Origin: Bacteroidaceae bacterium
GTDB lineage: Bacteria; Bacteroidota; Bacteroidia; Bacteroidales; Bacteroidaceae
Reading direction: 5' to 3'
Length of the DNA stretch: 64,000 nucleotides
NCBI GenBank assembly: GCA_017559845.1
Contig: JAFYQQ010000014.1
Span: 1-64,000, forward strand
Shown: positions 1 through 64,000 of the stretch, piece by piece
Layout: every line of letters begins with the position of its first letter
Position numbering within the stretch: the stretch's first letter is position 1
Notes under the pieces: model-generated
Database searches by the model: none
What the model was told of the DNA's origin: nothing
Seen by the model: only the letters and a program-made list of their open reading frames with translations
Position numbers and translations under genes: made by a program

Positions 1-1
1 C

Positions 2-910
2 ACGGCCACCGGTCCAACGCGAAAGGTGGGAAAGTTGGAGAAGCTCAGCCTGCGCAGCGTGCGCATTCCCGTTGGGATTGAAAAGCCCTTCTCGGCCCTT
101 CACGTTTCCGACTCGCACCTTACGTTTGCCGACACGCGCGATGACGAACGCAAATGGAAACTGGCGGCCGGAAGACAGCGCATCTTCCTTCGCGCCGAAC
201 ACTATCTCAACGAAGCCATCACCTTTGCTAACCGCCACGAAATGCCTATCCTACACACTGGCGACCTTATAGACTTCGTCTCAGAAGCCAACCTGGACAT
301 GGTGGCAGCTCATTTCCAACAGGCAGATTGGTTTGTGGCAGCCGGAAACCACGAATATTCCCAATATGTAGGCGAGGCGCTTGAAGACGCCGCCTATCGG
401 GCCGCCTCCTTTGACAAGGTGCAGGCTGCCTATCCCAACGACCTCAACTGCGCCTCTCGTGTGATAAACGGACTCAACCTCGTATCCCTGGACAACGGCT
501 ACTATCAGGTAACGGAGCAGCAGCACCAGTTTGTCATGGAACAGGTCAAGAAAGGCCTGCCCATCGTATTGATGGTCCATGTCCCGTTCTACGCTCCCCA
601 GCAATGCGAGTTGGGGTTGAAGCAGACCAAAGGTTTGTGTGCCTATCTGGCCGGCGTGCCGTTGGAGATAACCAGCAAGTACGACCCCAATTTCAAGGGA
701 ACGGAACAATGGCGCAACCGAGGCGTACAGCAACGCGCCACCAAGGCTACTCTCGATTTTGTGGCATGGCTCAAGGAGCAGCCTCTGCTCAAAGGCATTC
801 TGGCCGGTCATTGCCATTACTATTTCCAGGAACAGTTCTCCCCTACCTGTGTCCAATACACCGTGGCGGCGGGATACACCGGACAGGCACAAGTGGTGCA
901 GTTCTGCTAA
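2..910 (+). CDS. Calcineurin-like metallophosphoesterase, 5' end outside window
   Basis: The reading frame is open from the left edge, so the true start probably lies before the window; a GTG at 26 is the first possible internal start. Metal-binding motifs of the calcineurin-like phosphoesterase fold appear in order: DSH near the N-terminus (HVSDSHL), GDLID, GNHE, HVPF and GHCHYYF. This order and spacing is the standard dinuclear-metal active site, so hydrolysis of a phosphoester is a safe class call, but the substrate cannot be read from sequence. It ends 34 bp before the convergent radical SAM gene. No signal peptide can be judged because the start is missing. Confidence 0.8.
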   Translation, partial: TATGPTRKVGKLEKLSLRSVRIPVGIEKPFSALHVSDSHLTFADTRDDERKWKLAAGRQRIFLRAEHYLNEAITFANRHEMPILHTGDLIDFVSEANLDMVAAHFQQADWFVAAGNHEYSQYVGEALEDAAYRAASFDKVQAAYPNDLNCASRVINGLNLVSLDNGYYQVTEQQHQFVMEQVKKGLPIVLMVHVPFYAPQQCELGLKQTKGLCAYLAGVPLEITSKYDPNFKGTEQWRNRGVQQRATKATLDFVAWLKEQPLLKGILAGHCHYYFQEQFSPTCVQYTVAAGYTGQAQVVQFC

Positions 911-944
911 GGGGTGAATATAAAATGATACAGAACCGCCCTTA

Positions 945-1721
945 TCAGTAACTTACACTTATATCAAAGCCTAGGGCGCGGACTTGGGCGGCGATGCCGT
1001 CCAGCTGTTCGTGGGTGGCTTTCTGAAGACCCTGCACCGGTGTTTCGCGGTCTATGGTGTAAATCATCACTTGGCTGGGCTGTATGCGCTGCAATGCTTG
1101 GAGCCAGGGTTTCACATACTGGGCCGAGGTGTTGTCATAGCTTACTCCCCCACTCTCTCCCTGCATGAAGAGGGTCTGCACGATAATGTGTCCGCGGAAC
1201 TGGCACATGTCCTCAATGACCTTTTCCACATCATAGTTTCCCTGCGGACGGTCTGTGCGGAGGATGTATTCCGGATTCACGGTGTCGAGCTTCAGAATGT
1301 TGTTGTCCACCCTCATCAGCGCCTCTCTGACCTCTGGCTTGTGGATGCGTGTGGAATTGCTCAACACGCTGATTTTGGCCTCGGGACAGAAACGGTCTCT
1401 GAGTCGGATTGCGCAGTCCACAGCTTCGGGGAAGCGAGGGTGCATGGTGGGTTCGCCGTTTCCGGCAAAGGTGAGCACATCGGGCATCCTGCCTTCTGCC
1501 TTCATTTTTTCCAGCGTTTCAGTCAGCGCTGTTTCCAACTCCTCAATGGTGGGAAGGGGGCGCTTGGGACGGCGTTCCGCATTGAGGCCGCATTCGCAGT
1601 AGATGCAGTCGAAACTGCAGACTTTTCCGTCTGCGGGAAGCAGGTTGATGCCGAGGGAAACGCCGAGCCGCCTGCTCTGGACAGGACCGAAAACGGGCGA
1701 AGGGTAGATGACAGTGCTCAT
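945..1721 (-). CDS. Radical SAM protein, COG0731-like
   Basis: The protein of about 258 residues carries the radical SAM cluster motif CSFDCIYC, followed by GNGEPT (SAM-binding GGE-like motif). It resembles the COG0731 group of short radical SAM proteins related to wyosine-base synthases; the actual reaction in bacteria is not established. I place the start at the ATG at 1721 (MSTVIYPSP...) although the frame extends to 1790. The best promoter -7 box on this strand (TAACTTTG, 1788-1795) would start transcription near 1782, downstream of the longer start, and family members begin close to this Met. It is divergent from the DUF4294 gene. Confidence 0.8.
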   Translation of the reverse strand: MSTVIYPSPVFGPVQSRRLGVSLGINLLPADGKVCSFDCIYCECGLNAERRPKRPLPTIEELETALTETLEKMKAEGRMPDVLTFAGNGEPTMHPRFPEAVDCAIRLRDRFCPEAKISVLSNSTRIHKPEVREALMRVDNNILKLDTVNPEYILRTDRPQGNYDVEKVIEDMCQFRGHIIVQTLFMQGESGGVSYDNTSAQYVKPWLQALQRIQPSQVMIYTIDRETPVQGLQKATHEQLDGIAAQVRALGFDISVSY

Positions 1722-1787
1722 GTGTCTTGTTACGTTTTTTTGTGGTAAAAAATGTATCCTCTTCTTGTCGGAAGGGCTTATAGAATG

Positions 1788-1795
1788 CAAAGTTA
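1788..1795 (-). promoter_or_regulatory. -7 promoter element of the radical SAM gene
   Basis: TAACTTTG on the minus strand matches the Bacteroidota -7 consensus TAnnTTTG. No clear -33 TTG was found at the usual distance. Its position argues for the shorter start of the radical SAM gene. Confidence 0.5.
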
Positions 1796-1840
1796 CGTTA
1801 TTTTAACTAAAATAAGCGTCAGACATTAGAATTTTATTCG

Positions 1841-1848
1841 TATTTTTG
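1841..1848 (+). promoter_or_regulatory. -7 promoter element directly before the DUF4294 gene
   Basis: TATTTTTG is a perfect TAnnTTTG match ending only 8 bp before the ATG at 1857. Transcription would start about 3-5 nt before the start codon, giving an almost leaderless mRNA. Confidence 0.5.
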
Positions 1849-1856
1849 CAATCGGT

Positions 1857-2492
1857 ATGAAGCGAATGTACCTTTTCCTCGTTGCCCTTTCGGCATGGCT
1901 GCTTCCTGTTTTTGGGCAGGAAGAGGTGGATTCTTTGTGGGATGACTTGCCTACAACATACAAGCTGAAGACGCAGTGGTACCGCTACAAGGATCCCGTC
2001 ATTGAGGGCAATGATACGGTTTGGTGCTATCTGCTTCCCGAGGTGCCTGTGTATGCCCCGCTCAAGTTCAAGAACGAGCGCGAGCGCCGCCAGTTCAACC
2101 GCCTTGTCTATAACGTGAAGAAGGTGCTGCCCATTGCCCAGGAAGCCAACGCCCTCATTGCCGAAACGTACGAGGTGCTGGAGCAGCTGCCCGACAAGAA
2201 GTCAAAGGAGGAACACATCCGCAACGTGGAAAAGGACATAAAGGAGACCTACACCCCGCGCATGAAAAAGCTGACCTATTCCCAGGGAAAGCTCCTCATC
2301 AAACTGGTGGACCGCGAGTGCAACCAGTCCTCTTACGAGATTGTCCAGGCCTTCTTTGGCCCCGCCAAGGCCGCCTTCTATCAGCTCTTTGCCTGGACCT
2401 TCCGAGCCAGCCTGAAGAAAGAGTACGATCCCGAGGGCGATGACCGTCTCATCGAACGCGTCGTGCGTCAGGTTGAGTCCGGACAGCTTTAA
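1857..2492 (+). CDS. DUF4294 family exported protein
   Basis: A 211-residue protein with an N-terminal signal peptide (MKRMYLFLVALSAWLLPVFG) and a charged, mainly helical body. Its middle (PVYAPLKFKNERERRQFNRL, followed by the YNVKKVLPIA stretch) and end match what I know of the Bacteroidota-restricted DUF4294 family. The function is unknown; export to the periplasm or outer membrane is inferred from the signal sequence. The promoter -7 element sits immediately upstream. A second Met three codons in (MYLFLV...) is an alternative start. The next gene (PIG-L) follows after 62 bp in the same direction. Confidence 0.75.
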   Translation: MKRMYLFLVALSAWLLPVFGQEEVDSLWDDLPTTYKLKTQWYRYKDPVIEGNDTVWCYLLPEVPVYAPLKFKNERERRQFNRLVYNVKKVLPIAQEANALIAETYEVLEQLPDKKSKEEHIRNVEKDIKETYTPRMKKLTYSQGKLLIKLVDRECNQSSYEIVQAFFGPAKAAFYQLFAWTFRASLKKEYDPEGDDRLIERVVRQVESGQL

Positions 2493-2554
2493 CGCAGGAA
2501 AATAGGGGGGGCACGGCCAGAACAACATATTATTAACAATATAAAGAAAACATC

Positions 2555-3301
2555 ATGAACAGAAGAGACATGCTCAAAGTTACAGGTACAGCAATCGCCA
2601 GCAGCAGCTTGTTGGGAACTGACGCCTTTGCGGCCGGACAGCAGACAGCGGACAAGAAAACCAAGGTGCTGGTAATCGGCGCACACCCCGATGACCCCGA
2701 AACCACAACCGGAGGCGCCATCCTCAAGATGAAGGAGGCCGGATACGAGGTGGTTGCCGTCTATATGACCAGAGGACAGTCGGGCATAAAGGGCAAGACC
2801 CACGAAGAGGCCGGAGCCATCCGAACTCTCGAAGCCGAGAACGCATGCAAGGTGCTTGGCATCCGTCCCATTTTCATGTCACAGGTGGACGGTTACTCCG
2901 AGATAAACGTGGACCGCTACAAGGAAATGCAGGAAATCATCGTTCAGGAAAATCCCGACATCGTCTTCACGCACTGGACCCTCGACCTCCATCGCGACCA
3001 CCGCGTATGCTCCTGCCTTGTGCTTGAGGCGTGGAGAAGGCTCAAGTATAAGTTTGAACTGTATTTCTTCGAGCCGATGACTGGTGGCCAGGCCCAGCTG
3101 TTCAACCCCACGGACTATATTGACATCACCGATGTTGCCGAGAAGAAGCGTGAGGCATGCGACTGCCACGTAAGCCAGGGCATGGACGGCATCTACAATA
3201 ATTGGCACGATATCATGGAACGCTTCCGCGGAAATGAACATCACTGCAAGCGTGCCGAGGCGTTCATCCACTTGCGAAGAACAGGAAACGATATTCTGTA
3301 A
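2555..3301 (+). CDS. PIG-L family deacetylase with Tat-like signal
   Basis: 248 residues. The zinc-binding signature AHPDDPE is at residues 43-49 and a downstream HxDH-type motif (DLHRDHR) is present, both typical of the PIG-L/LmbE N-acetyl sugar deacetylase family. The N-terminus begins MNRRDMLK followed by a small-residue hydrophobic stretch, which looks like a twin-arginine export signal, so the enzyme is probably periplasmic. The substrate, likely an N-acetylated sugar or glycoconjugate, is not visible. It may be co-transcribed with the DUF4294 gene. Confidence 0.85.
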   Translation: MNRRDMLKVTGTAIASSSLLGTDAFAAGQQTADKKTKVLVIGAHPDDPETTTGGAILKMKEAGYEVVAVYMTRGQSGIKGKTHEEAGAIRTLEAENACKVLGIRPIFMSQVDGYSEINVDRYKEMQEIIVQENPDIVFTHWTLDLHRDHRVCSCLVLEAWRRLKYKFELYFFEPMTGGQAQLFNPTDYIDITDVAEKKREACDCHVSQGMDGIYNNWHDIMERFRGNEHHCKRAEAFIHLRRTGNDIL

Positions 3302-3740
3302 GAATACAAAAACGCAAAATTGCAAAATGCAAAGCGTTTCCGTAACGCTGTAATACACAATAAGATACATTTTTTATCCTTTGCAAATTCCTTGCAAAAT
3401 GACCGAAAAAGGGTGTTTTTGAGGGCTGAAACATGATGTTTTTGCGCACAAAACGCCCTTTTTCTGGGTCTATTTTCCTTGTCTGGTTTCGTTTTATTGG
3501 AGCAAGGCACAAAGATTTGTTTCATTCGCCATGAAAAATATTGAAGCAAGCATTACGTTTCTCGCCCGTTTGTGTGGGACATTCAAACAGAATCATCTTT
3601 TTAGCCTTTCTACCATATATTGAGGAAAAAAAAACACGACAAGCCACATATCTGAAATATTATATTTATCTTTGCAAAGACATTTGGATTATTAATTGAT
3701 AAAACATATTTGCCTATGGGACATTGCGTATAATTTGATA
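3302..3740. other. Gene-free stretch with GCAAAAT tract and a long inverted repeat
   Basis: No convincing gene is seen. Just after the PIG-L stop is a tract of near-tandem GCAAAAT/GCAAAA words (about 3304-3333). An inverted repeat follows: AAAAAGGGTGTTTT (3406-3419) against AAAACGCCCTTTTT (3450-3463), 13 of 14 positions complementary, with a smaller AAACAT/ATGTTT hairpin inside its loop; it could act as a terminator. A perfect -7 box TATCTTTG occurs at 3667-3674. Confidence 0.5.
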
Positions 3741-3943
3741 CGCACATTTAAAAGACATATTTGGAAAAGCGTTTTAGTTTTATTCCTCCTATCTAAAAGT
3801 TTGGCGACTAATGGATACTAATACGAATAATACTGAAATGCTCACGCTGTATAGGCGTGGGCTTTTAGTTATTCTGTTAGTAGGTCACGCCAAACACCTT
3901 AGATAGGGAATACACTAAAAAGTACCACGCTTTTTTGTGTGCG
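3741..3943 (+). ncRNA. ssrS: 6S RNA-like structured RNA (Bacteroidales-1 type)
   Basis: The region folds by hand into one long rod with internal bulges. Outside to inside the pairs are CGCACA (3741-3746) with TGTGCG (3938-3943); AAAAGCG (3765-3771) with CGCTTTT (3928-3934); TTTTAGT (3772-3778) with ACTAAAA (3914-3920); CCTATCTAA (3788-3796) with TTAGATAGG (3899-3907); TTTGGCG with CGCCAAA; and an apical GCTCACGC/GCGTGGGC hairpin around 3839-3861. A long imperfect duplex of about 200 nt is the hallmark of 6S RNA, which binds RNA polymerase and mimics an open promoter. Rfam's Bacteroidales-1 motif has been assigned to 6S. A promoter-like TTTG (3709) - 16 bp - TATAATTTG (3729) would start the RNA near 3742. 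The exact ends are estimates. Confidence 0.65.
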
Positions 3944-3995
3944 TCTGTTAGGAATCTATTAAAAAACGTTACATTTACTTTATATTAAGATAATT

Positions 3996-6437
3996 ATGAA
4001 TTATAAAAAAACACTTTGTATCTGCACATGTATATTACTTTTAAATGTACACGTCCGTGCAGAAATCATCACAAAAGACAGCGCAGCTATTGTGGCGAAA
4101 AATTTCATGGAATCTATGGGTTTTCGTAATAAAAAGCTTGTACCTTTTAACTTTCATGTAACTAAAACGCGTGTCAATACGCAGTCTATAGAACCTCCTG
4201 CATATCATATATACCATGGAGAAAACAATGAGGGATTTGTTATAGTATCTGGTGATAATATAGCTAAACCAATTCTTGGTTACTCGTTTGACACTATCAT
4301 AAGCGACAGCACCAGCAATTTTCCTCCTGCTATGGAAGAATGGTTAGAGGAAATGGAAGAACAAATATTGTGGGCGCGCAAACAAGGTTTCGAGCAGAGT
4401 GCCGAAGTTGCACAAGAATGGAAAACACCAAAATATGGTAGTGTCGTAGTACGGATGAAAACTGCTTTATGGGATCAGGGAGACCCATTTAATCAACAAT
4501 GTCCTTTGGAAAGAGGGAAAAGATGTGTTACTGGTTGCACTGCTACCGCATACGCAATCTTGATGAAATATTATGGCTACCCAACGATTGGACGAGGAAA
4601 AACTCAAGAATATGTTTGTGAAGAAAGCGGCATTCATGTTGCACCCAGAAACTTAGAACATAACTATCAATGGAATATGATGCCATTGGAATACAAGCGT
4701 GGTCAGTATAGTCAACAGGAAGCAAATAGTGTCTCACAGTTAATGGCGGACATAGGAGTTGCAATACAATCCGATTATTCGGTCGAGGGTACAAGTGCGT
4801 ATCTTGGAAGAAACGATATTTTTGTCCATTTTGGATATAACCCAGGAACTCGAATGAAAAAGAAAGATTATACGGCAAACGAATGGCATTCAATGCTATG
4901 TGCAGAATTAGAGTTAGCCCGTCCTGTCATTTACCGTGGTTCTTCTTCACCTGACAAAGGGGGGCATGCGTTTATTATTGATGGCTATACTAACCAAAAT
5001 GAGTTCTTCATTAATTGGGGATGGGGAGGAAGTTATAACGGTGCATTTCTTTTAAATGCGCTAACCCCAGGTGGAGATGATTTTAGAAGTGACCAAGAAG
5101 CATATTTCGATTGCGTGCCAGCATCGGAACTTCCTGTTGTGGCAAAAGTTGGTGAAATTGGATGTCCTTCGCTCAAAACAGCCATTGCATTAGCTCCCCA
5201 GGACGGAGAACCAACCCTGATTACGATGCAGCAGAATACCGAAATAAATTACGAAGAAATTTGTGAAAATCAGAATATTCAGTTAGACCTTAATGGATAT
5301 ACAATAAATATAGAAGATTATGGAATATATAATCGTGGAACTCTCCATATTATTGACAGCAAAGGAATGGGTAAGATGAATATAAAGACCGGGAACAATT
5401 CTATCATTAATAATTATGGATTCTTGATAATCGAAGGAGGTGAATTTTACAATTTAGTGCAAATAAATACGGAAGAGACTGACTATCGCCGTTGTATTTG
5501 GACTGCAGAAGAAACAACTACACATATTACGGGAGGCAAGTTTATAGGTGTTAATCAAGTTCTTTGTACTCATGGTGAATTTACAATTTCTAATGGAGAG
5601 TTTACGTGCACAAACAATGGAAGTGTTGTTTCTAATTTTGGAAAAACAGGAACGTTGTCCATCAATGGAGGAACTTTTGAAAATTCCCTGTCAACGGTTG
5701 GTGGCAATGACTACCGTCGTTGTGTGTGGACCTCGGAAGGAACAAACACACTTATAAATGGTGGGGAATACATTTCTTCCAGTCAAGTCTTATGCTTCAA
5801 TGGGGATGCAACAATTGAGAATGGTAATTTTGAATGTACTGGTAACAGTGAGGTCGTCGCAAACTACAACACTATGGGTATTCTAACAATCAATGGGGGA
5901 TTTTTCGAGAATACGTCAACAGGAATAGAAGAAAAGGATTATCGCCGTTGTGTTTGGACAAACAATGGAACCATAACATACATTAACGGAGGTAGTTTTA
6001 TTAATAAATCTAATTCGCAAACATTGTGTTTCAATGGAGATGCGGTAATAACAAACGGTGTTATAGAAAACAAAGGAAGGGGTATTGGCTGCATTTCTAA
6101 CGGAAACGTGAAAATTACGGATTGTATGTTGTGCGCCAACCAAATATTGTATATGGTAAATGGCGCTATTTTGAAATGTTCTGGTGGTTTCTATTCTCAA
6201 AAGGTAGGAGACGAATACCTGGAAAAAGGTTACAAGTGTATTTCCAATAATGGTCTCAATTCTTTAAAATATCCATTTAAAATAAATAATGAAACAGGAA
6301 TAGATGCGATTGAAAACGATGGAGTTATAAATGATGTATATTACGACTTAAATGGTAAGAGACACACTAAAACACAAAAAGGGGTAAACATTATTCGTAA
6401 ACCCAATGGAAAGAGTGTGAAAATCTTGTACAAATAA
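3996..6437 (+). CDS. Secreted C10 (streptopain-like) cysteine protease with repeat domain
   Basis: 813 residues. Signal peptide (MNYKKTLCICTCILLLNVHV...), a propeptide-like region to about residue 140 (including NEGFVIVSGDN), then the C10 catalytic domain. The active-site cysteine is in GCTATAYA (about residue 181), the catalytic histidine in GGHAFIIDGY (about 323), and FINWGWGG follows. After about residue 380 comes a beta-helix-like region containing three copies of a repeat that starts DYRRC(I/V)W at residues about 496, 572 and 648, exactly 76 codons apart. The C-terminus (YYDLNGKRH ... NGKSVKILYK) resembles Bacteroidota secretion or anchoring tails. Base composition is far more AT-rich than the neighbours, which suggests acquisition by transfer. 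It stands alone downstream of the 6S-like RNA. Confidence 0.85.
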   Translation: MNYKKTLCICTCILLLNVHVRAEIITKDSAAIVAKNFMESMGFRNKKLVPFNFHVTKTRVNTQSIEPPAYHIYHGENNEGFVIVSGDNIAKPILGYSFDTIISDSTSNFPPAMEEWLEEMEEQILWARKQGFEQSAEVAQEWKTPKYGSVVVRMKTALWDQGDPFNQQCPLERGKRCVTGCTATAYAILMKYYGYPTIGRGKTQEYVCEESGIHVAPRNLEHNYQWNMMPLEYKRGQYSQQEANSVSQLMADIGVAIQSDYSVEGTSAYLGRNDIFVHFGYNPGTRMKKKDYTANEWHSMLCAELELARPVIYRGSSSPDKGGHAFIIDGYTNQNEFFINWGWGGSYNGAFLLNALTPGGDDFRSDQEAYFDCVPASELPVVAKVGEIGCPSLKTAIALAPQDGEPTLITMQQNTEINYEEICENQNIQLDLNGYTINIEDYGIYNRGTLHIIDSKGMGKMNIKTGNNSIINNYGFLIIEGGEFYNLVQINTEETDYRRCIWTAEETTTHITGGKFIGVNQVLCTHGEFTISNGEFTCTNNGSVVSNFGKTGTLSINGGTFENSLSTVGGNDYRRCVWTSEGTNTLINGGEYISSSQVLCFNGDATIENGNFECTGNSEVVANYNTMGILTINGGFFENTSTGIEEKDYRRCVWTNNGTITYINGGSFINKSNSQTLCFNGDAVITNGVIENKGRGIGCISNGNVKITDCMLCANQILYMVNGAILKCSGGFYSQKVGDEYLEKGYKCISNNGLNSLKYPFKINNETGIDAIENDGVINDVYYDLNGKRHTKTQKGVNIIRKPNGKSVKILYK

Positions 6438-7577
6438 GATTACCCCATAAAATAAATTTTAACGGAATTTAAACAAAGTAAAGGGACAAGAGGGTGTGAC
6501 CAATTTCGGCGCACCCTCTCCTGGCTTTATCAATGCATCACCCTACGAATTAACCGGTCTCTAATTACCCCGTCCTTTCTTCTTTGCCTCTTCCCCATCT
6601 TGTTGCCCTTTGTATGTCTCTCTTTTTATGCTTCCTTTCTGTTCCTGCTTCTCCGTTTTCACCCTCTACCGGCCTTCTCCCCTTGCCGGCTGCGCAAAAT
6701 GCAAAGCCAAAGTGGATGTGTAATGAAGTGGGTATCAAGGGAATGAAGATGCTGCATGGTGGATTTTTTTGCATTTTGCATTTTGCATTTTTGCAATTTT
6801 GCGTTTTTGTGTTTTGAAAAAAGCATTGCCCTGTTTTCCCTCACCTACGCGCGTTAATAATAAATAATATATATATATTAAGTTAATGAATGACATTCAT
6901 TAATTATTTCATTATTATTATATATATAGTTAAATAATATATTATTTAATTTAATATAGGTTTTTTCAGGGTTGCACCCCTCATGTTCTTTTGCAATGCA
7001 AAATGCAAAAACGCAAAATCTTTGTCTTATTTGTTTGGATTTCAATAGTTTGCAATTTTGCGTTTTGCATTTGCATTTTGCAAAGCTGTTGCGTTTCGTT
7101 GGGATGGGCGAGGGTGAAAAGTGTGCTTAAATAGTTGTGTTTCATGTAAATAACACATGTTTTTCTACTCTGCGCCAAAATACGTTTTGTGGCCCCAAAA
7201 AGGCCGTTTGTTCACCCAAAACGGCAGTTTGATGCTTCTTTTTCGTTGTTTTTTCTCTCCAAAACGCGGAAAATGCATTTTGTGTATTGGACGGCCGTTT
7301 CTTGCTTTTGGCGGTCGTTTTTGGTCTTCAAGGCGGCGTTTCGGATGCGATTCCCGTCGATTTCCATCGTTTTCCCGGTTTGCCGGAAAGGGCGGGATAC
7401 GGAAAATCCCTTACATGCCCGGCATACCCCGATTGGGGCATGACGAGGGAAAACAAACGCCGTCGTACGGAAAAAATTTTTTCCTGGGCAGGGAAAAAAT
7501 CACCCCTTCCGTCGTCAAACCGACTGGTTCCAATAATATTTTACAAATAAGCGAAAATAATTTTATTTTTTCAGTTC
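6438..7577. other. Gene-free 1.1 kb of low-complexity repeats
   Basis: No gene is supported; the open frames here are low-complexity. The region holds a hairpin after the protease (AGAGGGTG 6489-6496 with CACCCTCT 6512-6519, no clear U tract), several GCAAAAT/ATTTTGC tracts (about 6696-6705, 6770-6815, 6994-7018, 7051-7084), an AT-rich palindromic block near 6850-6955, and a GCCGTTT/AAACGGC inverted pair around 7205-7226 in a stretch rich in the words AAAACG and CGTTTT. Confidence 0.6.
6850..6955. repeat. AT-only palindromic block
   Basis: About 100 bp made almost only of A and T. The centre is a perfect inverted repeat, TTAATGAATG (6883-6892) and CATTCATTAA (6894-6903), flanked on both sides by TA-rich arms (TATATATA and related words) that can extend the pairing. 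It could be a cruciform, a protein-binding site or simple low-complexity drift. Confidence 0.55.
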
Positions 7578-8879
7578 TTACCTTTCAAACACTTTTTTCC
7601 CGTTTACCACATAGATGCCCTTGGGCAGCCCTTTGGTATCTGTGGTTTTGTGTCGAATCAGTTTTCCGTCTGTCGAATAGATATTGCCAGTCTTTGTCTT
7701 GTCTTCCGTTTTCGGGGTTTCTATGCCAGTTTCTTCTGTGGTAAGTTCCCTGCACATTCGTGCCACGTTCTCCATCAGCGATACGCCGCTGGCCATGGCA
7801 CCCATTGAGGCGTCTGTAGAGGGGTCGAACGACTCGCCCCAGTAATAGGGACAGTACATCTTTGGGTAGGATTCCTTGTCAAGTTTTTTCCATAGCGCAT
7901 CGGCATTTTTCAGCAGCGCCGAAACGATGGTGCGGCGATATGTGAGTGACATTTTTTCGTCCAGGCAGAAGTTTACGGCATAGGGAATCAGCACCGCCTT
8001 GAAAATACTTTGGTCCATGCTGGTGCCTTCGTGGCGCAGCAGTCCGTTGCTGGTACAGCGTCCGTTGGTGAAGGCATAATTGATGTAAGTGGCGGCCTTG
8101 CTCTTGTATTTTGTTTCGCCTGTGACGTGATACAACAGACGGCATGCCTCGCCAAAGGTTCCCTGCGTGTATGTGAGTGGCGGTTCTTCCACGCGTCCGT
8201 CGCTCTTGCAGATGTGGGTTGTCATGTAGTCATAGAATTTCTTGGCATATTCCAGATACGTTTCTGTTCCGTGCTTCTGGTACAGCTTTACTGCCATTAG
8301 GCAGGCCGGGCTCAGGGTACAGGCATTTGGTCCAGAGCCTTCGCTGTCGTTCCAGGGTAGCCACAATCCCTTTTCGTCTTCCTTGGCGCGCTTCATAATG
8401 GCCTTGTCAAACAGTGTCTTGGCCGTATTGGAGTAACTATTGTTGTCCAGAACTTCGCCCATTCGCAGCAGTGTAAGGGTTATCCAGCACATATCATCGG
8501 TGTAGGGATTCTCAAATCCTGTATTTCCTCCCGAATAGTTGTTGCCCTTGTTCTTGTACCACTTGGCGGCATAGTTCTTGTACAGCCCGGCAATGCCGTC
8601 GTATCCGCCTGCCTTGTTCCGTTCGTAGGCATAAACAATGGCATCGATGGCATGTGCCTGTTGCCAGTAGATATAGGTGTTGCTGCTGTTCTTGCCCTTT
8701 GGTGTGGCCCAGAACGTACCCTTCGATGTGTCCATAAATTCCTTTATGAAGACTGTTGTCAGACTGTCTGCCTTTCCTTCGTAGTTATCCTTTATCAGTT
8801 TTGCCAGAGTGGCATTGTAGGCCATGGCAGCGGTAGCCGTCGAGAAAATGGCCAGAAGCATCAGAATCTTTTTCTTCAT
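7578..8879 (-). CDS. Glycoside hydrolase family 76 (alpha-1,6-mannanase type)
   Basis: 433 residues with a signal peptide (MKKKILMLLAIFSTATAAMA) and an alpha-helical toroid-type body. The paired aspartates that form the GH76 active site are visible as YTDDMCW (D128-D129), and FGEACRLLYHVTGE and the GLLRHEGTSMDQ region also fit the family. GH76 enzymes cut alpha-1,6-mannan backbones such as fungal or yeast mannan. The C-terminus after residue about 385 (TGIETPKTED ... GIYVVNGKKVFER) looks like a linker plus a secretion-sorting style tail, so the enzyme is probably secreted or surface-attached. It stands as a single gene; no SusCD pair is adjacent. Confidence 0.85.
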   Translation of the reverse strand: MKKKILMLLAIFSTATAAMAYNATLAKLIKDNYEGKADSLTTVFIKEFMDTSKGTFWATPKGKNSSNTYIYWQQAHAIDAIVYAYERNKAGGYDGIAGLYKNYAAKWYKNKGNNYSGGNTGFENPYTDDMCWITLTLLRMGEVLDNNSYSNTAKTLFDKAIMKRAKEDEKGLWLPWNDSEGSGPNACTLSPACLMAVKLYQKHGTETYLEYAKKFYDYMTTHICKSDGRVEEPPLTYTQGTFGEACRLLYHVTGETKYKSKAATYINYAFTNGRCTSNGLLRHEGTSMDQSIFKAVLIPYAVNFCLDEKMSLTYRRTIVSALLKNADALWKKLDKESYPKMYCPYYWGESFDPSTDASMGAMASGVSLMENVARMCRELTTEETGIETPKTEDKTKTGNIYSTDGKLIRHKTTDTKGLPKGIYVVNGKKVFER

Positions 8880-9005
8880 ATTGTAAACTCTTTACCCTAC
8901 TATAGTATATATAATGCCCGTTCGGACAACATTTCTGCGTAAAGTTATATAAAAATGGTTACATCTGTCCCAATGTTTCCATATAAAATGATGAAAAGGG
9001 GTGGT

Positions 9006-10478
9006 TTATTTATACTCCTTCCAGAAACGGGGCATGAAGAGGAGCAGTACGGTGAAGATTTCCAGACGTCCCACCAGCATGTAGGAACTCATGAGCCACT
9101 TTCCTATGTCGTGGATGTGGGAGAAGTTGGAGGCGGGACCGGTGGTGCCCATTCCGGGACCGATGTTGCTGAGCATGGTGATGCTGCTTCCGAGGCTGGT
9201 TTCGGTGTCGTTGCCCAGAAGAGTGAGGACAAAGGTGCCGATGACTACCAGTATCAGATAGATAAAGATGAAGGCGAGGGCGCGGCGGACATTGTCGTTG
9301 GAGATGACCTGGCCGGAGATGCGGATGCCCAAGACGGCGCGTGGATGGAGCATTTTTGTAAACTCGTTGAAGGCGCCCTTGGCACAGATGAGCAGGCGGA
9401 CCATCTTGATTCCGCCGCCGGTGCTGCCCGTACAGGCTCCAACGGCCATGAGTACAAGGGTGGGCATCCAGAAGGGCACGCCCCATTTGACGTAATCGAA
9501 GCTCTCGCCGGCGAATCCTGTGCTGGAGATGATGCTGGAAACGTGGAAGAGGGCGGTGCGGAAGTTCAGGCTGATGGTGTGCAGGAGGCTCTCTGCCTGG
9601 ATTTCTGCGTGTGGCCACTTGAAGAACATCAGGAAGAAAATCAGTGCTATTCCGCCTACGGTATAGAAGAAAGCGTGCATTTCCTCGTTGCGGAGGAAGA
9701 CCTGTGGGCGACGTATGCTCAGATAGTAAAAGAGGGAATAGTTGAGGCTGGAGAGCAGCATGAAGGCGATGCAGACGTATTCAACGTATGCCGAATGGAA
9801 GAAGCCGATGCTCTCGGTGTGGGTGCTGAAACCTCCGGTGGCAACGGTGGACATGGCATGGCAGACGGCATCGTACAAGTCCATGGGACCCGCCCAGAGC
9901 AGCAGGGTGCAAAGGGTGGTGAAGAGGAAATAGATGGAGAGGGTGCGGCGTGCGGTGGCGCCAATTTTGGGCTTCAGTTTGTCCAGTTCCAATCCGGTCA
10001 CTTCTGCGGAGTATACGTTACTGTTCTTCATTTCGTAGACGGGAATCAGGGCCACGGAGAAAACGATGATTCCCAAGCCGCCAATCCAGTGCATCATGCT
10101 GCGCCAGAAGCGCAGGCCGTGCGAAAGTCCGTCTATGTCGCTGAAAATGGTGGCGCCTGTGGTGGTGAATCCGCTCATGGCCTCGAAGAAGGCATCGGCC
10201 AGAGGCATGCGCAGATGCAGGATGAAGGGCATCATGCCAATGATGGAGAAAAGCACCCAAGAGAGCGTTACCACAAGAAAACTGTCTGCCCGGGTAAGGT
10301 GCTTTTCCGTGCTCTTCTTTCCTATTGACTTCAGTGTGCTGCCCACGGCAAAGGCCATCAGGGCGCTGGTGAGAAACGCCAGTCCGTCGTCTTCGGCATA
10401 GAGGAGCGAGACGAGGAAGGTGATGGTGAGCATAAGCCCCTCCATCATGAGCAGCATTCCGAAGATACTTCTTTTCAC
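9006..10478 (-). CDS. trkH: TrkH family potassium uptake protein
   Basis: 490 residues with the repeated membrane/pore-loop/membrane organisation of Trk/Ktr/HKT subunits. Pore-loop sequences include SGFTTTGAT near residue 112, MHWIGGLGIIVFS, STVATGGFSTH, STGGGIKM and NIGPGMGTTGPA. The protein moves K+ across the inner membrane, normally with a cytoplasmic TrkA partner, which is not encoded here. Its start overlaps the nadB stop by 4 bp (ATGA), so the two are almost certainly translated from one message, although the functions are unrelated. Confidence 0.93.
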   Translation of the reverse strand: MKRSIFGMLLMMEGLMLTITFLVSLLYAEDDGLAFLTSALMAFAVGSTLKSIGKKSTEKHLTRADSFLVVTLSWVLFSIIGMMPFILHLRMPLADAFFEAMSGFTTTGATIFSDIDGLSHGLRFWRSMMHWIGGLGIIVFSVALIPVYEMKNSNVYSAEVTGLELDKLKPKIGATARRTLSIYFLFTTLCTLLLWAGPMDLYDAVCHAMSTVATGGFSTHTESIGFFHSAYVEYVCIAFMLLSSLNYSLFYYLSIRRPQVFLRNEEMHAFFYTVGGIALIFFLMFFKWPHAEIQAESLLHTISLNFRTALFHVSSIISSTGFAGESFDYVKWGVPFWMPTLVLMAVGACTGSTGGGIKMVRLLICAKGAFNEFTKMLHPRAVLGIRISGQVISNDNVRRALAFIFIYLILVVIGTFVLTLLGNDTETSLGSSITMLSNIGPGMGTTGPASNFSHIHDIGKWLMSSYMLVGRLEIFTVLLLFMPRFWKEYK

Positions 10479-12073
10479 GCTTTTCCGTTTTCTTCCAAGG
10501 CGTGCCAGGAATAGTCCACGGTATAGTGCAGGCCGCGGCTTTCCTTGCGCTCAATGGCATGGCGGGTGATGAGGTAACCCACGTTGATCATGTTGCGCAG
10601 TTCGCAGATGTCGCGTGTGGGCTTTACACGTTTGAACAAGTGTTCCGTCTCTTCATAGAGCAGGTCCAGGCGTTCCCAGGCGCGGTGGAGGCGCAGGTCG
10701 CTGCGTACGATTCCCACATAGGTGGACATAATCTGGTTCACTTCCTTCAGGTCCTGTGCAATGAGCACCTTCTCCTCGTTGGTGAGTGTGCCTTCGTCAT
10801 TCCATTCGGGGATGTTCTCGTTGAAGGTATATTGGTCTATGTTCTCCAGACTGTGCTGTGCGGCCTTGTCGGCATAGACAACGGCCTCGATGAGCGAATT
10901 GCTGGCAAGGCGGTTGCCGCCGTGCAGTCCGGTGCAGGCGCATTCGCCCACGGCATAGAGCCGGCGTATGCTGCTGCAGGCATCAAGGTCTACAAGGATG
11001 CCGCCGCACATATAGTGGGCGCTGGGGGCAACGGGGATGTACTGGCGTGTGATGTCAATGCCGAGGCTCAGACACTTGGCGTAGATGTTGGGGAAGTGGC
11101 GCTTGGTGGTCTCGGGGTCTTTGTGTGTGACGTCCAGGCAGACGTGATCCAGGCCGTGAATCTTCATTTCGTGGTCTATGGCGCGCGCCACGATGTCGCG
11201 AGGAGCCAGGGAGAGGCGTTCGTCATACTTCTGCATGAACTCTTCGCCGTTGGGCAGGCGCAGAATGCCGCCGTAGCCACGCATGGCCTCTGTGATGAGA
11301 TAGGCGGGATGCGCCTCTTGCGGATTGTAGAGTACGGTGGGATGGAACTGTACGAACTCCATGTCTTTCACCTTGCCCTTTGCACGGTAGACCATGGCTA
11401 TGCCGTCGCCGGTGGCAATGTCGGGGTTGGACGTGGTGGCGTATACGGCTCCGGTTCCGCCCGTGGCCATCAGGGTGAGGCGGCTCAGATAGGTGTCAAT
11501 CTTTCCTGTATCGGGGTTCAGAATGTAGGCGCCGTAGCATTCGATGTCGGGCGTGCGGCGAGTGACGCGGATGCCCAAGTGGTGCTGTGTGATGATTTCC
11601 ACGGCAAAGTGGTGTTCCAGCACTTCAATGTTGGGATTGCTGCGCACGGCCTCCATCAGTCCGCGCTGTATCTCGGCTCCGGTATCGTCGGCATGGTGGA
11701 GGATGCGGAATTCGGAGTGTCCACCTTCGCGGTGCAAGTCGAAATCGCCGTTCTCCTTCTTGTCGAAGTTCACGCCCCATTTGATGAGATCCTGTATGCC
11801 TTGCGGTCCGTTCTTTACAACCTGTTCCACGGCATCGGGGTTGCTGATGAAGTCTCCGGCAATCATGGTGTCCTGGATGTGTTTCTCAAAGTTGTCCACG
11901 CTGAAGTTGGTAACGGAGGCTATTCCGCCCTGGGCCTTGGTGGTGTTGGCCTCTTCGAGCGAAGTCTTGCATACCAGAGCCACTCGTCCCTTTCCGGCGT
12001 TGGCCACTTTCAGGGCGTAACTCATGCCCGCTACGCCGCTGCCGATAATAAGGAAGTCAAATTTGCGTACCAT
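10475..12073 (-). CDS. nadB: L-aspartate oxidase
   Basis: 532 residues. The N-terminal FAD-binding motif is IIGSGVAGMSYAL, followed by TKAQGGIA and the HREGGHSEFRILHHADDTG and QFHPT segments of the succinate dehydrogenase/NadB flavoprotein fold; the C-terminal helical domain contains LRLHRAWERL. The enzyme oxidises L-aspartate to iminoaspartate, the first step of de novo NAD synthesis; NadA and NadC are not in this window. Length matches the family. It is the first gene of a two-gene unit with trkH and is divergent from dacB. Confidence 0.96.
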   Translation of the reverse strand: MVRKFDFLIIGSGVAGMSYALKVANAGKGRVALVCKTSLEEANTTKAQGGIASVTNFSVDNFEKHIQDTMIAGDFISNPDAVEQVVKNGPQGIQDLIKWGVNFDKKENGDFDLHREGGHSEFRILHHADDTGAEIQRGLMEAVRSNPNIEVLEHHFAVEIITQHHLGIRVTRRTPDIECYGAYILNPDTGKIDTYLSRLTLMATGGTGAVYATTSNPDIATGDGIAMVYRAKGKVKDMEFVQFHPTVLYNPQEAHPAYLITEAMRGYGGILRLPNGEEFMQKYDERLSLAPRDIVARAIDHEMKIHGLDHVCLDVTHKDPETTKRHFPNIYAKCLSLGIDITRQYIPVAPSAHYMCGGILVDLDACSSIRRLYAVGECACTGLHGGNRLASNSLIEAVVYADKAAQHSLENIDQYTFNENIPEWNDEGTLTNEEKVLIAQDLKEVNQIMSTYVGIVRSDLRLHRAWERLDLLYEETEHLFKRVKPTRDICELRNMINVGYLITRHAIERKESRGLHYTVDYSWHALEENGKA

Positions 12074-12175
12074 AAGTGTGTCTTCTCCTTACTTTATTTT
12101 TGTATTTCTTCCACAAATGTACGGAAAAAGTCAATTCGTTGTATCAATAAACCTTCATTATATTGTTTTTTTGGC

Positions 12176-12183
12176 TAACTTTG
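12176..12183 (+). promoter_or_regulatory. -7 promoter element of dacB
   Basis: TAACTTTG matches TAnnTTTG exactly and ends 26 bp before the dacB start codon. No standard -33 element is obvious. Confidence 0.45.
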
Positions 12184-12209
12184 CGGTATATGTACTTAGA
12201 AAATAGTTT

Positions 12210-13562
12210 ATGAAAGCGATGAAAATACAATATTATGCCGGTTTGTGGTTGGCGGCAATTCTTTTTTGTGCATGCGGAACCCGAAGGGCCGCGCAGCCCC
12301 AGACGCTTCAGCCGGCGGCTTCGGAACTGGTGAACTCCCTCACCCAAATCCAACTCCCTCCCGAAGAAAAGCAAATTCCTTCGGGAGAGCGTGAAAAACC
12401 TACCCAGCAGAACGCACAGACCCAACAGCCCGTGGCAGAGGGTTGGGAGGCTGAAATCAGGGCTGCGCTGGACTCGCTCTGCAACAACGACAGTCTGGCC
12501 CAGACTTCGCAGATGGGTATCTACATCCATGACCTCACGCAGAATACGCCTCTCTATGCCCGCAATGCCCACCATCGCATGCGTCCGGCATCGTGCCAGA
12601 AGGTGATAACAGCCGTGGCGGCACTTCACTATCTGGGAGCGCAGCACCGTTTGCGCACCACCCTGCACATGACGGGCCAGATAAGTGGCACCGTGCTGAA
12701 GGGCAACCTCTATGTGGTGGGCGGAATGGATCCTACGGTTACGGCGGCCGAGGTGGACGCGTTGGTACGTTCGGTTGCCATGGCCGGTATTAGACGCATA
12801 CAGGGCAAGGTGTGCAAGGACTTGGGCATGACTGATGGCGAGCCTTACGGATGGGGCTGGTGTTGGGATGACGACTACGGCCCTCTCTCTCCCTTGCTGG
12901 TGGAGGGCAAGGACCGTTTCTCGGCCGTTTGGATGAGAAGCATGGCCAAGCACGGCATTGCGGTGAGCGGACCGGACACGCTGGTGGCGGCTCCCTGTCC
13001 GGCTGAGGCAAAACAACTGGCCGCCATTGACCACGGACTGGAGCCTCTGTTGCAGACCATGATGAAGGAGAGCGACAACATCTATGCCGAGTCACTTTTC
13101 TATCAGTTGGCTGCCCACAGCGGAAAACCCAAGGCAGGGCGCAAGCAGGCGGCATTGCTGATTGGGGAACTGATGGAACAGGCTGGAATAAAGACGGATG
13201 CCTCGTGCGTGGCGGACGGAAGCGGACTGTCGCTCTATAATTACACCACGCCCTATATCCTGGCCAGTATGCTGCAAATGGCGTATTCGCGTCCCGAGGT
13301 GTATCAGGCTTTGCTCCCCTCGCTGCCCATTGCCGGTGTGGATGGCACGCTGGAGAAGCGCATGACGGAGGGGCCGGCACACCGTCGTGTGTGGGCCAAG
13401 ACCGGTTCGGTAAGCGGAGTGTCCAGTCTGAGTGGTTATGCCCAGGCAGCCAACGGTCATCTGTTGGCGTTCAGCATCATAAACCAGGGCGTTGTGCGCA
13501 CCTCGCACGGCAGAAAATTCCAGGACCAGATATGTGAAATCATGTGTAGAGGCGGAAAGTAA
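12210..13562 (+). CDS. dacB: PBP4-type D-Ala-D-Ala carboxypeptidase/endopeptidase, lipoprotein
   Basis: 450 residues. The N-terminus ends in a lipobox (ILFCACG, Cys22), so the enzyme is probably lipid-anchored in the periplasm. Active-site motifs of the S13 peptidase family are present: SxxK as SCQK (Ser128-Lys131), SxN as SDN in KESDNIYAE, and KTG in WAKTGS. It trims or cleaves cross-linked peptidoglycan peptides. A Pro/Gln/Glu-rich linker (residues about 25-75) separates the anchor from the catalytic part. The active-site serine is followed by Cys rather than the common Thr; this does not break SxxK. Confidence 0.9.
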   Translation: MKAMKIQYYAGLWLAAILFCACGTRRAAQPQTLQPAASELVNSLTQIQLPPEEKQIPSGEREKPTQQNAQTQQPVAEGWEAEIRAALDSLCNNDSLAQTSQMGIYIHDLTQNTPLYARNAHHRMRPASCQKVITAVAALHYLGAQHRLRTTLHMTGQISGTVLKGNLYVVGGMDPTVTAAEVDALVRSVAMAGIRRIQGKVCKDLGMTDGEPYGWGWCWDDDYGPLSPLLVEGKDRFSAVWMRSMAKHGIAVSGPDTLVAAPCPAEAKQLAAIDHGLEPLLQTMMKESDNIYAESLFYQLAAHSGKPKAGRKQAALLIGELMEQAGIKTDASCVADGSGLSLYNYTTPYILASMLQMAYSRPEVYQALLPSLPIAGVDGTLEKRMTEGPAHRRVWAKTGSVSGVSSLSGYAQAANGHLLAFSIINQGVVRTSHGRKFQDQICEIMCRGGK

Positions 13563-13648
13563 CATTGACAGAACGTCTCCAATATTAAATAAAACTTAAA
13601 TCGTATCATAAAACTTGTTAAACCCCTTTTCCGAAAGAATATTTTCGC

Positions 13649-13656
13649 TAACTTTG
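13649..13656 (+). promoter_or_regulatory. -7 promoter element upstream of the HAD-cysK unit
   Basis: TAACTTTG, a perfect TAnnTTTG match, lies about 110 bp before the HAD start codon and probably drives HAD-thioesterase, cysK and possibly the GH28 gene. Confidence 0.4.
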
Positions 13657-13767
13657 TCCTTGTAGACACCGTTGTTTCGTTCCCGCAATCGGATGTGGAA
13701 CGAGCGGCAGGCGGTCGGAAGAGTCTTTTTTGATACAGAAAGTATAACAGTTAAAAAATCATTGCTT

Positions 13768-15003
13768 ATGAAGTTCAAACTTTTGGTGCTCGATGTGGAC
13801 GGCACTTTACTTAACAGCAAGAGAGAACTTACCAAGCGCACCATATCCACGCTCATCAAGGTGCAGCAGTTGGGAATATGCATAGCATTGGCATCGGGTC
13901 GTCCCACTCACGGAATATTGCCGTTTGCCCAAGCCTTGGGCATGGACCGCCATGGAGGATTCATCATTGCCCACAACGGAGCGGTGGTGACGGATGCGGC
14001 TTCCGGAGAGGTGATTTTTGAACGCAGCATAGACCCGCAGATGATTCCTTTCATGGAACGTCTGGCCAAACGCGCGCAGATGACCTTGGCCTGCTATGAA
14101 AAGGATGAGGTAATAAGTACCGACATATCCGACCTGCACGTTGTTGACGAGGCGCACATGAACGGCATGAAACTGCGTCAGGTGGAGAGCATTGCCGATG
14201 CCTTGACCGCCTCGCCCCGCGAACTGATTCTGGTAAGCGACAACGAAGAACACCTTACTGGTGTGGAGGAATATCTGCACAGCCACATGAACGGTGTGAT
14301 GGACACCATCCACAGTAATCCTTATTATCTTGAGATTGTGGGTTATCAGGTGGGCAAGGCTTATGCCGTAAGTGCCTTGGTGCAGAAACTGGGCATCAGC
14401 ATGTCCGAGGTTATTGCCATTGGCGACGGAACGGCCGATGTGGCCATGCTTCAACAGGCCGGCATTGGCATAGCAATGGGGAATGCCGGAGCCGGCGTAA
14501 AGCAATGTGCCGATGCCATCACGCTGACGAACGATCAGGACGGTGCTGCAATGGCCATAGAGAAGGCCATTGTGGAGGAGGTGCGGAAGACGGAGATACC
14601 CCTGGATGCCCTCAATGCCCAGTCGGAAGGTACGCTGATGGGCGCTATCGGCATTCAGTATACCTTTGCCAGCGCAGAGCGCGTAGAGGCCACCATGCCC
14701 GTAGACCGCCGTACCCGTCAACCCTTTGGCTTGCTTGCCGGTGGGGCCAGTCTGGCCTTGGCGGAGACTTTGGCTGGGCTGGGATCGATGATAGCCTGTC
14801 AGCCCGACGAGTTTGCCGTGGGAATGCAGGTGAGCGGAAACCATGTATCTTCGGCCATGGAGGGAGACACCGTGCGTGGCGTGGCCACTCCGGTGCACTT
14901 GGGGCGCAGCAGCCATGTATGGAACGTGGATATTTTCACCAGTACCGGCAAGTTGGTCAGCAGTGCCAGGGTTATCAACAGTATTATGAAGAAGAGAGGA
15001 TAG
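13768..15003 (+). CDS. HAD-IIB phosphatase fused to a hotdog thioesterase
   Basis: 411 residues. Residues 1 to about 275 are a Cof-type HAD-IIB phosphatase: DVDGT (nucleophile D9, D11), ASGRP, and the C-terminal [11 protein letters not shown] metal site. Residues about 285-411 form a second domain like PaaI/MenI hotdog thioesterases ([44 protein letters not shown]). The latter resembles 1,4-dihydroxy-2-naphthoyl-CoA hydrolase of menaquinone synthesis, but the substrate is inferred. The frame is open further upstream, yet I start at 13768 ([13 protein letters not shown]) because the HAD motif must sit near the N-terminus. cysK follows after 4 bp. Confidence 0.85.
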
Positions 15004-15007
15004 TGAG

Positions 15008-15934
15008 ATGATATACAGTGATTTGACACAGCTCATAGGTCGTACGCCCTTGTTGGATTTGCAGCGTTTGGCCTCTTCGGGCGGAGCATTGGCACAGGTG
15101 GTGGCCAAGGTGGAGTTTTTCAATCCTGGCGGAAGCGTGAAAGACCGTGTGGCCCTGGGCATGATTGAGGATGCCGAGCAGCGCGGCGAGTTGCATCCAG
15201 GCAGCGTGATTATCGAACCCACAAGCGGAAACACCGGAGTGGGCCTTGCATGGATAAGCCGTGTAAAGGGATACCGCACCGTTATTGTTATGCCCGACAC
15301 AATGAGTCTTGAACGCCAGAGTCTCTTGCGTGCCGCCGGTGCAGAATTGGTGCTCACCGATGGAACAAAGGGTATGCAGGGCGCCATTGAAGAGGCGGAA
15401 CGTTTGCGTTCTTCCATCCCCGGTGCCGTAATCCTGGGGCAGTTTGACAACCCCTCCAATCCGGCTGCGCATGAACGCACCACCGGAGAGGAAATATGGC
15501 AGGACACCCAGGGAAAAGTGGATATATTTGTGGCCGGAGTGGGTACCGGAGGAACGCTCACCGGTGTCGCTCGGACACTGAAAAGGTACAACCCCGACGT
15601 GCAGATTGTGGCGGTAGAACCGGCCGGAAGCCCCGTCCTTGGCGGCGGAAAGCCCGGAGTTCACGGATTGCAGGGCATAGGAGCCGGATTCATACCGAAA
15701 ACCATGGATATCAGTCTGATGGATGAGGTTTTCCCCGTTACGGAAGAAGAGGCTTACACGGCCGCCCGTCAGTTAAGTGCAACTGAGGGATTGCTTGTGG
15801 GCATCAGCAGTGGGGCGGCCGTCCATGCTGCCCTTCAGATAGCTCTTCGCCCCGAGAACAAGGGAAAGCGAATTGTCGTCCTCTTGCCCGACACGGGAGA
15901 GCGTTATCTCAGTACAAAGCTTTTCATGCCGTAA
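15008..15934 (+). CDS. cysK: Cysteine synthase (O-acetylserine sulfhydrylase)
   Basis: 308 residues. The PLP-binding lysine is K45 in NPGGSVKDR; the substrate loop TSGNTG, the phosphate-binding GTGGTLTG loop and the C-terminal [12 protein letters not shown] are all present in the usual order. It makes L-cysteine from O-acetylserine and sulfide in the cytoplasm. Length is normal for CysK. It starts 4 bp after the HAD-thioesterase stop and the GH28 gene starts 9 bp after its own stop, so all three genes are likely on one mRNA. Confidence 0.95.
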
Positions 15935-15943
15935 AAGGTGCTT

Positions 15944-17266
15944 ATGAAGAAATGCATGTTTGCCTTGTTGCTGCTTGTGTGCGGCATGCATGCCAATGCC
16001 AAGGATTTGTGGCCCGATGGCACTGTCGTGTCCGAGTGGTTTGCCAAAACCAAGCGCTTGGATGTGAATGCGTTGGGCAAGCAGTATGTGATCACCGACT
16101 ATGGCGTGAAGCAAGACAGCACCCTGTTGCAGACCGTACAGATTCAGAATGTCATTGACAATGCCGCAGCCAACGGCGGTGGTGTGGTGGTAATTCCCAA
16201 AGGTACATTCCTCAGCGGTTCGCTCTTCTTCAAACCGGGTACACATTTGTATGTACAGAAAGGCGCGGTTCTCAAGGGCAGTGACTTTATAGGCGACTTT
16301 AAACTTATCGATACCCGAATGGAGGGGCAGAATCTCAAGTATTTTGCCGCTTTGGTAAATGCCATTGATTGCGATGGCTTCACTCTCTCGGGCGAGGGAA
16401 CCATCAATGGTAACGGATTGCGTTACTGGAAACAGTTCTGGATACGCCGCAAATATAACAGTCAATGTCCCAATCTTGATGAAATGCGTCCGCGGCTGGT
16501 TTTTATTCAGGGTAGCGATGATGTGCAGCTTGAGGGAGTGCGACTTATGAACTCGCCTTTCTGGACTACGCACCTCTACCAGTGTAATCGCATAAAGATA
16601 TCGGGACTCCACATATTTGCGCCAGCAGCGCCGGTAATGGCCCCCAGCAGTGATGCCATTGACATAGATGTGTGTGCCGACGTACATGTTTCCAACTGCT
16701 ATTTTTCAGTAAATGACGATGCCATTGCCCTCAAGGGCGGAAAAGGTCCCTGGGCACACCAGGACACCGTGAATAATGGCGAGAACCGTAACATCATTAT
16801 TGAGGACTGCACTTATGGATTCTGTCATAGCATGCTCACTTGCGGTAGCGAATCCCTGCATAACTACAATATTGTGTTGCGTAACTGCGAGGTAAAGGAT
16901 GCCGCCCGAATGCTATGGCTCAAGATGCGTCCCGATACCGAGCAGAATTACGAGTACATCACCGTGGAGGGCATACGGGGCAATGTGCATAGCATGCTTT
17001 ATGTGAAGCCTTGGACGCAGTTCTTCGACTTGAAGGGACGAAAGGATGTACCTTACTCGCGCTCATCAAACGTTACTTTACGTAACATTAAACTCAATTG
17101 TAAGGTCGTATTTGACGTGCAGAGTGCCCTTGACCAATATAGCCTTAAGGACTTTACCTTTAAGGATCTTGAGGTGACGGCATCTGACCGGCCCGAGATA
17201 CATATTGATTACGTGGAAAACTTTACGTTGAAAAATACAAAGGTAAACGGCGAAAAGGTTAAGTAA
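15944..17266 (+). CDS. Glycoside hydrolase family 28 (pectin-degrading type)
   Basis: About 440 residues with a clean signal peptide if translation begins at the ATG at 15944 (MKKCMFALLLLVCGMHANA); a GTG two codons earlier is less likely. The right-handed beta-helix of GH28 is indicated by IPKGTFLSG, LSGEGTINGNG, NSPFWTTHL, SSDAIDIDVC, NDDAIALKGG and CGSES. These correspond to the family's aspartate-bearing motifs, while the usual GHG/RIK triplets are changed, so it is probably an exo-acting or rhamnogalacturonan-type member rather than a classical endopolygalacturonase. It directly follows cysK and converges on the GH127 gene. Confidence 0.85.
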   Translation: MKKCMFALLLLVCGMHANAKDLWPDGTVVSEWFAKTKRLDVNALGKQYVITDYGVKQDSTLLQTVQIQNVIDNAAANGGGVVVIPKGTFLSGSLFFKPGTHLYVQKGAVLKGSDFIGDFKLIDTRMEGQNLKYFAALVNAIDCDGFTLSGEGTINGNGLRYWKQFWIRRKYNSQCPNLDEMRPRLVFIQGSDDVQLEGVRLMNSPFWTTHLYQCNRIKISGLHIFAPAAPVMAPSSDAIDIDVCADVHVSNCYFSVNDDAIALKGGKGPWAHQDTVNNGENRNIIIEDCTYGFCHSMLTCGSESLHNYNIVLRNCEVKDAARMLWLKMRPDTEQNYEYITVEGIRGNVHSMLYVKPWTQFFDLKGRKDVPYSRSSNVTLRNIKLNCKVVFDVQSALDQYSLKDFTFKDLEVTASDRPEIHIDYVENFTLKNTKVNGEKVK

Positions 17267-17413
17267 CCGTTTGCATGACTCTTTTTCAAAATTTCAGAAA
17301 AACAATTTTACGCCAGTTTGCCGCCAAGAAGATGTTGGGTTGTAGCTGTTTATACGACTAAAAATCAGCAAGATAAAATTAACGTGAAAATATCTCTTAA
17401 ATCTACCGAAAAT

Positions 17414-17457
17414 AACACTTAAGTGTTACTCGAAAAACACTTAAGTGTTACTTTTCC
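17414..17457. repeat. 22-bp tandem repeat of a 14-bp palindrome, array 1
   Basis: AACACTTAAGTGTT occurs twice, at 17414 and 17436, exactly 22 bp apart (14-bp perfect palindrome plus 8-bp spacer). It lies between the convergent GH28 and GH127 genes. Confidence 0.75.
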
Positions 17458-17460
17458 TTA

Positions 17461-17626
17461 TTTTTTGTGTAAAGAAATTTCCGTTCCATCGGGTTGCGGT
17501 GGAACGGATTTGAAGGGGTTATTGCTTGCGGGGCAGCCAGGTACAGATTTTGTTGCCTTGCCACCCGTTTACAGAGGCATAGTCGGTCATGCGAATGGAG
17601 CCGTCTGTTGTGGGGACAATGAATTC
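17461..17626. repeat. 166-bp direct repeat, copy A (3' end of GH127 gene)
   Basis: This segment recurs at 20961-21126 with two differences by eye (at 17467 and 17506, offset exactly 3500 bp). It contains the GH127 stop codon region, the last 35 codons of the gene, and 58 bp of downstream DNA. Confidence 0.95.
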
Positions 17627-19417
17627 CATTCGCGTGCCGGGCAAAGTGGGCTTTACCGCTTGGACAGCAACGGTTCCCTCCTCGTCGGCAATCACCTGTA
17701 CCGGTTGGTTGTAGGCGGAGTCAATATTTTCGTCGCGGGCCAGTACAATTGGGCCGTACACCACAGCCTGGAAGGCATCTCCGGCGCGGTTACTGCCTCT
17801 GGGTGCATTAATCAGTCGTGCCTTCATCTCGAATTCCATTTCCACCTTGTCGCCAGTGTTCCATTTCCGGTCAAGGCACAGGTATTCGCCGTAGTTGACG
17901 TGCTCAACATCCTTTTCGTTCACTCTTACAATCGTGCGTTTGCTCCATTCGGGTATGCGTAGTTTTACCTCAAATCGTTCCTGTTTTTCTGGGTTAAAGG
18001 AAAGCGTAATTTTGTTTGAATGGGGGAAGTCACCCTCAATAACCAGGTTCAGGGAATTTCCTTTTGGGGTACGGGCATCAGCATGCAGGTTGTTATACAG
18101 GTTAACCGCAATGCCTTCCTGGCTCTGCATCACTGCAACGTATGGAATATAGGCCAGCCCCATGGGGCCGTTCAGGTTACAGCAGGTTACGCACAGGTCG
18201 CCGAACGTAGTTCCCCATCCCAGGTTGGTCACCTTCTCTCCGTTGAAGAGGTTGACATAGCTGAATCCGTCTCCGCTGGGCTTCATGGCGCCAATCAGTC
18301 CGTTGTAAATGTACTTCTCTATGTCGGCCGCCGCCTTGGGCGATGCGTTCAGGCGCAGGATGTGGCTGCAGAGCTTCATCCACGTAACGCCAACGCACGT
18401 TTCCATCATACGGGTGATGTTGGGGTTGGTCTGCTCGAAGGCCGTGTTGTCCCAGGCCTCGCCGTACACCTGCGGATGGTATGGCTGGTCGCCCCCGCCG
18501 TTGCCGATGATGGTGATTTCCTTGGTGCGGATGTTGTCATAGAGGTTCATCACCGCCCGACGGACATATTCGTCGCCCGTGGCGCGGTAGTAGTCCACCA
18601 ATCCCTCAAAGAGCGACATCATCTCATAGGCTTTGGGGTAGAGTCCGCCCATTTGGTGAGGGTCCACATCGTTGTAGGCCTGGGCGATAACGTTGTATCC
18701 CATTGCACCGCCGGTCTCGATGATGTACTTGGCAAAGTCGAGATAGCAGGTCTTTCCCGTCAGATTATACAATCGCATGAAAGGTTCCATCAGTGTGGCT
18801 GATTCAATGTGGTTTGAACTCCATCCCAGTTCGATCAGCTCCACCTTGGGTGCATGTCCAATCTGTTTGATGATGGCCTGTGCATGTGCTTCCATTGCTT
18901 TCAGTACCTCAGGGTCAGCATCAATTTGGCGATAGTATTCGTCCAGTCCCAGCAGTACATATTTGCGTTCCCACATGTCGCCGCCTGCTCCATCGGGCTG
19001 TTGCGATACGGGCACACAGCTGAAACTTCCGTTCTCGCGCTGTGTAGTCAGCATGTCCTTGACCGTAGCACGCATCACTTCTGCAATTTCTTCATCTTGC
19101 GTATAGCGGTAGAACATACATCCCGATCGAACGGCCTTTCCCCACATTTCGCCCAATGCAAACTGTTTGCGTCCAGTGCGGAAAAACTCGACAATTTCAG
19201 CATAGGGCATCACTCCTTTGGTCCAATGCTCAATGGAGTTTTGGATGTCGTTCTCAAAAAAACCGTTCAGCCGAACCGAACCGGCTGGCAGCGGATAAAG
19301 TTGGTCCTTCTGCACCACTTCTGCCACTTGCAACGGATCTTTTTTCACGCCCCCGCAAGAGGATACAGCACATACGGCTGCCAGTAAGGGATAGAATAGA
19401 ATGTTTTTTATCTGCAT
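17519..19417 (-). CDS. Glycoside hydrolase family 127-like (beta-L-arabinofuranosidase type), lipoprotein
   Basis: 632 residues. The N-terminus has a lipoprotein signal with lipobox (VCAVSSCGG). The body matches the DUF1680/GH127-GH146 family: an (alpha/alpha)6 barrel with GGDMWERKYVLLGL, WSSNHIESATLMEP, HPQVYGEAWDNTAFEQTNPN and the conserved CVTCCNLNGPMGLAYIP cysteine motif that coordinates zinc and holds the nucleophile, followed by C-terminal beta-sandwich modules. Such enzymes remove L-arabinofuranose from plant glycans, which fits the neighbouring GH28. The exact family and substrate are inferred. An IS4-family element begins about 100 bp upstream of the start. Confidence 0.85.
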   Translation of the reverse strand: MQIKNILFYPLLAAVCAVSSCGGVKKDPLQVAEVVQKDQLYPLPAGSVRLNGFFENDIQNSIEHWTKGVMPYAEIVEFFRTGRKQFALGEMWGKAVRSGCMFYRYTQDEEIAEVMRATVKDMLTTQRENGSFSCVPVSQQPDGAGGDMWERKYVLLGLDEYYRQIDADPEVLKAMEAHAQAIIKQIGHAPKVELIELGWSSNHIESATLMEPFMRLYNLTGKTCYLDFAKYIIETGGAMGYNVIAQAYNDVDPHQMGGLYPKAYEMMSLFEGLVDYYRATGDEYVRRAVMNLYDNIRTKEITIIGNGGGDQPYHPQVYGEAWDNTAFEQTNPNITRMMETCVGVTWMKLCSHILRLNASPKAAADIEKYIYNGLIGAMKPSGDGFSYVNLFNGEKVTNLGWGTTFGDLCVTCCNLNGPMGLAYIPYVAVMQSQEGIAVNLYNNLHADARTPKGNSLNLVIEGDFPHSNKITLSFNPEKQERFEVKLRIPEWSKRTIVRVNEKDVEHVNYGEYLCLDRKWNTGDKVEMEFEMKARLINAPRGSNRAGDAFQAVVYGPIVLARDENIDSAYNQPVQVIADEEGTVAVQAVKPTLPGTRMEFIVPTTDGSIRMTDYASVNGWQGNKICTWLPRKQ

Positions 19418-19515
19418 TGTTTGTTCTTGTTTTTTATAAACATAAGCATTTATTTACCACAAAGATACAATATTTCTTCTTTATGCCCATAATTTGTCTG
19501 GATTTTCTTCTGATA

Positions 19516-20960
19516 TTATTGCTGTCCGGTAAAACTTTTTTACGATATTTAAATTAAGGGCTGACACTTCTCACGAGGTATCAGCCCTTTTGGTTACCTT
19601 TGTCTTTGCACAAACATAATTGTAACCATGGGCAAAGATAGTTATTTTACCGGACAGCCGGTCTATAGTCAAGTGTTAAAGTTGCTTGATAAGGAGAAAA
19701 TTCTTCAAATTAGCAGGTCTACTAAAGGCAGCGAGGCCTATGTGAAGCGTTTTGACGGCTACCAGCACCTATTGGTGATGTTATTCGGTGTACTCAAACA
19801 TTTTGATTCTCTGCGCGAATTAGAGATAGGCATGAAGGCGGAAGCACACAAACTCGGACACCTTGGCATGGACTATCTGGTAAGGCGGAGTACCCTTTCC
19901 GAGGCCAATATACGCCGTCCTCAGGAGTTCTTTGCCAGTGTCTATGCATATCTCTTGGAAAAGTATGCCAAGTTTTTAGCGGACAGCCGCCCTCCCAAGG
20001 GCTATAAGGGGCAGACACACGAGCCTAAGGATTGGGAGAAACTGCTCTATATGATGGATTCTACAACCATTACACTATTTGACAACATACTCAAAGGTGT
20101 CGGACGGCATCCAAAATCCGGAAAGAAGAAAGGCGGCTTGAAGGTGCATACCTTGATGAAATATCATGTGGGAGTGCCAATGGTAGTACAGCTTACATCC
20201 GCCGCAAAACACGACCATTATCTGCTTAAGGAGGTGCATCTGCCAAAAGATTCCACTCTGGCAATAGACAGGGCCTATATTGACATAGCACAGTTTCAAA
20301 GGCTTACAGACGAGGGAGTGTGCTATGTGACCAAAATGAAGAAAAATCTCAAGTATGAGGTGCTTGATTCTATTACCTATGTCAATCCGGAGGGTCTGGT
20401 AACGCACATTGATCAAAAGCTGAGATTCACCAGAGGGGATTTAACCCATGAGGCCAGAAGGGTTGAACTCTTTAGCGAAAACAAGAAACCAGTTGTGCTG
20501 CTGACCAACAATTTTGACTTTTCTGTAGATGAGGTTTCTGAGATATATCGTCTTCGTTGGGCTATAGAGTCGCTGTACAAACAGCTCAAACAGAATTTTC
20601 CCCTGCATTTCTTCTATGGAGACAGCGTTAATGCCATACAAATACAGAGATGGGTGGTATTAATAGCCAATTTGCTAATCACGGTCATTTCAAGAAGCAT
20701 CAGGAGGAAGTGTGCCTTTTCTCAAGTGGTCGCCATGGCCCCATTAATCAAAAAGAGTTGGCTCAGGTGGTGCCTTAAGTGCTTCTTTGGCCTGTATGTT
20801 TGACCATGTCCTGTCTGGATTCTCCATAAATGCCATGAAGTCGATATAATACATAAGTGTCAGACGCGCTTACTTTTAGAGATTGTATGCCCGAAGCCTG
20901 ATTTTACTGCGCTTAGGGCAGGGATTTTATGATATTAAAAGTTTTACCGGACAGCAATAA
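19516..20960 (+). mobile_element. IS4-family insertion sequence, intact
   Basis: Element of 1445 bp bounded by inverted repeats TTATTGCTGTCCGGTAAAAC... at the left and its complement ...GTTTTACCGGACAGCAATAA at the right; the match runs about 24 bp. It carries one full-length transposase. No clear target-site duplication is visible, which agrees with a rearrangement at the right end, where a duplicated GH127 tail begins at the first base after the element. Related ends occur at 33236-33501 and, in a variant form, at 43196-43386. Confidence 0.9.
19628..20803 (+). CDS. IS4-family transposase (DUF4372-type N-terminus)
   Basis: 391 residues, full length. DDE-type residues are visible in LLYMMDSTTI (first Asp), LAIDRAYID (second Asp) and the IS4 signature Y-x2-R-x3-E-x6-K in IYRLRWAIESLYKQLKQ (catalytic Glu). 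The N-terminal part (SYFTGQPVYSQVLKLLDK) fits the DUF4372 domain of Bacteroidota IS4 elements. Codons 5-10 contain the word TTTTACCGGACAGC (19645-19658), identical to 14 bp of the element's right end, so the transposase might bind its own gene start. A -7-like TACCTTTG lies shortly upstream. Confidence 0.95.
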   Translation: MGKDSYFTGQPVYSQVLKLLDKEKILQISRSTKGSEAYVKRFDGYQHLLVMLFGVLKHFDSLRELEIGMKAEAHKLGHLGMDYLVRRSTLSEANIRRPQEFFASVYAYLLEKYAKFLADSRPPKGYKGQTHEPKDWEKLLYMMDSTTITLFDNILKGVGRHPKSGKKKGGLKVHTLMKYHVGVPMVVQLTSAAKHDHYLLKEVHLPKDSTLAIDRAYIDIAQFQRLTDEGVCYVTKMKKNLKYEVLDSITYVNPEGLVTHIDQKLRFTRGDLTHEARRVELFSENKKPVVLLTNNFDFSVDEVSEIYRLRWAIESLYKQLKQNFPLHFFYGDSVNAIQIQRWVVLIANLLITVISRSIRRKCAFSQVVAMAPLIKKSWLRWCLKCFFGLYV

Positions 20961-21018
20961 TTTTTTATGTAAAGAAATTTCCGTTCCATCGGGTTGCGGT
21001 GGAACAGATTTGAAGGGG

Positions 21019-21126
21019 TTATTGCTTGCGGGGCAGCCAGGTACAGATTTTGTTGCCTTGCCACCCGTTTACAGAGGCATAGTCGGTCATGCGAATGGAG
21101 CCGTCTGTTGTGGGGACAATGAATTC
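21019..21126 (-). pseudogene. Orphan 3' tail of a second GH127 gene copy
   Basis: The last 35 codons and stop of the GH127 gene, nearly identical to 17519-17626 (one difference lies just outside the coding part). It is part of repeat copy B, 20961-21126. The copy starts at the base after the insertion sequence and ends abruptly at GAATTC, 10 bp from the AraC stop codon. It has no start and is certainly non-functional. Confidence 0.9.
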
Positions 21127-21135
21127 ACCTTATTA

Positions 21136-21957
21136 TTATTGTTCCCTGAACTTTTTAGGGGATACTCCCACTTTGTTTTTGAAATATCGTCCGAAAAGAG
21201 ATTGGTCATTGAAATTTAATTGCCGGGCAATCTCTTTTATGCTTAGGTTTGGATCTGCAAGCATTTTTTTTGCCTCGTTTATTACAGATACCTCCAACCA
21301 CTCTATAGGTGTCTTTCCTGAAATCTCATGAATTACGGTTGAAAAATGTCGAGGTGTAAGGTTTTGTAATTCAGCATAGAATTTTACGTCTTTATGCTTT
21401 TTGTAATGCCTGAAACAGTCCTGAAGGAACTTTTGGAATATCTTGTCTTTTCTGTTCTGGAGCAGCGGATTGATACTTAATCCGGCAAAATAGGCATCTA
21501 AGATTTCAAGGCACATAGTTTGCGCCAAAGTGGACAGAATTTGTAGCCCCAAAGGTCTATCGGATTCTGCAAGCCGACGCTTGATAACACCGATAATCTC
21601 TTCTATACAATTTAATTGTCCTTGCGTCAGTGTTACGCAAGGACGACTGCGTATGTATATTTGTTGTCGGGTATTGGAAACCGGTGTAATTGTAGAGATG
21701 ACAAAATCAAAATCCGCAATTCCTACCACCCCGAAAAAATCTTCGCTGACCTCTTTAATAAAGGTTTGCGAAAAAGAAGGATAAATATACAGGTCACCGG
21801 AATTGATGTCAAAGACATTGTTATCAAGAGACAACTGAATGTGTCCTTGTTTGCACAGGAGAAAGCCATTCTTGTCAGAATGTATAAATGGGGACATTTT
21901 ATCTACAAAATCTTTTGTGATATCAAAAATGTCGATATTATGTACTTCTCTTATCAT
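21136..21957 (-). CDS. AraC-family transcriptional regulator
   Basis: 273 residues. The N-terminal half is a cupin-like sensing domain (HIQLSLDNNVFDINSGDLYI); the C-terminal about 100 residues hold two helix-turn-helix motifs (FYAELQNLTPRHFSTVIHEI and SIKEIARQLNFNDQSLFGRY) ending in VGVSPKKFREQ, the typical AraC/XylS tail. It is divergent from the RND efflux operon across about 165 bp, so it is the likely regulator of that operon. The 3' end is intact although a rearrangement junction lies 10 bp beyond the stop. Confidence 0.92.
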   Translation of the reverse strand: MIREVHNIDIFDITKDFVDKMSPFIHSDKNGFLLCKQGHIQLSLDNNVFDINSGDLYIYPSFSQTFIKEVSEDFFGVVGIADFDFVISTITPVSNTRQQIYIRSRPCVTLTQGQLNCIEEIIGVIKRRLAESDRPLGLQILSTLAQTMCLEILDAYFAGLSINPLLQNRKDKIFQKFLQDCFRHYKKHKDVKFYAELQNLTPRHFSTVIHEISGKTPIEWLEVSVINEAKKMLADPNLSIKEIARQLNFNDQSLFGRYFKNKVGVSPKKFREQ

Positions 21958-22073
21958 GTAATTTCAACAAAATTAATTAAATCGTACAAAAATACCTAAA
22001 AATTAATAAAACTCCAATTGTTAAACTTTCTAAATCCGACAAATTGCATAATAAAGTGTAATTTTTGCTCTAA

Positions 22074-22101
22074 TTGGATATTGTTTATTCCCATAATTTT
22101 G
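22074..22101 (+). promoter_or_regulatory. Promoter of the RND efflux operon
   Basis: TTG (22074-22076), 17 bp, then TAATTTTG (22094-22101), a perfect -7 element, ends 23 bp before the membrane-fusion gene start. The site lies in the divergent region shared with the AraC regulator gene. Confidence 0.55.
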
Positions 22102-22124
22102 CTTTCGGTTTAAAATTTGAATTT

Positions 22125-23183
22125 ATGAAAAGGGTGGTATTAAAATTGTGCATTGTGGCAACAATCTTAGGGTTTTACAGTTGCCAGGAAAGCCAGAAGA
22201 CAACTGGTAAAAACACTTGGGTAAAAGTAGATACCGTAAAGAGTACTACATCTCAGGAAACGTTGCAATACCCGGCAAAAGTCAGGGCTTCGCAAGAGGT
22301 TAACATGGCATTTAAGGTAAGCGGAATCTTGCAACAGGTGTTTGTTGAAGAAGGGCAGCGACTCAAGAAAGGGGACTTGTTGGCCCAGATAGATTCACGT
22401 GACTATGAATTGCTGTTTCAAGCAGCCGAATCGGAATATCTTGGTGTAAAATCGGAAGCAGAACGGGTAATGGCCCTGTATACGGATAATGTTGCAACAA
22501 CCAGCGACTATGACAAAGCCCGTTATGGGCTGAAACAGATAACAGCAAAATATGAAAATGCAAAAAATCAGTTGGCCGATACAAAAATATATGCCCCTTT
22601 TGACGGAGTTGTCAAGGCCACTTTTTTTGATTCACCTACTGTCGTTGGTGCTGGCATGCCTGTCTTGTCTCTGCTTTCATCCGATATGCCTGAAGTGGAA
22701 ATTTATGTTCCATCCTCTACGTTTTATCGTTTGGGCGACATCGCTTCATACCGTGTCAAGTTTGATTTCTGTGACGAGCCTATACCTCTTAGTCGGATAA
22801 GCGTTAGCCCTAATGCCAATGCCAACCAACTGTATGCAATCCGATTGGCATTGCCAACTGACACTGAGGTACACCCGGCAGTGGGTATGTCGGCAATGGT
22901 TGACATTACATTTAATAATGGGAATAATCATACTGTCACCATTCCAGCAAGTGCTTTATTCTGCCAAAACAATGAAAGTTTTGTATGGATATATGCTGCA
23001 GGAACTGTAACGCTTCGCAAAGTAACAGTTTCTGCCCTGCATACTGATGGTACAGCAACAATCACAGATGGTTTGGCAACAGGAGAGACAATTGTTACAG
23101 CAGGGGTAAAAAGTTTGAGGAATAATCAGACGGTAAAACCGTTGCGCCCTAAAAGTATTACAAATATAGGAGGACTGTTATGA
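22125..23183 (+). CDS. RND efflux periplasmic adaptor (membrane fusion protein), lipoprotein
   Basis: 352 residues when started at the ATG at 22125; an upstream start in the same frame (22074) would precede the promoter -7 box and is rejected. The N-terminus has a lipobox (GFYSCQES). The HlyD/AcrA pattern follows: barrel-sandwich start (QEVNMAFKVSGILQQVFVEEGQRLKKGDLLAQID), a short helical hairpin, then YAPFDGVVKATF and beta-barrel segments. It links the inner-membrane pump to the outer-membrane channel. The stop overlaps the pump gene start by 4 bp. Confidence 0.93.
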   Translation: MKRVVLKLCIVATILGFYSCQESQKTTGKNTWVKVDTVKSTTSQETLQYPAKVRASQEVNMAFKVSGILQQVFVEEGQRLKKGDLLAQIDSRDYELLFQAAESEYLGVKSEAERVMALYTDNVATTSDYDKARYGLKQITAKYENAKNQLADTKIYAPFDGVVKATFFDSPTVVGAGMPVLSLLSSDMPEVEIYVPSSTFYRLGDIASYRVKFDFCDEPIPLSRISVSPNANANQLYAIRLALPTDTEVHPAVGMSAMVDITFNNGNNHTVTIPASALFCQNNESFVWIYAAGTVTLRKVTVSALHTDGTATITDGLATGETIVTAGVKSLRNNQTVKPLRPKSITNIGGLL

Positions 23184-26100
23184 TAGACTTTGGAAAATGG
23201 GCTTTAAGCAATAAGGCTCTCGTATGGTTTTTGGTTATAGTTCTTTTTGTTGGCGGACTGTTCTCGGCATACGACATGGGTAAACTTGAAGACCCCGAGA
23301 TTAAAGTGAAGACCGCAATGGTTGTGGCAACACGGCCGGGTGCTTCGGCAACCGAGATGGAACTTGAGGTTACTGACCCTTTGGAAAAAGCCATCAGGAC
23401 CATGGGTGATGTCAAGTATGTGCAAAGTTGGTCACGCAACGATGTCTCTATACTGCATGTGGAGTTGAATCCCACCATTAAGGATGCAGATTTGGAGCAA
23501 TGCTGGGACATATTAAGGCGACGTGTGGCAGATGCTGCGTTATCCCTTCCGAAAGGGGTTACGGTTAAGGTGCAGGATGATTTTAATCTTGTCTATGGGA
23601 TGTTCTATGCACTGACGGGAGACGGATACAGTGAACGGGAAATGTCTGATTATGCCAGGCTTATTCAACGTGAGCTGACCAATATCGGAGGAGTTGGCAG
23701 AGTCTTTATTTATGGCGAAAAGGAAGATGCGCTAAACATTATATTGTTGCCGGAGAAAATGGCCTCCCTTGGCGTTTCTCCCGCTGAGGTCATCGCCACC
23801 TTGAAAGGGCATAACAATATATATTATGCCGGATATTACAATAATGGTGATAACCGTGTAAGGGTAACTGTTATTGACCGATTCAAGACCATGGAGCAGA
23901 TTGGCCAAATGATAATACAAGGGCATGAGAACGATCAACTCCGTTTAAGTGATATCGCGAAAATAGAAACCGGATTCTCCCAGCCTGTTCTTAACAGTTT
24001 GAAACATAATGGAAAAGATGCATTGGGTATAGCTATAGCTGCCGCATCGGGAACAGACATAACCAAAGTGGGTAAAGCGGTGGAGAAAAGATTGGAGGAA
24101 CTTTCCGATAGTCGACTGCCAGCTGGGATTGAATGCAATAAAGTATTTTATCAGCCGGAAAGAGTCACCGATGCGCTGACCACCTTTTTTATAAATCTGG
24201 TGGAATCCATTGCCATAGTAATTGTTGTATTGATGCTGGCCATGGGATTCCGCAGCGGTGCAATTATTGGCAACAGCCTTCTTGTGATTGTCGTTGGTTC
24301 GTTCTTGCTGCTTGGGATGTTTGACGGAACCATGCAACGCGTATCCTTGGCTTCGTTTATTTTGGCAATGGGGATGCTCGTGGACAATGCCATTGTTATC
24401 ATTGACGGAATATCTGTTGATCTTCGTGCCGGGAAATCGCGCATGGAAGCATTGACTTCCATCGGCAAACGGACTGCAATGCCTTTATTGGGGGCTACAT
24501 TGATAGCTATACTGGCGTTTTTGCCCATCTTTTTATCGCCCGATACTGCCGGTGTATACATCAGAGACTTGTTTATTGTTTTGGCGGTCAGTTTGTTGTT
24601 GAGTTGGGTCTTGGCCCTGACACATGTTCCGTTGATGGCAAGTTGGTGGCTTAAAGTTCCCAAGCAACAGGACAACACGCCAATGTATAGCGGATGGATT
24701 TACCGTATTCTTCGCACATCGCTGACCTTTGGCTTGCGCCATCGTTTGCTCATGCTGACAGGTGGCTTGATACTGGTTGTTGGCAGCATCATCGGTTACG
24801 GACATATAAAGCAGGGCTTCTTTCCGGATATGACTTATGACCAATTGTATATCGAGTATAAACTTCCGGAAAACATCAATAATACCAGAGTGGAAAAGGA
24901 TTTGAAGGAGATAGAATCTTATTTGAAACAACGGGAAGAAGTTACGGACATCACCACCTCCCTTGGGGGAACGCCCGCCCGCTATAATCTCGTGCGCAGC
25001 ATTGCAACTCCTTCATTGTCCTATGGAGAATTGATTGTGTCCTTTACATCGGCCAAAAGTCTTGATGAAAACATGGTAGAGATACAGCATTATCTTACCG
25101 CCAATTATCCGGATGCTTATGTGAAGCTCAAGAAATACAATATCATGTACAAGAAATACCCGATTGAAGTGCAGGTGATAGGACCCGATCCGGCGGTACT
25201 GCATAGTCTGTCCCGGCAGATTCGTGACGTCATGGAACAAAGTCAGGAAGTAAGTTTAATCACCACCGATTGGGATGACAAGGTCATTCGGTATGCGGTA
25301 GATTATAAACAGAACTTGGCTCGTAATGCAGGTCTTAACAGAGAAGACATATCAATGTCTATGCTAACGGCAACAGGAGGCATACCAGTTGGTTCCTTTT
25401 ACGAAGGTCGAAATGAAAACACGATATACCTGAAATGCGAGGACGCTGATGGTGGCTCAGTTGACAATTTGGAGAACGTTCCTGTTTTTTCGCTGATACC
25501 GAATCTGAACGGAGTGTTTTCAGAAGAGATGTTGCTGAAGGCTAAAAGTGGAACACTCACTCGGCAAGAACTGATTGAAAAGGTGATGGCAACGGCTCCG
25601 CTGGCAGAGTTGGGAAATGGTATCGGTATCGAATGGGAGTATCCGGTTATACCCCGGTATAATGGCCAAAGGGCACAAAACATCATGTGTTCTCCGGTTT
25701 ACGGTATTGAGACTGAAGCTGCCCAAAAAATCATAGAGGCAAAAATAAGGCAGATAGATTTTCCAGAAGGATATACTCTTCGTTGGGGTGGTGAGAAGGA
25801 GGCAAGTTCCCAGACCTTGCACTATCTGTTCAAATATTATCCGTTGGGCGTTGTCCTTATGATTGCAGTCTTGATATTTCTCTTCAGGGATTATCGCAAA
25901 CCTATGGTCATATTGTGCTGTATTCCGTTATTGGCAGTAGGTGTTGTTGGGGCAATGTTCATTAGCGGAAAGGTTTTCAACTTTTGCGCTATAGTGGGCG
26001 TATTGGGATTGGTAGGCATGCTGATTAAAAACTGCATTGTGTTGATGGATGAAATCAATTTGCAGATAAAAGGCGGGCAAGCAGTTCACACAGCGTTAAT

Positions 26101-26299
26101 CGAAAGTTCCTGTTCCCGATTGAGAGCAGTAATGATGGCATCCTTAACAACCATATTGGGTATGATACCCTTGCTTACGGATGATTTGTTTGGTTCTATG
26201 GCTGTTACCATTATGGGCGGGCTGTTGTTCTCCACGCTTGCCACGTTGATTTATCTTCCCATATTTTATGCGTTATTTTTTAACATAAAGATAAAATGA
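23180..26299 (+). CDS. RND family efflux pump permease
   Basis: 1039 residues, the normal size for an AcrB-like trimeric proton-driven pump. Typical segments include the first membrane helix (WFLVIVLFVGGLFSAYDMGK), GASATEMELEVTDPLE, LASFILAMGMLVDNAIVIID (helix 4 with the proton-relay aspartate), and VGVLGLVGMLIKNCIVLMDE. The N-terminal membrane helix and LEDPEI are typical of the broad drug/cation efflux group. The exported substrate is unknown. It is translationally coupled to its neighbours at both ends (4-bp overlaps). Confidence 0.95.
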   Translation: MIDFGKWALSNKALVWFLVIVLFVGGLFSAYDMGKLEDPEIKVKTAMVVATRPGASATEMELEVTDPLEKAIRTMGDVKYVQSWSRNDVSILHVELNPTIKDADLEQCWDILRRRVADAALSLPKGVTVKVQDDFNLVYGMFYALTGDGYSEREMSDYARLIQRELTNIGGVGRVFIYGEKEDALNIILLPEKMASLGVSPAEVIATLKGHNNIYYAGYYNNGDNRVRVTVIDRFKTMEQIGQMIIQGHENDQLRLSDIAKIETGFSQPVLNSLKHNGKDALGIAIAAASGTDITKVGKAVEKRLEELSDSRLPAGIECNKVFYQPERVTDALTTFFINLVESIAIVIVVLMLAMGFRSGAIIGNSLLVIVVGSFLLLGMFDGTMQRVSLASFILAMGMLVDNAIVIIDGISVDLRAGKSRMEALTSIGKRTAMPLLGATLIAILAFLPIFLSPDTAGVYIRDLFIVLAVSLLLSWVLALTHVPLMASWWLKVPKQQDNTPMYSGWIYRILRTSLTFGLRHRLLMLTGGLILVVGSIIGYGHIKQGFFPDMTYDQLYIEYKLPENINNTRVEKDLKEIESYLKQREEVTDITTSLGGTPARYNLVRSIATPSLSYGELIVSFTSAKSLDENMVEIQHYLTANYPDAYVKLKKYNIMYKKYPIEVQVIGPDPAVLHSLSRQIRDVMEQSQEVSLITTDWDDKVIRYAVDYKQNLARNAGLNREDISMSMLTATGGIPVGSFYEGRNENTIYLKCEDADGGSVDNLENVPVFSLIPNLNGVFSEEMLLKAKSGTLTRQELIEKVMATAPLAELGNGIGIEWEYPVIPRYNGQRAQNIMCSPVYGIETEAAQKIIEAKIRQIDFPEGYTLRWGGEKEASSQTLHYLFKYYPLGVVLMIAVLIFLFRDYRKPMVILCCIPLLAVGVVGAMFISGKVFNFCAIVGVLGLVGMLIKNCIVLMDEINLQIKGGQAVHTALIESSCSRLRAVMMASLTTILGMIPLLTDDLFGSMAVTIMGGLLFSTLATLIYLPIFYALFFNIKIK

Positions 26300-27633
26300 T
26301 GAAAACGTTGAATATAATATCTGTAATGCTTGTTGTTCCAATATTGTGTGTGGCTCAAAAGAGGCTTTCTCTTGAAGAATGTATCGAATTGGCAAGGAAC
26401 AATAATAAGAAGATAGAAGCTTCTAACTTCCGGATAGAATCGGCAAAATATGCAAAGAGGGCCACTTTGTCCAATTATCTTCCGTCACTCTCCATAACCG
26501 GAAATATGTTGTATTCCACAGTGGAGGGCTCACTGGGTATAGAGGGTGGTATGTTGCCTGTTGTTGGTATGGATGGTATGCCAACAGGGTCAGGTGCCTA
26601 TTTCCCGGGAATCAATATAGACTATGGCGTTGATTGGATGTATGGTGCAGGTCTGCAGCTCCAACAACCCATTTTTATGGGCGGTAAGATTGTTGCCGGT
26701 CATAAAATGGGGAAATTAGGGGAAGCAATGGCGCTCCAAAATCATCGTCTGACGGATTCAGAGGTAATCTATGAAACGGCGCAAGCCTATGCAAATGTGG
26801 TACGTGCATCCGGGATGTGTAAGGTTGCCGCTTTGTATAACGACTTGCTTATCGAGTTGAAATACTCGGTTGGCAAAGCATTCGAAAGAGGTGTCAAATC
26901 CAGAAACGATGTGCTGAAGATAGAAGTAAAGTTAAACGAAAGTGAACTTGGCCTAAGGCGCGCAAAGAATGCATTACGATTGGCAATGATGAATTTGTCC
27001 CATTGCATAGGGTATCCGCTTGCGGCACAGATAGAGGTGGATGACAATATCCAACTTACCGGTCATGAGGATGTGCGTGTGGATATATCATTGCGTCCCG
27101 AGGTTCAACTGCTTTCGCAAAAGAGCGAATTGATACGACAAAAGGCAAATCTGGAGAGGGGCGACTTGTTGCCGCAGATAGGGATTGTTGGGCAGTATGG
27201 TTATATGAACGGTTTCCATTTCAATGGAAGCAAACTGTTTGACGATTGCAACTTTACTGTTGGTCTCCAAGTATCAATACCCATTTTTAACTTTGCTTCT
27301 CATTCGAAATACCGTTCTGCTCAGATGCAATACAGGCAGTCTCAAGCAGAGGAGAGTGAAAAACTTGAGCTAATGACGCTTGAGGTAACACAAGCTATAA
27401 ATAATTTTGATGAGGCGGCATTTGAGTTGCGTCTGGCAGAATCGGGATGTATATCCGCAACTGAGAACCTGCGGGTTAGCGGCAGTCAATATAAAGTAGG
27501 CAAGGAAAGTTTAACCGACTATCTTGAAGCTCAAACCCTATGGAGGCAGGCAGAGCAAACACTTGTAGAAGCAAAGGTCAATCAATTTTTACGCTGGTTG
27601 GATTATAAGAGAAAAAACGGTACATTAAATTAA
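26296..27633 (+). CDS. TolC-like outer membrane efflux channel
   Basis: 445 residues with a signal peptide (MMKTLNIISVMLVVPILCVA) and two long helical repeats characteristic of the OEP family; LSLEECIELARNNNKKIEAS at the mature N-terminus is the usual TolC-family opening and is echoed by VSIPIFNFASHSKYRSAQMQ later. It forms the outer-membrane exit duct for the RND pump. ATGA overlap with the pump gene; a strong terminator follows about 100 bp downstream. Confidence 0.93.
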   Translation: MMKTLNIISVMLVVPILCVAQKRLSLEECIELARNNNKKIEASNFRIESAKYAKRATLSNYLPSLSITGNMLYSTVEGSLGIEGGMLPVVGMDGMPTGSGAYFPGINIDYGVDWMYGAGLQLQQPIFMGGKIVAGHKMGKLGEAMALQNHRLTDSEVIYETAQAYANVVRASGMCKVAALYNDLLIELKYSVGKAFERGVKSRNDVLKIEVKLNESELGLRRAKNALRLAMMNLSHCIGYPLAAQIEVDDNIQLTGHEDVRVDISLRPEVQLLSQKSELIRQKANLERGDLLPQIGIVGQYGYMNGFHFNGSKLFDDCNFTVGLQVSIPIFNFASHSKYRSAQMQYRQSQAEESEKLELMTLEVTQAINNFDEAAFELRLAESGCISATENLRVSGSQYKVGKESLTDYLEAQTLWRQAEQTLVEAKVNQFLRWLDYKRKNGTLN

Positions 27634-27730
27634 GGGATGTAGTGTAAAATAGAACTTCTCTTCCATTTTTTTCCCTCTGTTTTCCTTTTTATAGAATGAT
27701 ATTAAAGGGTGTAAACCAATTAAACAAAGG

Positions 27731-27782
27731 AAAGACTTAAGGTATGTTAATTAATAGAACATCCCTTAAGTCTTTTTTCTTG
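27731..27782. terminator. Intrinsic terminator after the efflux operon
   Basis: AAAGACTTAAGG (27731-27742) pairs perfectly with CCTTAAGTCTTT (27764-27775) and is followed by more T residues (TTTTTT). ATGTT/AACAT extends the stem inward. The flanks could let it act on both strands, also ending the Na/Pi symporter transcript. Confidence 0.8.
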
Positions 27783-27926
27783 TTTTTTTTTGAATATTAA
27801 GCTGATGTGTGTATGTGAAATTTGCAGTATCCGTCCCAATCTTCTTTTTTTGACAGAAACCGTGTAAGTGCATACGAAAAGAACAAGACCTCTTTTTAAC
27901 AGGCGATATTTATACCATGTAACAGA

Positions 27927-29663
27927 CTATTTGTTAATAAATCCCTTTTCAAGGTCTTGTGAGACGTTTATCATAAAATCTCCCATGCTCTCATAAGCAT
28001 TGATGACATCCATATAATAAACGTTTGTTTGATAGTTCTTGCCATCGTTTTCTATATTCTCAATAACTGCATCGCGTAGATTATTGCGGAGTGTGTTGAT
28101 GCGGTCTTCGGCATTGTATGCGTTTGAAATATTGGTCAGTTCGCCCTTGTGAGCCGCTGTCAAGTTTTCAATCATTACATCGTATGCTGCATTCACAGCA
28201 TCAGCCATTGCATTAAGGTTCTTGATAATATCTGCATCGAACTTCTTGTTGTGTATGTTCTTTCTTGACAATATACGGCTGATTGTTTCCCCGGAGTCTC
28301 CCAATGATTCCAACTCACCGATGATTTTATACATGGATTTAATCTTAAGCGATGTACTTTCGCTAACTTCTTCTGCGGAAATCCTGTTAAGAAATGTCGC
28401 AATCTCATATTCTATGTGGTCCGAAATTTCTTCATATTTAACGAGTTTGCTCCGTAGTTCTTCAAATTTATCCGTATCGGCTTCATTGATTGCATTTTGT
28501 GCATAATTGGCTCCGTTCTTTGATATCTTGGCGAAACTAATAATCTCTTCAAAGGCTTGCCCAACAGATAGTTCTGGAGTGGCCAAAGGTCCGGCTGAAA
28601 TATACTTGAGTCGGAAAACTTCTTTTTCTTGGTTTTTGGGTGTCGGGACAATCCAACTTACAGCTTGTGCAATCCACTTTGTAAACCAGACCAATAGAAG
28701 GGTGTTGGTCAAATTAAACAACGTATGCAGCATTGACAGGCCATACAAAGCGGCCGTGCCTTCTGCTGAGGTGGAATCTGTTACCACAAAGCCTTCTGCT
28801 GCAGGATTGGGTAATCCAAACAAGTTTTCAGTAATAGTTCCCACCAAATGCAAGAATGGTCTGTAAAGAATCAAAGCCCATACCACACCGAATACGTTGA
28901 AAATAGTGTGCGACATTGCCGCACGCTTGGCTTCTGTATTTCCTACAGAGGCTGCGATATTTGCTGTAATTGTTGTGCCGATATTCTCACCAAGCACCAT
29001 CGCACATGCCATTTCAAAAGGAATCCATCCCATGCTCAGCATAATAAGCGTAATGGCCATTGTGGCGGAAGACGACTGCAAGATCAAGGTTAAAATGGTG
29101 CCAAAGGCCAGGAACAAAAGCACAGAACCAAATCCATGAGCCGACCAGGAACTCACAAACTCCAAAACCTGAGGTGTCTCGCGAAGGTCAGGTACAGAGT
29201 CTTTCATAAATGAGAGCCCCAAGAAGAGAAGTGAGAATCCCACGATTAACTCACCTATATTCTTTCGCTTATCCATCTTTGAGTTTGAGAATAAGAAGCC
29301 CAAAAGCATCAACGGAACGGCAAGTACAGAGATGTCTGCCTTGAAACCCAACCACGATACCATCCAAGCCGTTACAGTTGTACCAATGTTGGCGCCCATG
29401 ATGACACCGATAGCTTGTGCAAGTGTCAGAAGACCGGCATTGACAAAGCTGACTACCATAACAGTTGTAGCAGATGAAGATTGGATTATGGTTGTTATAC
29501 CCAATCCTGTCATAACCCCCTTGAACGGATTTGATGTCATGGCCGACAAAAATCCTCTCAATCTCTCTCCTGCAGCCTTTTGCAGACCAGAACTCATTAA
29601 GTTCATTCCGTAAAGGAACATTCCCAATGCTCCCAACAGCGTAAAAATTTGTAATATACCCAT
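27927..29663 (-). CDS. Na/Pi cotransporter family protein with PhoU-like C-terminus
   Basis: 578 residues. The N-terminal membrane half has the paired inverted motifs of the NptA/SLC34 family: IIQSSSATTVMVV and LILQSSSATMAITL, together with GANIGTTVTAW and GENIGTTITA. The C-terminal about 200 residues form a charged helical region like PhoU. It probably imports phosphate with sodium at the inner membrane. It is divergent from a PhoB/PhoR-like pair, which supports a role in phosphate balance. Confidence 0.9.
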   Translation of the reverse strand: MGILQIFTLLGALGMFLYGMNLMSSGLQKAAGERLRGFLSAMTSNPFKGVMTGLGITTIIQSSSATTVMVVSFVNAGLLTLAQAIGVIMGANIGTTVTAWMVSWLGFKADISVLAVPLMLLGFLFSNSKMDKRKNIGELIVGFSLLFLGLSFMKDSVPDLRETPQVLEFVSSWSAHGFGSVLLFLAFGTILTLILQSSSATMAITLIMLSMGWIPFEMACAMVLGENIGTTITANIAASVGNTEAKRAAMSHTIFNVFGVVWALILYRPFLHLVGTITENLFGLPNPAAEGFVVTDSTSAEGTAALYGLSMLHTLFNLTNTLLLVWFTKWIAQAVSWIVPTPKNQEKEVFRLKYISAGPLATPELSVGQAFEEIISFAKISKNGANYAQNAINEADTDKFEELRSKLVKYEEISDHIEYEIATFLNRISAEEVSESTSLKIKSMYKIIGELESLGDSGETISRILSRKNIHNKKFDADIIKNLNAMADAVNAAYDVMIENLTAAHKGELTNISNAYNAEDRINTLRNNLRDAVIENIENDGKNYQTNVYYMDVINAYESMGDFMINVSQDLEKGFINK

Positions 29664-29852
29664 AATTATTTATTATAAATTTTCAAGTGCAAAGTAACTG
29701 TAAATATGTTTCAAAAATGTTTCAAAATAATTAGGCTTTGGTTAAATGCAGACTTGATGAAAAATATTACATTTTCATTAAATCTCTTTTTGCCAGTAAC
29801 ACAATTCAGTTTTTCTCTATAATTTTGCAGCATAGTAATATATAATAAGTAT

Positions 29853-30548
29853 ATGGCAGCAGAGCGAATATTGATAGTGGATGATGAAGAGACGTTGTGT
29901 GAGGTCTTGAAAATCAATCTTGAGAATGAGGGCTACGATGTGGACATTGCTTTCAGTGCCGAACAGGCTCTGACCTACGACCTGACACGATATTCGCTCA
30001 TTCTTCTTGACATCATGATGGGAGAAATCAGCGGAATCAAAATGGCCAAGATGTTGAAAGCCGATGTAACGACAGCCGATATTCCAATCATCTTTTGTAC
30101 GGCTCGTGATACAGAGGATGATATGGTTATGGGGTTGAATCTTGGTGCGGACGATTACATAATGAAGCCCTATACCATTCGTAATGTGATAGCCCGTGTA
30201 AAGAGTGTGTTGAGACGGACATCGGGCCATAAATCCAATGCCAAAGAGGAAAAGCCGAATGTCTTGAAGGTCGATGGATTACAACTGGATATGGAGTTCA
30301 AGCGTTGTCTTGTTGATGGCGAAGAAGTTAAGCTGGCCCGCAAGGAATTTGAGCTGTTGGCCTACCTCATCTCACATCGGGGAAAGATTTGTTCCCGCGA
30401 GCAGATTCTAAGCCGTGTATGGAGCAACGAAGTGGTGGTGCTTGACCGCACAATAGATGTGAACATAACCCGTTTGCGCTCAAAGATAGGCGCTTATGGT
30501 TCATATATAGTAACCCGTTCAGGTTTTGGTTATGGCTTCCGCGACTAA
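29853..30548 (+). CDS. OmpR/PhoB-family response regulator
   Basis: 231 residues. The receiver domain has the acidic pocket DDE (residues 10-12), phospho-acceptor D53 in LILLDIMMG and the conserved lysine in DDYIMKPY. The C-terminal winged helix contains ARKEFELLAYLISHRGKICSREQIL and VVVLDRTIDVNITRLRSKIG, the PhoB/OmpR recognition pattern. A -7 element TAATTTTG is at 29820-29827. The coding end overlaps the histidine kinase gene. Context with the Na/Pi symporter suggests phosphate control. Confidence 0.93.
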   Translation: MAAERILIVDDEETLCEVLKINLENEGYDVDIAFSAEQALTYDLTRYSLILLDIMMGEISGIKMAKMLKADVTTADIPIIFCTARDTEDDMVMGLNLGADDYIMKPYTIRNVIARVKSVLRRTSGHKSNAKEEKPNVLKVDGLQLDMEFKRCLVDGEEVKLARKEFELLAYLISHRGKICSREQILSRVWSNEVVVLDRTIDVNITRLRSKIGAYGSYIVTRSGFGYGFRD

Positions 30549-31818
30549 ATTGTCTTTCCACAAACGGCTATTCCTGCAACTCATTGCGTTCTCCTGGACG
30601 ATTGTTGTCTGCTTTATCGGCTTTCAATACCTGCGGGAAAAAGAGTATAAGTCAGGGTTTCTGAGTGCCCAGTTGCAACAATACAACCGGCATCTGCTCG
30701 TAGCCATTGAGGACGGAGAATCGCATGAAGAATACATTGCATCGCATGAAAAACCGTTTGACGACCTCAGAATAACGCTCATCACCTTGTCGGGCGCAGT
30801 TATTTTTGATAACACAATTCCTGCCGATTCGCTTGGAAATCACAGCAATCGTCCCGAGATAGTGGATGCCTTTAAAGGCGGTTCGGGTTATCATATCGGT
30901 CGCCAATCAGAGAGTGACGGACGCGAATATTTCTACTCGGCAACACGGGGCGAAAGGGTCATCGTCCGCACCGCTATGCCATATTCGAACACATTGCAAG
31001 ACCTGCTCGAAGCCGATTGGTCTTTCCTTATAGTGATGATTTCCATCACGCTTTCAATGAGTGTGATAGCCTATTTCACCACCCGCAAGCTGGGCAAGGA
31101 CATAGAGCGGGTTAATCGTTACGAGGCGGAACAAGAGAAAAATCGTCTCAAACGCCACCTTACAAACAATATCAATCACGAATTGAAGACACCCGTTGCC
31201 TCCATCCAGGTGTGTCTTGAAACGTTGCTTTCGGGCATCAGCCTAAGCGAAGAGAAACGTCAGGAGCTCATTGAAAGGTGCTATACAAATAACGAGCGAC
31301 TCAGGCGGTTATTGGCCGATGTGTCGTTAATTACAAGAATGGAAGATGGAAGCGCGCATATTGGTAAAGAGAAGGTTGTCCTCAATGATATCTTGTGTGA
31401 GATTGCCGATGAGTTGGCGATAATGCCGGACGAGGAGCGTATGACGCTGCATACAGACTTTAACGAACGTGTGGTAATCCGAGGAAATCTTTCGCTCATA
31501 GGTTCAATTTTCCGCAATCTTATCGAGAATGCAATAGCCTATTCCGAGGGAAAAAACATCTATATCTCGCTCATGGCCAATGATGCCAAAGAGTGTCATA
31601 TCCGCTTTGAGGATGATGGTGTTGGGGTGGAAGAGAAACAACTGACACGTCTGTTTGAGCGATTCTATCGGGTAGACAAAGGACGTTCAAGACAAAAAGG
31701 TGGTACGGGTCTCGGTCTTGCCATAGTCAAACACGCAGTCCAGTTTCATGGTGGCACAATAACCGCCAGCAACCGTCCAAATGGCGGTTTGCGGTTTGAC
31801 TTTATTTTGAGAAAGTAA
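30526..31818 (+). CDS. PhoR-like sensor histidine kinase
   Basis: 430 residues. Membrane segments near residues 15-35 and 165-185 enclose a roughly 130-residue periplasmic sensing region. The H-box is NINHELKTPVASIQ (His218), the N-box SIFRNLIENAIAYSEG, and the ATP lid EDDGVGVEEKQLTRLFERFY and GGTGLGLAIVKHAVQ. The start overlaps the response regulator gene by 23 bp; an ATG two codons later (30532) is equally possible. With the upstream regulator it forms a standard two-component pair. Confidence 0.93.
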   Translation: MVMASATKLSFHKRLFLQLIAFSWTIVVCFIGFQYLREKEYKSGFLSAQLQQYNRHLLVAIEDGESHEEYIASHEKPFDDLRITLITLSGAVIFDNTIPADSLGNHSNRPEIVDAFKGGSGYHIGRQSESDGREYFYSATRGERVIVRTAMPYSNTLQDLLEADWSFLIVMISITLSMSVIAYFTTRKLGKDIERVNRYEAEQEKNRLKRHLTNNINHELKTPVASIQVCLETLLSGISLSEEKRQELIERCYTNNERLRRLLADVSLITRMEDGSAHIGKEKVVLNDILCEIADELAIMPDEERMTLHTDFNERVVIRGNLSLIGSIFRNLIENAIAYSEGKNIYISLMANDAKECHIRFEDDGVGVEEKQLTRLFERFYRVDKGRSRQKGGTGLGLAIVKHAVQFHGGTITASNRPNGGLRFDFILRK

Positions 31819-31844
31819 AGTCGGGTCAATGAGAATTAACAATG

Positions 31845-33098
31845 TCAATTTTCCGTCAGCCACTTCCAAACCGGTACCACGGGTATTTCGTCCTTCGTGT
31901 CCTCCTCATCATACGTAATCAGCAAGCATTTCCAATCCTCGTGCGCCTTGGCATACTTCACCAGTGGCGGTACCTCTCTATTGTAAGTGGTCTCCTCCTT
32001 GATGCTATACGACACCTGGATAGCAAGCTTCTCATCGGGCACAATAAAGTCTATCTCCTTATCAGCATTCAGATAATACACATTCTCCTTGCCGTATCGT
32101 CTGAATAGTTCCACCGCTACCATGTTCTCCATCAGCGACGTTTCTGGATTCATTATAAACAGGTTCAACAAACCGTTGTCAATAAAGTAGTACTTCTTCT
32201 GCATCTCCTTCTCCGTCAACTTTCCGACCTCGTTCTCCATGGGCAGTATCAGCCAACTATCAGCTGCATATCCCGCATAGTCAATCGTCGTTGGGACACT
32301 GAGAGCCGACCCCGTAGATACAATCACATTCCTTAAGCGGTTAAACGAAAGAGGCTGCTTCACACTCTCTGCCATTTTCTTGATCAGGATGTTCATCACG
32401 CGGTCATTTTTGATATTGTTTCGTGCGCAGATATCGCCCAAGTAAATTTTCTGGTAAAGACTTGAAAGCATGGCGCGCTTATTCTTGAACGACTGGATCT
32501 CTGGCAGACCGCCGTAATAAAAGTATTCATTCAAATGCCGCTTCACCTCACTTCTCTGGATAGTGTCATACTCCCAATGTTCTTTCAGTTCCACCTGCTG
32601 CGCTGCCAGAAACTCTTTGAATGAATATGGATACGCATCATAGATAAAGAATCGTCCGCCAAGCGTAGTTGCCACCTCCTTGCTCAGCATCTTCGCATTG
32701 CTGCCCGTCACATAAACCCTGTATTTCGCATCAGTCAACCTCCGTACGAACTTATCCCAGTGTGGAATGTTCTGCACCTCGTCCAAAAACACCACAGGCT
32801 TCTTGCCATACAGTTCCAGATGTGCCTCCAGCAGACTGTTGAAGTCCTCCGTTTGAAACTCAGCCAGACGCTCATCCTCAAAGTCTACAAACAATATCTC
32901 GTCCCACCCCTTTCCGGAAGCCTGTAGCTGACGTACACGCTGATACAGCAAGTACGATTTACCTGCATGCCTCACGCCAACTATCACATAGTTGCCGTTC
33001 TCTTCGAATTCTACGGGACGGTTCACAATCACCGCCTCATCTACCTCGCGTTGCTTACTAATCAGGCATTGTTTGATGACATCCTTACTGATACTCAT
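31845..33098 (-). CDS. AAA+ ATPase with DUF4143 C-terminus (copy 1)
   Basis: 417 residues. Walker A is GVRHAGKSYLL (residues 41-50) and Walker B is VVFLDEVQNIPHW. A winged-helix-like middle and the DUF4143 C-terminal domain follow (YYFIDNGLLNLF, then EIDFIVPDEKLAIQVSYS, which resembles a decayed PD-(D/E)xK nuclease core). These proteins are common in Bacteroidota genomes and often occur as single, variable, accessory genes; their biological role is not settled. A perfect -7 box is found upstream within the 112-bp repeat at 33111-33222. A related but clearly diverged copy lies at 41550-42788. Confidence 0.9.
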   Translation of the reverse strand: MSISKDVIKQCLISKQREVDEAVIVNRPVEFEENGNYVIVGVRHAGKSYLLYQRVRQLQASGKGWDEILFVDFEDERLAEFQTEDFNSLLEAHLELYGKKPVVFLDEVQNIPHWDKFVRRLTDAKYRVYVTGSNAKMLSKEVATTLGGRFFIYDAYPYSFKEFLAAQQVELKEHWEYDTIQRSEVKRHLNEYFYYGGLPEIQSFKNKRAMLSSLYQKIYLGDICARNNIKNDRVMNILIKKMAESVKQPLSFNRLRNVIVSTGSALSVPTTIDYAGYAADSWLILPMENEVGKLTEKEMQKKYYFIDNGLLNLFIMNPETSLMENMVAVELFRRYGKENVYYLNADKEIDFIVPDEKLAIQVSYSIKEETTYNREVPPLVKYAKAHEDWKCLLITYDEEDTKDEIPVVPVWKWLTEN

Positions 33099-33110
33099 AT
33101 AAATTATATT

Positions 33111-33222
33111 TAATAAGAATTGTGTATTTTTATTAAGTCTGGTTTACAAAGATAGGTATTTTCTATAAAATAGAATTAATAAACTCGGAATTTTTGCAAT
33201 ATTTTCATACTTTTTATCAAAG
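33111..33222. repeat. 112-bp direct repeat, copy L
   Basis: Matches 42986-43097 over exactly 112 bp without gaps at roughly 88% identity by hand count. On the minus strand this copy holds TATCTTTG, a perfect -7 element for the ATPase gene just downstream; the other copy has lost it. Confidence 0.9.
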
Positions 33223-33235
33223 ATAAAATATAATA

Positions 33236-33501
33236 TTATTGCTCTCCGGTAAAAATCATGAAACGTTTCAAAAATAACATTTCCCCGGACAGTCGATATG
33301 CTTGGTATACATATGAGCCATTTTAGGTGGAAAAGTGCAGGATAAAGCTTAAAATGGGAAATAACAACCATATATGATTTGCCTGTTCTCATCTATCAAA
33401 GAGATTTTACCGGACAGCCGTGAATATCCTTTCAAGGGGGCTTGTAAAGCAAGAAAATCAGTGATTATAGACCCTTGCACATGTTTACCGGACAGCAATA
33501 A
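33236..33501. mobile_element. Non-autonomous element (MITE) with ends of the IS4-family element
   Basis: Left end TTATTGCTCTCCGGTAAAAA and right end TTTACCGGACAGCAATAA match the ends of the insertion sequence at 19516-20960, but the 266-bp interior has no transposase. Two more end-like words occur inside: CCGGACAG near 33287 and TTTTACCGGACAGC at 33405-33418, the latter identical to the word inside the transposase gene. Confidence 0.75.
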
Positions 33502-33758
33502 CTCTTATTATTTCTGCAAAACATATTGCTCTGCACATTTAGCGATTTTTAGTGGGCCGCAATGTCCTAAGTTTACAAAATTAAATACGCCTAAATTTTT
33601 ATCTTTTTCATCATCTATAGAATCTGCATCGTCCTTTTCTGCCGTTTAAAATAGAACATTGCTATATATAAATATGGTAATAGCTCCAGTCTGACCGTCA
33701 TAATTCTTCCTTATGGTTTGACTTTAATCGGTAATAATACTTCTATCTCATTTCCAAA

Positions 33759-33802
33759 GTTATTTCAAAGCCTTTTCAGGGTTATTTCAACGCTATTTCA
33801 TG
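33759..33802. repeat. Four 11-bp direct repeats upstream of the peptide cluster
   Basis: GTTATTTCAAA, GCCTTTTCAGG, GTTATTTCAAC and GCTATTTCATG follow each other without gaps, consensus GyyWTTTCAnn. One repeat per helical turn suggests a row of bound regulator molecules. The FNR-type palindrome follows directly. Confidence 0.6.
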
Positions 33803-33804
33803 AT

Positions 33805-33818
33805 TTGATAAAAATCAA
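33805..33818. promoter_or_regulatory. FNR/Crp-type operator TTGAT-N4-ATCAA
   Basis: TTGATAAAAATCAA is a perfect match to the FNR consensus TTGATnnnnATCAA, extended to ATTTGAT/ATCAAAT. Its centre lies about 80 bp before the transcription start predicted from the -7 box at 33880. The Crp/Fnr regulator encoded at 35092-35694 carries E-x-x-S-R in its recognition helix, the combination that reads TTGAT in FNR. Confidence 0.65.
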
Positions 33819-33879
33819 ATAAAACGACTAAACATGTTTTTTTAACCTTTTTTTTACCTAGTTTGAATTACATTTGCCA

Positions 33880-33887
33880 TATCTTTG
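33880..33887 (+). promoter_or_regulatory. -7 promoter element of the small-peptide cluster
   Basis: TATCTTTG, a perfect TAnnTTTG match followed by C, predicts transcription from about 33893, 170 nt before the first peptide gene. The only upstream TTTG (33862-33865) is closer than usual, as might be expected for an activator-dependent promoter. Confidence 0.55.
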
Positions 33888-34028
33888 CACCGAAAAAGAA
33901 AAAACAGAATAATAGGAAAAGTTAATAAATCATAACAAATAGTAATAAAATACGGTTTAAATAGGCATAATAATGGTGATTGCCTGAGTAATAATATCAA
34001 ATTGTTAGAGAAGAAAAATGAAAAATCT

Positions 34029-34046
34029 TTCCTCTTTAGAGAGGAA
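34029..34046 (+). promoter_or_regulatory. RNA hairpin before peptide gene 1
   Basis: TTCCTCT pairs perfectly with AGAGGAA around a TTAG loop and ends 16 nt before the start codon of the first peptide gene. Confidence 0.65.
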
Positions 34047-34062
34047 CTAAATTTTGAAATGT

Positions 34063-34197
34063 ATGAAAAAGATCGTATTGTTTTTAAGTACTGTATTTGC
34101 TAAAGATTATACTAATTCTAATGAGTGTAAGAACAAGATTAACTTTTGGTGTCCGACAGGAATGATGCCTGTCTTTTGTGATTTTCAAGCAAAATAA
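34063..34197 (+). CDS. Small peptide 1, CPTGM core family
   Basis: 44 residues, MKKIVLFLSTVFAKDYTNSN at the N-terminus and NFWCPTGMMPVFCDFQAK at the C-terminus. I do not recognise a named family. The two following genes share the N-terminal M(K/R)KIV and the C-terminal block (I)N(F/Y)(W/L)CPTGMxP(V/I)F while the middle differs, a leader-plus-core layout like that of ribosomal peptide precursors. A hydrophobic N-terminal stretch in this copy (IVLFLSTVFA) could be a short export signal. No modifying enzyme is adjacent. Coding status is supported by the conserved start, stop and core across three tandem copies. Confidence 0.8.
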   Translation: MKKIVLFLSTVFAKDYTNSNECKNKINFWCPTGMMPVFCDFQAK

Positions 34198-34260
34198 AGA
34201 TTACAATAAATCTTGTAAATAATAGAGCGCCGTGAATTGACTGCTCAGAAATAATAACTT

Positions 34261-34279
34261 TCTCTCGCAATTAGAGAGA
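34261..34279 (+). promoter_or_regulatory. RNA hairpin before peptide gene 2
   Basis: TCTCTC pairs with GAGAGA around GCAATTA and ends 15 nt before the start codon. The stem sequence differs from the first and third hairpins while position and shape are kept. Confidence 0.65.
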
Positions 34280-34294
34280 CTAAATCAGATAGGT

Positions 34295-34432
34295 ATGAGA
34301 AAGATTGTAGATTATATTGGTTTTATATTTTCAAATCACCCTACTAATTTGAATACCAATAGCTGTAACTGTATCAACTTTTGGTGTCCAACAGGGATGA
34401 ATCCTATATTCCATCATCAAATTAAGAACTAA
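34295..34432 (+). CDS. Small peptide 2, CPTGM core family
   Basis: 45 residues, starting MRKIVDYIGFIFSNHPTN and ending INFWCPTGMNPIFHHQIKN. It has the shared M(K/R)KIV start and the conserved NFWCPTGM core, with two extra cysteines just before it (NSCNC). The usual DF after the core is replaced by HHQ. It follows peptide gene 1 by 97 bp and is preceded by the positioned hairpin and the words GGTATGAGAAAGATTGTA, which are also found at gene 3. Function unknown; possibly a signal peptide, toxin or modified peptide precursor. Confidence 0.8.
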   Translation: MRKIVDYIGFIFSNHPTNLNTNSCNCINFWCPTGMNPIFHHQIKN

Positions 34433-34480
34433 TGGAATAATAGAACTTAGGCAGTCACCAATTATAATTAGTATTAACCC

Positions 34481-34499
34481 ACTCTTTACTTTAAAGAGT
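34481..34499 (+). promoter_or_regulatory. RNA hairpin before peptide gene 3
   Basis: ACTCTTTA pairs with TAAAGAGT around a 3-nt loop and ends 15 nt before the start codon. Together with the other two hairpins it shows compensating base changes. Just upstream, CTTAGGCAGTCACC (34446-34459) can pair over 14 positions (two G-U) with GGTGATTGCCTGAG at 33975-33988 in the 5' leader. Confidence 0.65.
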
Positions 34500-34514
34500 T
34501 AAATAATTAGAGGT

Positions 34515-34637
34515 ATGAGAAAGATTGTAAAAAAGACTAATATAGTTGATAACAAAACATTGAAAATAAATTATTTGTGTCCTACTGGTATGATTCCTGT
34601 ATTCTATGACTTTAAGTCAAACAAGAAAGGACAGTAA
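34515..34637 (+). CDS. Small peptide 3, CPTGM core family
   Basis: 40 residues, starting MRKIVKKTNIVDNKTLKI and ending INYLCPTGMIPVFYDFKS followed by NKKGQ. The core carries Y-L in place of F-W but keeps CPTGM-x-PVF-x-DF. The N-terminal part is hydrophilic and lysine-rich, so it lacks the possible export stretch of peptide 1. Its shared gene start (GGTATGAGAAAGATTGTA) with peptide 2 marks recent tandem duplication. No function is assigned. Confidence 0.8.
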   Translation: MRKIVKKTNIVDNKTLKINYLCPTGMIPVFYDFKSNKKGQ

Positions 34638-34701
34638 ATAGATTATGGTTTATGCATAGTTTGCAATAGGTAAAAAGATTTTTAAGGAAAATAAAGTATG
34701 T

Positions 34702-34796
34702 GGCATGCTAAAAAGTGATTTTTATATAAGTACTTGCTTTTAGCCAAACAAAAGAAGCAACTTCAATATAATAAAACACACACTTTTTAGTTTGCC
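34702..34796 (+). ncRNA. Candidate structured RNA between peptide genes 3 and 4
   Basis: GGCATGCTAAAAAGTG (34702-34717) pairs with CACTTTTTAGTTTGCC (34781-34796) at 14 of 16 positions. Inside, TTGCTTTT (34734-34741) pairs with AAAAGAAGCAA (34750-34760) with one bulged A. This is an ordered two-level stem in a 217-bp gap without a gene; it could be a leader or processing element for peptide gene 4 or a small RNA. Confidence 0.45.
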
Positions 34797-34854
34797 CTTA
34801 TTATTTGGAATGAGACAAGGCATAACCATTAGTTGTATATAGTAAGATTAAATT

Positions 34855-34992
34855 ATGAAAACATTCGGCTCTAAACTACAAAACATTTTTGGTAATAACA
34901 AGGATAATCGTTTGAATTCAATAAGAGATTCTAATGGTAATAGTAAAGAATGTATTGTAGTGGAATATGATAATGACGACGATGATGACTAA
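34855..34992 (+). CDS. Small acidic-tail peptide 4
   Basis: 45 residues, MKTFGSKLQNIFGNNKDNRL at the N-terminus and KECIVVEYDNDDDDD at the C-terminus. It does not share the CPTGM core and I do not recognise it. It has one cysteine and ends in five aspartates, an unusual composition for a random frame. It lies on the same strand as the CPTGM peptides and directly before the shared terminator, so it is probably the last gene of that transcript. It may be an immunity, carrier or second precursor peptide; this is only inference. Confidence 0.65.
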   Translation: MKTFGSKLQNIFGNNKDNRLNSIRDSNGNSKECIVVEYDNDDDDD

Positions 34993-35025
34993 CTACTTAC
35001 TAATCCAAAGCTTTTATGTTAAAGA

Positions 35026-35061
35026 AATAGGCCAGGGTTTGTCCTGACCTATTATTGTTTT
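35026..35061 (+). terminator. Terminator of the small-peptide cluster
   Basis: AATAGGCCAGG (35026-35036) pairs with CCTGACCTATT (35043-35053) with one internal C-A mismatch, followed by ATTGTTTTT. Confidence 0.8.
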
Positions 35062-35091
35062 TAGTTAAGTCCTATATTGTTAATATGTTTT

Positions 35092-35694
35092 TTATTTAGA
35101 CTCAGAATTGGCTATTGAAGCACGAACCCTGCTTAATGTTTCCAATGTCATCTGTAGATAAGAAGCAATCATCGTTAAAGGTGCTCTTTTAGTTATTTCT
35201 GGAAAATGTTGTTGTAATCTGGCATATCTGTCATTTGCAGACTCAAAACGTAAAATGTCAGCCTTCAATTGTGATAACATTAAAGAATTTTCAAAAAATC
35301 TCCGATATAAATAGGCAATATCTCCATTTGTATCGGAAAGTTCTTCCATTATATCACGCGGGATTTCCCATAAAACACTTTTTTCTACAGCATCCATCAT
35401 AAGATGTGTTGGTTCTCGGTTAAAATAGCTATCAATACACCAAACAACATCTTTTTCACAAGCTAAATGTTCAATCACATCTTTACCATGCTTTAGGTAA
35501 TGTTGTCGAATAAATCCATTTTCTATATAAAATAGACAGTTACAGATATCACCATCATTTAGAATAATATCACCTTTTTGATATTTCTTAGGCTGAATAA
35601 TATCTGCAAAAAGGCGAATATTCTCCAACTTCAGTTTGCGATTAGGGCATGTTTCCCCTATTATCTGTTTTGCGACATCAAATTGAAGACTCAT
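35092..35694 (-). CDS. Crp/Fnr-family transcriptional regulator
   Basis: 200 residues. A cyclic-nucleotide-binding-type beta roll occupies residues about 25-110 (KGDIILNDGDICNCLFYIENGF), then a dimer helix and a C-terminal helix-turn-helix, APLTMIASYLQMTLETLSRVRA. The recognition helix has E185-x-x-S188-R189, as in FNR, rather than the CRP pattern. Five cysteines (16, 51, 53, 79, 86) are present but not in the FNR iron-sulfur arrangement. It starts 9 bp after the SusD stop, so it is the third gene of a SusC-SusD-regulator operon. A perfect TTGAT-N4-ATCAA site occurs upstream of the neighbouring peptide cluster. Confidence 0.9.
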   Translation of the reverse strand: MSLQFDVAKQIIGETCPNRKLKLENIRLFADIIQPKKYQKGDIILNDGDICNCLFYIENGFIRQHYLKHGKDVIEHLACEKDVVWCIDSYFNREPTHLMMDAVEKSVLWEIPRDIMEELSDTNGDIAYLYRRFFENSLMLSQLKADILRFESANDRYARLQQHFPEITKRAPLTMIASYLQMTLETLSRVRASIANSESK

Positions 35695-35703
35695 AGGCCA
35701 AAT

Positions 35704-37320
35704 TTATTTATATCCAACATTTTGTTTTAACTTCGGATTCAAGTCTATGCTTTTTTGTGGAATAGGAAAAACAGTGGTATATCCATTTCCCTCATCTGGC
35801 AATTGAATTCGTTGGTCGTAGGATTTATGATAAAGTCCAAAGCGCACCAGATCTTGTCGTCGCCAGCCTTCCCATACCAACTCCAACAAACGCTCTTCCA
35901 ATATGTTTTCAAGAGTTGCCTTACGATACGGCATTCCCACTCTGTTGCGCACTTCATTCAGCTCCAACGAACCATCTTCCCCGTTACGGGCTTTTGCCTC
36001 TGCTTTCATCAAGAGGGCATCAGCATAGCGGAACAATACAATATCGTTATCGGGTTGTCGTCCGTCGGAATGAGAGGTGCGATCCACCTCATATTTTGCC
36101 ATTCGCGCACCGGCTGTTTTAACATAGGGGCTTCCTGTAAGATTTAGCTTCAATTCTAAAGGATGATACTCCAAAGGTTTCCCATTATCCATCATTATGG
36201 TCTTGCCATCAACTTCAACTATTCCGGCATAAAAGTTCTTTTCGAAGCGTGTGTCTACTTTATCTGTGCCATATCCATAGGCTAAGACGGTTGAGATATT
36301 GGCACTAGTACCATTCTCTGATGATCCGCCAAGCGCTCCACCGTGATTGTAGTGCCGAGAACGAAACAGATACCAGAACTGTGCTGCATAGAGGTTCTTA
36401 TCCAATGGGATAGTGAAGATGTTTTCATTGGAGTTCTCGTTGTGAACAGCAAAATTATAGCTATAATCGCCTTCTAGCTGATAGCCAGCCTCGGCGAGCT
36501 TATCGCAATATCTTATACAAGTTTGCCAAGCGTTGAGCTGTTCGCCATCAACGGTAAAAAATATCTCTTTGCCGTTTTGGGGCACACCATCGGTCCAATT
36601 GTCGTCACAATATATTTCGGCATTGAGAGCCAATTTTGCTAATAGAAAATGTACGACGGGCGTAGTTACGCGACCATAGTAGTTTCCCATCTTATTACTT
36701 CTCTCGTTGGGTAACAGGTTCATCACCTCTTGCAGCTCATTAACGATAAATCGGAAAACTTCGCTGCGCTCACTCTGCAATACCTCATTTTGCGCTTGCT
36801 CATACGATGTCACAAGAGGAACTCTACCATACATATCTATTATGTAGTAGTAGAATAGTGCTCTTATAGCTCGAACTTCTGCCTCATAAGCCGTTTTCTG
36901 CTCTATTGTCAGATGATGACTGTATTTATCAATTACCGATAGTGACTTGTTTGATAATACGATGACTTTGTATAAATACTTCCAAGTATTGTACAATGGT
37001 AAATCGTTAGGATTCCATTTATGCTGATACATATTTTCCCACAAACCGCCGTCGTACCAGTCACCACCTCGGATTGGTATCATCGCTTCATCGGTAGTCA
37101 ATGTGTTATAATCATAGAGACCACGACAAGTTCCCTGCAAGCCTTCACTGTCGGCACTACCACCAATGTAGTTGTAGAGTACGGCCACAGCATTAATATA
37201 TATATTGTTGGCATTGTTGTAAATGTCATCCTCGTAGAGCTGATCTCTGGGATCTTCTGTAAGACAAGAGGTCATTATCATCGCAATAGCAATAGCAAAT
37301 ATGTTATAAAATCGTCTCAT
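35704..37320 (-). CDS. RagB/SusD family outer-membrane lipoprotein
   Basis: About 538 residues. The start is placed at the ATG giving MRRFYNIFAIAIAMIMTSCL, a good lipoprotein signal with Cys in MTSC; ATG at 37326 (MIMRRF...) is an alternative. SusD features include the tetratricopeptide-like helices (LYNTWKYLYKVIVLSNKSL, AEVRAIRALFYYYIIDMYGRVP), the late DIVLFRYADALLMKAEAKAR and the C-terminal RLLELVWEGWRRQDLVRFG. It acts as the lid of the SusC channel at the cell surface. It follows the SusC gene with no gap. Ligand unknown; the peptide cluster next door suggests peptides. Confidence 0.92.
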   Translation of the reverse strand: MRRFYNIFAIAIAMIMTSCLTEDPRDQLYEDDIYNNANNIYINAVAVLYNYIGGSADSEGLQGTCRGLYDYNTLTTDEAMIPIRGGDWYDGGLWENMYQHKWNPNDLPLYNTWKYLYKVIVLSNKSLSVIDKYSHHLTIEQKTAYEAEVRAIRALFYYYIIDMYGRVPLVTSYEQAQNEVLQSERSEVFRFIVNELQEVMNLLPNERSNKMGNYYGRVTTPVVHFLLAKLALNAEIYCDDNWTDGVPQNGKEIFFTVDGEQLNAWQTCIRYCDKLAEAGYQLEGDYSYNFAVHNENSNENIFTIPLDKNLYAAQFWYLFRSRHYNHGGALGGSSENGTSANISTVLAYGYGTDKVDTRFEKNFYAGIVEVDGKTIMMDNGKPLEYHPLELKLNLTGSPYVKTAGARMAKYEVDRTSHSDGRQPDNDIVLFRYADALLMKAEAKARNGEDGSLELNEVRNRVGMPYRKATLENILEERLLELVWEGWRRQDLVRFGLYHKSYDQRIQLPDEGNGYTTVFPIPQKSIDLNPKLKQNVGYK

Positions 37321-37332
37321 AATCATATGCAA

Positions 37333-40029
37333 TTAGAATTGAACACTAAAACCTAATGCGTAGGTGCGGTACAAAGGATAGGTGCGTTTGTCATCAATAC
37401 CTAAAGTACTACTTACAACATAACTATTTATCATAGGTGTAAGCCCACTGTAACCTGTAATCGTTGCTAAGTTGCTGATACTTGCAGACAAGCGTAATGA
37501 TTTCACAGATTTGGATTTCATTGGGACATTGAATCCTACTGTCAGATGCTCAATATTGATATAATCACCTTTTTCCAACCAAAAATCAGAGATATTTTGG
37601 TCTATGATATTTTTTTCCGGTGCGTCCTTTAATACATTGTAATCCGGGAATATGGACATGTTGGTATACGCCAAGCCCGTACCGTTGAATATCTTGTGGC
37701 CGAAAGCTCCATTTATCTGCACGGCGACATCAAAAAACTTGTATCGGAAACTGAGATTCGAACCAATGGTAACTTTGGGTGTTGCTTGGCCTGCTATATA
37801 TCTATCTCCACCATCGCTGAGATCCACTGTGCCATCCTCATTCAGGTCTTTGATATCATAACTATAACCGCCAATATCATTTTTTTGCAATCCAGTGCAA
37901 TGAGGAAGATAAAAGACTCCCAACGGTTGTCCTACAATCTGATATACAACATTATTATTACCTCCATTCTGGCCTGCTCCATATAGCGAGCCAATCGGGG
38001 TAATGTTGGGTGCAGTCATCTGCATTCCATTATACTCTCCACTAAGTGAAAGTAGTTTATTTTTTTGGTAGGACATGTTGAAATTTATGTTCATCTCCAT
38101 GTCCTTACGTTGGATAGGTACTACCGAGATACCCAATTCAACACCTTGGTTAGACATTGAACCAATGTTTGCCATCAACTTATCAAAAGCAAAGCTGGGT
38201 ACGGGAACATCATATTCATAGAGCATATCGGTTGTCTTTGAATAGTAGAATTCCGATGTGAGCATCAAACGGTTACTCCATAGACCTAAATCAAATCCGA
38301 TATTAAATGTTGAGCGGGTTTCCCACTTAAGGTTCGGATTTGTGTTTTTGATACTCCCCATTGTAACTGTAGGAGCTCCATTGATTGATACTATTCCATT
38401 TTCCTTGACAGTGTTCAATGTTGTGTAGGATTTTATACCCCCAAGATTACCCGATTGACCGTATCCTGTTCGAAGCTTTAACATTGTGACAAAATCCACA
38501 TCCGAAAGGAGGTTTTCTTTCTTTATATCCCAACTTAATGATACAGAAGGGAAAAAACCAAATGTGTTGTTATCACTCACCATTGAAGAACCATCACTTC
38601 GAAGTGTGGCCGAGACAGCATATCTGTTCTTGTAGCTATATGTAGTACCACCCATAATAGAGGCAAGCGACGGATCCTCATAGCTGCTACCCGTAGCACC
38701 GAAAGGACGCGATGACGTTGCCCCAATATTATTATATGAGAAATCATTTGTGGTTATTCCTTTTGCCTGAACCCATAAACCAGTTCTGACTTGCTTAAGG
38801 TATTCGCTGCTCACCGTTGCCTCCAAATGAGAATCGCCCCAAGTGTTGTTATATGAGAGTGCTATATTAGTAAAATAATCCTCACCTTTGAACTCGCCAC
38901 GATAGACATTTCCCTGTGCCCACACCCAGGTAGGACAAAATTGAGCATTACCGGTAGAAGAGTATGAATAGGAACCAAATGCCGATAAATTCAAATTATC
39001 AAGAAGATTAAATTTCAATCCTAAATGTGTGTTGAAATTCATCTCCTTTGAATCGTTTTTCTCATCAAGAAGAATTCCTGGGTGGTTGATATGTGAAGCA
39101 GCCGAGTTCTTTATCCAATTGCCATTCGCGTCAGGCCCGGTTGGATATGTTGGATTTTGTGCAGCCGTAGAATAGAACAACATTCGGGTGTCAAAGATAT
39201 CGTGTATCTTGGAGGAGTAACCGTACACACCAAAATCACCAATCAAACGACCATTGAAGGCCTTTTGAGTAGCATCGAGTTTTACCACAAGGTTTTGGTA
39301 ATCGTTTACCTTGACTATGGTGTTATGATCCATAAATCCAAACGAGGCTCGGTAATTGGAATTTTCAGAACCGCCACTGAATGCCAAATGGTGCTGATGT
39401 ATTAAGCCTGTACGGGTAATAACATCATGGTAGTTGGTGTTGTAACCACCGTTATTGTAGTCCAATCCAAGAGCCTCTGCCGTAGCGATATATTCTGGCC
39501 CGCTTAACATTTGCAGGTGTTTGTACATTGATTCAAAACCATAGTTCCCATCATAGGAAATCTGAAAACCTCTGCCAGTTCCTTTTTTCGTTTTAATCTC
39601 AATTACACCCGATGCACCACGAGAACCATACATAGCCGTCTCGGTAGCATTCTTTAAAATGGTGAAACTTTCAATATCAGCAGGATAGATAGTAGATAAA
39701 GTTGCAATGTCAGATGTTACGCCATCAATAATCACCAACGGGTCATTGCCGCCTATAATAGAGGTGGTACCACGTACACGAATACTGTTCAACATAGCAA
39801 GTCTGTCAGTACCGTTGGTGGTCACATTCACACCGGCAGACTGACCAATCAATACATCCAAAGCGTTGTTCATTGGCCCCTTCTTGATATTTTCGGGTCT
39901 TATATGCTCTGATGATTTTGTTACAGAAACGGTATCTTGTTTCTCACGGATACTCTGTACTTGTGCATCAATCCTTTGAGCACCACAGATGGAAAACATT
40001 AAGACAAGACATAGACAAACTCTTCCCAT
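37333..40029 (-). CDS. SusC/RagA-family TonB-dependent transporter, short form
   Basis: 898 residues with a signal peptide (MGRVCLCLVLMFSICGAQRIDA). After about 30 residues the plug domain starts directly (NALDVLIGQSAGVNV, SIRVRGTTSI, DPLVIIDGV, SFTILKNATETAMYGSRGAS), so the carboxypeptidase-regulatory-like domain that precedes the plug in most SusC proteins is absent. The 22-strand barrel and the aromatic C-terminus (ALGFSVQF) are complete. It imports a ligand across the outer membrane with TonB energy, capped by the SusD partner. It is AT-richer than the core genes. The promoter lies about 230 bp upstream. Confidence 0.92.
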   Translation of the reverse strand: MGRVCLCLVLMFSICGAQRIDAQVQSIREKQDTVSVTKSSEHIRPENIKKGPMNNALDVLIGQSAGVNVTTNGTDRLAMLNSIRVRGTTSIIGGNDPLVIIDGVTSDIATLSTIYPADIESFTILKNATETAMYGSRGASGVIEIKTKKGTGRGFQISYDGNYGFESMYKHLQMLSGPEYIATAEALGLDYNNGGYNTNYHDVITRTGLIHQHHLAFSGGSENSNYRASFGFMDHNTIVKVNDYQNLVVKLDATQKAFNGRLIGDFGVYGYSSKIHDIFDTRMLFYSTAAQNPTYPTGPDANGNWIKNSAASHINHPGILLDEKNDSKEMNFNTHLGLKFNLLDNLNLSAFGSYSYSSTGNAQFCPTWVWAQGNVYRGEFKGEDYFTNIALSYNNTWGDSHLEATVSSEYLKQVRTGLWVQAKGITTNDFSYNNIGATSSRPFGATGSSYEDPSLASIMGGTTYSYKNRYAVSATLRSDGSSMVSDNNTFGFFPSVSLSWDIKKENLLSDVDFVTMLKLRTGYGQSGNLGGIKSYTTLNTVKENGIVSINGAPTVTMGSIKNTNPNLKWETRSTFNIGFDLGLWSNRLMLTSEFYYSKTTDMLYEYDVPVPSFAFDKLMANIGSMSNQGVELGISVVPIQRKDMEMNINFNMSYQKNKLLSLSGEYNGMQMTAPNITPIGSLYGAGQNGGNNNVVYQIVGQPLGVFYLPHCTGLQKNDIGGYSYDIKDLNEDGTVDLSDGGDRYIAGQATPKVTIGSNLSFRYKFFDVAVQINGAFGHKIFNGTGLAYTNMSIFPDYNVLKDAPEKNIIDQNISDFWLEKGDYINIEHLTVGFNVPMKSKSVKSLRLSASISNLATITGYSGLTPMINSYVVSSTLGIDDKRTYPLYRTYALGFSVQF

Positions 40030-40259
40030 CTTGAATAGTCAAATCTCTGTAGATTCCCCAAACCAGACGGTTAATAAATTTTGGTCTGCAACGTATAATA
40101 ATCAAAGTGGGAACCTGTACAAATGCTTCTATCTCATTTCCATGTCTTTCTTGCGGCATATTAATATTAGTCGAATAGGCTTTTGATGTTTAAATACACA
40201 GTAGAGAAACACCATTGCTTTTTTCTCGTCTATAATACAGCGGTAACATCGGACCCTGA

Positions 40260-40288
40260 CAAAGATACAAAAACATCGTAAACTTCAA
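40260..40288 (-). promoter_or_regulatory. Promoter of the SusC-SusD-regulator operon
   Basis: On the minus strand TTG (40288-40286), 18 bp, then TATCTTTG (40267-40260), a perfect -7 element. No TTGAT-N4-ATCAA site is seen near it. It gives a leader of roughly 220 nt. Confidence 0.55.
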
Positions 40289-40598
40289 CTTTATATACTG
40301 TATGCTTATTACTCTAATTGCTTTAGCTATGCAAAAATAACAATAATTTTAAATATAAGGAAATTTAAGGAGTACAAATATTCTTTTTCAATAGAAATTC
40401 CTTACATTCATGTAATTTTATACATGTTATAATTGAATAAAAAATAAAGGATGGCTGACAGCTTCGAATCTGTATAGAAAGAGATTTGGCGACAGGAAAT
40501 CAATTAGGTACAAGATTACGGCAATCATTCATTTGGATTTAAACAAAAGTCTTGGCCGAGTTAAAGTATTACAGTACCGATTTTGGTACATAATAACT

Positions 40599-40669
40599 GA
40601 TACTGTAGTACCAGCCGCTTGGTACTGGAGTATCAGCCGTATGGTACTATAGTGTCAGCAAACTGGTAC
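40599..40669. repeat. 22-bp tandem repeat of a 14-bp palindrome, array 2
   Basis: GATACTGTAGTACC (40599), GGTACTGGAGTATC (40621) and GGTACTATAGTGTC (40643) start exactly 22 bp apart, each a palindrome-like 14-mer followed by an 8-bp spacer (AGCCGCTT, AGCCGTAT, AGCAAACT); a partial fourth unit GGTAC begins at 40665. Confidence 0.75.
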
Positions 40670-40854
40670 GCAAACTTTAATACCATAGAAAAAACTGGCT
40701 AATCGCCGATTATGTACGAATGTGCGTTCTTTTCTTCTACAGCCACCCTAATTACATACAATTCGCCAAAAATCATCTGTTGTTCGCTAAAATACAATAC
40801 ACATAAAGTGCAAAAACACAACGTTTTGTATTTACAAAGTCATTATATAGAATT

Positions 40855-40946
40855 GTAAACAGATTTACTCTTAAGTGTAAATGGATTTACATAGTGATGT
40901 AAGTGCGTTTACATAGAAATGTAAATCCATTTACATCGTGATGTAA
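40855..40946. repeat. 22-bp tandem repeat of a 14-bp palindrome, array 3
   Basis: GTAAACAGATTTAC, GTAAATGGATTTAC, GTAAGTGCGTTTAC and GTAAATCCATTTAC start at 40855, 40877, 40899 and 40921, exactly 22 bp apart, each followed by an 8-bp spacer (three of type ATnGnnAT). A fifth partial unit begins at 40943. Confidence 0.8.
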
Positions 40947-41014
40947 AAATCAGGGGTATTCAGTTCTGTCTTTCCCGGAGATTTAAGTAGACGTTTTTAT
41001 GCTTCATTAGCTGA

Positions 41015-41210
41015 AGGGTGGTTCTAAAAATTCTGGATTTAAGTTTTTACCATTTCTGGTGTTCTCCGTTTCGGTCCCTTTTCGTCTTTTTTGGTGTCAT
41101 TTTGTCAAGTCTCATCAGTCACATAGCCCGCTATGCTCCTTTTTCAACTTACAAAAGCACACACAAAAGAAGAACGAAAATCAACGCGACATAATTTTTA
41201 GGACCACCCT
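41015..41210. mobile_element. MITE-like element with 18-bp inverted ends
   Basis: AGGGTGGTTCTAAAAATT (41015-41032) and AATTTTTAGGACCACCCT (41193-41210) are complementary at 17 of 18 positions and bound 196 bp with no gene. The ends differ from those of the IS4-family element, so this is a second family. Confidence 0.7.
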
Positions 41211-41486
41211 GAAAAGATTTACACCTTTTCTTTATCCCTGCTGCTAACGTTTACGGTTTCCTTGATTCCCTGCTGCAAGTGTAGACAAAAACAGGTGCCC
41301 CAAGCCCCATTTTTTTATAATTGTATTCATTATTTGTATGAACAAAACACTTGCATAATCGTTGTAATTTACTGTATATTAAGTTTTTTAGTTTCTTCTG
41401 GATCTCATAGTGAGAGAGCCCCTTTTATTTCGTTCTACATTGCAGTTTACGTCTTGTGATTTGTTCTAATTCGTCACAATGTATCA

Positions 41487-41525
41487 TAAAAAAAGAGTTC
41501 CACTCCTGCTATGGAATGAAACTCT
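41487..41525 (-). terminator. Terminator of the second ATPase gene
   Basis: On the minus strand AGAGTTTCATTCCA pairs with TGGAACTCT around a short loop, with three unpaired bases, and runs into a T tract (from the A run at 41487-41494). Confidence 0.65.
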
Positions 41526-41549
41526 ATCTGTTTGCTTGATTATGAACCC

Positions 41550-42788
41550 CTAATTTAGAAGGTAATCAAAAACATTCATCATTATAATGCCATTGGGCAT
41601 AGTATGCGTCGGTATCTCATCTGTTGTGATAATAATTTTTGTAAAAGAGTCGTCTGTTAGGGTTAGTGAGCGTTGTTCCTGTTTCTGTTTATCTTCATCT
41701 GGCAAAGAATAAGCAGATTGTATATACACCCTTTCACTGCCTCTATTACAAACGAAATCAACCTCAAGTGTGGTTCTGGTCGTCTTGCCTTCATCGTCTT
41801 TTTGATATAAAGTAACGCAGCCTACATCTACCTTGTAGCCTTTACCTGTCAAATGGTTATATATGATATTCTCCATAATATGAGTAGGTTCCACTTGTCG
41901 GAAATTTAAAAGTGCATTACGCAACCCAAGGTCAGCAAAATAATATTTGTAAGGAGTGTCTATATACTTCTTTCCTTTAATATCATAGCGTACTGCTTTA
42001 TTGATGAGGAAAGAATCAATAAAATAGTCTATATATGTTTTTATTGTATTGTGGCTTATTTTCACCTTTTTCTCACTAACAAATGTGTTTGCTAGTTTGT
42101 TGGGATTAGTCAATGCTCCTATATTAGAAGCCAAGAGAGAGAATAGTTCTTCTAATTCAGCATCATTTTTCACATTGTTGCGGTTGATTATATCGCTTAA
42201 ATATGTCTCTTTAAGTAACTCTTGAAGTATTTCTGCTTTTCGTGCTTTATCCTTCTCAATGACAACCATTGGCAACCCTCCGTAATAAATGTAATCTCGC
42301 CACAATGAAGATGTGTCATCATTTGACTTTTCTTTTATTTCCTTAAACGATAGCGGCAGGAGGTGGATTTGAACTCCGCGTCCTCTAAACTCGGTAACGA
42401 TATCAGAAGAAAGGAACTTTGCATTACTTCCTGTTACATATACATCAAGGTTGTCAATATGTAGAAAACCATTGAGTACATCTACGAAATCCTCCAGCAT
42501 CTGTACTTCGTCAATAATCACATAATACATCTGCGCATCTTGCTTTGTCAGATTTTCGATATATTCATATAACGTTTCTGCCTTGCGATATTTGCGATGA
42601 GCAAATGAGTCTAGTTTTATTTCGATGATATGGCTGGCATCAACATCGTTATCTAAAAGATGTTGTTTATAAAGGTTGAGTAGCAGGTACGATTTGCCAA
42701 CACGTCGTAACCCAGTAACAATCTTTATCAAATGATTATGCTTGCTACTTATCAACTTTTCAATGTAATGTTCTCTTTCGAATTTCAT
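41550..42788 (-). CDS. AAA+ ATPase with DUF4143 C-terminus (copy 2)
   Basis: 412 residues. Walker A is GLRRVGKSYLLL (residues 26-37) and Walker B YVIIDEVQMLEDF; sensor-like GSNAKFLSSDIV and the DUF4143 region with YYFADLGLRNALL and EVDFVCNRGSERVYIQ follow. Same family as the gene at 31845-33098 but only distantly similar overall, so not a recent duplicate. Its promoter (TATATTTG on the minus strand, 42835-42828) lies between two identical 14-bp palindromes, pointing to tight repression. Biological role unknown. Confidence 0.9.
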   Translation of the reverse strand: MKFEREHYIEKLISSKHNHLIKIVTGLRRVGKSYLLLNLYKQHLLDNDVDASHIIEIKLDSFAHRKYRKAETLYEYIENLTKQDAQMYYVIIDEVQMLEDFVDVLNGFLHIDNLDVYVTGSNAKFLSSDIVTEFRGRGVQIHLLPLSFKEIKEKSNDDTSSLWRDYIYYGGLPMVVIEKDKARKAEILQELLKETYLSDIINRNNVKNDAELEELFSLLASNIGALTNPNKLANTFVSEKKVKISHNTIKTYIDYFIDSFLINKAVRYDIKGKKYIDTPYKYYFADLGLRNALLNFRQVEPTHIMENIIYNHLTGKGYKVDVGCVTLYQKDDEGKTTRTTLEVDFVCNRGSERVYIQSAYSLPDEDKQKQEQRSLTLTDDSFTKIIITTDEIPTHTMPNGIIMMNVFDYLLN

Positions 42789-42802
42789 ACAGATACAATT
42801 TT

Positions 42803-42816
42803 TGTGTATTTACACA
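42803..42816. promoter_or_regulatory. Operator-like palindrome 1 at the ATPase-2 promoter
   Basis: TGTGTATTTACACA, a perfect dyad, lies between the -7 element and the start codon of the ATPase gene, about where transcription begins. Confidence 0.6.
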
Positions 42817-42827
42817 GTTTTCGTCTG

Positions 42828-42835
42828 CAAATATA
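42828..42835 (-). promoter_or_regulatory. -7 promoter element of ATPase 2
   Basis: TATATTTG on the minus strand followed by C is a perfect TAnnTTTG match 40 bp before the start codon. Confidence 0.5.
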
Positions 42836-42877
42836 ATGCTTTAATCACAAATTAAGTGCGGAGCTTGAGACATTTTA

Positions 42878-42891
42878 TGTGTATTTACACA
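42878..42891. promoter_or_regulatory. Operator-like palindrome 2 upstream of ATPase-2 promoter
   Basis: The same 14-mer TGTGTATTTACACA, 75 bp from the first copy; similarity continues on both sides (GTCTGnA follows both), so about 30 bp are shared. Confidence 0.6.
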
Positions 42892-42985
42892 CTTTTTGTC
42901 TGTAGCACCTTTGATTTACCATTCTTCCAATGCTGGTCAGCATGACAAACAGTATGGATATTAAATCTACATGCGAATCTTGAAT

Positions 42986-43097
42986 TAATAAGAATTGTGT
43001 GGTTTTATAAAGTTTAGTTTATAAAGTTGAGTGTTTTCTATAAAACAGATTTAATAAACCCGGAATTTTTGCAATATTTTCATACTTTTTATCAAAG
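42986..43097. repeat. 112-bp direct repeat, copy R
   Basis: Counterpart of 33111-33222 in the same orientation, 9875 bp away. The -7 element present in copy L is altered here (TCAACTTTA), so this copy looks like a dead promoter region. Confidence 0.9.
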
Positions 43098-43195
43098 GCC
43101 AATAATATTTTATAACAGCGAGCGGAGACCTGGTTGTATTCTGTTTCCGCTCGCTGTTTTTAAATTTAGATGTGCTCGTTGGCTGCTTATTTATC

Positions 43196-43386
43196 TTATT
43201 GCTGTCCGCTAAATAAATCCGCCCACACAAAGTATGAATTTCATTATAAATGGCCGTATTAGTTGTTTTGAGGCACATTCTGTCATTTCACTCCTCCAGA
43301 ATGACTAAGTATACGTCTAGCACATCGGCTGTCTGAGGAATCCCAAGTTACTAAAAGCTACAAATATTTCTAGCGGACACCAATAG
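43196..43386. mobile_element. MITE-like element, variant of the IS4-family ends
   Basis: TTATTGCTGTCCGCTA at the left and TAGCGGACACCAATAG at the right are inverted matches of each other. Both carry the same G-to-C change relative to the IS ends at 19516-20960 (CCGCTA instead of CCGGTA), so this 191-bp element belongs to a sister family. No gene inside. Confidence 0.65.
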
Positions 43387-43459
43387 AGTTTATTATTGGT
43401 TTCGGGTCTTTGATTGCTTTTGTCTATTGTTTCCGGAGGTGTTTTCTTTTCCGAAAAGA

Positions 43460-45382
43460 CTACCAAACATCTTCTCCGCGGTCCAATCCTACAATAAAGG
43501 ACGGCTTGTTGGCAAAGGGCTGCTCTTCTCCTGCGTGGATGGCGCGTAGGCGGCGTGCGGTTTCCATCATGGCTTCCGTCTGTTCGCGATAGGGGATGTT
43601 GGTTACGTCTATCAGACCGCAGTTGTAATTCTCGCCGTCAAAGCGTCCCAAAATGTCCTGGTCGTTCCAAGTGAAATAGGTAACTCCCACAAGTCCGGGG
43701 TGTGTGAACCCTTGTTCCACATAGTAGCGGTAGGCTTGTCCACGGTTGTATTGGCTGGACACCTGATAGAGGGATTGTCCCATTCCGTGGTCGGTGGCGC
43801 CGAAGTGGAATTCGCCGATAATCATGGGCAGTCCGCTCCATTTCAACAGTCTGTCCATCAGTTTAGCATCGGGCTTTACGGCATAACCGTTAAAGCTCAT
43901 CACATCAAAATATTTGGCGCAGATGGCGGCCAGACGTTCAGTTACGGCATAGGCGTTTCCGAAACGGTAGCCAAGGTTCATGTGGTTGGGGTCAATGCGT
44001 TGTTGCACTTCTTTGATGGCGGTGAGGTACAAATCGAACGTTTCATAGACAAAGTCCACACGGCTTTCTCTGCTGTCTCCGTGCTTGGCAATGTGGGCCT
44101 GCAAGGCCTTTTTCATGGCGCGGTCGCGTCCGCTAAGCAGTGTTGTGCACAAACGGTCTTCCGCACCGACCCAAGTGGGTTCGTTTCCTACAAAATAACC
44201 GATGAGCCAGGGATTGTCGCGATAGCCTTCCATTAGTGGTCTGAGCGATGCTTCCAAGCGTTGTTTGAAATCTGGCTCATAGGGGTCACCAATGCCAAAC
44301 AGACTGCCGTCAACTCCAGCGGGATGCATGGTGCATGTGAATGCCTTTCGGTTGCTCTTTTCCATCCGTCTGTCGCTCCAGTTTCCGATGGTATTTACGC
44401 CCCATTTGTCCATACGCTTGATGGTAAGGTCAATGGAGGGCTGTTCAAAGTCGGGACCGAAGCGGCGTTCCAGATTCCATGTGGAATAATCGGCTGTCCG
44501 GTTTCCGCGTCTGTCTGTATATATGAACTTTTGCGGTGGGAGCTGTTCCAACATATTTGTACGTTTGTCCAGATCCTTGACATTTCCACCTCCTGCAGGC
44601 GAGATGCAGCATACGCCAACACTGAGGAAACGATATCCATCCGGATCTACAAGCCACCAGCGGCCATCTTTCAATTCTTTGTGGAAGAAACCGGTAGCCT
44701 TGGTCTTTTGAGACAGGTAGCCACCGTAGCGGGAGTAGCCGTAGAGGTTCTCGGCGGAAACTTCTTCCTCTTCCTCGGATTTCCATATTTTCTTCAGTTC
44801 CTTGAGGTTGTGTGCCTTGCCCGGCCAATCTATAAGATTGCTTTGTCCCAGTTCGTCAATGGCCGGTTTCTTGCCGAAGTAAAGGTCTCCGGGATCTTCG
44901 CTAAAGAGTTCAATGTTGCGGACTTCCACCCATGCGTCTTTGAGTGGCCTGTTTTGTCTGATACCGATGGAATCAACACCAATCATAGGGCCAGTGGTGC
45001 CTCCGAGATTGATCCATCCCGTTTGGCGGGGCTTGTTGTACATGCTGGCCATATCGTGTGAACTGGCGGGCGGTTGCGATAGGTAGATGAGAGGAATGAC
45101 CAGTCGGTTCCATTGTCCGGGGACGTATGAGTAGAGCATCAGTTCGTTATATCCCTTATCGGTGGTAAAGCCAAGCAGGAAGCGCTGTGTGGTGGAAGCG
45201 CGGAGTTCCACACCTACATATTTATAATTGCTCCAGTCTTCGGGAAGTTGCGCATTGATATCCTTGATGGCGACTTTAGCACCGGATTTGGTGCGTTGGC
45301 TGTCGAACTGAATCTTGAACACCTTGGCTTGCAACAGTAAAGGGACTAATCCTAATAAAGCGATGAAACTGATTCTTCTCAT
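43460..45382 (-). CDS. Clan GH-A glycoside hydrolase, GH50/agarase-like
   Basis: 640 residues with a signal peptide (MRRISFIALLGLVPLLLQA). A beta-sandwich carbohydrate-binding-like region (to about residue 180) is followed by a TIM barrel opening with DGRWWLVDPDGYRFLSVGV, the phrase typical of agarase-like GH50 proteins. Likely catalytic acids are E401 in GYFVGNEPTW and E524 in IIGEFHFGA, the strand-4 and strand-7 positions of clan GH-A. Gut Bacteroidales carry such enzymes without necessarily using agar, so a beta-galactan or related substrate is only a guess. It stands at the end of the porZ-side gene string. Confidence 0.75.
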   Translation of the reverse strand: MRRISFIALLGLVPLLLQAKVFKIQFDSQRTKSGAKVAIKDINAQLPEDWSNYKYVGVELRASTTQRFLLGFTTDKGYNELMLYSYVPGQWNRLVIPLIYLSQPPASSHDMASMYNKPRQTGWINLGGTTGPMIGVDSIGIRQNRPLKDAWVEVRNIELFSEDPGDLYFGKKPAIDELGQSNLIDWPGKAHNLKELKKIWKSEEEEEVSAENLYGYSRYGGYLSQKTKATGFFHKELKDGRWWLVDPDGYRFLSVGVCCISPAGGGNVKDLDKRTNMLEQLPPQKFIYTDRRGNRTADYSTWNLERRFGPDFEQPSIDLTIKRMDKWGVNTIGNWSDRRMEKSNRKAFTCTMHPAGVDGSLFGIGDPYEPDFKQRLEASLRPLMEGYRDNPWLIGYFVGNEPTWVGAEDRLCTTLLSGRDRAMKKALQAHIAKHGDSRESRVDFVYETFDLYLTAIKEVQQRIDPNHMNLGYRFGNAYAVTERLAAICAKYFDVMSFNGYAVKPDAKLMDRLLKWSGLPMIIGEFHFGATDHGMGQSLYQVSSQYNRGQAYRYYVEQGFTHPGLVGVTYFTWNDQDILGRFDGENYNCGLIDVTNIPYREQTEAMMETARRLRAIHAGEEQPFANKPSFIVGLDRGEDVW

Positions 45383-45425
45383 ATACGTAGTATTTAGATG
45401 ATTAATGTAAATTTGTGTGGTGCTT

Positions 45426-47735
45426 TCAACGAATGATGACTATTCGAGCAACAATCGCTTTTTTGCCTTCTGCATTGTTGGCTACGATGTGGTAGACACC
45501 GCTTGCCACTCTCCTGCCCTTTTGTGTCCGTCCGTCCCACGTAAAGGTTCCTCCGGCGGAAACTCCGCTCCATACCAGCTGGCCGGTACTGCTCAGGATT
45601 TTCACTTCCGCGTCCATTGACAGCCCGCGTACGGCTATGGTACCGTTGTAATCTGGTTTTACAGGGTTTGGATAAACCAGAATATCATCGGCATCCATCT
45701 CTTCTGCGGCTTCTGTGGCGTCGGCGGTATAACTGCATAATCCCATGTCTGTACCTATCATTACCACACCGGTGGTGGGATGAACGGCCACACATTGGAT
45801 GGTGTTGCTAATAAGTGGTGAGTCTGATGTGGTAAAATGATGCAGCATCTCTGTGCCGTCGGCGCTGATAAGGTAAAGCCCGTCTGTGTGTGTGCCGATC
45901 CATTTGCGGTTGGCTCCGTCAACGGTGATGCAGGATATGGCCACTCCGTTCAGCAAGTAATCTGCCAGTCCGCTACCGTCGTTACGGGAAATCTTAATTT
46001 GTTCAAAGCGGAAATCGTTGTCAAAATAACGCGTGGCATCTTCAATGACGAATACGCCGAGGTTGGTTCCGCACCAAATCCTACCGTCCAAATCCTCTGT
46101 CATGCAGTAGAATTCATCCGGGGAATAGGATGTGCCGTCTTGATTGATGATGGTGGAGCGCAGAATGTGGCGGTCGTCACGTTGTGTGTCCAATGTGCCG
46201 GAGGTGTCAAAGCCGAAGAAACCACGTCTTTCCATGCGACGGCTGTTCAGGAACATCAGCCCGCTGCTATGCATCAGATAATCGTCGCAGAGCGAAACGC
46301 TGTCAATCTCGTCGTAATGGAGCGAGGTCCATTTGCCGTCTGCCTTGAGAATGCGGATGATGTTGTGGGTTTCGCTGCATAGCATCCACAGGTTTCCGTC
46401 CATGTCATATTGAATTCCAGCACACGACACATAGTTGTAATAATTGTCCGAATTGGGGAGAATGCTTCGCAGGGGGCTGTTGTCGCTATTGTAAAACTTG
46501 ACAAACTTTCCATCCCGGTACTCGCACAGACCGTTGCGGTGCAGTGCCGCAAAATGGTGTGTTTGGTCTTGTGGATCCTGTACCAAAGCAGTGGTGTTTG
46601 CCAGGCGGAGGTTCGGGTATTGCTTGGTAATTTCCTTTAGAGGCATTTCCTGGAAATTGGTCCATTCGCCTTCTTTCAAAAGCATGGCTGTGGGGGCGTT
46701 GTAGATGGCGTCAACGGTATTGATTCCACCCGCTACCAAAAGGTTATTGCCAACCCATTGCATGCGGTAAGACAAGTCGCGCTTGGGACTGTTGGGTTGA
46801 ATTGGACCGGCTTTGTGTGTCAATGTCGTACTTTGGATGGTATAGCAATGCAGTCCTTCATCGCCTTGACTTACCCAGAAAGAACCGTTCTGGTAACTGA
46901 CATCGTGCCAGTTGTTCTGTTGTTTGATGGTGGTTATCTGCTTTTGTGCGGTACACAGGCAGATTGCTCCTTCCGATGCCCATATCAGATAGTCGCCACA
47001 ATTGCGAAGGAAGCGTGCCAGTTCCTGGCTGACCACGGAATGCTTGCCAGTGGTTGGGTTGATGGAGTACACTTTTTGGTAGGCTTGTCCCCAGAGCATG
47101 CCATCAAAGTGTGTAAGATTGGCAAAATTGCTTGTGGAGATGGCTTTCCAATTGTCTTTTTGAACCTTGTTCTTGTCCAAGGGACAGGTGTATATACCCT
47201 TAGTAGTACCCAGGTAAACATTGTTTTCCAGCAAGACCAGGTTTCGGGTGTTGAGCCCCAAGTTGTATGTGTTGCGCAGGACTTTTTCCTTCAAATCCAA
47301 TTCAATGTAACCAAATCCGGTACACAGATAGGCCATATGTCCTTCTGTATGGACGGAATTGACATCTTTGTTGGCAATGGCCTTTTCTTTCAGGTCGGGC
47401 AAGTAATGAATGCTGCCGTCATCGTTCAACAAGTCAATGCCACCGTCGGTGTACACCAATACCAGCGTATGGGTCTGCTTGTTGTAATTCATGCAGGCGA
47501 TATGCACTCCGTTGAGATGTTCCAGGCAGTTGAAGGTTCTTACGCTTGTATCTTCTGTATCATAGGTCAGAAGGTTGTTTCCGCAAAGGGAATACACCAT
47601 ATTTCCTGCCATCATGTTTTGGGTGGCATTCCAATAGGATGGGTATACGTTCCATTTGCCAATCTCTTGGGCGGAAGAATGCCAGGCGAAAAGCAAAACC
47701 AGAATCGTAAGGATGTATTTGCGGAGGACAGACAT
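45426..47735 (-). CDS. porZ: PorZ-like type IX secretion system protein
   Basis: 769 residues with a signal peptide (MSVLRKYILTILVLLFAWHSSA). Two beta-propeller domains follow (IGKWNVYPSYWNATQNMMAG at the start; later GRIWCGTNLGVFVIED and RKWIGTHTDGLYLIS repeats). The C-terminal about 85 residues (DILVYPNPVKPDYNGTIAVR to KKAIVARIVIIR) form a type IX sorting domain. Size, double propeller and tail match PorZ, the surface protein that feeds A-LPS to the PorU sortase complex. Two-component-type periplasmic propellers share parts of this pattern, but no membrane segment or kinase domain follows. Confidence 0.82.
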   Translation of the reverse strand: MSVLRKYILTILVLLFAWHSSAQEIGKWNVYPSYWNATQNMMAGNMVYSLCGNNLLTYDTEDTSVRTFNCLEHLNGVHIACMNYNKQTHTLVLVYTDGGIDLLNDDGSIHYLPDLKEKAIANKDVNSVHTEGHMAYLCTGFGYIELDLKEKVLRNTYNLGLNTRNLVLLENNVYLGTTKGIYTCPLDKNKVQKDNWKAISTSNFANLTHFDGMLWGQAYQKVYSINPTTGKHSVVSQELARFLRNCGDYLIWASEGAICLCTAQKQITTIKQQNNWHDVSYQNGSFWVSQGDEGLHCYTIQSTTLTHKAGPIQPNSPKRDLSYRMQWVGNNLLVAGGINTVDAIYNAPTAMLLKEGEWTNFQEMPLKEITKQYPNLRLANTTALVQDPQDQTHHFAALHRNGLCEYRDGKFVKFYNSDNSPLRSILPNSDNYYNYVSCAGIQYDMDGNLWMLCSETHNIIRILKADGKWTSLHYDEIDSVSLCDDYLMHSSGLMFLNSRRMERRGFFGFDTSGTLDTQRDDRHILRSTIINQDGTSYSPDEFYCMTEDLDGRIWCGTNLGVFVIEDATRYFDNDFRFEQIKISRNDGSGLADYLLNGVAISCITVDGANRKWIGTHTDGLYLISADGTEMLHHFTTSDSPLISNTIQCVAVHPTTGVVMIGTDMGLCSYTADATEAAEEMDADDILVYPNPVKPDYNGTIAVRGLSMDAEVKILSSTGQLVWSGVSAGGTFTWDGRTQKGRRVASGVYHIVANNAEGKKAIVARIVIIR

Positions 47736-47763
47736 GACGTTTCTACTTTTTAGTTGGAATGTG

Positions 47764-48378
47764 TCATTTGTATATATATTCTTTTTTCAGCCACGCAATC
47801 AGTTTTTCAACGGCACGTCCGCGATGGCTTATTTGGTTCTTCTCTTCGGCAGACATTTCTGCAAAGGAAATGCCTTTTCCCTCGGGAGAGAAGATGGGGT
47901 CGTAGCCGAATCCCTCCTGTCCTGATTTTTCGGTAAGGATTTCACCTTCTACAATGCCTTCAAAGATATATTCTTTCCCCTCACACACCAATGCGATAAC
48001 GGTTCTGAAGCGCGCTTTTCTGTTTACCTTTCCTTGCAGCTTGTCCAGCAAGCATTGCATATTGGCATCAGCGTCGTGGCTGTTGCCATAGCCGTTCATC
48101 TGTCCGAATCTTGCGGTAAAGACGCCTGGCTGACCGTTCAGGGCTTCTACTTCCAGACCTGTGTCATCGGCAAAACAGTCCACACCGTAGTGACTATACA
48201 TATAGCGTGCTTTCAGAAGGGCGTTTCCCTCAAGTGTATCGGCTGTTTCTGGGATGTCGTCGTAACAACCCACTTCTTCCAGCCCTTTGATAAGAATATC
48301 TTTGTAGTCCAGAATTTGGCGCACTTCCTTGAGCTTGTGCTCGTTATTGGTGGCCATTATCAGTAGTTTTCGTGTCAT
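47764..48378 (-). CDS. rdgB: Non-canonical purine NTP pyrophosphatase (RdgB/HAM1)
   Basis: 204 residues. The N-terminal [16 protein letters not shown], central [23 protein letters not shown], and C-terminal [14 protein letters not shown] ... [10 protein letters not shown] motifs are those of the ITPase family that hydrolyses dITP and XTP to keep them out of DNA. It sits 8 bp after the second YitT gene and 28 bp before porZ, in one leftward gene string starting at leuS. Confidence 0.95.
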
Positions 48379-48386
48379 ACCTTAAC

Positions 48387-49274
48387 TTATTTTTTCAGTT
48401 TGTCAAAACCTTCTCCAAACACGCCTTCTACGTTGCACATTGAAACGAATGCCTTGTGGTCAAGGGCATGAATGAGGTCGAACAGCTGTCTGCTTTCGTG
48501 TTTCTTGGCCATGATGAGCAGTACGCGGCGTTGTTCCTTGCTGTACCAGCCTTCGCCATAGAGGATGGTGACGCCACGTTCCATCTTGATTCCCACTTCG
48601 TTGGCAATGTAGTCGCACTTGTCCGAAATGATGATGAACTGTACGCTTTGTCTTGCTCCGTTTATGGTGAAATCCAGAATGTTCATGGAAACAATCATGG
48701 CCAGATAACCGATTACGAGTGTTTCCACATCATGAAAAAGGAAATAGCTGCAACTGATGATTACAATGTCCGCATAAAGCAATACGCGTCCCAGACTGAT
48801 GTCCTTATACTTGTTGACGCAAGAGGCTATGATGTCCGTTCCGCCTGTGCTTCCACCCGCAAGAAAGACGATGGCCAGTCCCAGTCCTTCCAGACAGCCT
48901 CCAATTACGCAGGCCATGAACTTCTGGTCTCCAATACATTTATATAAAGTGCCGTCATCCAGTGTGATGAACTCCTGTATGAACCCGATGAAGAAACTGG
49001 CCAATACGGTGGCGATGATTGTTCGGGAAAAATAACTGAATCCCATTATGCGCAGCGCCAGGATAAGCAGTATGCAGTTTATCAGCAGATAACTGTACTG
49101 AGCCTGGAAACCGGTTGCATAAAAGATGAGGGCAGATATACCTCCCACACCACCACAGGTAATCTGATAGGGTAACAAGAAGCAAGTATATCCGATAGTG
49201 TAAATAATCAGACCCACAACAATCTTGATGTATGAGTTGGACAAATCCCAGATTTTTTGCTTAATGTTTCCCAT
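48387..49274 (-). CDS. YitT family membrane protein (second of tandem pair)
   Basis: 295 residues: five to six membrane segments in the first two thirds (IVVGLIIYTIGYTCFLLPYQ, GLAIVFLAGGSTGGTDIIA, ADIVIISCSYFLF) and a soluble C-terminal DUF2179 domain (GVTILYGEGWYSKEQRRVLL ... VSMCNVEGVFGEGFDKLKK). Function of the family is unknown. It is a clear paralogue of the gene at 49327-50220, sharing the LAGGSTGGTDI motif and the final xRVEGVxGxGF block. Both lie between leuS and rdgB. Confidence 0.92.
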   Translation of the reverse strand: MGNIKQKIWDLSNSYIKIVVGLIIYTIGYTCFLLPYQITCGGVGGISALIFYATGFQAQYSYLLINCILLILALRIMGFSYFSRTIIATVLASFFIGFIQEFITLDDGTLYKCIGDQKFMACVIGGCLEGLGLAIVFLAGGSTGGTDIIASCVNKYKDISLGRVLLYADIVIISCSYFLFHDVETLVIGYLAMIVSMNILDFTINGARQSVQFIIISDKCDYIANEVGIKMERGVTILYGEGWYSKEQRRVLLIMAKKHESRQLFDLIHALDHKAFVSMCNVEGVFGEGFDKLKK

Positions 49275-49326
49275 TTTATTTTTTTACTTTGATTTAAAAA
49301 CTAATGATTATGATATCTGTGTGATG

Positions 49327-50220
49327 CTACGCCCTGATTGGACTGAATCCGTTGCCATACACGCCCTCTACCCTACTCTGCGAAACAAATGCGGCGGGGT
49401 CTACCTCGTGAATGAGCCTTAGTATATGTACGGCCTCGCGTTTGTGTACAATGGTGATCAGTATCTTTACCTCTTGATGGCTGTAATAGCCTTCGCCGTT
49501 GATTACTGTGACAGAGTGTGTTGTTTCGGTTATGATACGTTCGCTGATGGCTTCGTGCATACGCGTAAAGATGATGAACTGGACGTCTTGTCGGGTACTG
49601 TTCACCACCATGTCAAGTGTATAGGTGTAGATGGCAAGCGCCACATAACCGAACACCACCATGCGCCAGTCGTTGAAAATGAAGAGACAGGACCCAATTA
49701 TGAAAAAGTCCATAAAGAGGATCATGCGCCCCAGCGATATGTTCTTGTACTTGTTCACCACTGCCGCCACAATGTCCGTTCCGCCGGTACTTCCACCGGC
49801 CAGGAATACAATTCCGATGCCAATACCGTTCATGATGGCGCCAATTACGCAGGCCATGGTGTCCTGTCCTTCGCCCAGAATCTGGATAAGGTTGCCACCG
49901 TCGTCCGTCATGAGTTGCCGCCCCAGTTCCAAATAGGAGGACAAGGCAAATACGGCATAGGCCGTCTTTAGCGTGAACTTCCAGCCTAACTGTTTCAGGG
50001 CCATGATAAGCAGAACGGCATTGGCCATGAAGAGCGAGTAGCTCATGGGGAAAGACGTTACATAATATATAATGGCACACACACCGGTAAGCGCACCAGT
50101 GGTGATGTGGTAGGGCAACATGAATGCTGCCCATCCCAGCGCATAAAGTGCCAAGCCCAGGTTGATGACAAGGAAATCCTTTGTGAATTCCCAAATGCGT
50201 ATTTTGGAAATCTGTGGCAT
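49327..50220 (-). CDS. YitT family membrane protein (first of tandem pair)
   Basis: 297 residues with the same layout as its neighbour: membrane segments from about residue 18 (INLGLALYALGWAAFMLPYH), GIVFLAGGSTGGTDIVAAVV, and a DUF2179 soluble C-terminus (HSVTVINGEGYYSHQEVKIL ... VSQSRVEGVYGNGFSPI). It follows leuS by 34 bp and is probably co-transcribed. Role unknown; transport is often proposed but not shown. Confidence 0.92.
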   Translation of the reverse strand: MPQISKIRIWEFTKDFLVINLGLALYALGWAAFMLPYHITTGALTGVCAIIYYVTSFPMSYSLFMANAVLLIMALKQLGWKFTLKTAYAVFALSSYLELGRQLMTDDGGNLIQILGEGQDTMACVIGAIMNGIGIGIVFLAGGSTGGTDIVAAVVNKYKNISLGRMILFMDFFIIGSCLFIFNDWRMVVFGYVALAIYTYTLDMVVNSTRQDVQFIIFTRMHEAISERIITETTHSVTVINGEGYYSHQEVKILITIVHKREAVHILRLIHEVDPAAFVSQSRVEGVYGNGFSPIRA

Positions 50221-50254
50221 TTGATAGGGGTATTATCGTTTTCTTTCTTTTTGT

Positions 50255-53104
50255 TTATTCGGGCTTCACAACCAGGTTGATGATTCTTCCCGGCACTACA
50301 ATTTGCTTCACCACCTGCATGCCCTTGAGGAACTTGGCTGCTTCGGGGGCATTCATTGCGGCTTCAATCATGCTTTCTTTTGAAGCGTCTGCGGGGAATT
50401 CCATGGTGAATCGAACCTTTCCGTTGAACTGGATGGGCATCTTCACCTTGTCTTCCACCAGATAGTCTTCGTTCAGTTCGGGCCATTGTGCATCGCAGAC
50501 CGATGTGGTCTTGCCCAGCGCCTCCCACAACTCTTCGGCAATGTGGGGGCAGAAGGGAGCAATCAGCACCGCCATCTGTTCCAGGATGGCGCGGCTGCAG
50601 CATTTTTGCTGGCCCAGTTCTGTGGTGGCCACCATGAAGGCGGAGATGCTGGTGTTGTATGAGAACGACTCAATGTCTGCGCTCACCTTCTTGATGAGTT
50701 TGTGCAGGCTCTTCAGGTTCTCCGCAGTAGGCTCGCTGTCGTTTGCCGTGAACTGTCCTTCCTTGTCCCAGTACAATGCCCAGAATTTCTTCAGGAAGCG
50801 GTGGCAACCGTCAATACCGTTGGTGTCCCAGGGCTTTGATTGTTCCACAGGACCCAGGAACATTTCATACAGGCGCAGTGTGTCCGCTCCGTACTTTTCC
50901 ACAATCATGTCGGGATTCACCACGTTGAACATGCTCTTGGACATCTTCTCCACAGCCCATCCGCAAATGTATTTGCCGTCTTCCAGAATGAATTCCGCTG
51001 TCTCGTATTCGGGGCGCCATGCCTTGAAGGCGTCGGTGTCCAGCACATCGTTCTTCACAATGTTCACATCCACATGAATGGGTGTGGTGTTATATTGTTC
51101 CTTCAGGCCCAGTGACACAAAGGTGTTGGTGTCCTTTATGCGGTAAACGAAGTTGCTTCGTCCCTGAATCATTCCCTGGTTTATCAGTTTCTGGAAGGGT
51201 TCTTCCTTGCTGCTAATGCCCAGGTCAAAGAGGAACTTGTTCCAGAACCTTGAGTAGATGAGGTGGCCTGTGGCGTGTTCGCTTCCGCCTACATACAGGT
51301 CTACGTTCTGCCAGTACTGGGCGTTGTTCTCGCTAACCAGAGCCTCACCGTTCTTGGGGTCCATGTAGCGCAGATAGTATGCGCTGGAGCCGGCAAATCC
51401 GGGCATAGTGAAAAGTTCTATGGGGAACACGGTCTTCTCGTCAATGAGCGCCTTGTCCACAATCTTGCGGTTCGCTTCGTCCCAAGCCCAAAGCTGTGCG
51501 TTGCCCAAAGGAGGCTCGCCGCTTTCTGTGGGCAGGAAGTTTTCCACCTGTGGCAGTTCCACGGGCAGGCACTCTTCGGGAATCATGCAGGGAACCCCCT
51601 GCTTGTAATATACGGGGAAGGGCTCACCCCAGTAGCGCTGGCGTGAGAAGATGGCGTCGCGCAGGCGGAAGTTCACCTTTACGCGGCCCAGTCCGTTCTC
51701 GCTAACAAATTTCTTAGTTGCCGCAATGGCCTCCTTCACGCTCAGTCCGTTCAGACAGAATCCCTTGAACGAGGTCTTGCCCTCCATGGGAGAGTTCATC
51801 ACCGTGCCTTCCTTGGCGTCATAGCTTTCTTCGCTAACGTCCGCACCTTCTACCAGGGGGATGATGGGCAGATTGAAGTGGCGTGCGAAGGCATAGTCGC
51901 GGGAGTCGTGTGCGGGAACCGCCATGATGGCGCCTGTTCCGTAGCCAGAGAGCACGTATTCTGCTATGTAGATGGGACATTTGTCGCCGGTGATGGGATT
52001 GATGCCATATGCGCCGGAGAACACACCCGTTACGGTGTGGTCAATCATACGCTCGCGTTCGGTGCGGCTCTTCACATAGGCCAGGTATTTGTCCACCTCT
52101 TCCTTCTGCTCGGCGGTGGTCAGCTTGGCCACCAGCTCGCTCTCGGGAGCCAGAACAAAGAAGGTTACGCCGAACATGGTGTCGGCACGGGTGGTGAAGA
52201 TGGTGAAGTCCACATCACTGTCGGCCACCTTTATCTGTACCTCAGCACCCTCGCTGCGGCCAATCCAGTTCTTCTGTGTTTCCTTGATGCTGTCGCTCCA
52301 TTCAATGGTCTGCAAACCATCCAACAGGCGCTGGGCGTATGCGCTCACACGCAGACACCATTGGCGCATCTTCTTCTGCTCCACGGGATATCCGCCGCGC
52401 TCGCTTACACCGTCAATAACCTCGTCGTTGGCCAGCACGGTTCCCAGTTTGGGACACCAGTTCACCATTGTTTCGCCCAGGAAGGCAATGCGGTAGTTCA
52501 TCAAGGTCTGGCTCTTTTCCTTTTCGTCCATTGCCTTCCACTCTTCGGCACTGAAGGTCAGTTCCTCTCCGCAGGCGGCGGTCAGTCCCTCCGTACCCTT
52601 TTCTTCAAAGTGGGCAATGAGCTGTTCAATGGGCTGAGCCTTTCCGGCTGCGGTGCAGAAGTATGAGCCGAACATCTTCTGGAACGCCCATTGTGTCCAT
52701 TTGTAATAACCAGGGTCGCAGGTGCGCACCTCGCGGCTCCAGTCAAAGCAGAAGCCAATCTTGTCCAGCTGCTCGCGGTAGCGGTCAATGTTGGCGTATG
52801 TGGTCTTTTCGGGATGCTGTCCGGTCTGTATGGCGTATTGCTCTGCGGGCAGTCCGTAAGAGTCGTATCCCATTGGGTTCAGCACGTTGAATCCGCTAAG
52901 GCGTTTGTAACGTGCGTATATATCGCTTGCGATGTAGCCCAACGGGTGTCCTACGTGCAGACCGGCGCCGCTGGGATAGGGGAACATGTTCAGCACATAG
53001 AACTTTTTGCGTGTGGGGTCTTCGCTTACTTCATAAGTATGCCACTTGGTCCACTGTTCGTGCCATTTTTTCTCAATCTCTTGAAAATTATATTCTTTTG
53101 CCAT
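50255..53104 (-). CDS. leuS: Leucyl-tRNA synthetase
   Basis: 949 residues, bacterial type. The class I HIGH motif is HVGH (residues 50-53) in [13 protein letters not shown]; the KMSKS loop is [12 protein letters not shown]; the editing (CP1) domain includes [12 protein letters not shown] and [16 protein letters not shown]. The tRNA anticodon-binding and C-terminal domains are present to the end. It charges tRNA-Leu in the cytoplasm. It heads the leftward string leuS-yitT-yitT-rdgB-porZ. On the minus strand a -7 box TATCTTTG lies about 35 bp upstream of the start. Confidence 0.97.
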
Positions 53105-53253
53105 TTTATGGATATTTTATATTCAATTTGGCTACAAAGATAATGAATTTCAAGTAATCAGATGCTCATAGCGCAAAGTTTTTTGAACGGAAAAGGAAAA
53201 AGGCGGCAAAAGAGAATGGTTTCAACGGTGAAACTTTATGAACAGTATCGTTT

Positions 53254-53281
53254 TTGGTGTCATTTATTTTCCGTACCTTTG
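53254..53281 (+). promoter_or_regulatory. Promoter of mutS
   Basis: TTG (53254-53256), 17 bp, then TACCTTTG (53274-53281), a perfect -7 element, 45 bp before the mutS start. Confidence 0.6.
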
Positions 53282-53326
53282 CTCGTAAATCGGCAGTTAT
53301 AATAAAAATATACAAGAAATATAGAT

Positions 53327-55939
53327 ATGGCAAAGGACGGACTCACCCCCATGATGAAGCAGTTTTACGATTTCAAGGCACAACACCCCGATGCGTTGCT
53401 GCTTTTCAGGTGTGGCGACTTCTATGAAACGTATGCAGATGATGCGGTGGCTGCCAGCGAGATTCTGGGCATAACCCTTACCCGGCGCAACAACGGCGGC
53501 ACGGCCCCATCCACGGCCATGGCCGGATTTCCCTACCATGCTTTGGACACCTATCTTCCCCGACTGGTGAGGGCCGGCCGAAGAGTGGCCATCTGCGACC
53601 AGCTTGAAGACCCAAAACTTACCAAGACCCTGGTCAAGCGCGGCATCACAGAACTGGTGACCCCAGGCGTGGCCATGAACGATACCGTCCTCAATTGCAA
53701 GGAGAACAACTTTCTGGCGGCGGTCCATTTTGGCCGTTCCATGTGCGGACTGGCCTTGCTGGACATCAGCACGGGCGAGTTCCTCGTTACTGAGGGTACG
53801 GCAGACCAGACAGACAAGTTGCTGAACAGTTTCCAGCCCAAGGAGGTGCTCTTTGAGCGCGGAAAGCGCGGAATGTTCCAGGGTTCCTTTGGCACCCGCT
53901 TTGTCACCTACGAGATGGACGACTGGGCTTTTGCCGAGTCCACCGCCAGAGGCAAGCTCCTCAAGCACTTCGAGGTGAAGAACCTCAAGGGCTTCGGTGT
54001 GGAACACCTCAAGGCCGGAATTGTGGCATCGGGCGTAATCCTCCAATATATGGAACTCACGCAGCACAACCAGTTGGGCCACATCACCACCCTTCGCCGC
54101 ATTGAGGAAGACCGCTTTGTGCGCCTAGACAAGTTCACCATCCGAAGTCTGGAACTGCTGGGCGCCATGAACGAGGGCGGAATCTCCTTGCTCGATGTCA
54201 TAGACAAGACCATCACCCCCATGGGCGCCAGAATGTTGCGCCGCTGGGTTATGTTTCCCCTCAAGGACATGCCCAAGGTGCGTAGCCGACAGGACGTGGT
54301 AGACTGCTTCTTCCGCCATCCCAATCTCCGCTCGCTGGTGCAGGAACAGCTTCTGCGCATTGGCGACCTCGAGCGTATTGTGGGCAAGGTCAGTGTGGGC
54401 CGCGTCTCTCCGCGGGATGTGGTACAGCTTCGGGTGGCACTTGAGGCCCTCGCCCCTATAAAGGAAGCCTGCAGCCAGGCAGACGACCCCACTCTGCGTC
54501 ACATGGGCGAGAACCTTGCCCTTTGCCAGGAGATACGAGACCGTATTGCCCGTGAGATTACCCCCGACCCTCCCCTGCTTGCCGCAAAAGGTGGTGTCAT
54601 AGCTCAGGGCGTTTGCGCAGAACTGGATGAGCTTCGCCAGATTGCCTATCAGGGCAAGGACTACTTGTTGCAGATTCAGCAGCGCGAGGCAGAGGCTACC
54701 GGCATTCAGAGCCTCAAGATAGGCTACAACAACGTCTTTGGCTACTATCTGGAAGTGCGCAACACCTACAAGGACCAGGTGCCGCCCCAGTGGATACGCA
54801 AGCAGACGCTGGTCAATGCCGAGCGCTACATTACCCAGGAACTCAAGGACTATGAAGAAAAGATAATGGGAGCCGAGGAAAAAATCCTTGCATTGGAAGC
54901 GCGGCTCTATGCCGCCCTGGTCGAGGCTCTTGCCGGCTACACCACTTCCATCCAGACCAACGCCGCATTGGTGGCACAGCTTGACTGCCTGCTCTCCTTT
55001 GCCGTCAGCGCCGCCGAGAACCGCTACATTCGCCCCGTTGTGGACGAGAGCGACGTGATAGACATTTGCCAGGGACGCCATCCCGTCATTGAGAAGCAGA
55101 TGCCCGTGGGCGAATGCTATGTGCCCAACGATGTGAAACTGGACACGGAGAAGCAGCAGATTATCGTCATCACCGGACCTAACATGGCCGGTAAGAGCGC
55201 CCTTCTGCGCCAGACTGCCCTCATTGTGCTCATGGCACAGATGGGAAGCTTTGTACCCGCCGACAGCGCGCGCATCGGTTTTGTGGACAAAATCTTCACC
55301 CGCGTTGGCGCCAGCGACAACATCTCCCAGGGCGAGAGTACATTCATGGTGGAGATGAACGAGGCCGCCAGCATTCTCAACAACCTTTCCGGTCGCTCTC
55401 TTGTGCTCTTCGACGAGCTTGGACGCGGTACCAGCACCTACGATGGCATCAGCATCGCCTGGGCCATTGTGGAGTACATCCACGAGCATCCCAGAGGCAG
55501 GGCGCGCACTCTCTTTGCCACCCATTACCACGAGCTCAACGAGATGGAAAATCGTTTTCCCCGCATCAAGAACTATAATGTCAGCGTGCGCGAGGCCGAT
55601 GGCAGGGTCATCTTCCTTCGCCGGCTGGAGCGCGGAGGTAGCGAGCACAGCTTCGGTATCCATGTGGCACGCCTTGCCGGAATGCCCCAAGGCATAGTAA
55701 AACGGGCCGACACCCTCCTCCACCAACTGGAGCAGAGCAAGGACACCGGACAGGTGGGCCATGGCACTCTCATGGCGGAAACTGCGGACACGGGCGTACA
55801 GATGAACTTCTTCCAGTTGGACGACCCCGTGCTGAGCCAGGTCCGTGACGAGGTGCTCCATCTGGACATCAACAACCTCACCCCTCTTGAGGCCCTCAAC
55901 AAGCTCAGCGAAATCAAACGGCTGGTAAGGGGGAAATGA
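53327..55939 (+). CDS. mutS: DNA mismatch repair protein MutS
   Basis: 870 residues. The mismatch-reading Phe-x-Glu is F32-Y-E34 in [12 protein letters not shown]. The connector, core and clamp domains follow, then the ATPase: Walker A GPNMAGKS (about residues 616-623), ST-motif [13 protein letters not shown], Walker [17 protein letters not shown] and ATHYHEL. It recognises mismatches in the cytoplasm and recruits MutL. Length is normal. It is divergent from leuS. The final 60 residues include a C-terminal dimer or tetramer helix. Confidence 0.97.
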
Positions 55940-56111
55940 GATTCCCCGGAATCCTGTTTGCGTCACGTGCCAACCGTAATCCGTCTCTGGTAACAGCCCT
56001 TCCCGGCTTGGGTGATGCAGGCGACAGAATCTTCGGAACCAGATAAAGGCAGTAAGGCATAGAATCCGTTAGCGTTTAACACGAATTATTCATTGATAAA
56101 ATTTGACATAC

Positions 56112-57965
56112 ATGAAACTTAAAGACAAACTGTTGGGCCTTATGGGCTTGTCTGTGGCGGGACTGATGATGTTCTCCTGCACGGAAGTAAAAGAAGCGAA
56201 TTACCAGATTATCCCCATGCCGTTGGACATCCAGATGGCAGACCAGGGAAAGTTCGTATTGGCAGAAGGAACCCCGGTAATCTATCCCGAAGGCAACGAC
56301 AAGATGCAGAACAACGCCAACTTCCTGGCGGAATACGTGAAGGAGAAGACTGGAATCACCCTCTCTCCCACCACGGGAACCGAGGGAAAGGGCATTGTCC
56401 TGAAAGTGGAGGAAAATAAGGATAAGCCCGAGGGCTACACACTGAAGGTAACCGCCAAGAACGTGACCATCTGCGGAGGATCGGAAGCCGGAGTGTTCTA
56501 CGGTATCCAGACACTGCGCAAGGCACTGCCCGTTGTCCAGGGCGAAAAGGTGGCGCTGCCCGCCGTTGAAATCAACGACGCACCACGCTTCAACTACCGT
56601 GGCGGAATGCTGGACGTGGCTCGCCATTATTGCACGCTCGATTCCGTAAAGCGATTCATTGACATACTTGCCATGCACAACATCAACCGCTTCCACTGGC
56701 ACCTGAGCGAGGACCAGGGATGGCGCATTGAAATAAAGAGCCGCCCCCTGCTCACCGAAAAGGGCTCCATGCGCGCGGAGACCATCATAGGCAGAACCGA
56801 CAAATATGACGGCAAGCCCCACGGCGGATTCTTCACCCAGGAAGAGGCAAGGGAGATTGTGGCATACGCCGCCGATCGTTACATCACCGTCATCCCCGAA
56901 ATAGACATGCCCGGCCACATGTTGAGCGCCCTGCACGCCTATCCCGAACTGGGATGCACCGGCGGTCCATACGAGGTCTGGTGCCATTGGGGCGTATCCA
57001 AAGATGTGCTCTGTGCCGGAAACGACGCCACCCTGAAGTTCATCGAGGACGTCCTGGGCGAGATTGTGGAAATCTTCCCCTCGGAATACATCCATGTGGG
57101 CGGTGACGAATGTCCCAAGACCCGTTGGGAAAGCTGTCCCAAATGCCAGGCCCGCATCAAGGCGCTCGGCATCAAGGGCGACGAGAAGCACACCGCAGAG
57201 CAATATCTCCAGAGCTTTATCATCAACCATGCCGAAAAGTTCCTCAACAGCAAGGGACGCCAAATTATCGGTTGGGACGAGATTCTTGAAGGCGGACTAG
57301 CCCCCAACGCCACCGTAATGTCATGGCGAGGCGAGGAAGGCGGCATCGAGGCGGCACGCCAGAAGCACAATGTCATCATGACCCCCAACACCTATCTCTA
57401 TTTCGACTATTACCAGACCTATGACGTCAAGAACGAACCCCTCGCCATCGGCGGACGCCTGCCCCTGGAGCGCGTGTACAACTACGACCCCGTTCCCAAG
57501 GTGCTGAGCCCCGAAGAGCAGAAGTACATCGTGGGCGTACAGGCCAACCTCTGGACAGAGTACATCTCCACCTTCCGCTATGCCGAATACATGCTGCTGC
57601 CCCGTCTGGCCGCCCTTTCAGAAATACAATGGAGCAGTGCGGACAAGAAGAACTACGAATGCTTCCTCAGCCGACTGCCACGCATGGCACAGCTCTACGA
57701 CCTGAAGCAGTACAACTATGCCACCCACGCATTCGACATCACCCGCACCCTTGTCCCCGACAGCACCGAGCATACGCTGAAGGTGGCGTTCAAGACCATT
57801 GACAACTGCCCCATCCACTATACGCTTGACGGTACCGAGCCCTCCGCTTCATCGCCCCTTTACACGGACACGCTGAAGATTAAGGAAGCCTGCACCCTCA
57901 GCGCCGTGGGCATCAGACCCGCCCGTAAGACCCGTCTCTTCACCGAAACGGTCAATATCCCATAG
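56112..57965 (+). CDS. GH20 beta-N-acetylhexosaminidase, lipoprotein
   Basis: 617 residues from the ATG at 56112; a TTG three codons earlier is not needed. The signal ends in a lipobox (GLMMFSCTE, Cys23). An N-terminal GH20b domain is followed by the catalytic barrel: RFNYRGGMLDVARHYC, HWHLSEDQGWRIEI, PEIDMPGHM, and the acid pair in HVGGDEC (D332-E333, substrate-assisted mechanism). The C-terminus has a small beta domain (HYTLDGTEPSASSPLY). It removes terminal GlcNAc or GalNAc from glycans at the cell surface or in the periplasm. Confidence 0.94.
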   Translation: MKLKDKLLGLMGLSVAGLMMFSCTEVKEANYQIIPMPLDIQMADQGKFVLAEGTPVIYPEGNDKMQNNANFLAEYVKEKTGITLSPTTGTEGKGIVLKVEENKDKPEGYTLKVTAKNVTICGGSEAGVFYGIQTLRKALPVVQGEKVALPAVEINDAPRFNYRGGMLDVARHYCTLDSVKRFIDILAMHNINRFHWHLSEDQGWRIEIKSRPLLTEKGSMRAETIIGRTDKYDGKPHGGFFTQEEAREIVAYAADRYITVIPEIDMPGHMLSALHAYPELGCTGGPYEVWCHWGVSKDVLCAGNDATLKFIEDVLGEIVEIFPSEYIHVGGDECPKTRWESCPKCQARIKALGIKGDEKHTAEQYLQSFIINHAEKFLNSKGRQIIGWDEILEGGLAPNATVMSWRGEEGGIEAARQKHNVIMTPNTYLYFDYYQTYDVKNEPLAIGGRLPLERVYNYDPVPKVLSPEEQKYIVGVQANLWTEYISTFRYAEYMLLPRLAALSEIQWSSADKKNYECFLSRLPRMAQLYDLKQYNYATHAFDITRTLVPDSTEHTLKVAFKTIDNCPIHYTLDGTEPSASSPLYTDTLKIKEACTLSAVGIRPARKTRLFTETVNIP

Positions 57966-58083
57966 GCCGTTGCTCTGTTTAGGAGGGGGCGTGCAGTCAG
58001 CGCCTGCGGTTTTGCCTTTCGCAAACAGCGAAATATGGTGTTGCTGCGCTCCAGCTTTTTGAGGAATATATTAAAGAAAAAAA

Positions 58084-58110
58084 GGGGGAGGAACCGGTTG
58101 GCTCCTCCCC
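58084..58110 (-). terminator. Terminator of the rubrerythrin gene
   Basis: GGGGAGGA (58085-58092) pairs with TCCTCCCC (58103-58110); on the minus strand it runs into a run of T (from the A run before 58084). It may also stop the convergent GH20 transcript. Confidence 0.8.
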
Positions 58111-58139
58111 TGCTCTATTTCTGAACTCTTGTTCGCGGA

Positions 58140-58679
58140 TTAAAAGTTGTCCGTGTGCAGCTCGAAGTAAGCCTTGGGGTGCAGACAGGTGGGACACAGT
58201 TCGGGGGCGTTGGTACCCACTACGATGTGACCGCAGTTGCGGCATTCCCATACCTTCACCTCGCTGCGGGCGAATACCTCGGCGGTCTCCACGTTCTTCA
58301 GCAGGGCGCGGTAGCGCTCTTCGTGACGCTTCTCAATGGCGGCTACCAGACGGAAACGGGCAGCCAGTTCGGGGAATCCTTCTTCCTCGGCGGTCTTGGC
58401 AAAGCCGGCATACATGTCGGTCCACTCATAGTTCTCGCCGTCTGCGGCTGCTCCCAGGTTCTGGGCGGTGTCGCCGATGCCGTTGAGCTCCTTGAACCAC
58501 AGCTTGGCGTGCTCTTTCTCGTTGTCGGCTGTCTTTTGGAACAGCTCGGCAATCTGCTCAAATCCCTGCTTCTTGGCTACAGATGCAAAATAGGTATACT
58601 TGTTGCGTGCCATGCTCTCGCCTGCGAAAGCGGCTTCCAGATTCTTCTCGGTCTGGGTGCCTGAATACTTTGTTGCCAT
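58140..58679 (-). CDS. rbr: Rubrerythrin
   Basis: 179 residues. The ferritin-like four-helix part carries the diiron ligands (E21 in [12 protein letters not shown]54-x-x-H57 in NEKEHAKL, later E117-x-x-x-E region). The C-terminal rubredoxin knot has C146-x-x-C149 and C162-x-x-C165 (CRNCGH and LCPTCLHP). It reduces hydrogen peroxide in anaerobes, using electrons from the rubredoxin site. Canonical promoter upstream and a strong terminator downstream make it a single-gene unit. Confidence 0.96.
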
Positions 58680-58723
58680 AATTTTTTTGAGTTAAAATTG
58701 TAAATGTTGTTTAAAAATCCACA

Positions 58724-58755
58724 CAAAGATAATTAATTATCATTGTCGGGGCAAA
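58724..58755 (-). promoter_or_regulatory. Canonical promoter of rubrerythrin
   Basis: On the minus strand TTTG (58755-58752), 20 bp, TATCTTTG (58731-58724). This is the best match in the window to the Bacteroidota -33/-7 promoter. Confidence 0.75.
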
Positions 58756-58764
58756 TTTTTTGTC

Positions 58765-58792
58765 TTGAAAAAGAAAAAAACTCCTAACTTTG
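58765..58792 (+). promoter_or_regulatory. Promoter of the ZIP transporter gene
   Basis: TTG (58765-58767), 17 bp, TAACTTTG (58785-58792), with the start codon 32 bp further on. It partly faces the rubrerythrin promoter. Confidence 0.6.
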
Positions 58793-58824
58793 CATGGTAA
58801 ACATTATAAAAAAGGATACGGAAT

Positions 58825-59577
58825 ATGATGACGGATGTATGGATCAGTGCGGCGGCCTTGTGCGCCACCACTTTGTTGGGTTCCCTGTTGGGCTTTGCCA
58901 TCAAGGAGTTGCCTCATAAATGGAATGATACGGTGTTGGGCTATTGTGCCGGTGTCATGCTGGCAGCCAGCACGCTGGGGCTTATTGTGCCCGCCTTTGA
59001 GGAGGGCGGTTCTTCCATGTGGTGGCTGGTGGCGCTGGGCGTGATGGGCGGTGCGGCGTTCCTGAACGTGCTGGACTTGCTTACGCCCCATCTGCATCAT
59101 ATCACGGGGCTTGACCCAGAACGCCATGCTTCGGGCACAAGCCTGAGTCGTGTGATGCTCTTTGTCATGGCCATTGCCCTGCACAAGTTGCCCGAGGGCA
59201 TTGCGGCGGGCGTGAGCATGGCGGGCGCGGAGGAGGCGGCTTCGTGGGGCGTTACGCTGGGTCTGAGCCTGCAGAACATTCCCGAGGGTATGGTCATCAT
59301 TGCGCCGCTGCTGGTGGCTGGTGTGAGCGTGATGCGCACGTTCTTCATTGCGCTGTCCATTGGTCTGCTGGAGGTTGTGGGCGTGTGGATGGGCTTTGCC
59401 TTGGGCACGGTGTCGGCCGCCATGCTGCCCGTGATGCTGGGCTTTGCCGGCGGTGCCATGCTGTATGTGACATCGGACGAGATGATTCCGGAAACCCATG
59501 CCCACGGCTACCAGAAGCAGGCCACATACGCCCTGTTGCTGGGCTTCATGACGCTGCTTTTGCTGGAGAGGATTTGA
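58825..59577 (+). CDS. ZIP family metal transporter
   Basis: 250 residues with about eight membrane segments. The metal-binding helices carry LHKLPEGIAAGVS and LQNIPEGMVIIAP, the HN/xPEG motifs of ZIP proteins (ZupT type), and a late SDEMIPETHAHG. It probably imports zinc or another divalent metal at the inner membrane; specificity cannot be told. The first two codons are both ATG, so the start may be 58825 or 58828. It is divergent from rubrerythrin. Confidence 0.9.
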   Translation: MMTDVWISAAALCATTLLGSLLGFAIKELPHKWNDTVLGYCAGVMLAASTLGLIVPAFEEGGSSMWWLVALGVMGGAAFLNVLDLLTPHLHHITGLDPERHASGTSLSRVMLFVMAIALHKLPEGIAAGVSMAGAEEAASWGVTLGLSLQNIPEGMVIIAPLLVAGVSVMRTFFIALSIGLLEVVGVWMGFALGTVSAAMLPVMLGFAGGAMLYVTSDEMIPETHAHGYQKQATYALLLGFMTLLLLERI

Positions 59578-59621
59578 TCATGAGTTGCAATCGATGAAGC
59601 TCATTGCTCGCAACTCATTGC

Positions 59622-60872
59622 TCATCGCTCAAAAACCTTGTCGCAGAAATCGATGTATCGTGCCCAGTCGTACTCGGTTACGTCGTGCTTGCCGGCGCGG
59701 TAGTGGTAGCCCACATCGGTCATCATGGGACGGTGGATGTCGGGCATGATGGGCGAAGGCAGGCCTTCCATGCCGAAGAGTTCATAGACGGCTCCCACCT
59801 CATAGGTGGCCATGAACTCGCCTCGGGGGTCGGCCCATTGGTCTTGTTCTGCGCTGGCTACATAGAGATGGCGTGGCGCCACCATGGCCAAGAGGGTGTG
59901 CTGGTCAAAAGGAAGGTCGTTTACGCGTTTGCCATAGCTGGCGAAGTTGCGGCAGAACCAGTGGGGGAATGAGCTGTTTATCTTGGCCACGGTCTCGCCG
60001 AATTCGCGGCGAGAGAGGGCTGCGCCTCCGCAACCGGAGTTATTGGAGATGACCACCTGGAAGCGCTCGTCCTGCGCTCCGGCCCAAAGGGCTGCCTTGC
60101 CCTGGCGCGAGTGGCCCATGATGGCGAGCTGTTTCTTGTTGGCCCAGGGCTGGCGTTCCACCCAGTCGGCAATGCGGCTGCTGCCCCAAGCCCATGCGCC
60201 CAGCGCCTGCCAACTGTCGGGCTTGCCGTAGGTGTCGGCGGGGAAGAGGGAGAGAACGCTCTCGCTCTCGCCTTGTTTGTGGTCGGGGTAGATGTCATGG
60301 TAGCACATGGTGGCTACGGCGTATCCGCGGTCTATGATAAGGGGTATGGACCATCGGGACGACTGGTTTCCGCGTACCAGAATGGGGTCTTGGCGGTTGG
60401 GGAGTTGTTCAAAATAGGGCGAGTAGAGGATCTGCTCGTCTGTGCTGGTGCTGTGGTTGCCCTTGAAGTTGTAGCAGATAAAGACGGGCACTTTGCCTTT
60501 GCGCTGGTTGGGATAATAGACCAGCAGCAGGGCTTCGATGGTCTTTCCCTGGCCGCTGAAGGTGAACTTGACTTGCTGTTGTGTGGCGCGTCCGCCGAGC
60601 GCCTGCGGGTTTTCCTGTATGACTTCGTGCTTTACCGCAATCTGCTCTTGCGGTGTGTGGCCGTATCCGTGTGTGGCGAGGAGTTCCAGCAGCTCTGGCC
60701 GGCGCTGTTTTTTCCACTGCTTGGCGGTGGTTACGGGTGTGTTGTCCGTTGCGGTGAGCAGATGGGGAAGGGTGAAGACGGGAACCTTGGTCTCGTCATA
60801 GTTCTGGGCTTTCAGTGGGGCTGTGCCTAACAAGCAGGCCAGCAAAAGGGTGCTGATACGGATTGTTTTCAT
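59622..60872 (-). CDS. CE15-like glucuronoyl esterase / acetylxylan-esterase-like hydrolase
   Basis: 416 residues with a signal peptide (MKTIRISTLLLACLLGTAPLKA). The alpha/beta hydrolase nucleophile is S255 in IMGHSRQGKAALWAGAQDER, followed by SNNSGCGGAALSRREFGE; the G-x-S-R-x-G-K elbow and the downstream S-G-x-G-G block are those of carbohydrate esterase family 15. The likely catalytic His is in GYHYRAGKHDV near the end. CE15 enzymes break ester bonds between lignin and glucuronoxylan. Broad annotation as acetylxylan esterase is possible. It converges on the ZIP gene. Confidence 0.8.
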   Translation of the reverse strand: MKTIRISTLLLACLLGTAPLKAQNYDETKVPVFTLPHLLTATDNTPVTTAKQWKKQRRPELLELLATHGYGHTPQEQIAVKHEVIQENPQALGGRATQQQVKFTFSGQGKTIEALLLVYYPNQRKGKVPVFICYNFKGNHSTSTDEQILYSPYFEQLPNRQDPILVRGNQSSRWSIPLIIDRGYAVATMCYHDIYPDHKQGESESVLSLFPADTYGKPDSWQALGAWAWGSSRIADWVERQPWANKKQLAIMGHSRQGKAALWAGAQDERFQVVISNNSGCGGAALSRREFGETVAKINSSFPHWFCRNFASYGKRVNDLPFDQHTLLAMVAPRHLYVASAEQDQWADPRGEFMATYEVGAVYELFGMEGLPSPIMPDIHRPMMTDVGYHYRAGKHDVTEYDWARYIDFCDKVFER

Positions 60873-60978
60873 GATAGCTGGTGTTTTTTTTGTTCAAGCA
60901 GATAAAGGTTGGTATATGAGGGGAAGATAATGGGGAAGACCGATTGGGCGGCTCTCCCATTATCTCCATTTAATCTGT

Positions 60979-61848
60979 TTAGGCTTTCTTTATGCCCTTC
61001 CACATGCAATAGGTTCCCAGCAGCACGAAGGGTACGCTGAGCAACTGGCCCATGTTGAAGAGCATTCCGCTCTCGAAGTCTACCTGGTTTTCCTTGGTGT
61101 ATTCAACGAAGATGCGGCTCAGGAAGATGAGGAACAGGCAGAGTCCGAAGAAGAAGCCTGTGCCCACAAGCGTGGGGCGTTTGCGGTAGAAATACCAGCC
61201 CACGAAGAAGAAGGCGGCATAGCACAGCGCCTCGTAGAGCTGGCCGGGATGGCGGGGCAATTGGTCCACGCGCTCAAAGATGAATGCCCAGGGCACATCG
61301 GTGGGGCGGCCAATGATCTCGCTGTTCATGAGGTTGCCCATTCGGATGGCAAAGGCGCAGATGGGGGTCACTATGGCCACATTGTCAAGCACATGGGTAA
61401 AGTTGAGCTTCACCTTTCGTGCATAGAACCAAAGGGCAATCATCAGGCCCAGGGTTCCGCCGTGGCTGGCCAGTCCCTCGTAGCCGGTCATGGCCCAATG
61501 GGTTTGTTTGTTTCCGGTGGGAACCCACATCAGCCACGATGTCCAGCGTTCCGGATTGGCCGTTTCCTTGATGGGCAACAGCATCTCAATGGGGTGGGAC
61601 AGGAAGTAGTCTGGCTCGTAGAACAGGCAGTGGCCCAGACGGGCACCCGCCAGAATGCCGATGAAACAGTACATGAACATGGGTTCGAACTGCTCTTCGC
61701 TGATGCGCTGCTGCTTGTAGAGCTTGTGCATGAGCAGGTATACGGCGGCCAGGCCCAGACACCAGCAGAGCGAATACCATCTGATGGCCAGTATTCCCAG
61801 GTCGATGGCTATGACATCGGGGTTCCAGTGTATGAAAAGAGTCTCCAT
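60979..61848 (-). CDS. lgt: Prolipoprotein diacylglyceryl transferase
   Basis: 289 residues with about seven membrane segments. Family motifs include GIRWYSLCW-like AIRWYSLCWCLGL, the GARLGHCLFYEPDYFL segment, ASHGGTLG and the FAIRMGNLMNSEIIGRPTDVPWAF signature; the HPGQLYEAL motif follows. It transfers diacylglycerol from phosphatidylglycerol to the lipobox cysteine of prolipoproteins at the inner membrane, needed by the many lipoproteins in this window. Confidence 0.95.
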   Translation of the reverse strand: METLFIHWNPDVIAIDLGILAIRWYSLCWCLGLAAVYLLMHKLYKQQRISEEQFEPMFMYCFIGILAGARLGHCLFYEPDYFLSHPIEMLLPIKETANPERWTSWLMWVPTGNKQTHWAMTGYEGLASHGGTLGLMIALWFYARKVKLNFTHVLDNVAIVTPICAFAIRMGNLMNSEIIGRPTDVPWAFIFERVDQLPRHPGQLYEALCYAAFFFVGWYFYRKRPTLVGTGFFFGLCLFLIFLSRIFVEYTKENQVDFESGMLFNMGQLLSVPFVLLGTYCMWKGIKKA

Positions 61849-61887
61849 GATGCTTTCCTTTTAATTGGGGGAATGGGGAGTGGTTGC

Positions 61888-62991
61888 TTATACATTGAAG
61901 CGGAAGTGCATGATGTCACCGTCCTGCACCTCGTATTCCTTGCCTTCTACACTCATCTTTCCGGCTTCGCGCACGGCGGCTTCCGAACCGTACTTGATAT
62001 AGTCGTCGTACTTGATTACCTCGGCACGGATGAATCCCTTCTCAAAGTCGGTGTGGATTACTCCAGCGCATTGGGGTGCCTTCCATCCGCGGCGGAAGGT
62101 CCATGCCTTCACTTCCATCTCGCCGGCGGTGATGAAGGTCTGCAGGGTGAGCAGGTGGTAGATGGCCTTGATAAGGCGGTTGCATCCGCTCTCGCTCAGG
62201 CCCATGTCCTCCAGGAACATCTGCTTTTCTTCGTAGGTCTCCAGCTCGGCAATGTCGGCCTCGGTCTGTGCGCTGATGATGAGCATCTCGGCGTTCTCGC
62301 CCTTGATGGCCTCGGCCACGGCCTGAGTGAAGGCGTTGCCCTCGGCGGCGCTGGTGTCGTCCACATTGCAGACATAGAGCACGGGCTTGGTGGTGAGCAG
62401 GAACTGGTTCTTGGCGGCCTCTTCTTCCTCGTCGTTGTCAAAGGTTACGGTGCGGGCGCTTTGTCCCTGATTGAGGGCCTCGCGGAACTTCAGCAGCACT
62501 TCATACTCGGTCTTGGCGGCCTTGTCACCGCCCACCTTGGCCTGCTTTTCCACCTTCTTGATGCGGTTTTCCACCGTTTCAAGGTCCTTGAGCTGCAACT
62601 CGGCGTCGATAATCTCCTTGTCGCGAACGGGGTCCACACTGCCGTCAACGTGGACGATGTTGGGATCGTCAAAGCAACGGAGCACGTGGATGATGGCATC
62701 GCACTCGCGAATGTTGGCCAGGAACTGGTTACCCAATCCTTCGCCCTGGCTTGCACCCTTTACCAGTCCGGCAATGTCAACAATGTCGCACACGGCGGGG
62801 ACGATGCGTCCGGGGTGGACGATTTCCGCCAGTCGGGTAAGGCGTTCGTCGGGAACGCTCACTTGGCCCATCTGGGCGTCGATGGTGCAAAAGGGGAAAT
62901 TGGCTGCCTGTGCCTTTGCGCTGCTCAGACAGTTGAAAAGGGTGGATTTACCCACGTTGGGCAGTCCTACGATTCCAGCTTTCAGTGCCAT
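61888..62991 (-). CDS. ychF: Ribosome-associated GTPase/ATPase YchF
   Basis: 367 residues. The P-loop GLPNVGKSTL (residues 9-18), NFPFCTID, DIAGLVKGASQGEGLGNQFL, an inserted coiled-coil region with VENRIKKVEKQAKVGGDKAA, and a C-terminal TGS domain ending GDIMHFRFNV match the Obg-related YchF (OLA1) family, which prefers ATP. Role in translation and stress control is known only in outline. It follows polA and precedes lgt on the same strand. Confidence 0.96.
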   Translation of the reverse strand: MALKAGIVGLPNVGKSTLFNCLSSAKAQAANFPFCTIDAQMGQVSVPDERLTRLAEIVHPGRIVPAVCDIVDIAGLVKGASQGEGLGNQFLANIRECDAIIHVLRCFDDPNIVHVDGSVDPVRDKEIIDAELQLKDLETVENRIKKVEKQAKVGGDKAAKTEYEVLLKFREALNQGQSARTVTFDNDEEEEAAKNQFLLTTKPVLYVCNVDDTSAAEGNAFTQAVAEAIKGENAEMLIISAQTEADIAELETYEEKQMFLEDMGLSESGCNRLIKAIYHLLTLQTFITAGEMEVKAWTFRRGWKAPQCAGVIHTDFEKGFIRAEVIKYDDYIKYGSEAAVREAGKMSVEGKEYEVQDGDIMHFRFNV

Positions 62992-63142
62992 ATATATTCT
63001 TTGTTTTTGCTAAGTTAGGATTATTGATGTTTATTATATTGGGTGCAAAATTAGTCAAAAAAAACGAGATTCGGGGTGGAGTGGGGGTATAAATCGGCAT
63101 TTTACCGCTGTAAACCACTCTTTTCGGTTGTGTCCGCTCCCG

Positions 63143-64000
63143 TCAATGCGCCTCCAGCCAGTTTTCGCCCCATCCACAGTCGGCAATCAAGGGGACGCGC
63201 AGTTGGGCGGCAGCCTGCATCTCTTCAATCACTATGCGTTGGATGGTTTCCTTCTCGTGGGGCGGCACGCTGAAGTTGAGTTCGTCATGTACTTGCAGTA
63301 TCATTCGGCTCTGTACGCCCTCGGCCTGCATGCGCTTGTGGATGCGCACCATGGCCACCTTTATGATGTCGGCGGCGGTTCCCTGGATGGGGGCGTTTAT
63401 GGCGTTGCGTTCGGCATAACCGCGCACGGTGGCGTTGTGGCTGTTGATGTCGGGCAGATAGCAGCGGCGTTGCCAAAGGGTGGTGGTGAAACCTTCTTCG
63501 CGTGCCATGGCAATGCTGCGGTCCATATAGGCCTTCACTCCGGGATAGGTGATGAAGTACTCGTCAATGAGCTGCTTGGCCTCGGTGCGGCTCACGCCCA
63601 TGCGCTCGGCCAGTCCGAAGGCGCTGATGCCATAGATGATGCCGAAGTTGGCGGTCTTGGCCTTTCGGCGTTCGTCGGCCGTCACTTCTGACAGTTCCTT
63701 CTTGAAGATTTTTGCCGCGGTGGCGGTGTGGATGTCATGTCCCTGCATGAAGGCGTCAATCAAGTTGGCGTCCTGGCTCAGATGGGCCATGATGCGCAGT
63801 TCAATCTGACTGTAGTCGGCGCTGAAGAACAGTTCGCCGGGACAGGAGACAAACGCCTTGCGCACTTCCTTTCCCATGGCGTCGCGTACGGGAATGTTCT
63901 GCAGGTTGGGATTGCTGCTCGAAAGGCGGCCGGTGGTGGTGATGGTCTGGTTGAAGTTGGTGTGGATGTGTCCGGTGCGCGGGTTGATAAGTAGGGGTAG
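63143..64000 (-). CDS. polA: DNA polymerase I, C-terminal part (cut by window end)
   Basis: The frame is open to the right edge; 285 residues are visible. Motifs of the family A polymerase domain appear: TGRLSSSNPNLQNIP, motif A SADYSQIELR, the O-helix RRKAKTANFGIIYGISAFGL, RGYAERNAINAPIQGTAAD and motif C LQVHDEL. The catalytic aspartates (in DYSQIE and VHDE) are intact. The 5'-nuclease and any proofreading domain lie outside the window. Confidence 0.96.
   Translation of the reverse strand, partial: LPLLINPRTGHIHTNFNQTITTTGRLSSSNPNLQNIPVRDAMGKEVRKAFVSCPGELFFSADYSQIELRIMAHLSQDANLIDAFMQGHDIHTATAAKIFKKELSEVTADERRKAKTANFGIIYGISAFGLAERMGVSRTEAKQLIDEYFITYPGVKAYMDRSIAMAREEGFTTTLWQRRCYLPDINSHNATVRGYAERNAINAPIQGTAADIIKVAMVRIHKRMQAEGVQSRMILQVHDELNFSVPPHEKETIQRIVIEEMQAAAQLRVPLIADCGWGENWLEAH

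Follow-up and report, generated by a model that had tools for sequence, protein, structure and literature searches.

The window, i.e. the whole stretch of 64,000 nucleotides analysed here, carries three small ORFs in tandem on its plus strand, encoding peptides of 44, 45 and 40 residues in that order (Table 1). All three begin with M(K/R)KIV and contain the core N(F/Y)(W/L)CPTGMxP(V/I)F, which reads IN(F/Y)(W/L)CPTGMxP(V/I)F in the alignment of the three; 16 columns of this alignment are invariant. At the DNA level (38 nt), the core of copy 1 shares 82% identity with that of copy 2 and 76% with that of copy 3. The ORF calls and the alignment bear out a first-pass annotation of this DNA, which had described three tandem genes with a shared start and core, set between a promoter and a terminator: a -7 box and a terminator-like stem are indeed found on either side of the cluster. 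A fourth small ORF of the same unit is acidic and ends in a run of Asp. Just past the terminator-like hairpin, and convergent with the peptide cluster, lies the gene of an FNR/Crp-type regulator; a SusC and a SusD gene come before it on the strand from which it is read. The minus strand also carries two AAA_14/DUF4143 ATPase genes, one on each side of the region (31845-33098 and 41550-42788).

Table 1. Features of the regulator-peptide locus (positions in the window)
Feature	Position	Strand	Basis or remark
FNR-type palindrome TTTGATAAAAATCAAA, predicted operator	33804-33819	.	sequence, comparison across clusters
Bacteroides-type -7 box TATCTTTG	33880-33887	+	TA 68.5 bp past palindrome centre
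Leader element GGTGATTGCC	33975-33984	+	complementary, with one G-U, to 34450-34459 before peptide 3
Hairpin before peptide 1	34029-34046	+	stem scan
Peptide 1 ORF, 44 aa	34063-34197	+	ORF call, alignment, profile search, dN/dS
Hairpin before peptide 2	34259-34279	+	stem scan; another scan scores the minus strand
Peptide 2 ORF, 45 aa	34295-34432	+	ORF call, alignment, dN/dS
GGCAGTCACC before peptide 3, partner of leader element	34450-34459	+	sequence
Hairpin before peptide 3	34481-34499	+	stem scan
Peptide 3 ORF, 40 aa, basic tail	34515-34637	+	ORF call, alignment, dN/dS
Long stem-loop with imperfect pairing and a conserved outer stem, after peptide 3 and before acidic ORF	34702-34796	+	
Asp-rich small ORF, 45 aa	34855-34992	+	ORF call; counterparts L034, L036, L037, L079
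Terminator-like hairpin between convergent genes	35026-35053	.	inner stem 35033-35046 scored, outer part by eye
FNR/Crp-type regulator, 200 aa, PF00027 and C-terminal helix-turn-helix	35092-35694	-	Pfam, orthologues, model
SusD-like lipoprotein gene, ends 10 bp before regulator	35704-37332	-	context
SusC-like TonB-dependent receptor	37333-40029	-	context

A profile built from the three window peptides retrieved 45 relatives at E <= 1, and 89 in a second round. A third round started from another seed alignment also gave 89, of which P0090-P0104 were new, bringing the total to about 100. Of the motif CP(T/S)GxxP, the positions C, P, T/S, G and second P hardly vary among the sequences read. G is mostly followed by M, and by A, S or E in P0058, P0060, P0070, P0072, P0074 and P0076-P0078, and the core is degraded in P0100 and P0101. 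These protein-level searches carry no taxonomy, and the lineage is known only for relatives placed in genomes, all of them Bacteroidaceae or Bacteroidales. The pattern of a conserved start and a conserved C-terminal core proposed at first reading thus holds well beyond the window, and relatives with the same core do occur in other genomes of these groups. The statement that no named family has this core also stands, as none of the families in Pfam, NCBIfam, PHROGs or Rfam fits: for 45 members NCBIfam returned no family, and the best E-values were 0.014 in Pfam (3 members), 0.017 in PHROGs (2 members) and 0.053 for the family in the PDB. A literature search found no mention of "CPTGM", and among titles and abstract openings we recognised no account of this module. 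A search of 50,697 phage and 72,556 plasmid records found nothing that matches peptide 2, and a phage or plasmid origin was set aside on that basis.

The genomes scanned are mostly MAG sequence. A genome scan yielded 13 loci, whose record titles name Bacteroidaceae, Bacteroidales or Bacteroides MAGs, goat or deer gut being the source of several. Within the family of the window, 15 of 301 genomes match at E <= 0.01; the weak matches in G437, G549 and G600 (L087-L089) contain no CPTG ORF on reading and were attributed to chance. At the order level 4 of 393 genomes match, own genome included, and L048, L049 and L050 looked like chance on reading. A 20-base core pattern occurs in 2 of 395 genomes of the class, i.e. 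in the own genome and by chance in G1054 (L107), and, within the genus to which G669 belongs, in 6 of 61 genomes, counting the remnant in G710. Other genomes of the window's own genus gave no peptide match (E above 0.03), and none was found in the family sample either.

Codon comparisons support the ORFs as coding. The dN/dS is between 0.05 and 0.29 in 11 of 13 orthologous peptide pairs, below the value near 1 that had been named beforehand as speaking against the family, and 0.63 and 0.83 in the remaining two. In the window the paralogous pairs give higher values (0.48 and 0.45, the third being saturated). The core is more conserved than the middle of the peptides, and it is under purifying selection, since in 8 of the 13 orthologous pairs it differs synonymously and never non-synonymously. 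Codons 2-5 have no synonymous change in 11 of 13 pairs, with only about 2 synonymous sites per pair there. Chance or non-coding ORFs are ruled out by the profile matches together with this constraint. The peptide sequences, read by eye, contain neither a double-glycine leader nor a signal peptide or other export signal. Their predicted fold is of low confidence (mean pLDDT 57), with a short N-terminal helix at residues 3-13.

The regulator matches PF00027 (E 1e-9), and its AlphaFold model (pLDDT 93.6) has the cNMP-binding-like beta-roll and C-terminal helix-turn-helix of the FNR/Crp family; the best Foldseek match is A. fischeri FNR (TM 0.80). The recognition helix has the sequence ETLSR, of which E, L, S and R are invariant in 16 aligned sequences, and E..SR is the reading pattern of the recognition helix of E. 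coli FNR. Cysteines lie near positions 16, 51, 79 and 86 in ten close orthologues aligned; only C86 is invariant in all 16, and the regulator of L043, outside this alignment, lacks the third. We take their spacing to differ from that of the four cysteines which hold the iron-sulfur cluster of oxygen-sensing FNR.

An orthologue of this regulator faces the peptides in 11 of the 13 loci of the genome scan. The two exceptions are L038, whose contig ends 422 bases after the peptide, and L044, where the regulator is left as two short frames. The convergent regulator is also found in the window, G669, G583 and G1119, and by coordinates in G624. When the neighbours of 14 loci were clustered, the regulator was present at 12 and was the sole gene recurring across lineages, the next gene being present at 6. 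Peptide matches at E <= 1e-4 occur in 12 family genomes, and in 10 of these the regulator reaches E <= 1e-60; at the latter threshold it occurs in 13 of the 301 family genomes, nine of which have the peptides. The first-pass annotation had noted the absence of an adjacent maturation enzyme, and indeed none recurs among the clustered neighbours of the 14 loci; it had overlooked the convergent regulator, as well as the palindrome at a fixed distance from the promoter described below.

The window's regulator shares 95% identity with orthologues from other genera (G490, G669), while within the window's genus it reached E <= 1e-60 in none of the other genomes sampled. The regulator side of the locus (35092-40029) and the whole cluster may thus have been transferred recently, or the contig may be mis-binned. 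The own genome G000 encodes another FNR/Crp-type paralogue (contig C73, 24142-24699; 44% identical), which has no peptides beside it and lies between lepA-like and prs-like genes.

All 15 clusters for which upstream sequence is available have the palindrome TTTGAYNNNNRTCAAA 5' of their first peptide, an FNR-type site at a putative target promoter of this FNR-type regulator. It is followed after 60 bp (13 clusters) or 59 bp (2 clusters) by TAnnTTTG, the -7 consensus for Bacteroides promoters (PMC7366714). The 15 clusters differ in promoter sequence, some being closely related (e.g. L045 and L046); the count leaves out L037, which starts too late, and G710, where the region is lost. In 15,000 shuffled regions the palindrome appeared 6 times and never at this spacing. 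The exact TTTGAYNNNNRTCAAA occurs once in the own 3.06-Mb genome (reversed control pattern, twice), and palindrome plus promoter are found in 10 of the 12 genomes with peptide matches, the reversed control in none of the 12.

Further sites were found in some genomes. They precede SusC in G583 and G495; in G624 one precedes a SusC start that is followed by remnants, and two more are present; in L041 one stands before an apparent decayed second leader. In L042 (953-2106) the gene of a YitT-family membrane protein has the same palindrome-promoter layout. The sites at SusC and YitT genes imply a regulon that does not always consist of the peptides alone. A YitT-like gene, by its look, is also located beside a distant regulator paralogue in L054. 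The layout was moreover detected in 13 of 119 other relatives (14 of 120 with the own genome), none of them seen to carry the module, G1143 and G1166 being outside that check. In all nine of the 13 that were read (L139-L147, from the window's genus) the site is followed by an asd-like gene, named from reading its sequence. Another FNR paralogue, or several, may therefore bind or use such sites.

RNA-level features accompany the small ORFs. Within 12-40 bases 5' of the ORF, 11 of the 17 distinct ORFs have a stem of at least 6 Watson-Crick pairs; 2000 shuffles gave 1.2 on average and 6 at most. These hairpins vary in sequence and their folding energies are mostly no lower than those of shuffles; only their position and stem length stand out. 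By eye, GATTGCC in the leader is complementary to GGCAATC before later ORFs in several loci. The long stem-loop before the acidic ORF is found in the window, L034, L036, L037 and L079. No Rfam family reached its gathering score in the window, matches in the cluster being at chance level, and a known RNA element was set aside on this basis. In place of the acidic ORF, L038-L043 have a protein of 125-133 residues (cut in L038) with a signal-peptide-like start resembling MKRLF; two of these tested gave no Pfam match above cut-off, one having a sub-threshold PoNi_N match (E 0.039). In L044-L046, L084 and L138 neither of these ORFs follows the peptide, and the peptide itself therefore looks like the product.

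The module can be duplicated or lost. G1113 has two whole modules and G1114 two, one of which ends at the contig end inside the regulator; they are the contigs of L040, L042 and L041, L043, and in both genomes regulators and peptides differ between modules. Conversely, G710, G503 and G715 encode a regulator 94-95% identical and no intact peptide cluster (L113, L115, L118), each with its own replacement or deletion. On reading their sequences, G710 keeps only a remnant of peptide 3, with an IstB-like gene at the peptide site, and G715 has an unrelated gene there; G503 retains the end of the acidic ORF and no peptides. G589 has a regulator 53% identical and no peptides. Regulators that lack intact peptides are equally compatible with a dispensable output and with a signal.

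The SusC and SusD genes are linked to the regulator in some lineages only (the window, G669, G710, G490, L041, L042 and G583). Among solved proteins, SusD (3ck7) and a SusC homologue (8aa4) are nearest to the pair and RagA ranks lower, which gives no hint of a peptide importer; the pair was not retained as importer of the module.

The best reading of these data is a dedicated one-component regulator-peptide unit, because the distance between palindrome and promoter is fixed, the regulator is convergent and whole modules are repeated. From its helix and the FNR-box-like site, the regulator would bind the palindrome, and we consider control of the peptides by the regulator highly probable. Binding would activate the peptide promoter rather than repress it, given that the palindrome lies upstream of the promoter; class I activators sit at about that distance. 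The peptides would then be the functional output of the switch and probably feed back on the regulator as the module's own signal. This last role has somewhat less than an even chance. It is suggested by the paucity of other such sites for the regulator in most genomes and by the precedent of PrfA, a Crp/Fnr regulator that takes up small peptides in an interdomain tunnel (PMC6389498). The full account, in which the regulator switches the peptides on and these act as its signal, is put forward tentatively. An extracellular signal would be without a route, no export signal or exporter having been seen. A more specific version, in which the CPTGM peptide is the direct ligand of the adjacent regulator, which in turn drives the peptide operon in a Gram-negative communication circuit, appears rather unlikely; such a ligand could perhaps be closed into a small ring through the single Cys of the core.

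Nearly as likely as the signal reading, and possible without being favoured, is that the peptides are intracellular effectors, e.g. small partners of an enzyme or membrane complex, and that the regulator senses a stress or a nutrient with no signalling involved. FNR-type regulators usually sense gases, redox or metabolites, which would fit. So would the lack of a visible export signal, the short N-terminal helix predicted with low confidence, and the linkage of the regulator gene to SusC/SusD in some lineages. However, no partner gene besides the regulator recurs across lineages, and one to three diverged copies side by side would be unusual for an effector with a single target.

The idea of a bacteriocin or of a ribosomally made and modified peptide (RiPP), raised in the first-pass annotation, is not supported. 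The small size of the peptides, their tandem diverged copies and the fact that G710, G503 and G715 have lost or replaced the cluster would be in line with it, but across lineages only the regulator recurs among the neighbours: no maturation, immunity or export gene does so beside the clusters (14 loci; neighbours clustered, partly annotated). Moreover, the core is the most conserved part of the peptides, the double-glycine motif is missing by eye, AgrB is above cut-off in 0 of 5 genomes (see below), and the two 125-133-residue neighbours tested offer no more than the sub-threshold PoNi_N match. We therefore regard this explanation as unlikely. Least probable of all, and to be held quite improbable, is that the function lies in translation or in an RNA element, the ORFs being leader peptides with a regulatory role or by-products of a structured RNA: the stems in excess of shuffles, the complementary leader element, the long stem-loop before the acidic ORF and the few synonymous changes in codons 2-5 agree with it, but the constraint along the ORFs is at the protein level, five loci (L044-L046, L084, L138) have no acidic or 125-133-residue ORF to regulate, Rfam gives no match and the hairpin energies are mostly unexceptional.

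Signalling by peptides is well documented in Gram-positive bacteria and, to our knowledge, little known in Bacteroidota, which dominate animal guts. If the peptide were the ligand of the regulator, this would be, as far as we know, the first peptide quorum-sensing with a receptor of the FNR family, and also the first such system in Bacteroidaceae. The unit is compact (a regulator, a palindrome, a fixed promoter geometry and tiny conserved peptides) and its small size would allow transfer as a whole into a laboratory strain of Bacteroides; ribosomal-peptide signalling in such bacteria is therefore directly testable. Should the peptides instead be intracellular effectors, they would still make up a new family of small proteins for which a control circuit is proposed.

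The module resembles several known systems in part. AgrD has about 45 residues, with an N-terminal amphipathic part, a hydrophobic stretch, one Cys then four residues, and a tail. The module peptides are likewise of about 45 residues, with an amphipathic N-terminus, a hydrophobic stretch with one Cys and four residues, and a tail. In contrast to AgrD, they lack its acidic tail and their regulator is FNR-type. The enzyme AgrB (PF04647) exceeded the cut-off in none of 5 genomes (sub-threshold in 2) and equally in none of 14 control genomes, so that the sensitivity of this search is unproven; on this basis an AgrD-type system with AgrB was set aside. In the Rgg-SHP and Rap-Phr systems of Gram-positive bacteria regulator genes also lie beside tiny peptide genes, and as there the unit is present more than once per genome; the module differs from them by the fold of its regulator and by the absence of a visible signal sequence on its peptide.

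With FNR, HcpR and DNR the regulator shares its fold and helix-turn-helix, and the palindrome is close to the FNR/DNR box, TTGATnnnnATCAA, and to the HcpR motif wyTTGACnnnnGTCAArw; the HcpR2 branch, which includes Bacteroides, is given another motif, GTAACnnnnGTTAC (PMC1274295). Unlike in these systems, a peptide operon stands behind the site of the module. Listeria PrfA is likewise a regulator of the Crp/Fnr family whose activity can be set by small peptides, its ligands being peptides and glutathione (PMC6389498). The peptides of PrfA are imported nutrients, whereas those of the module, whose binding to the regulator is putative, are tiny and encoded beside it.
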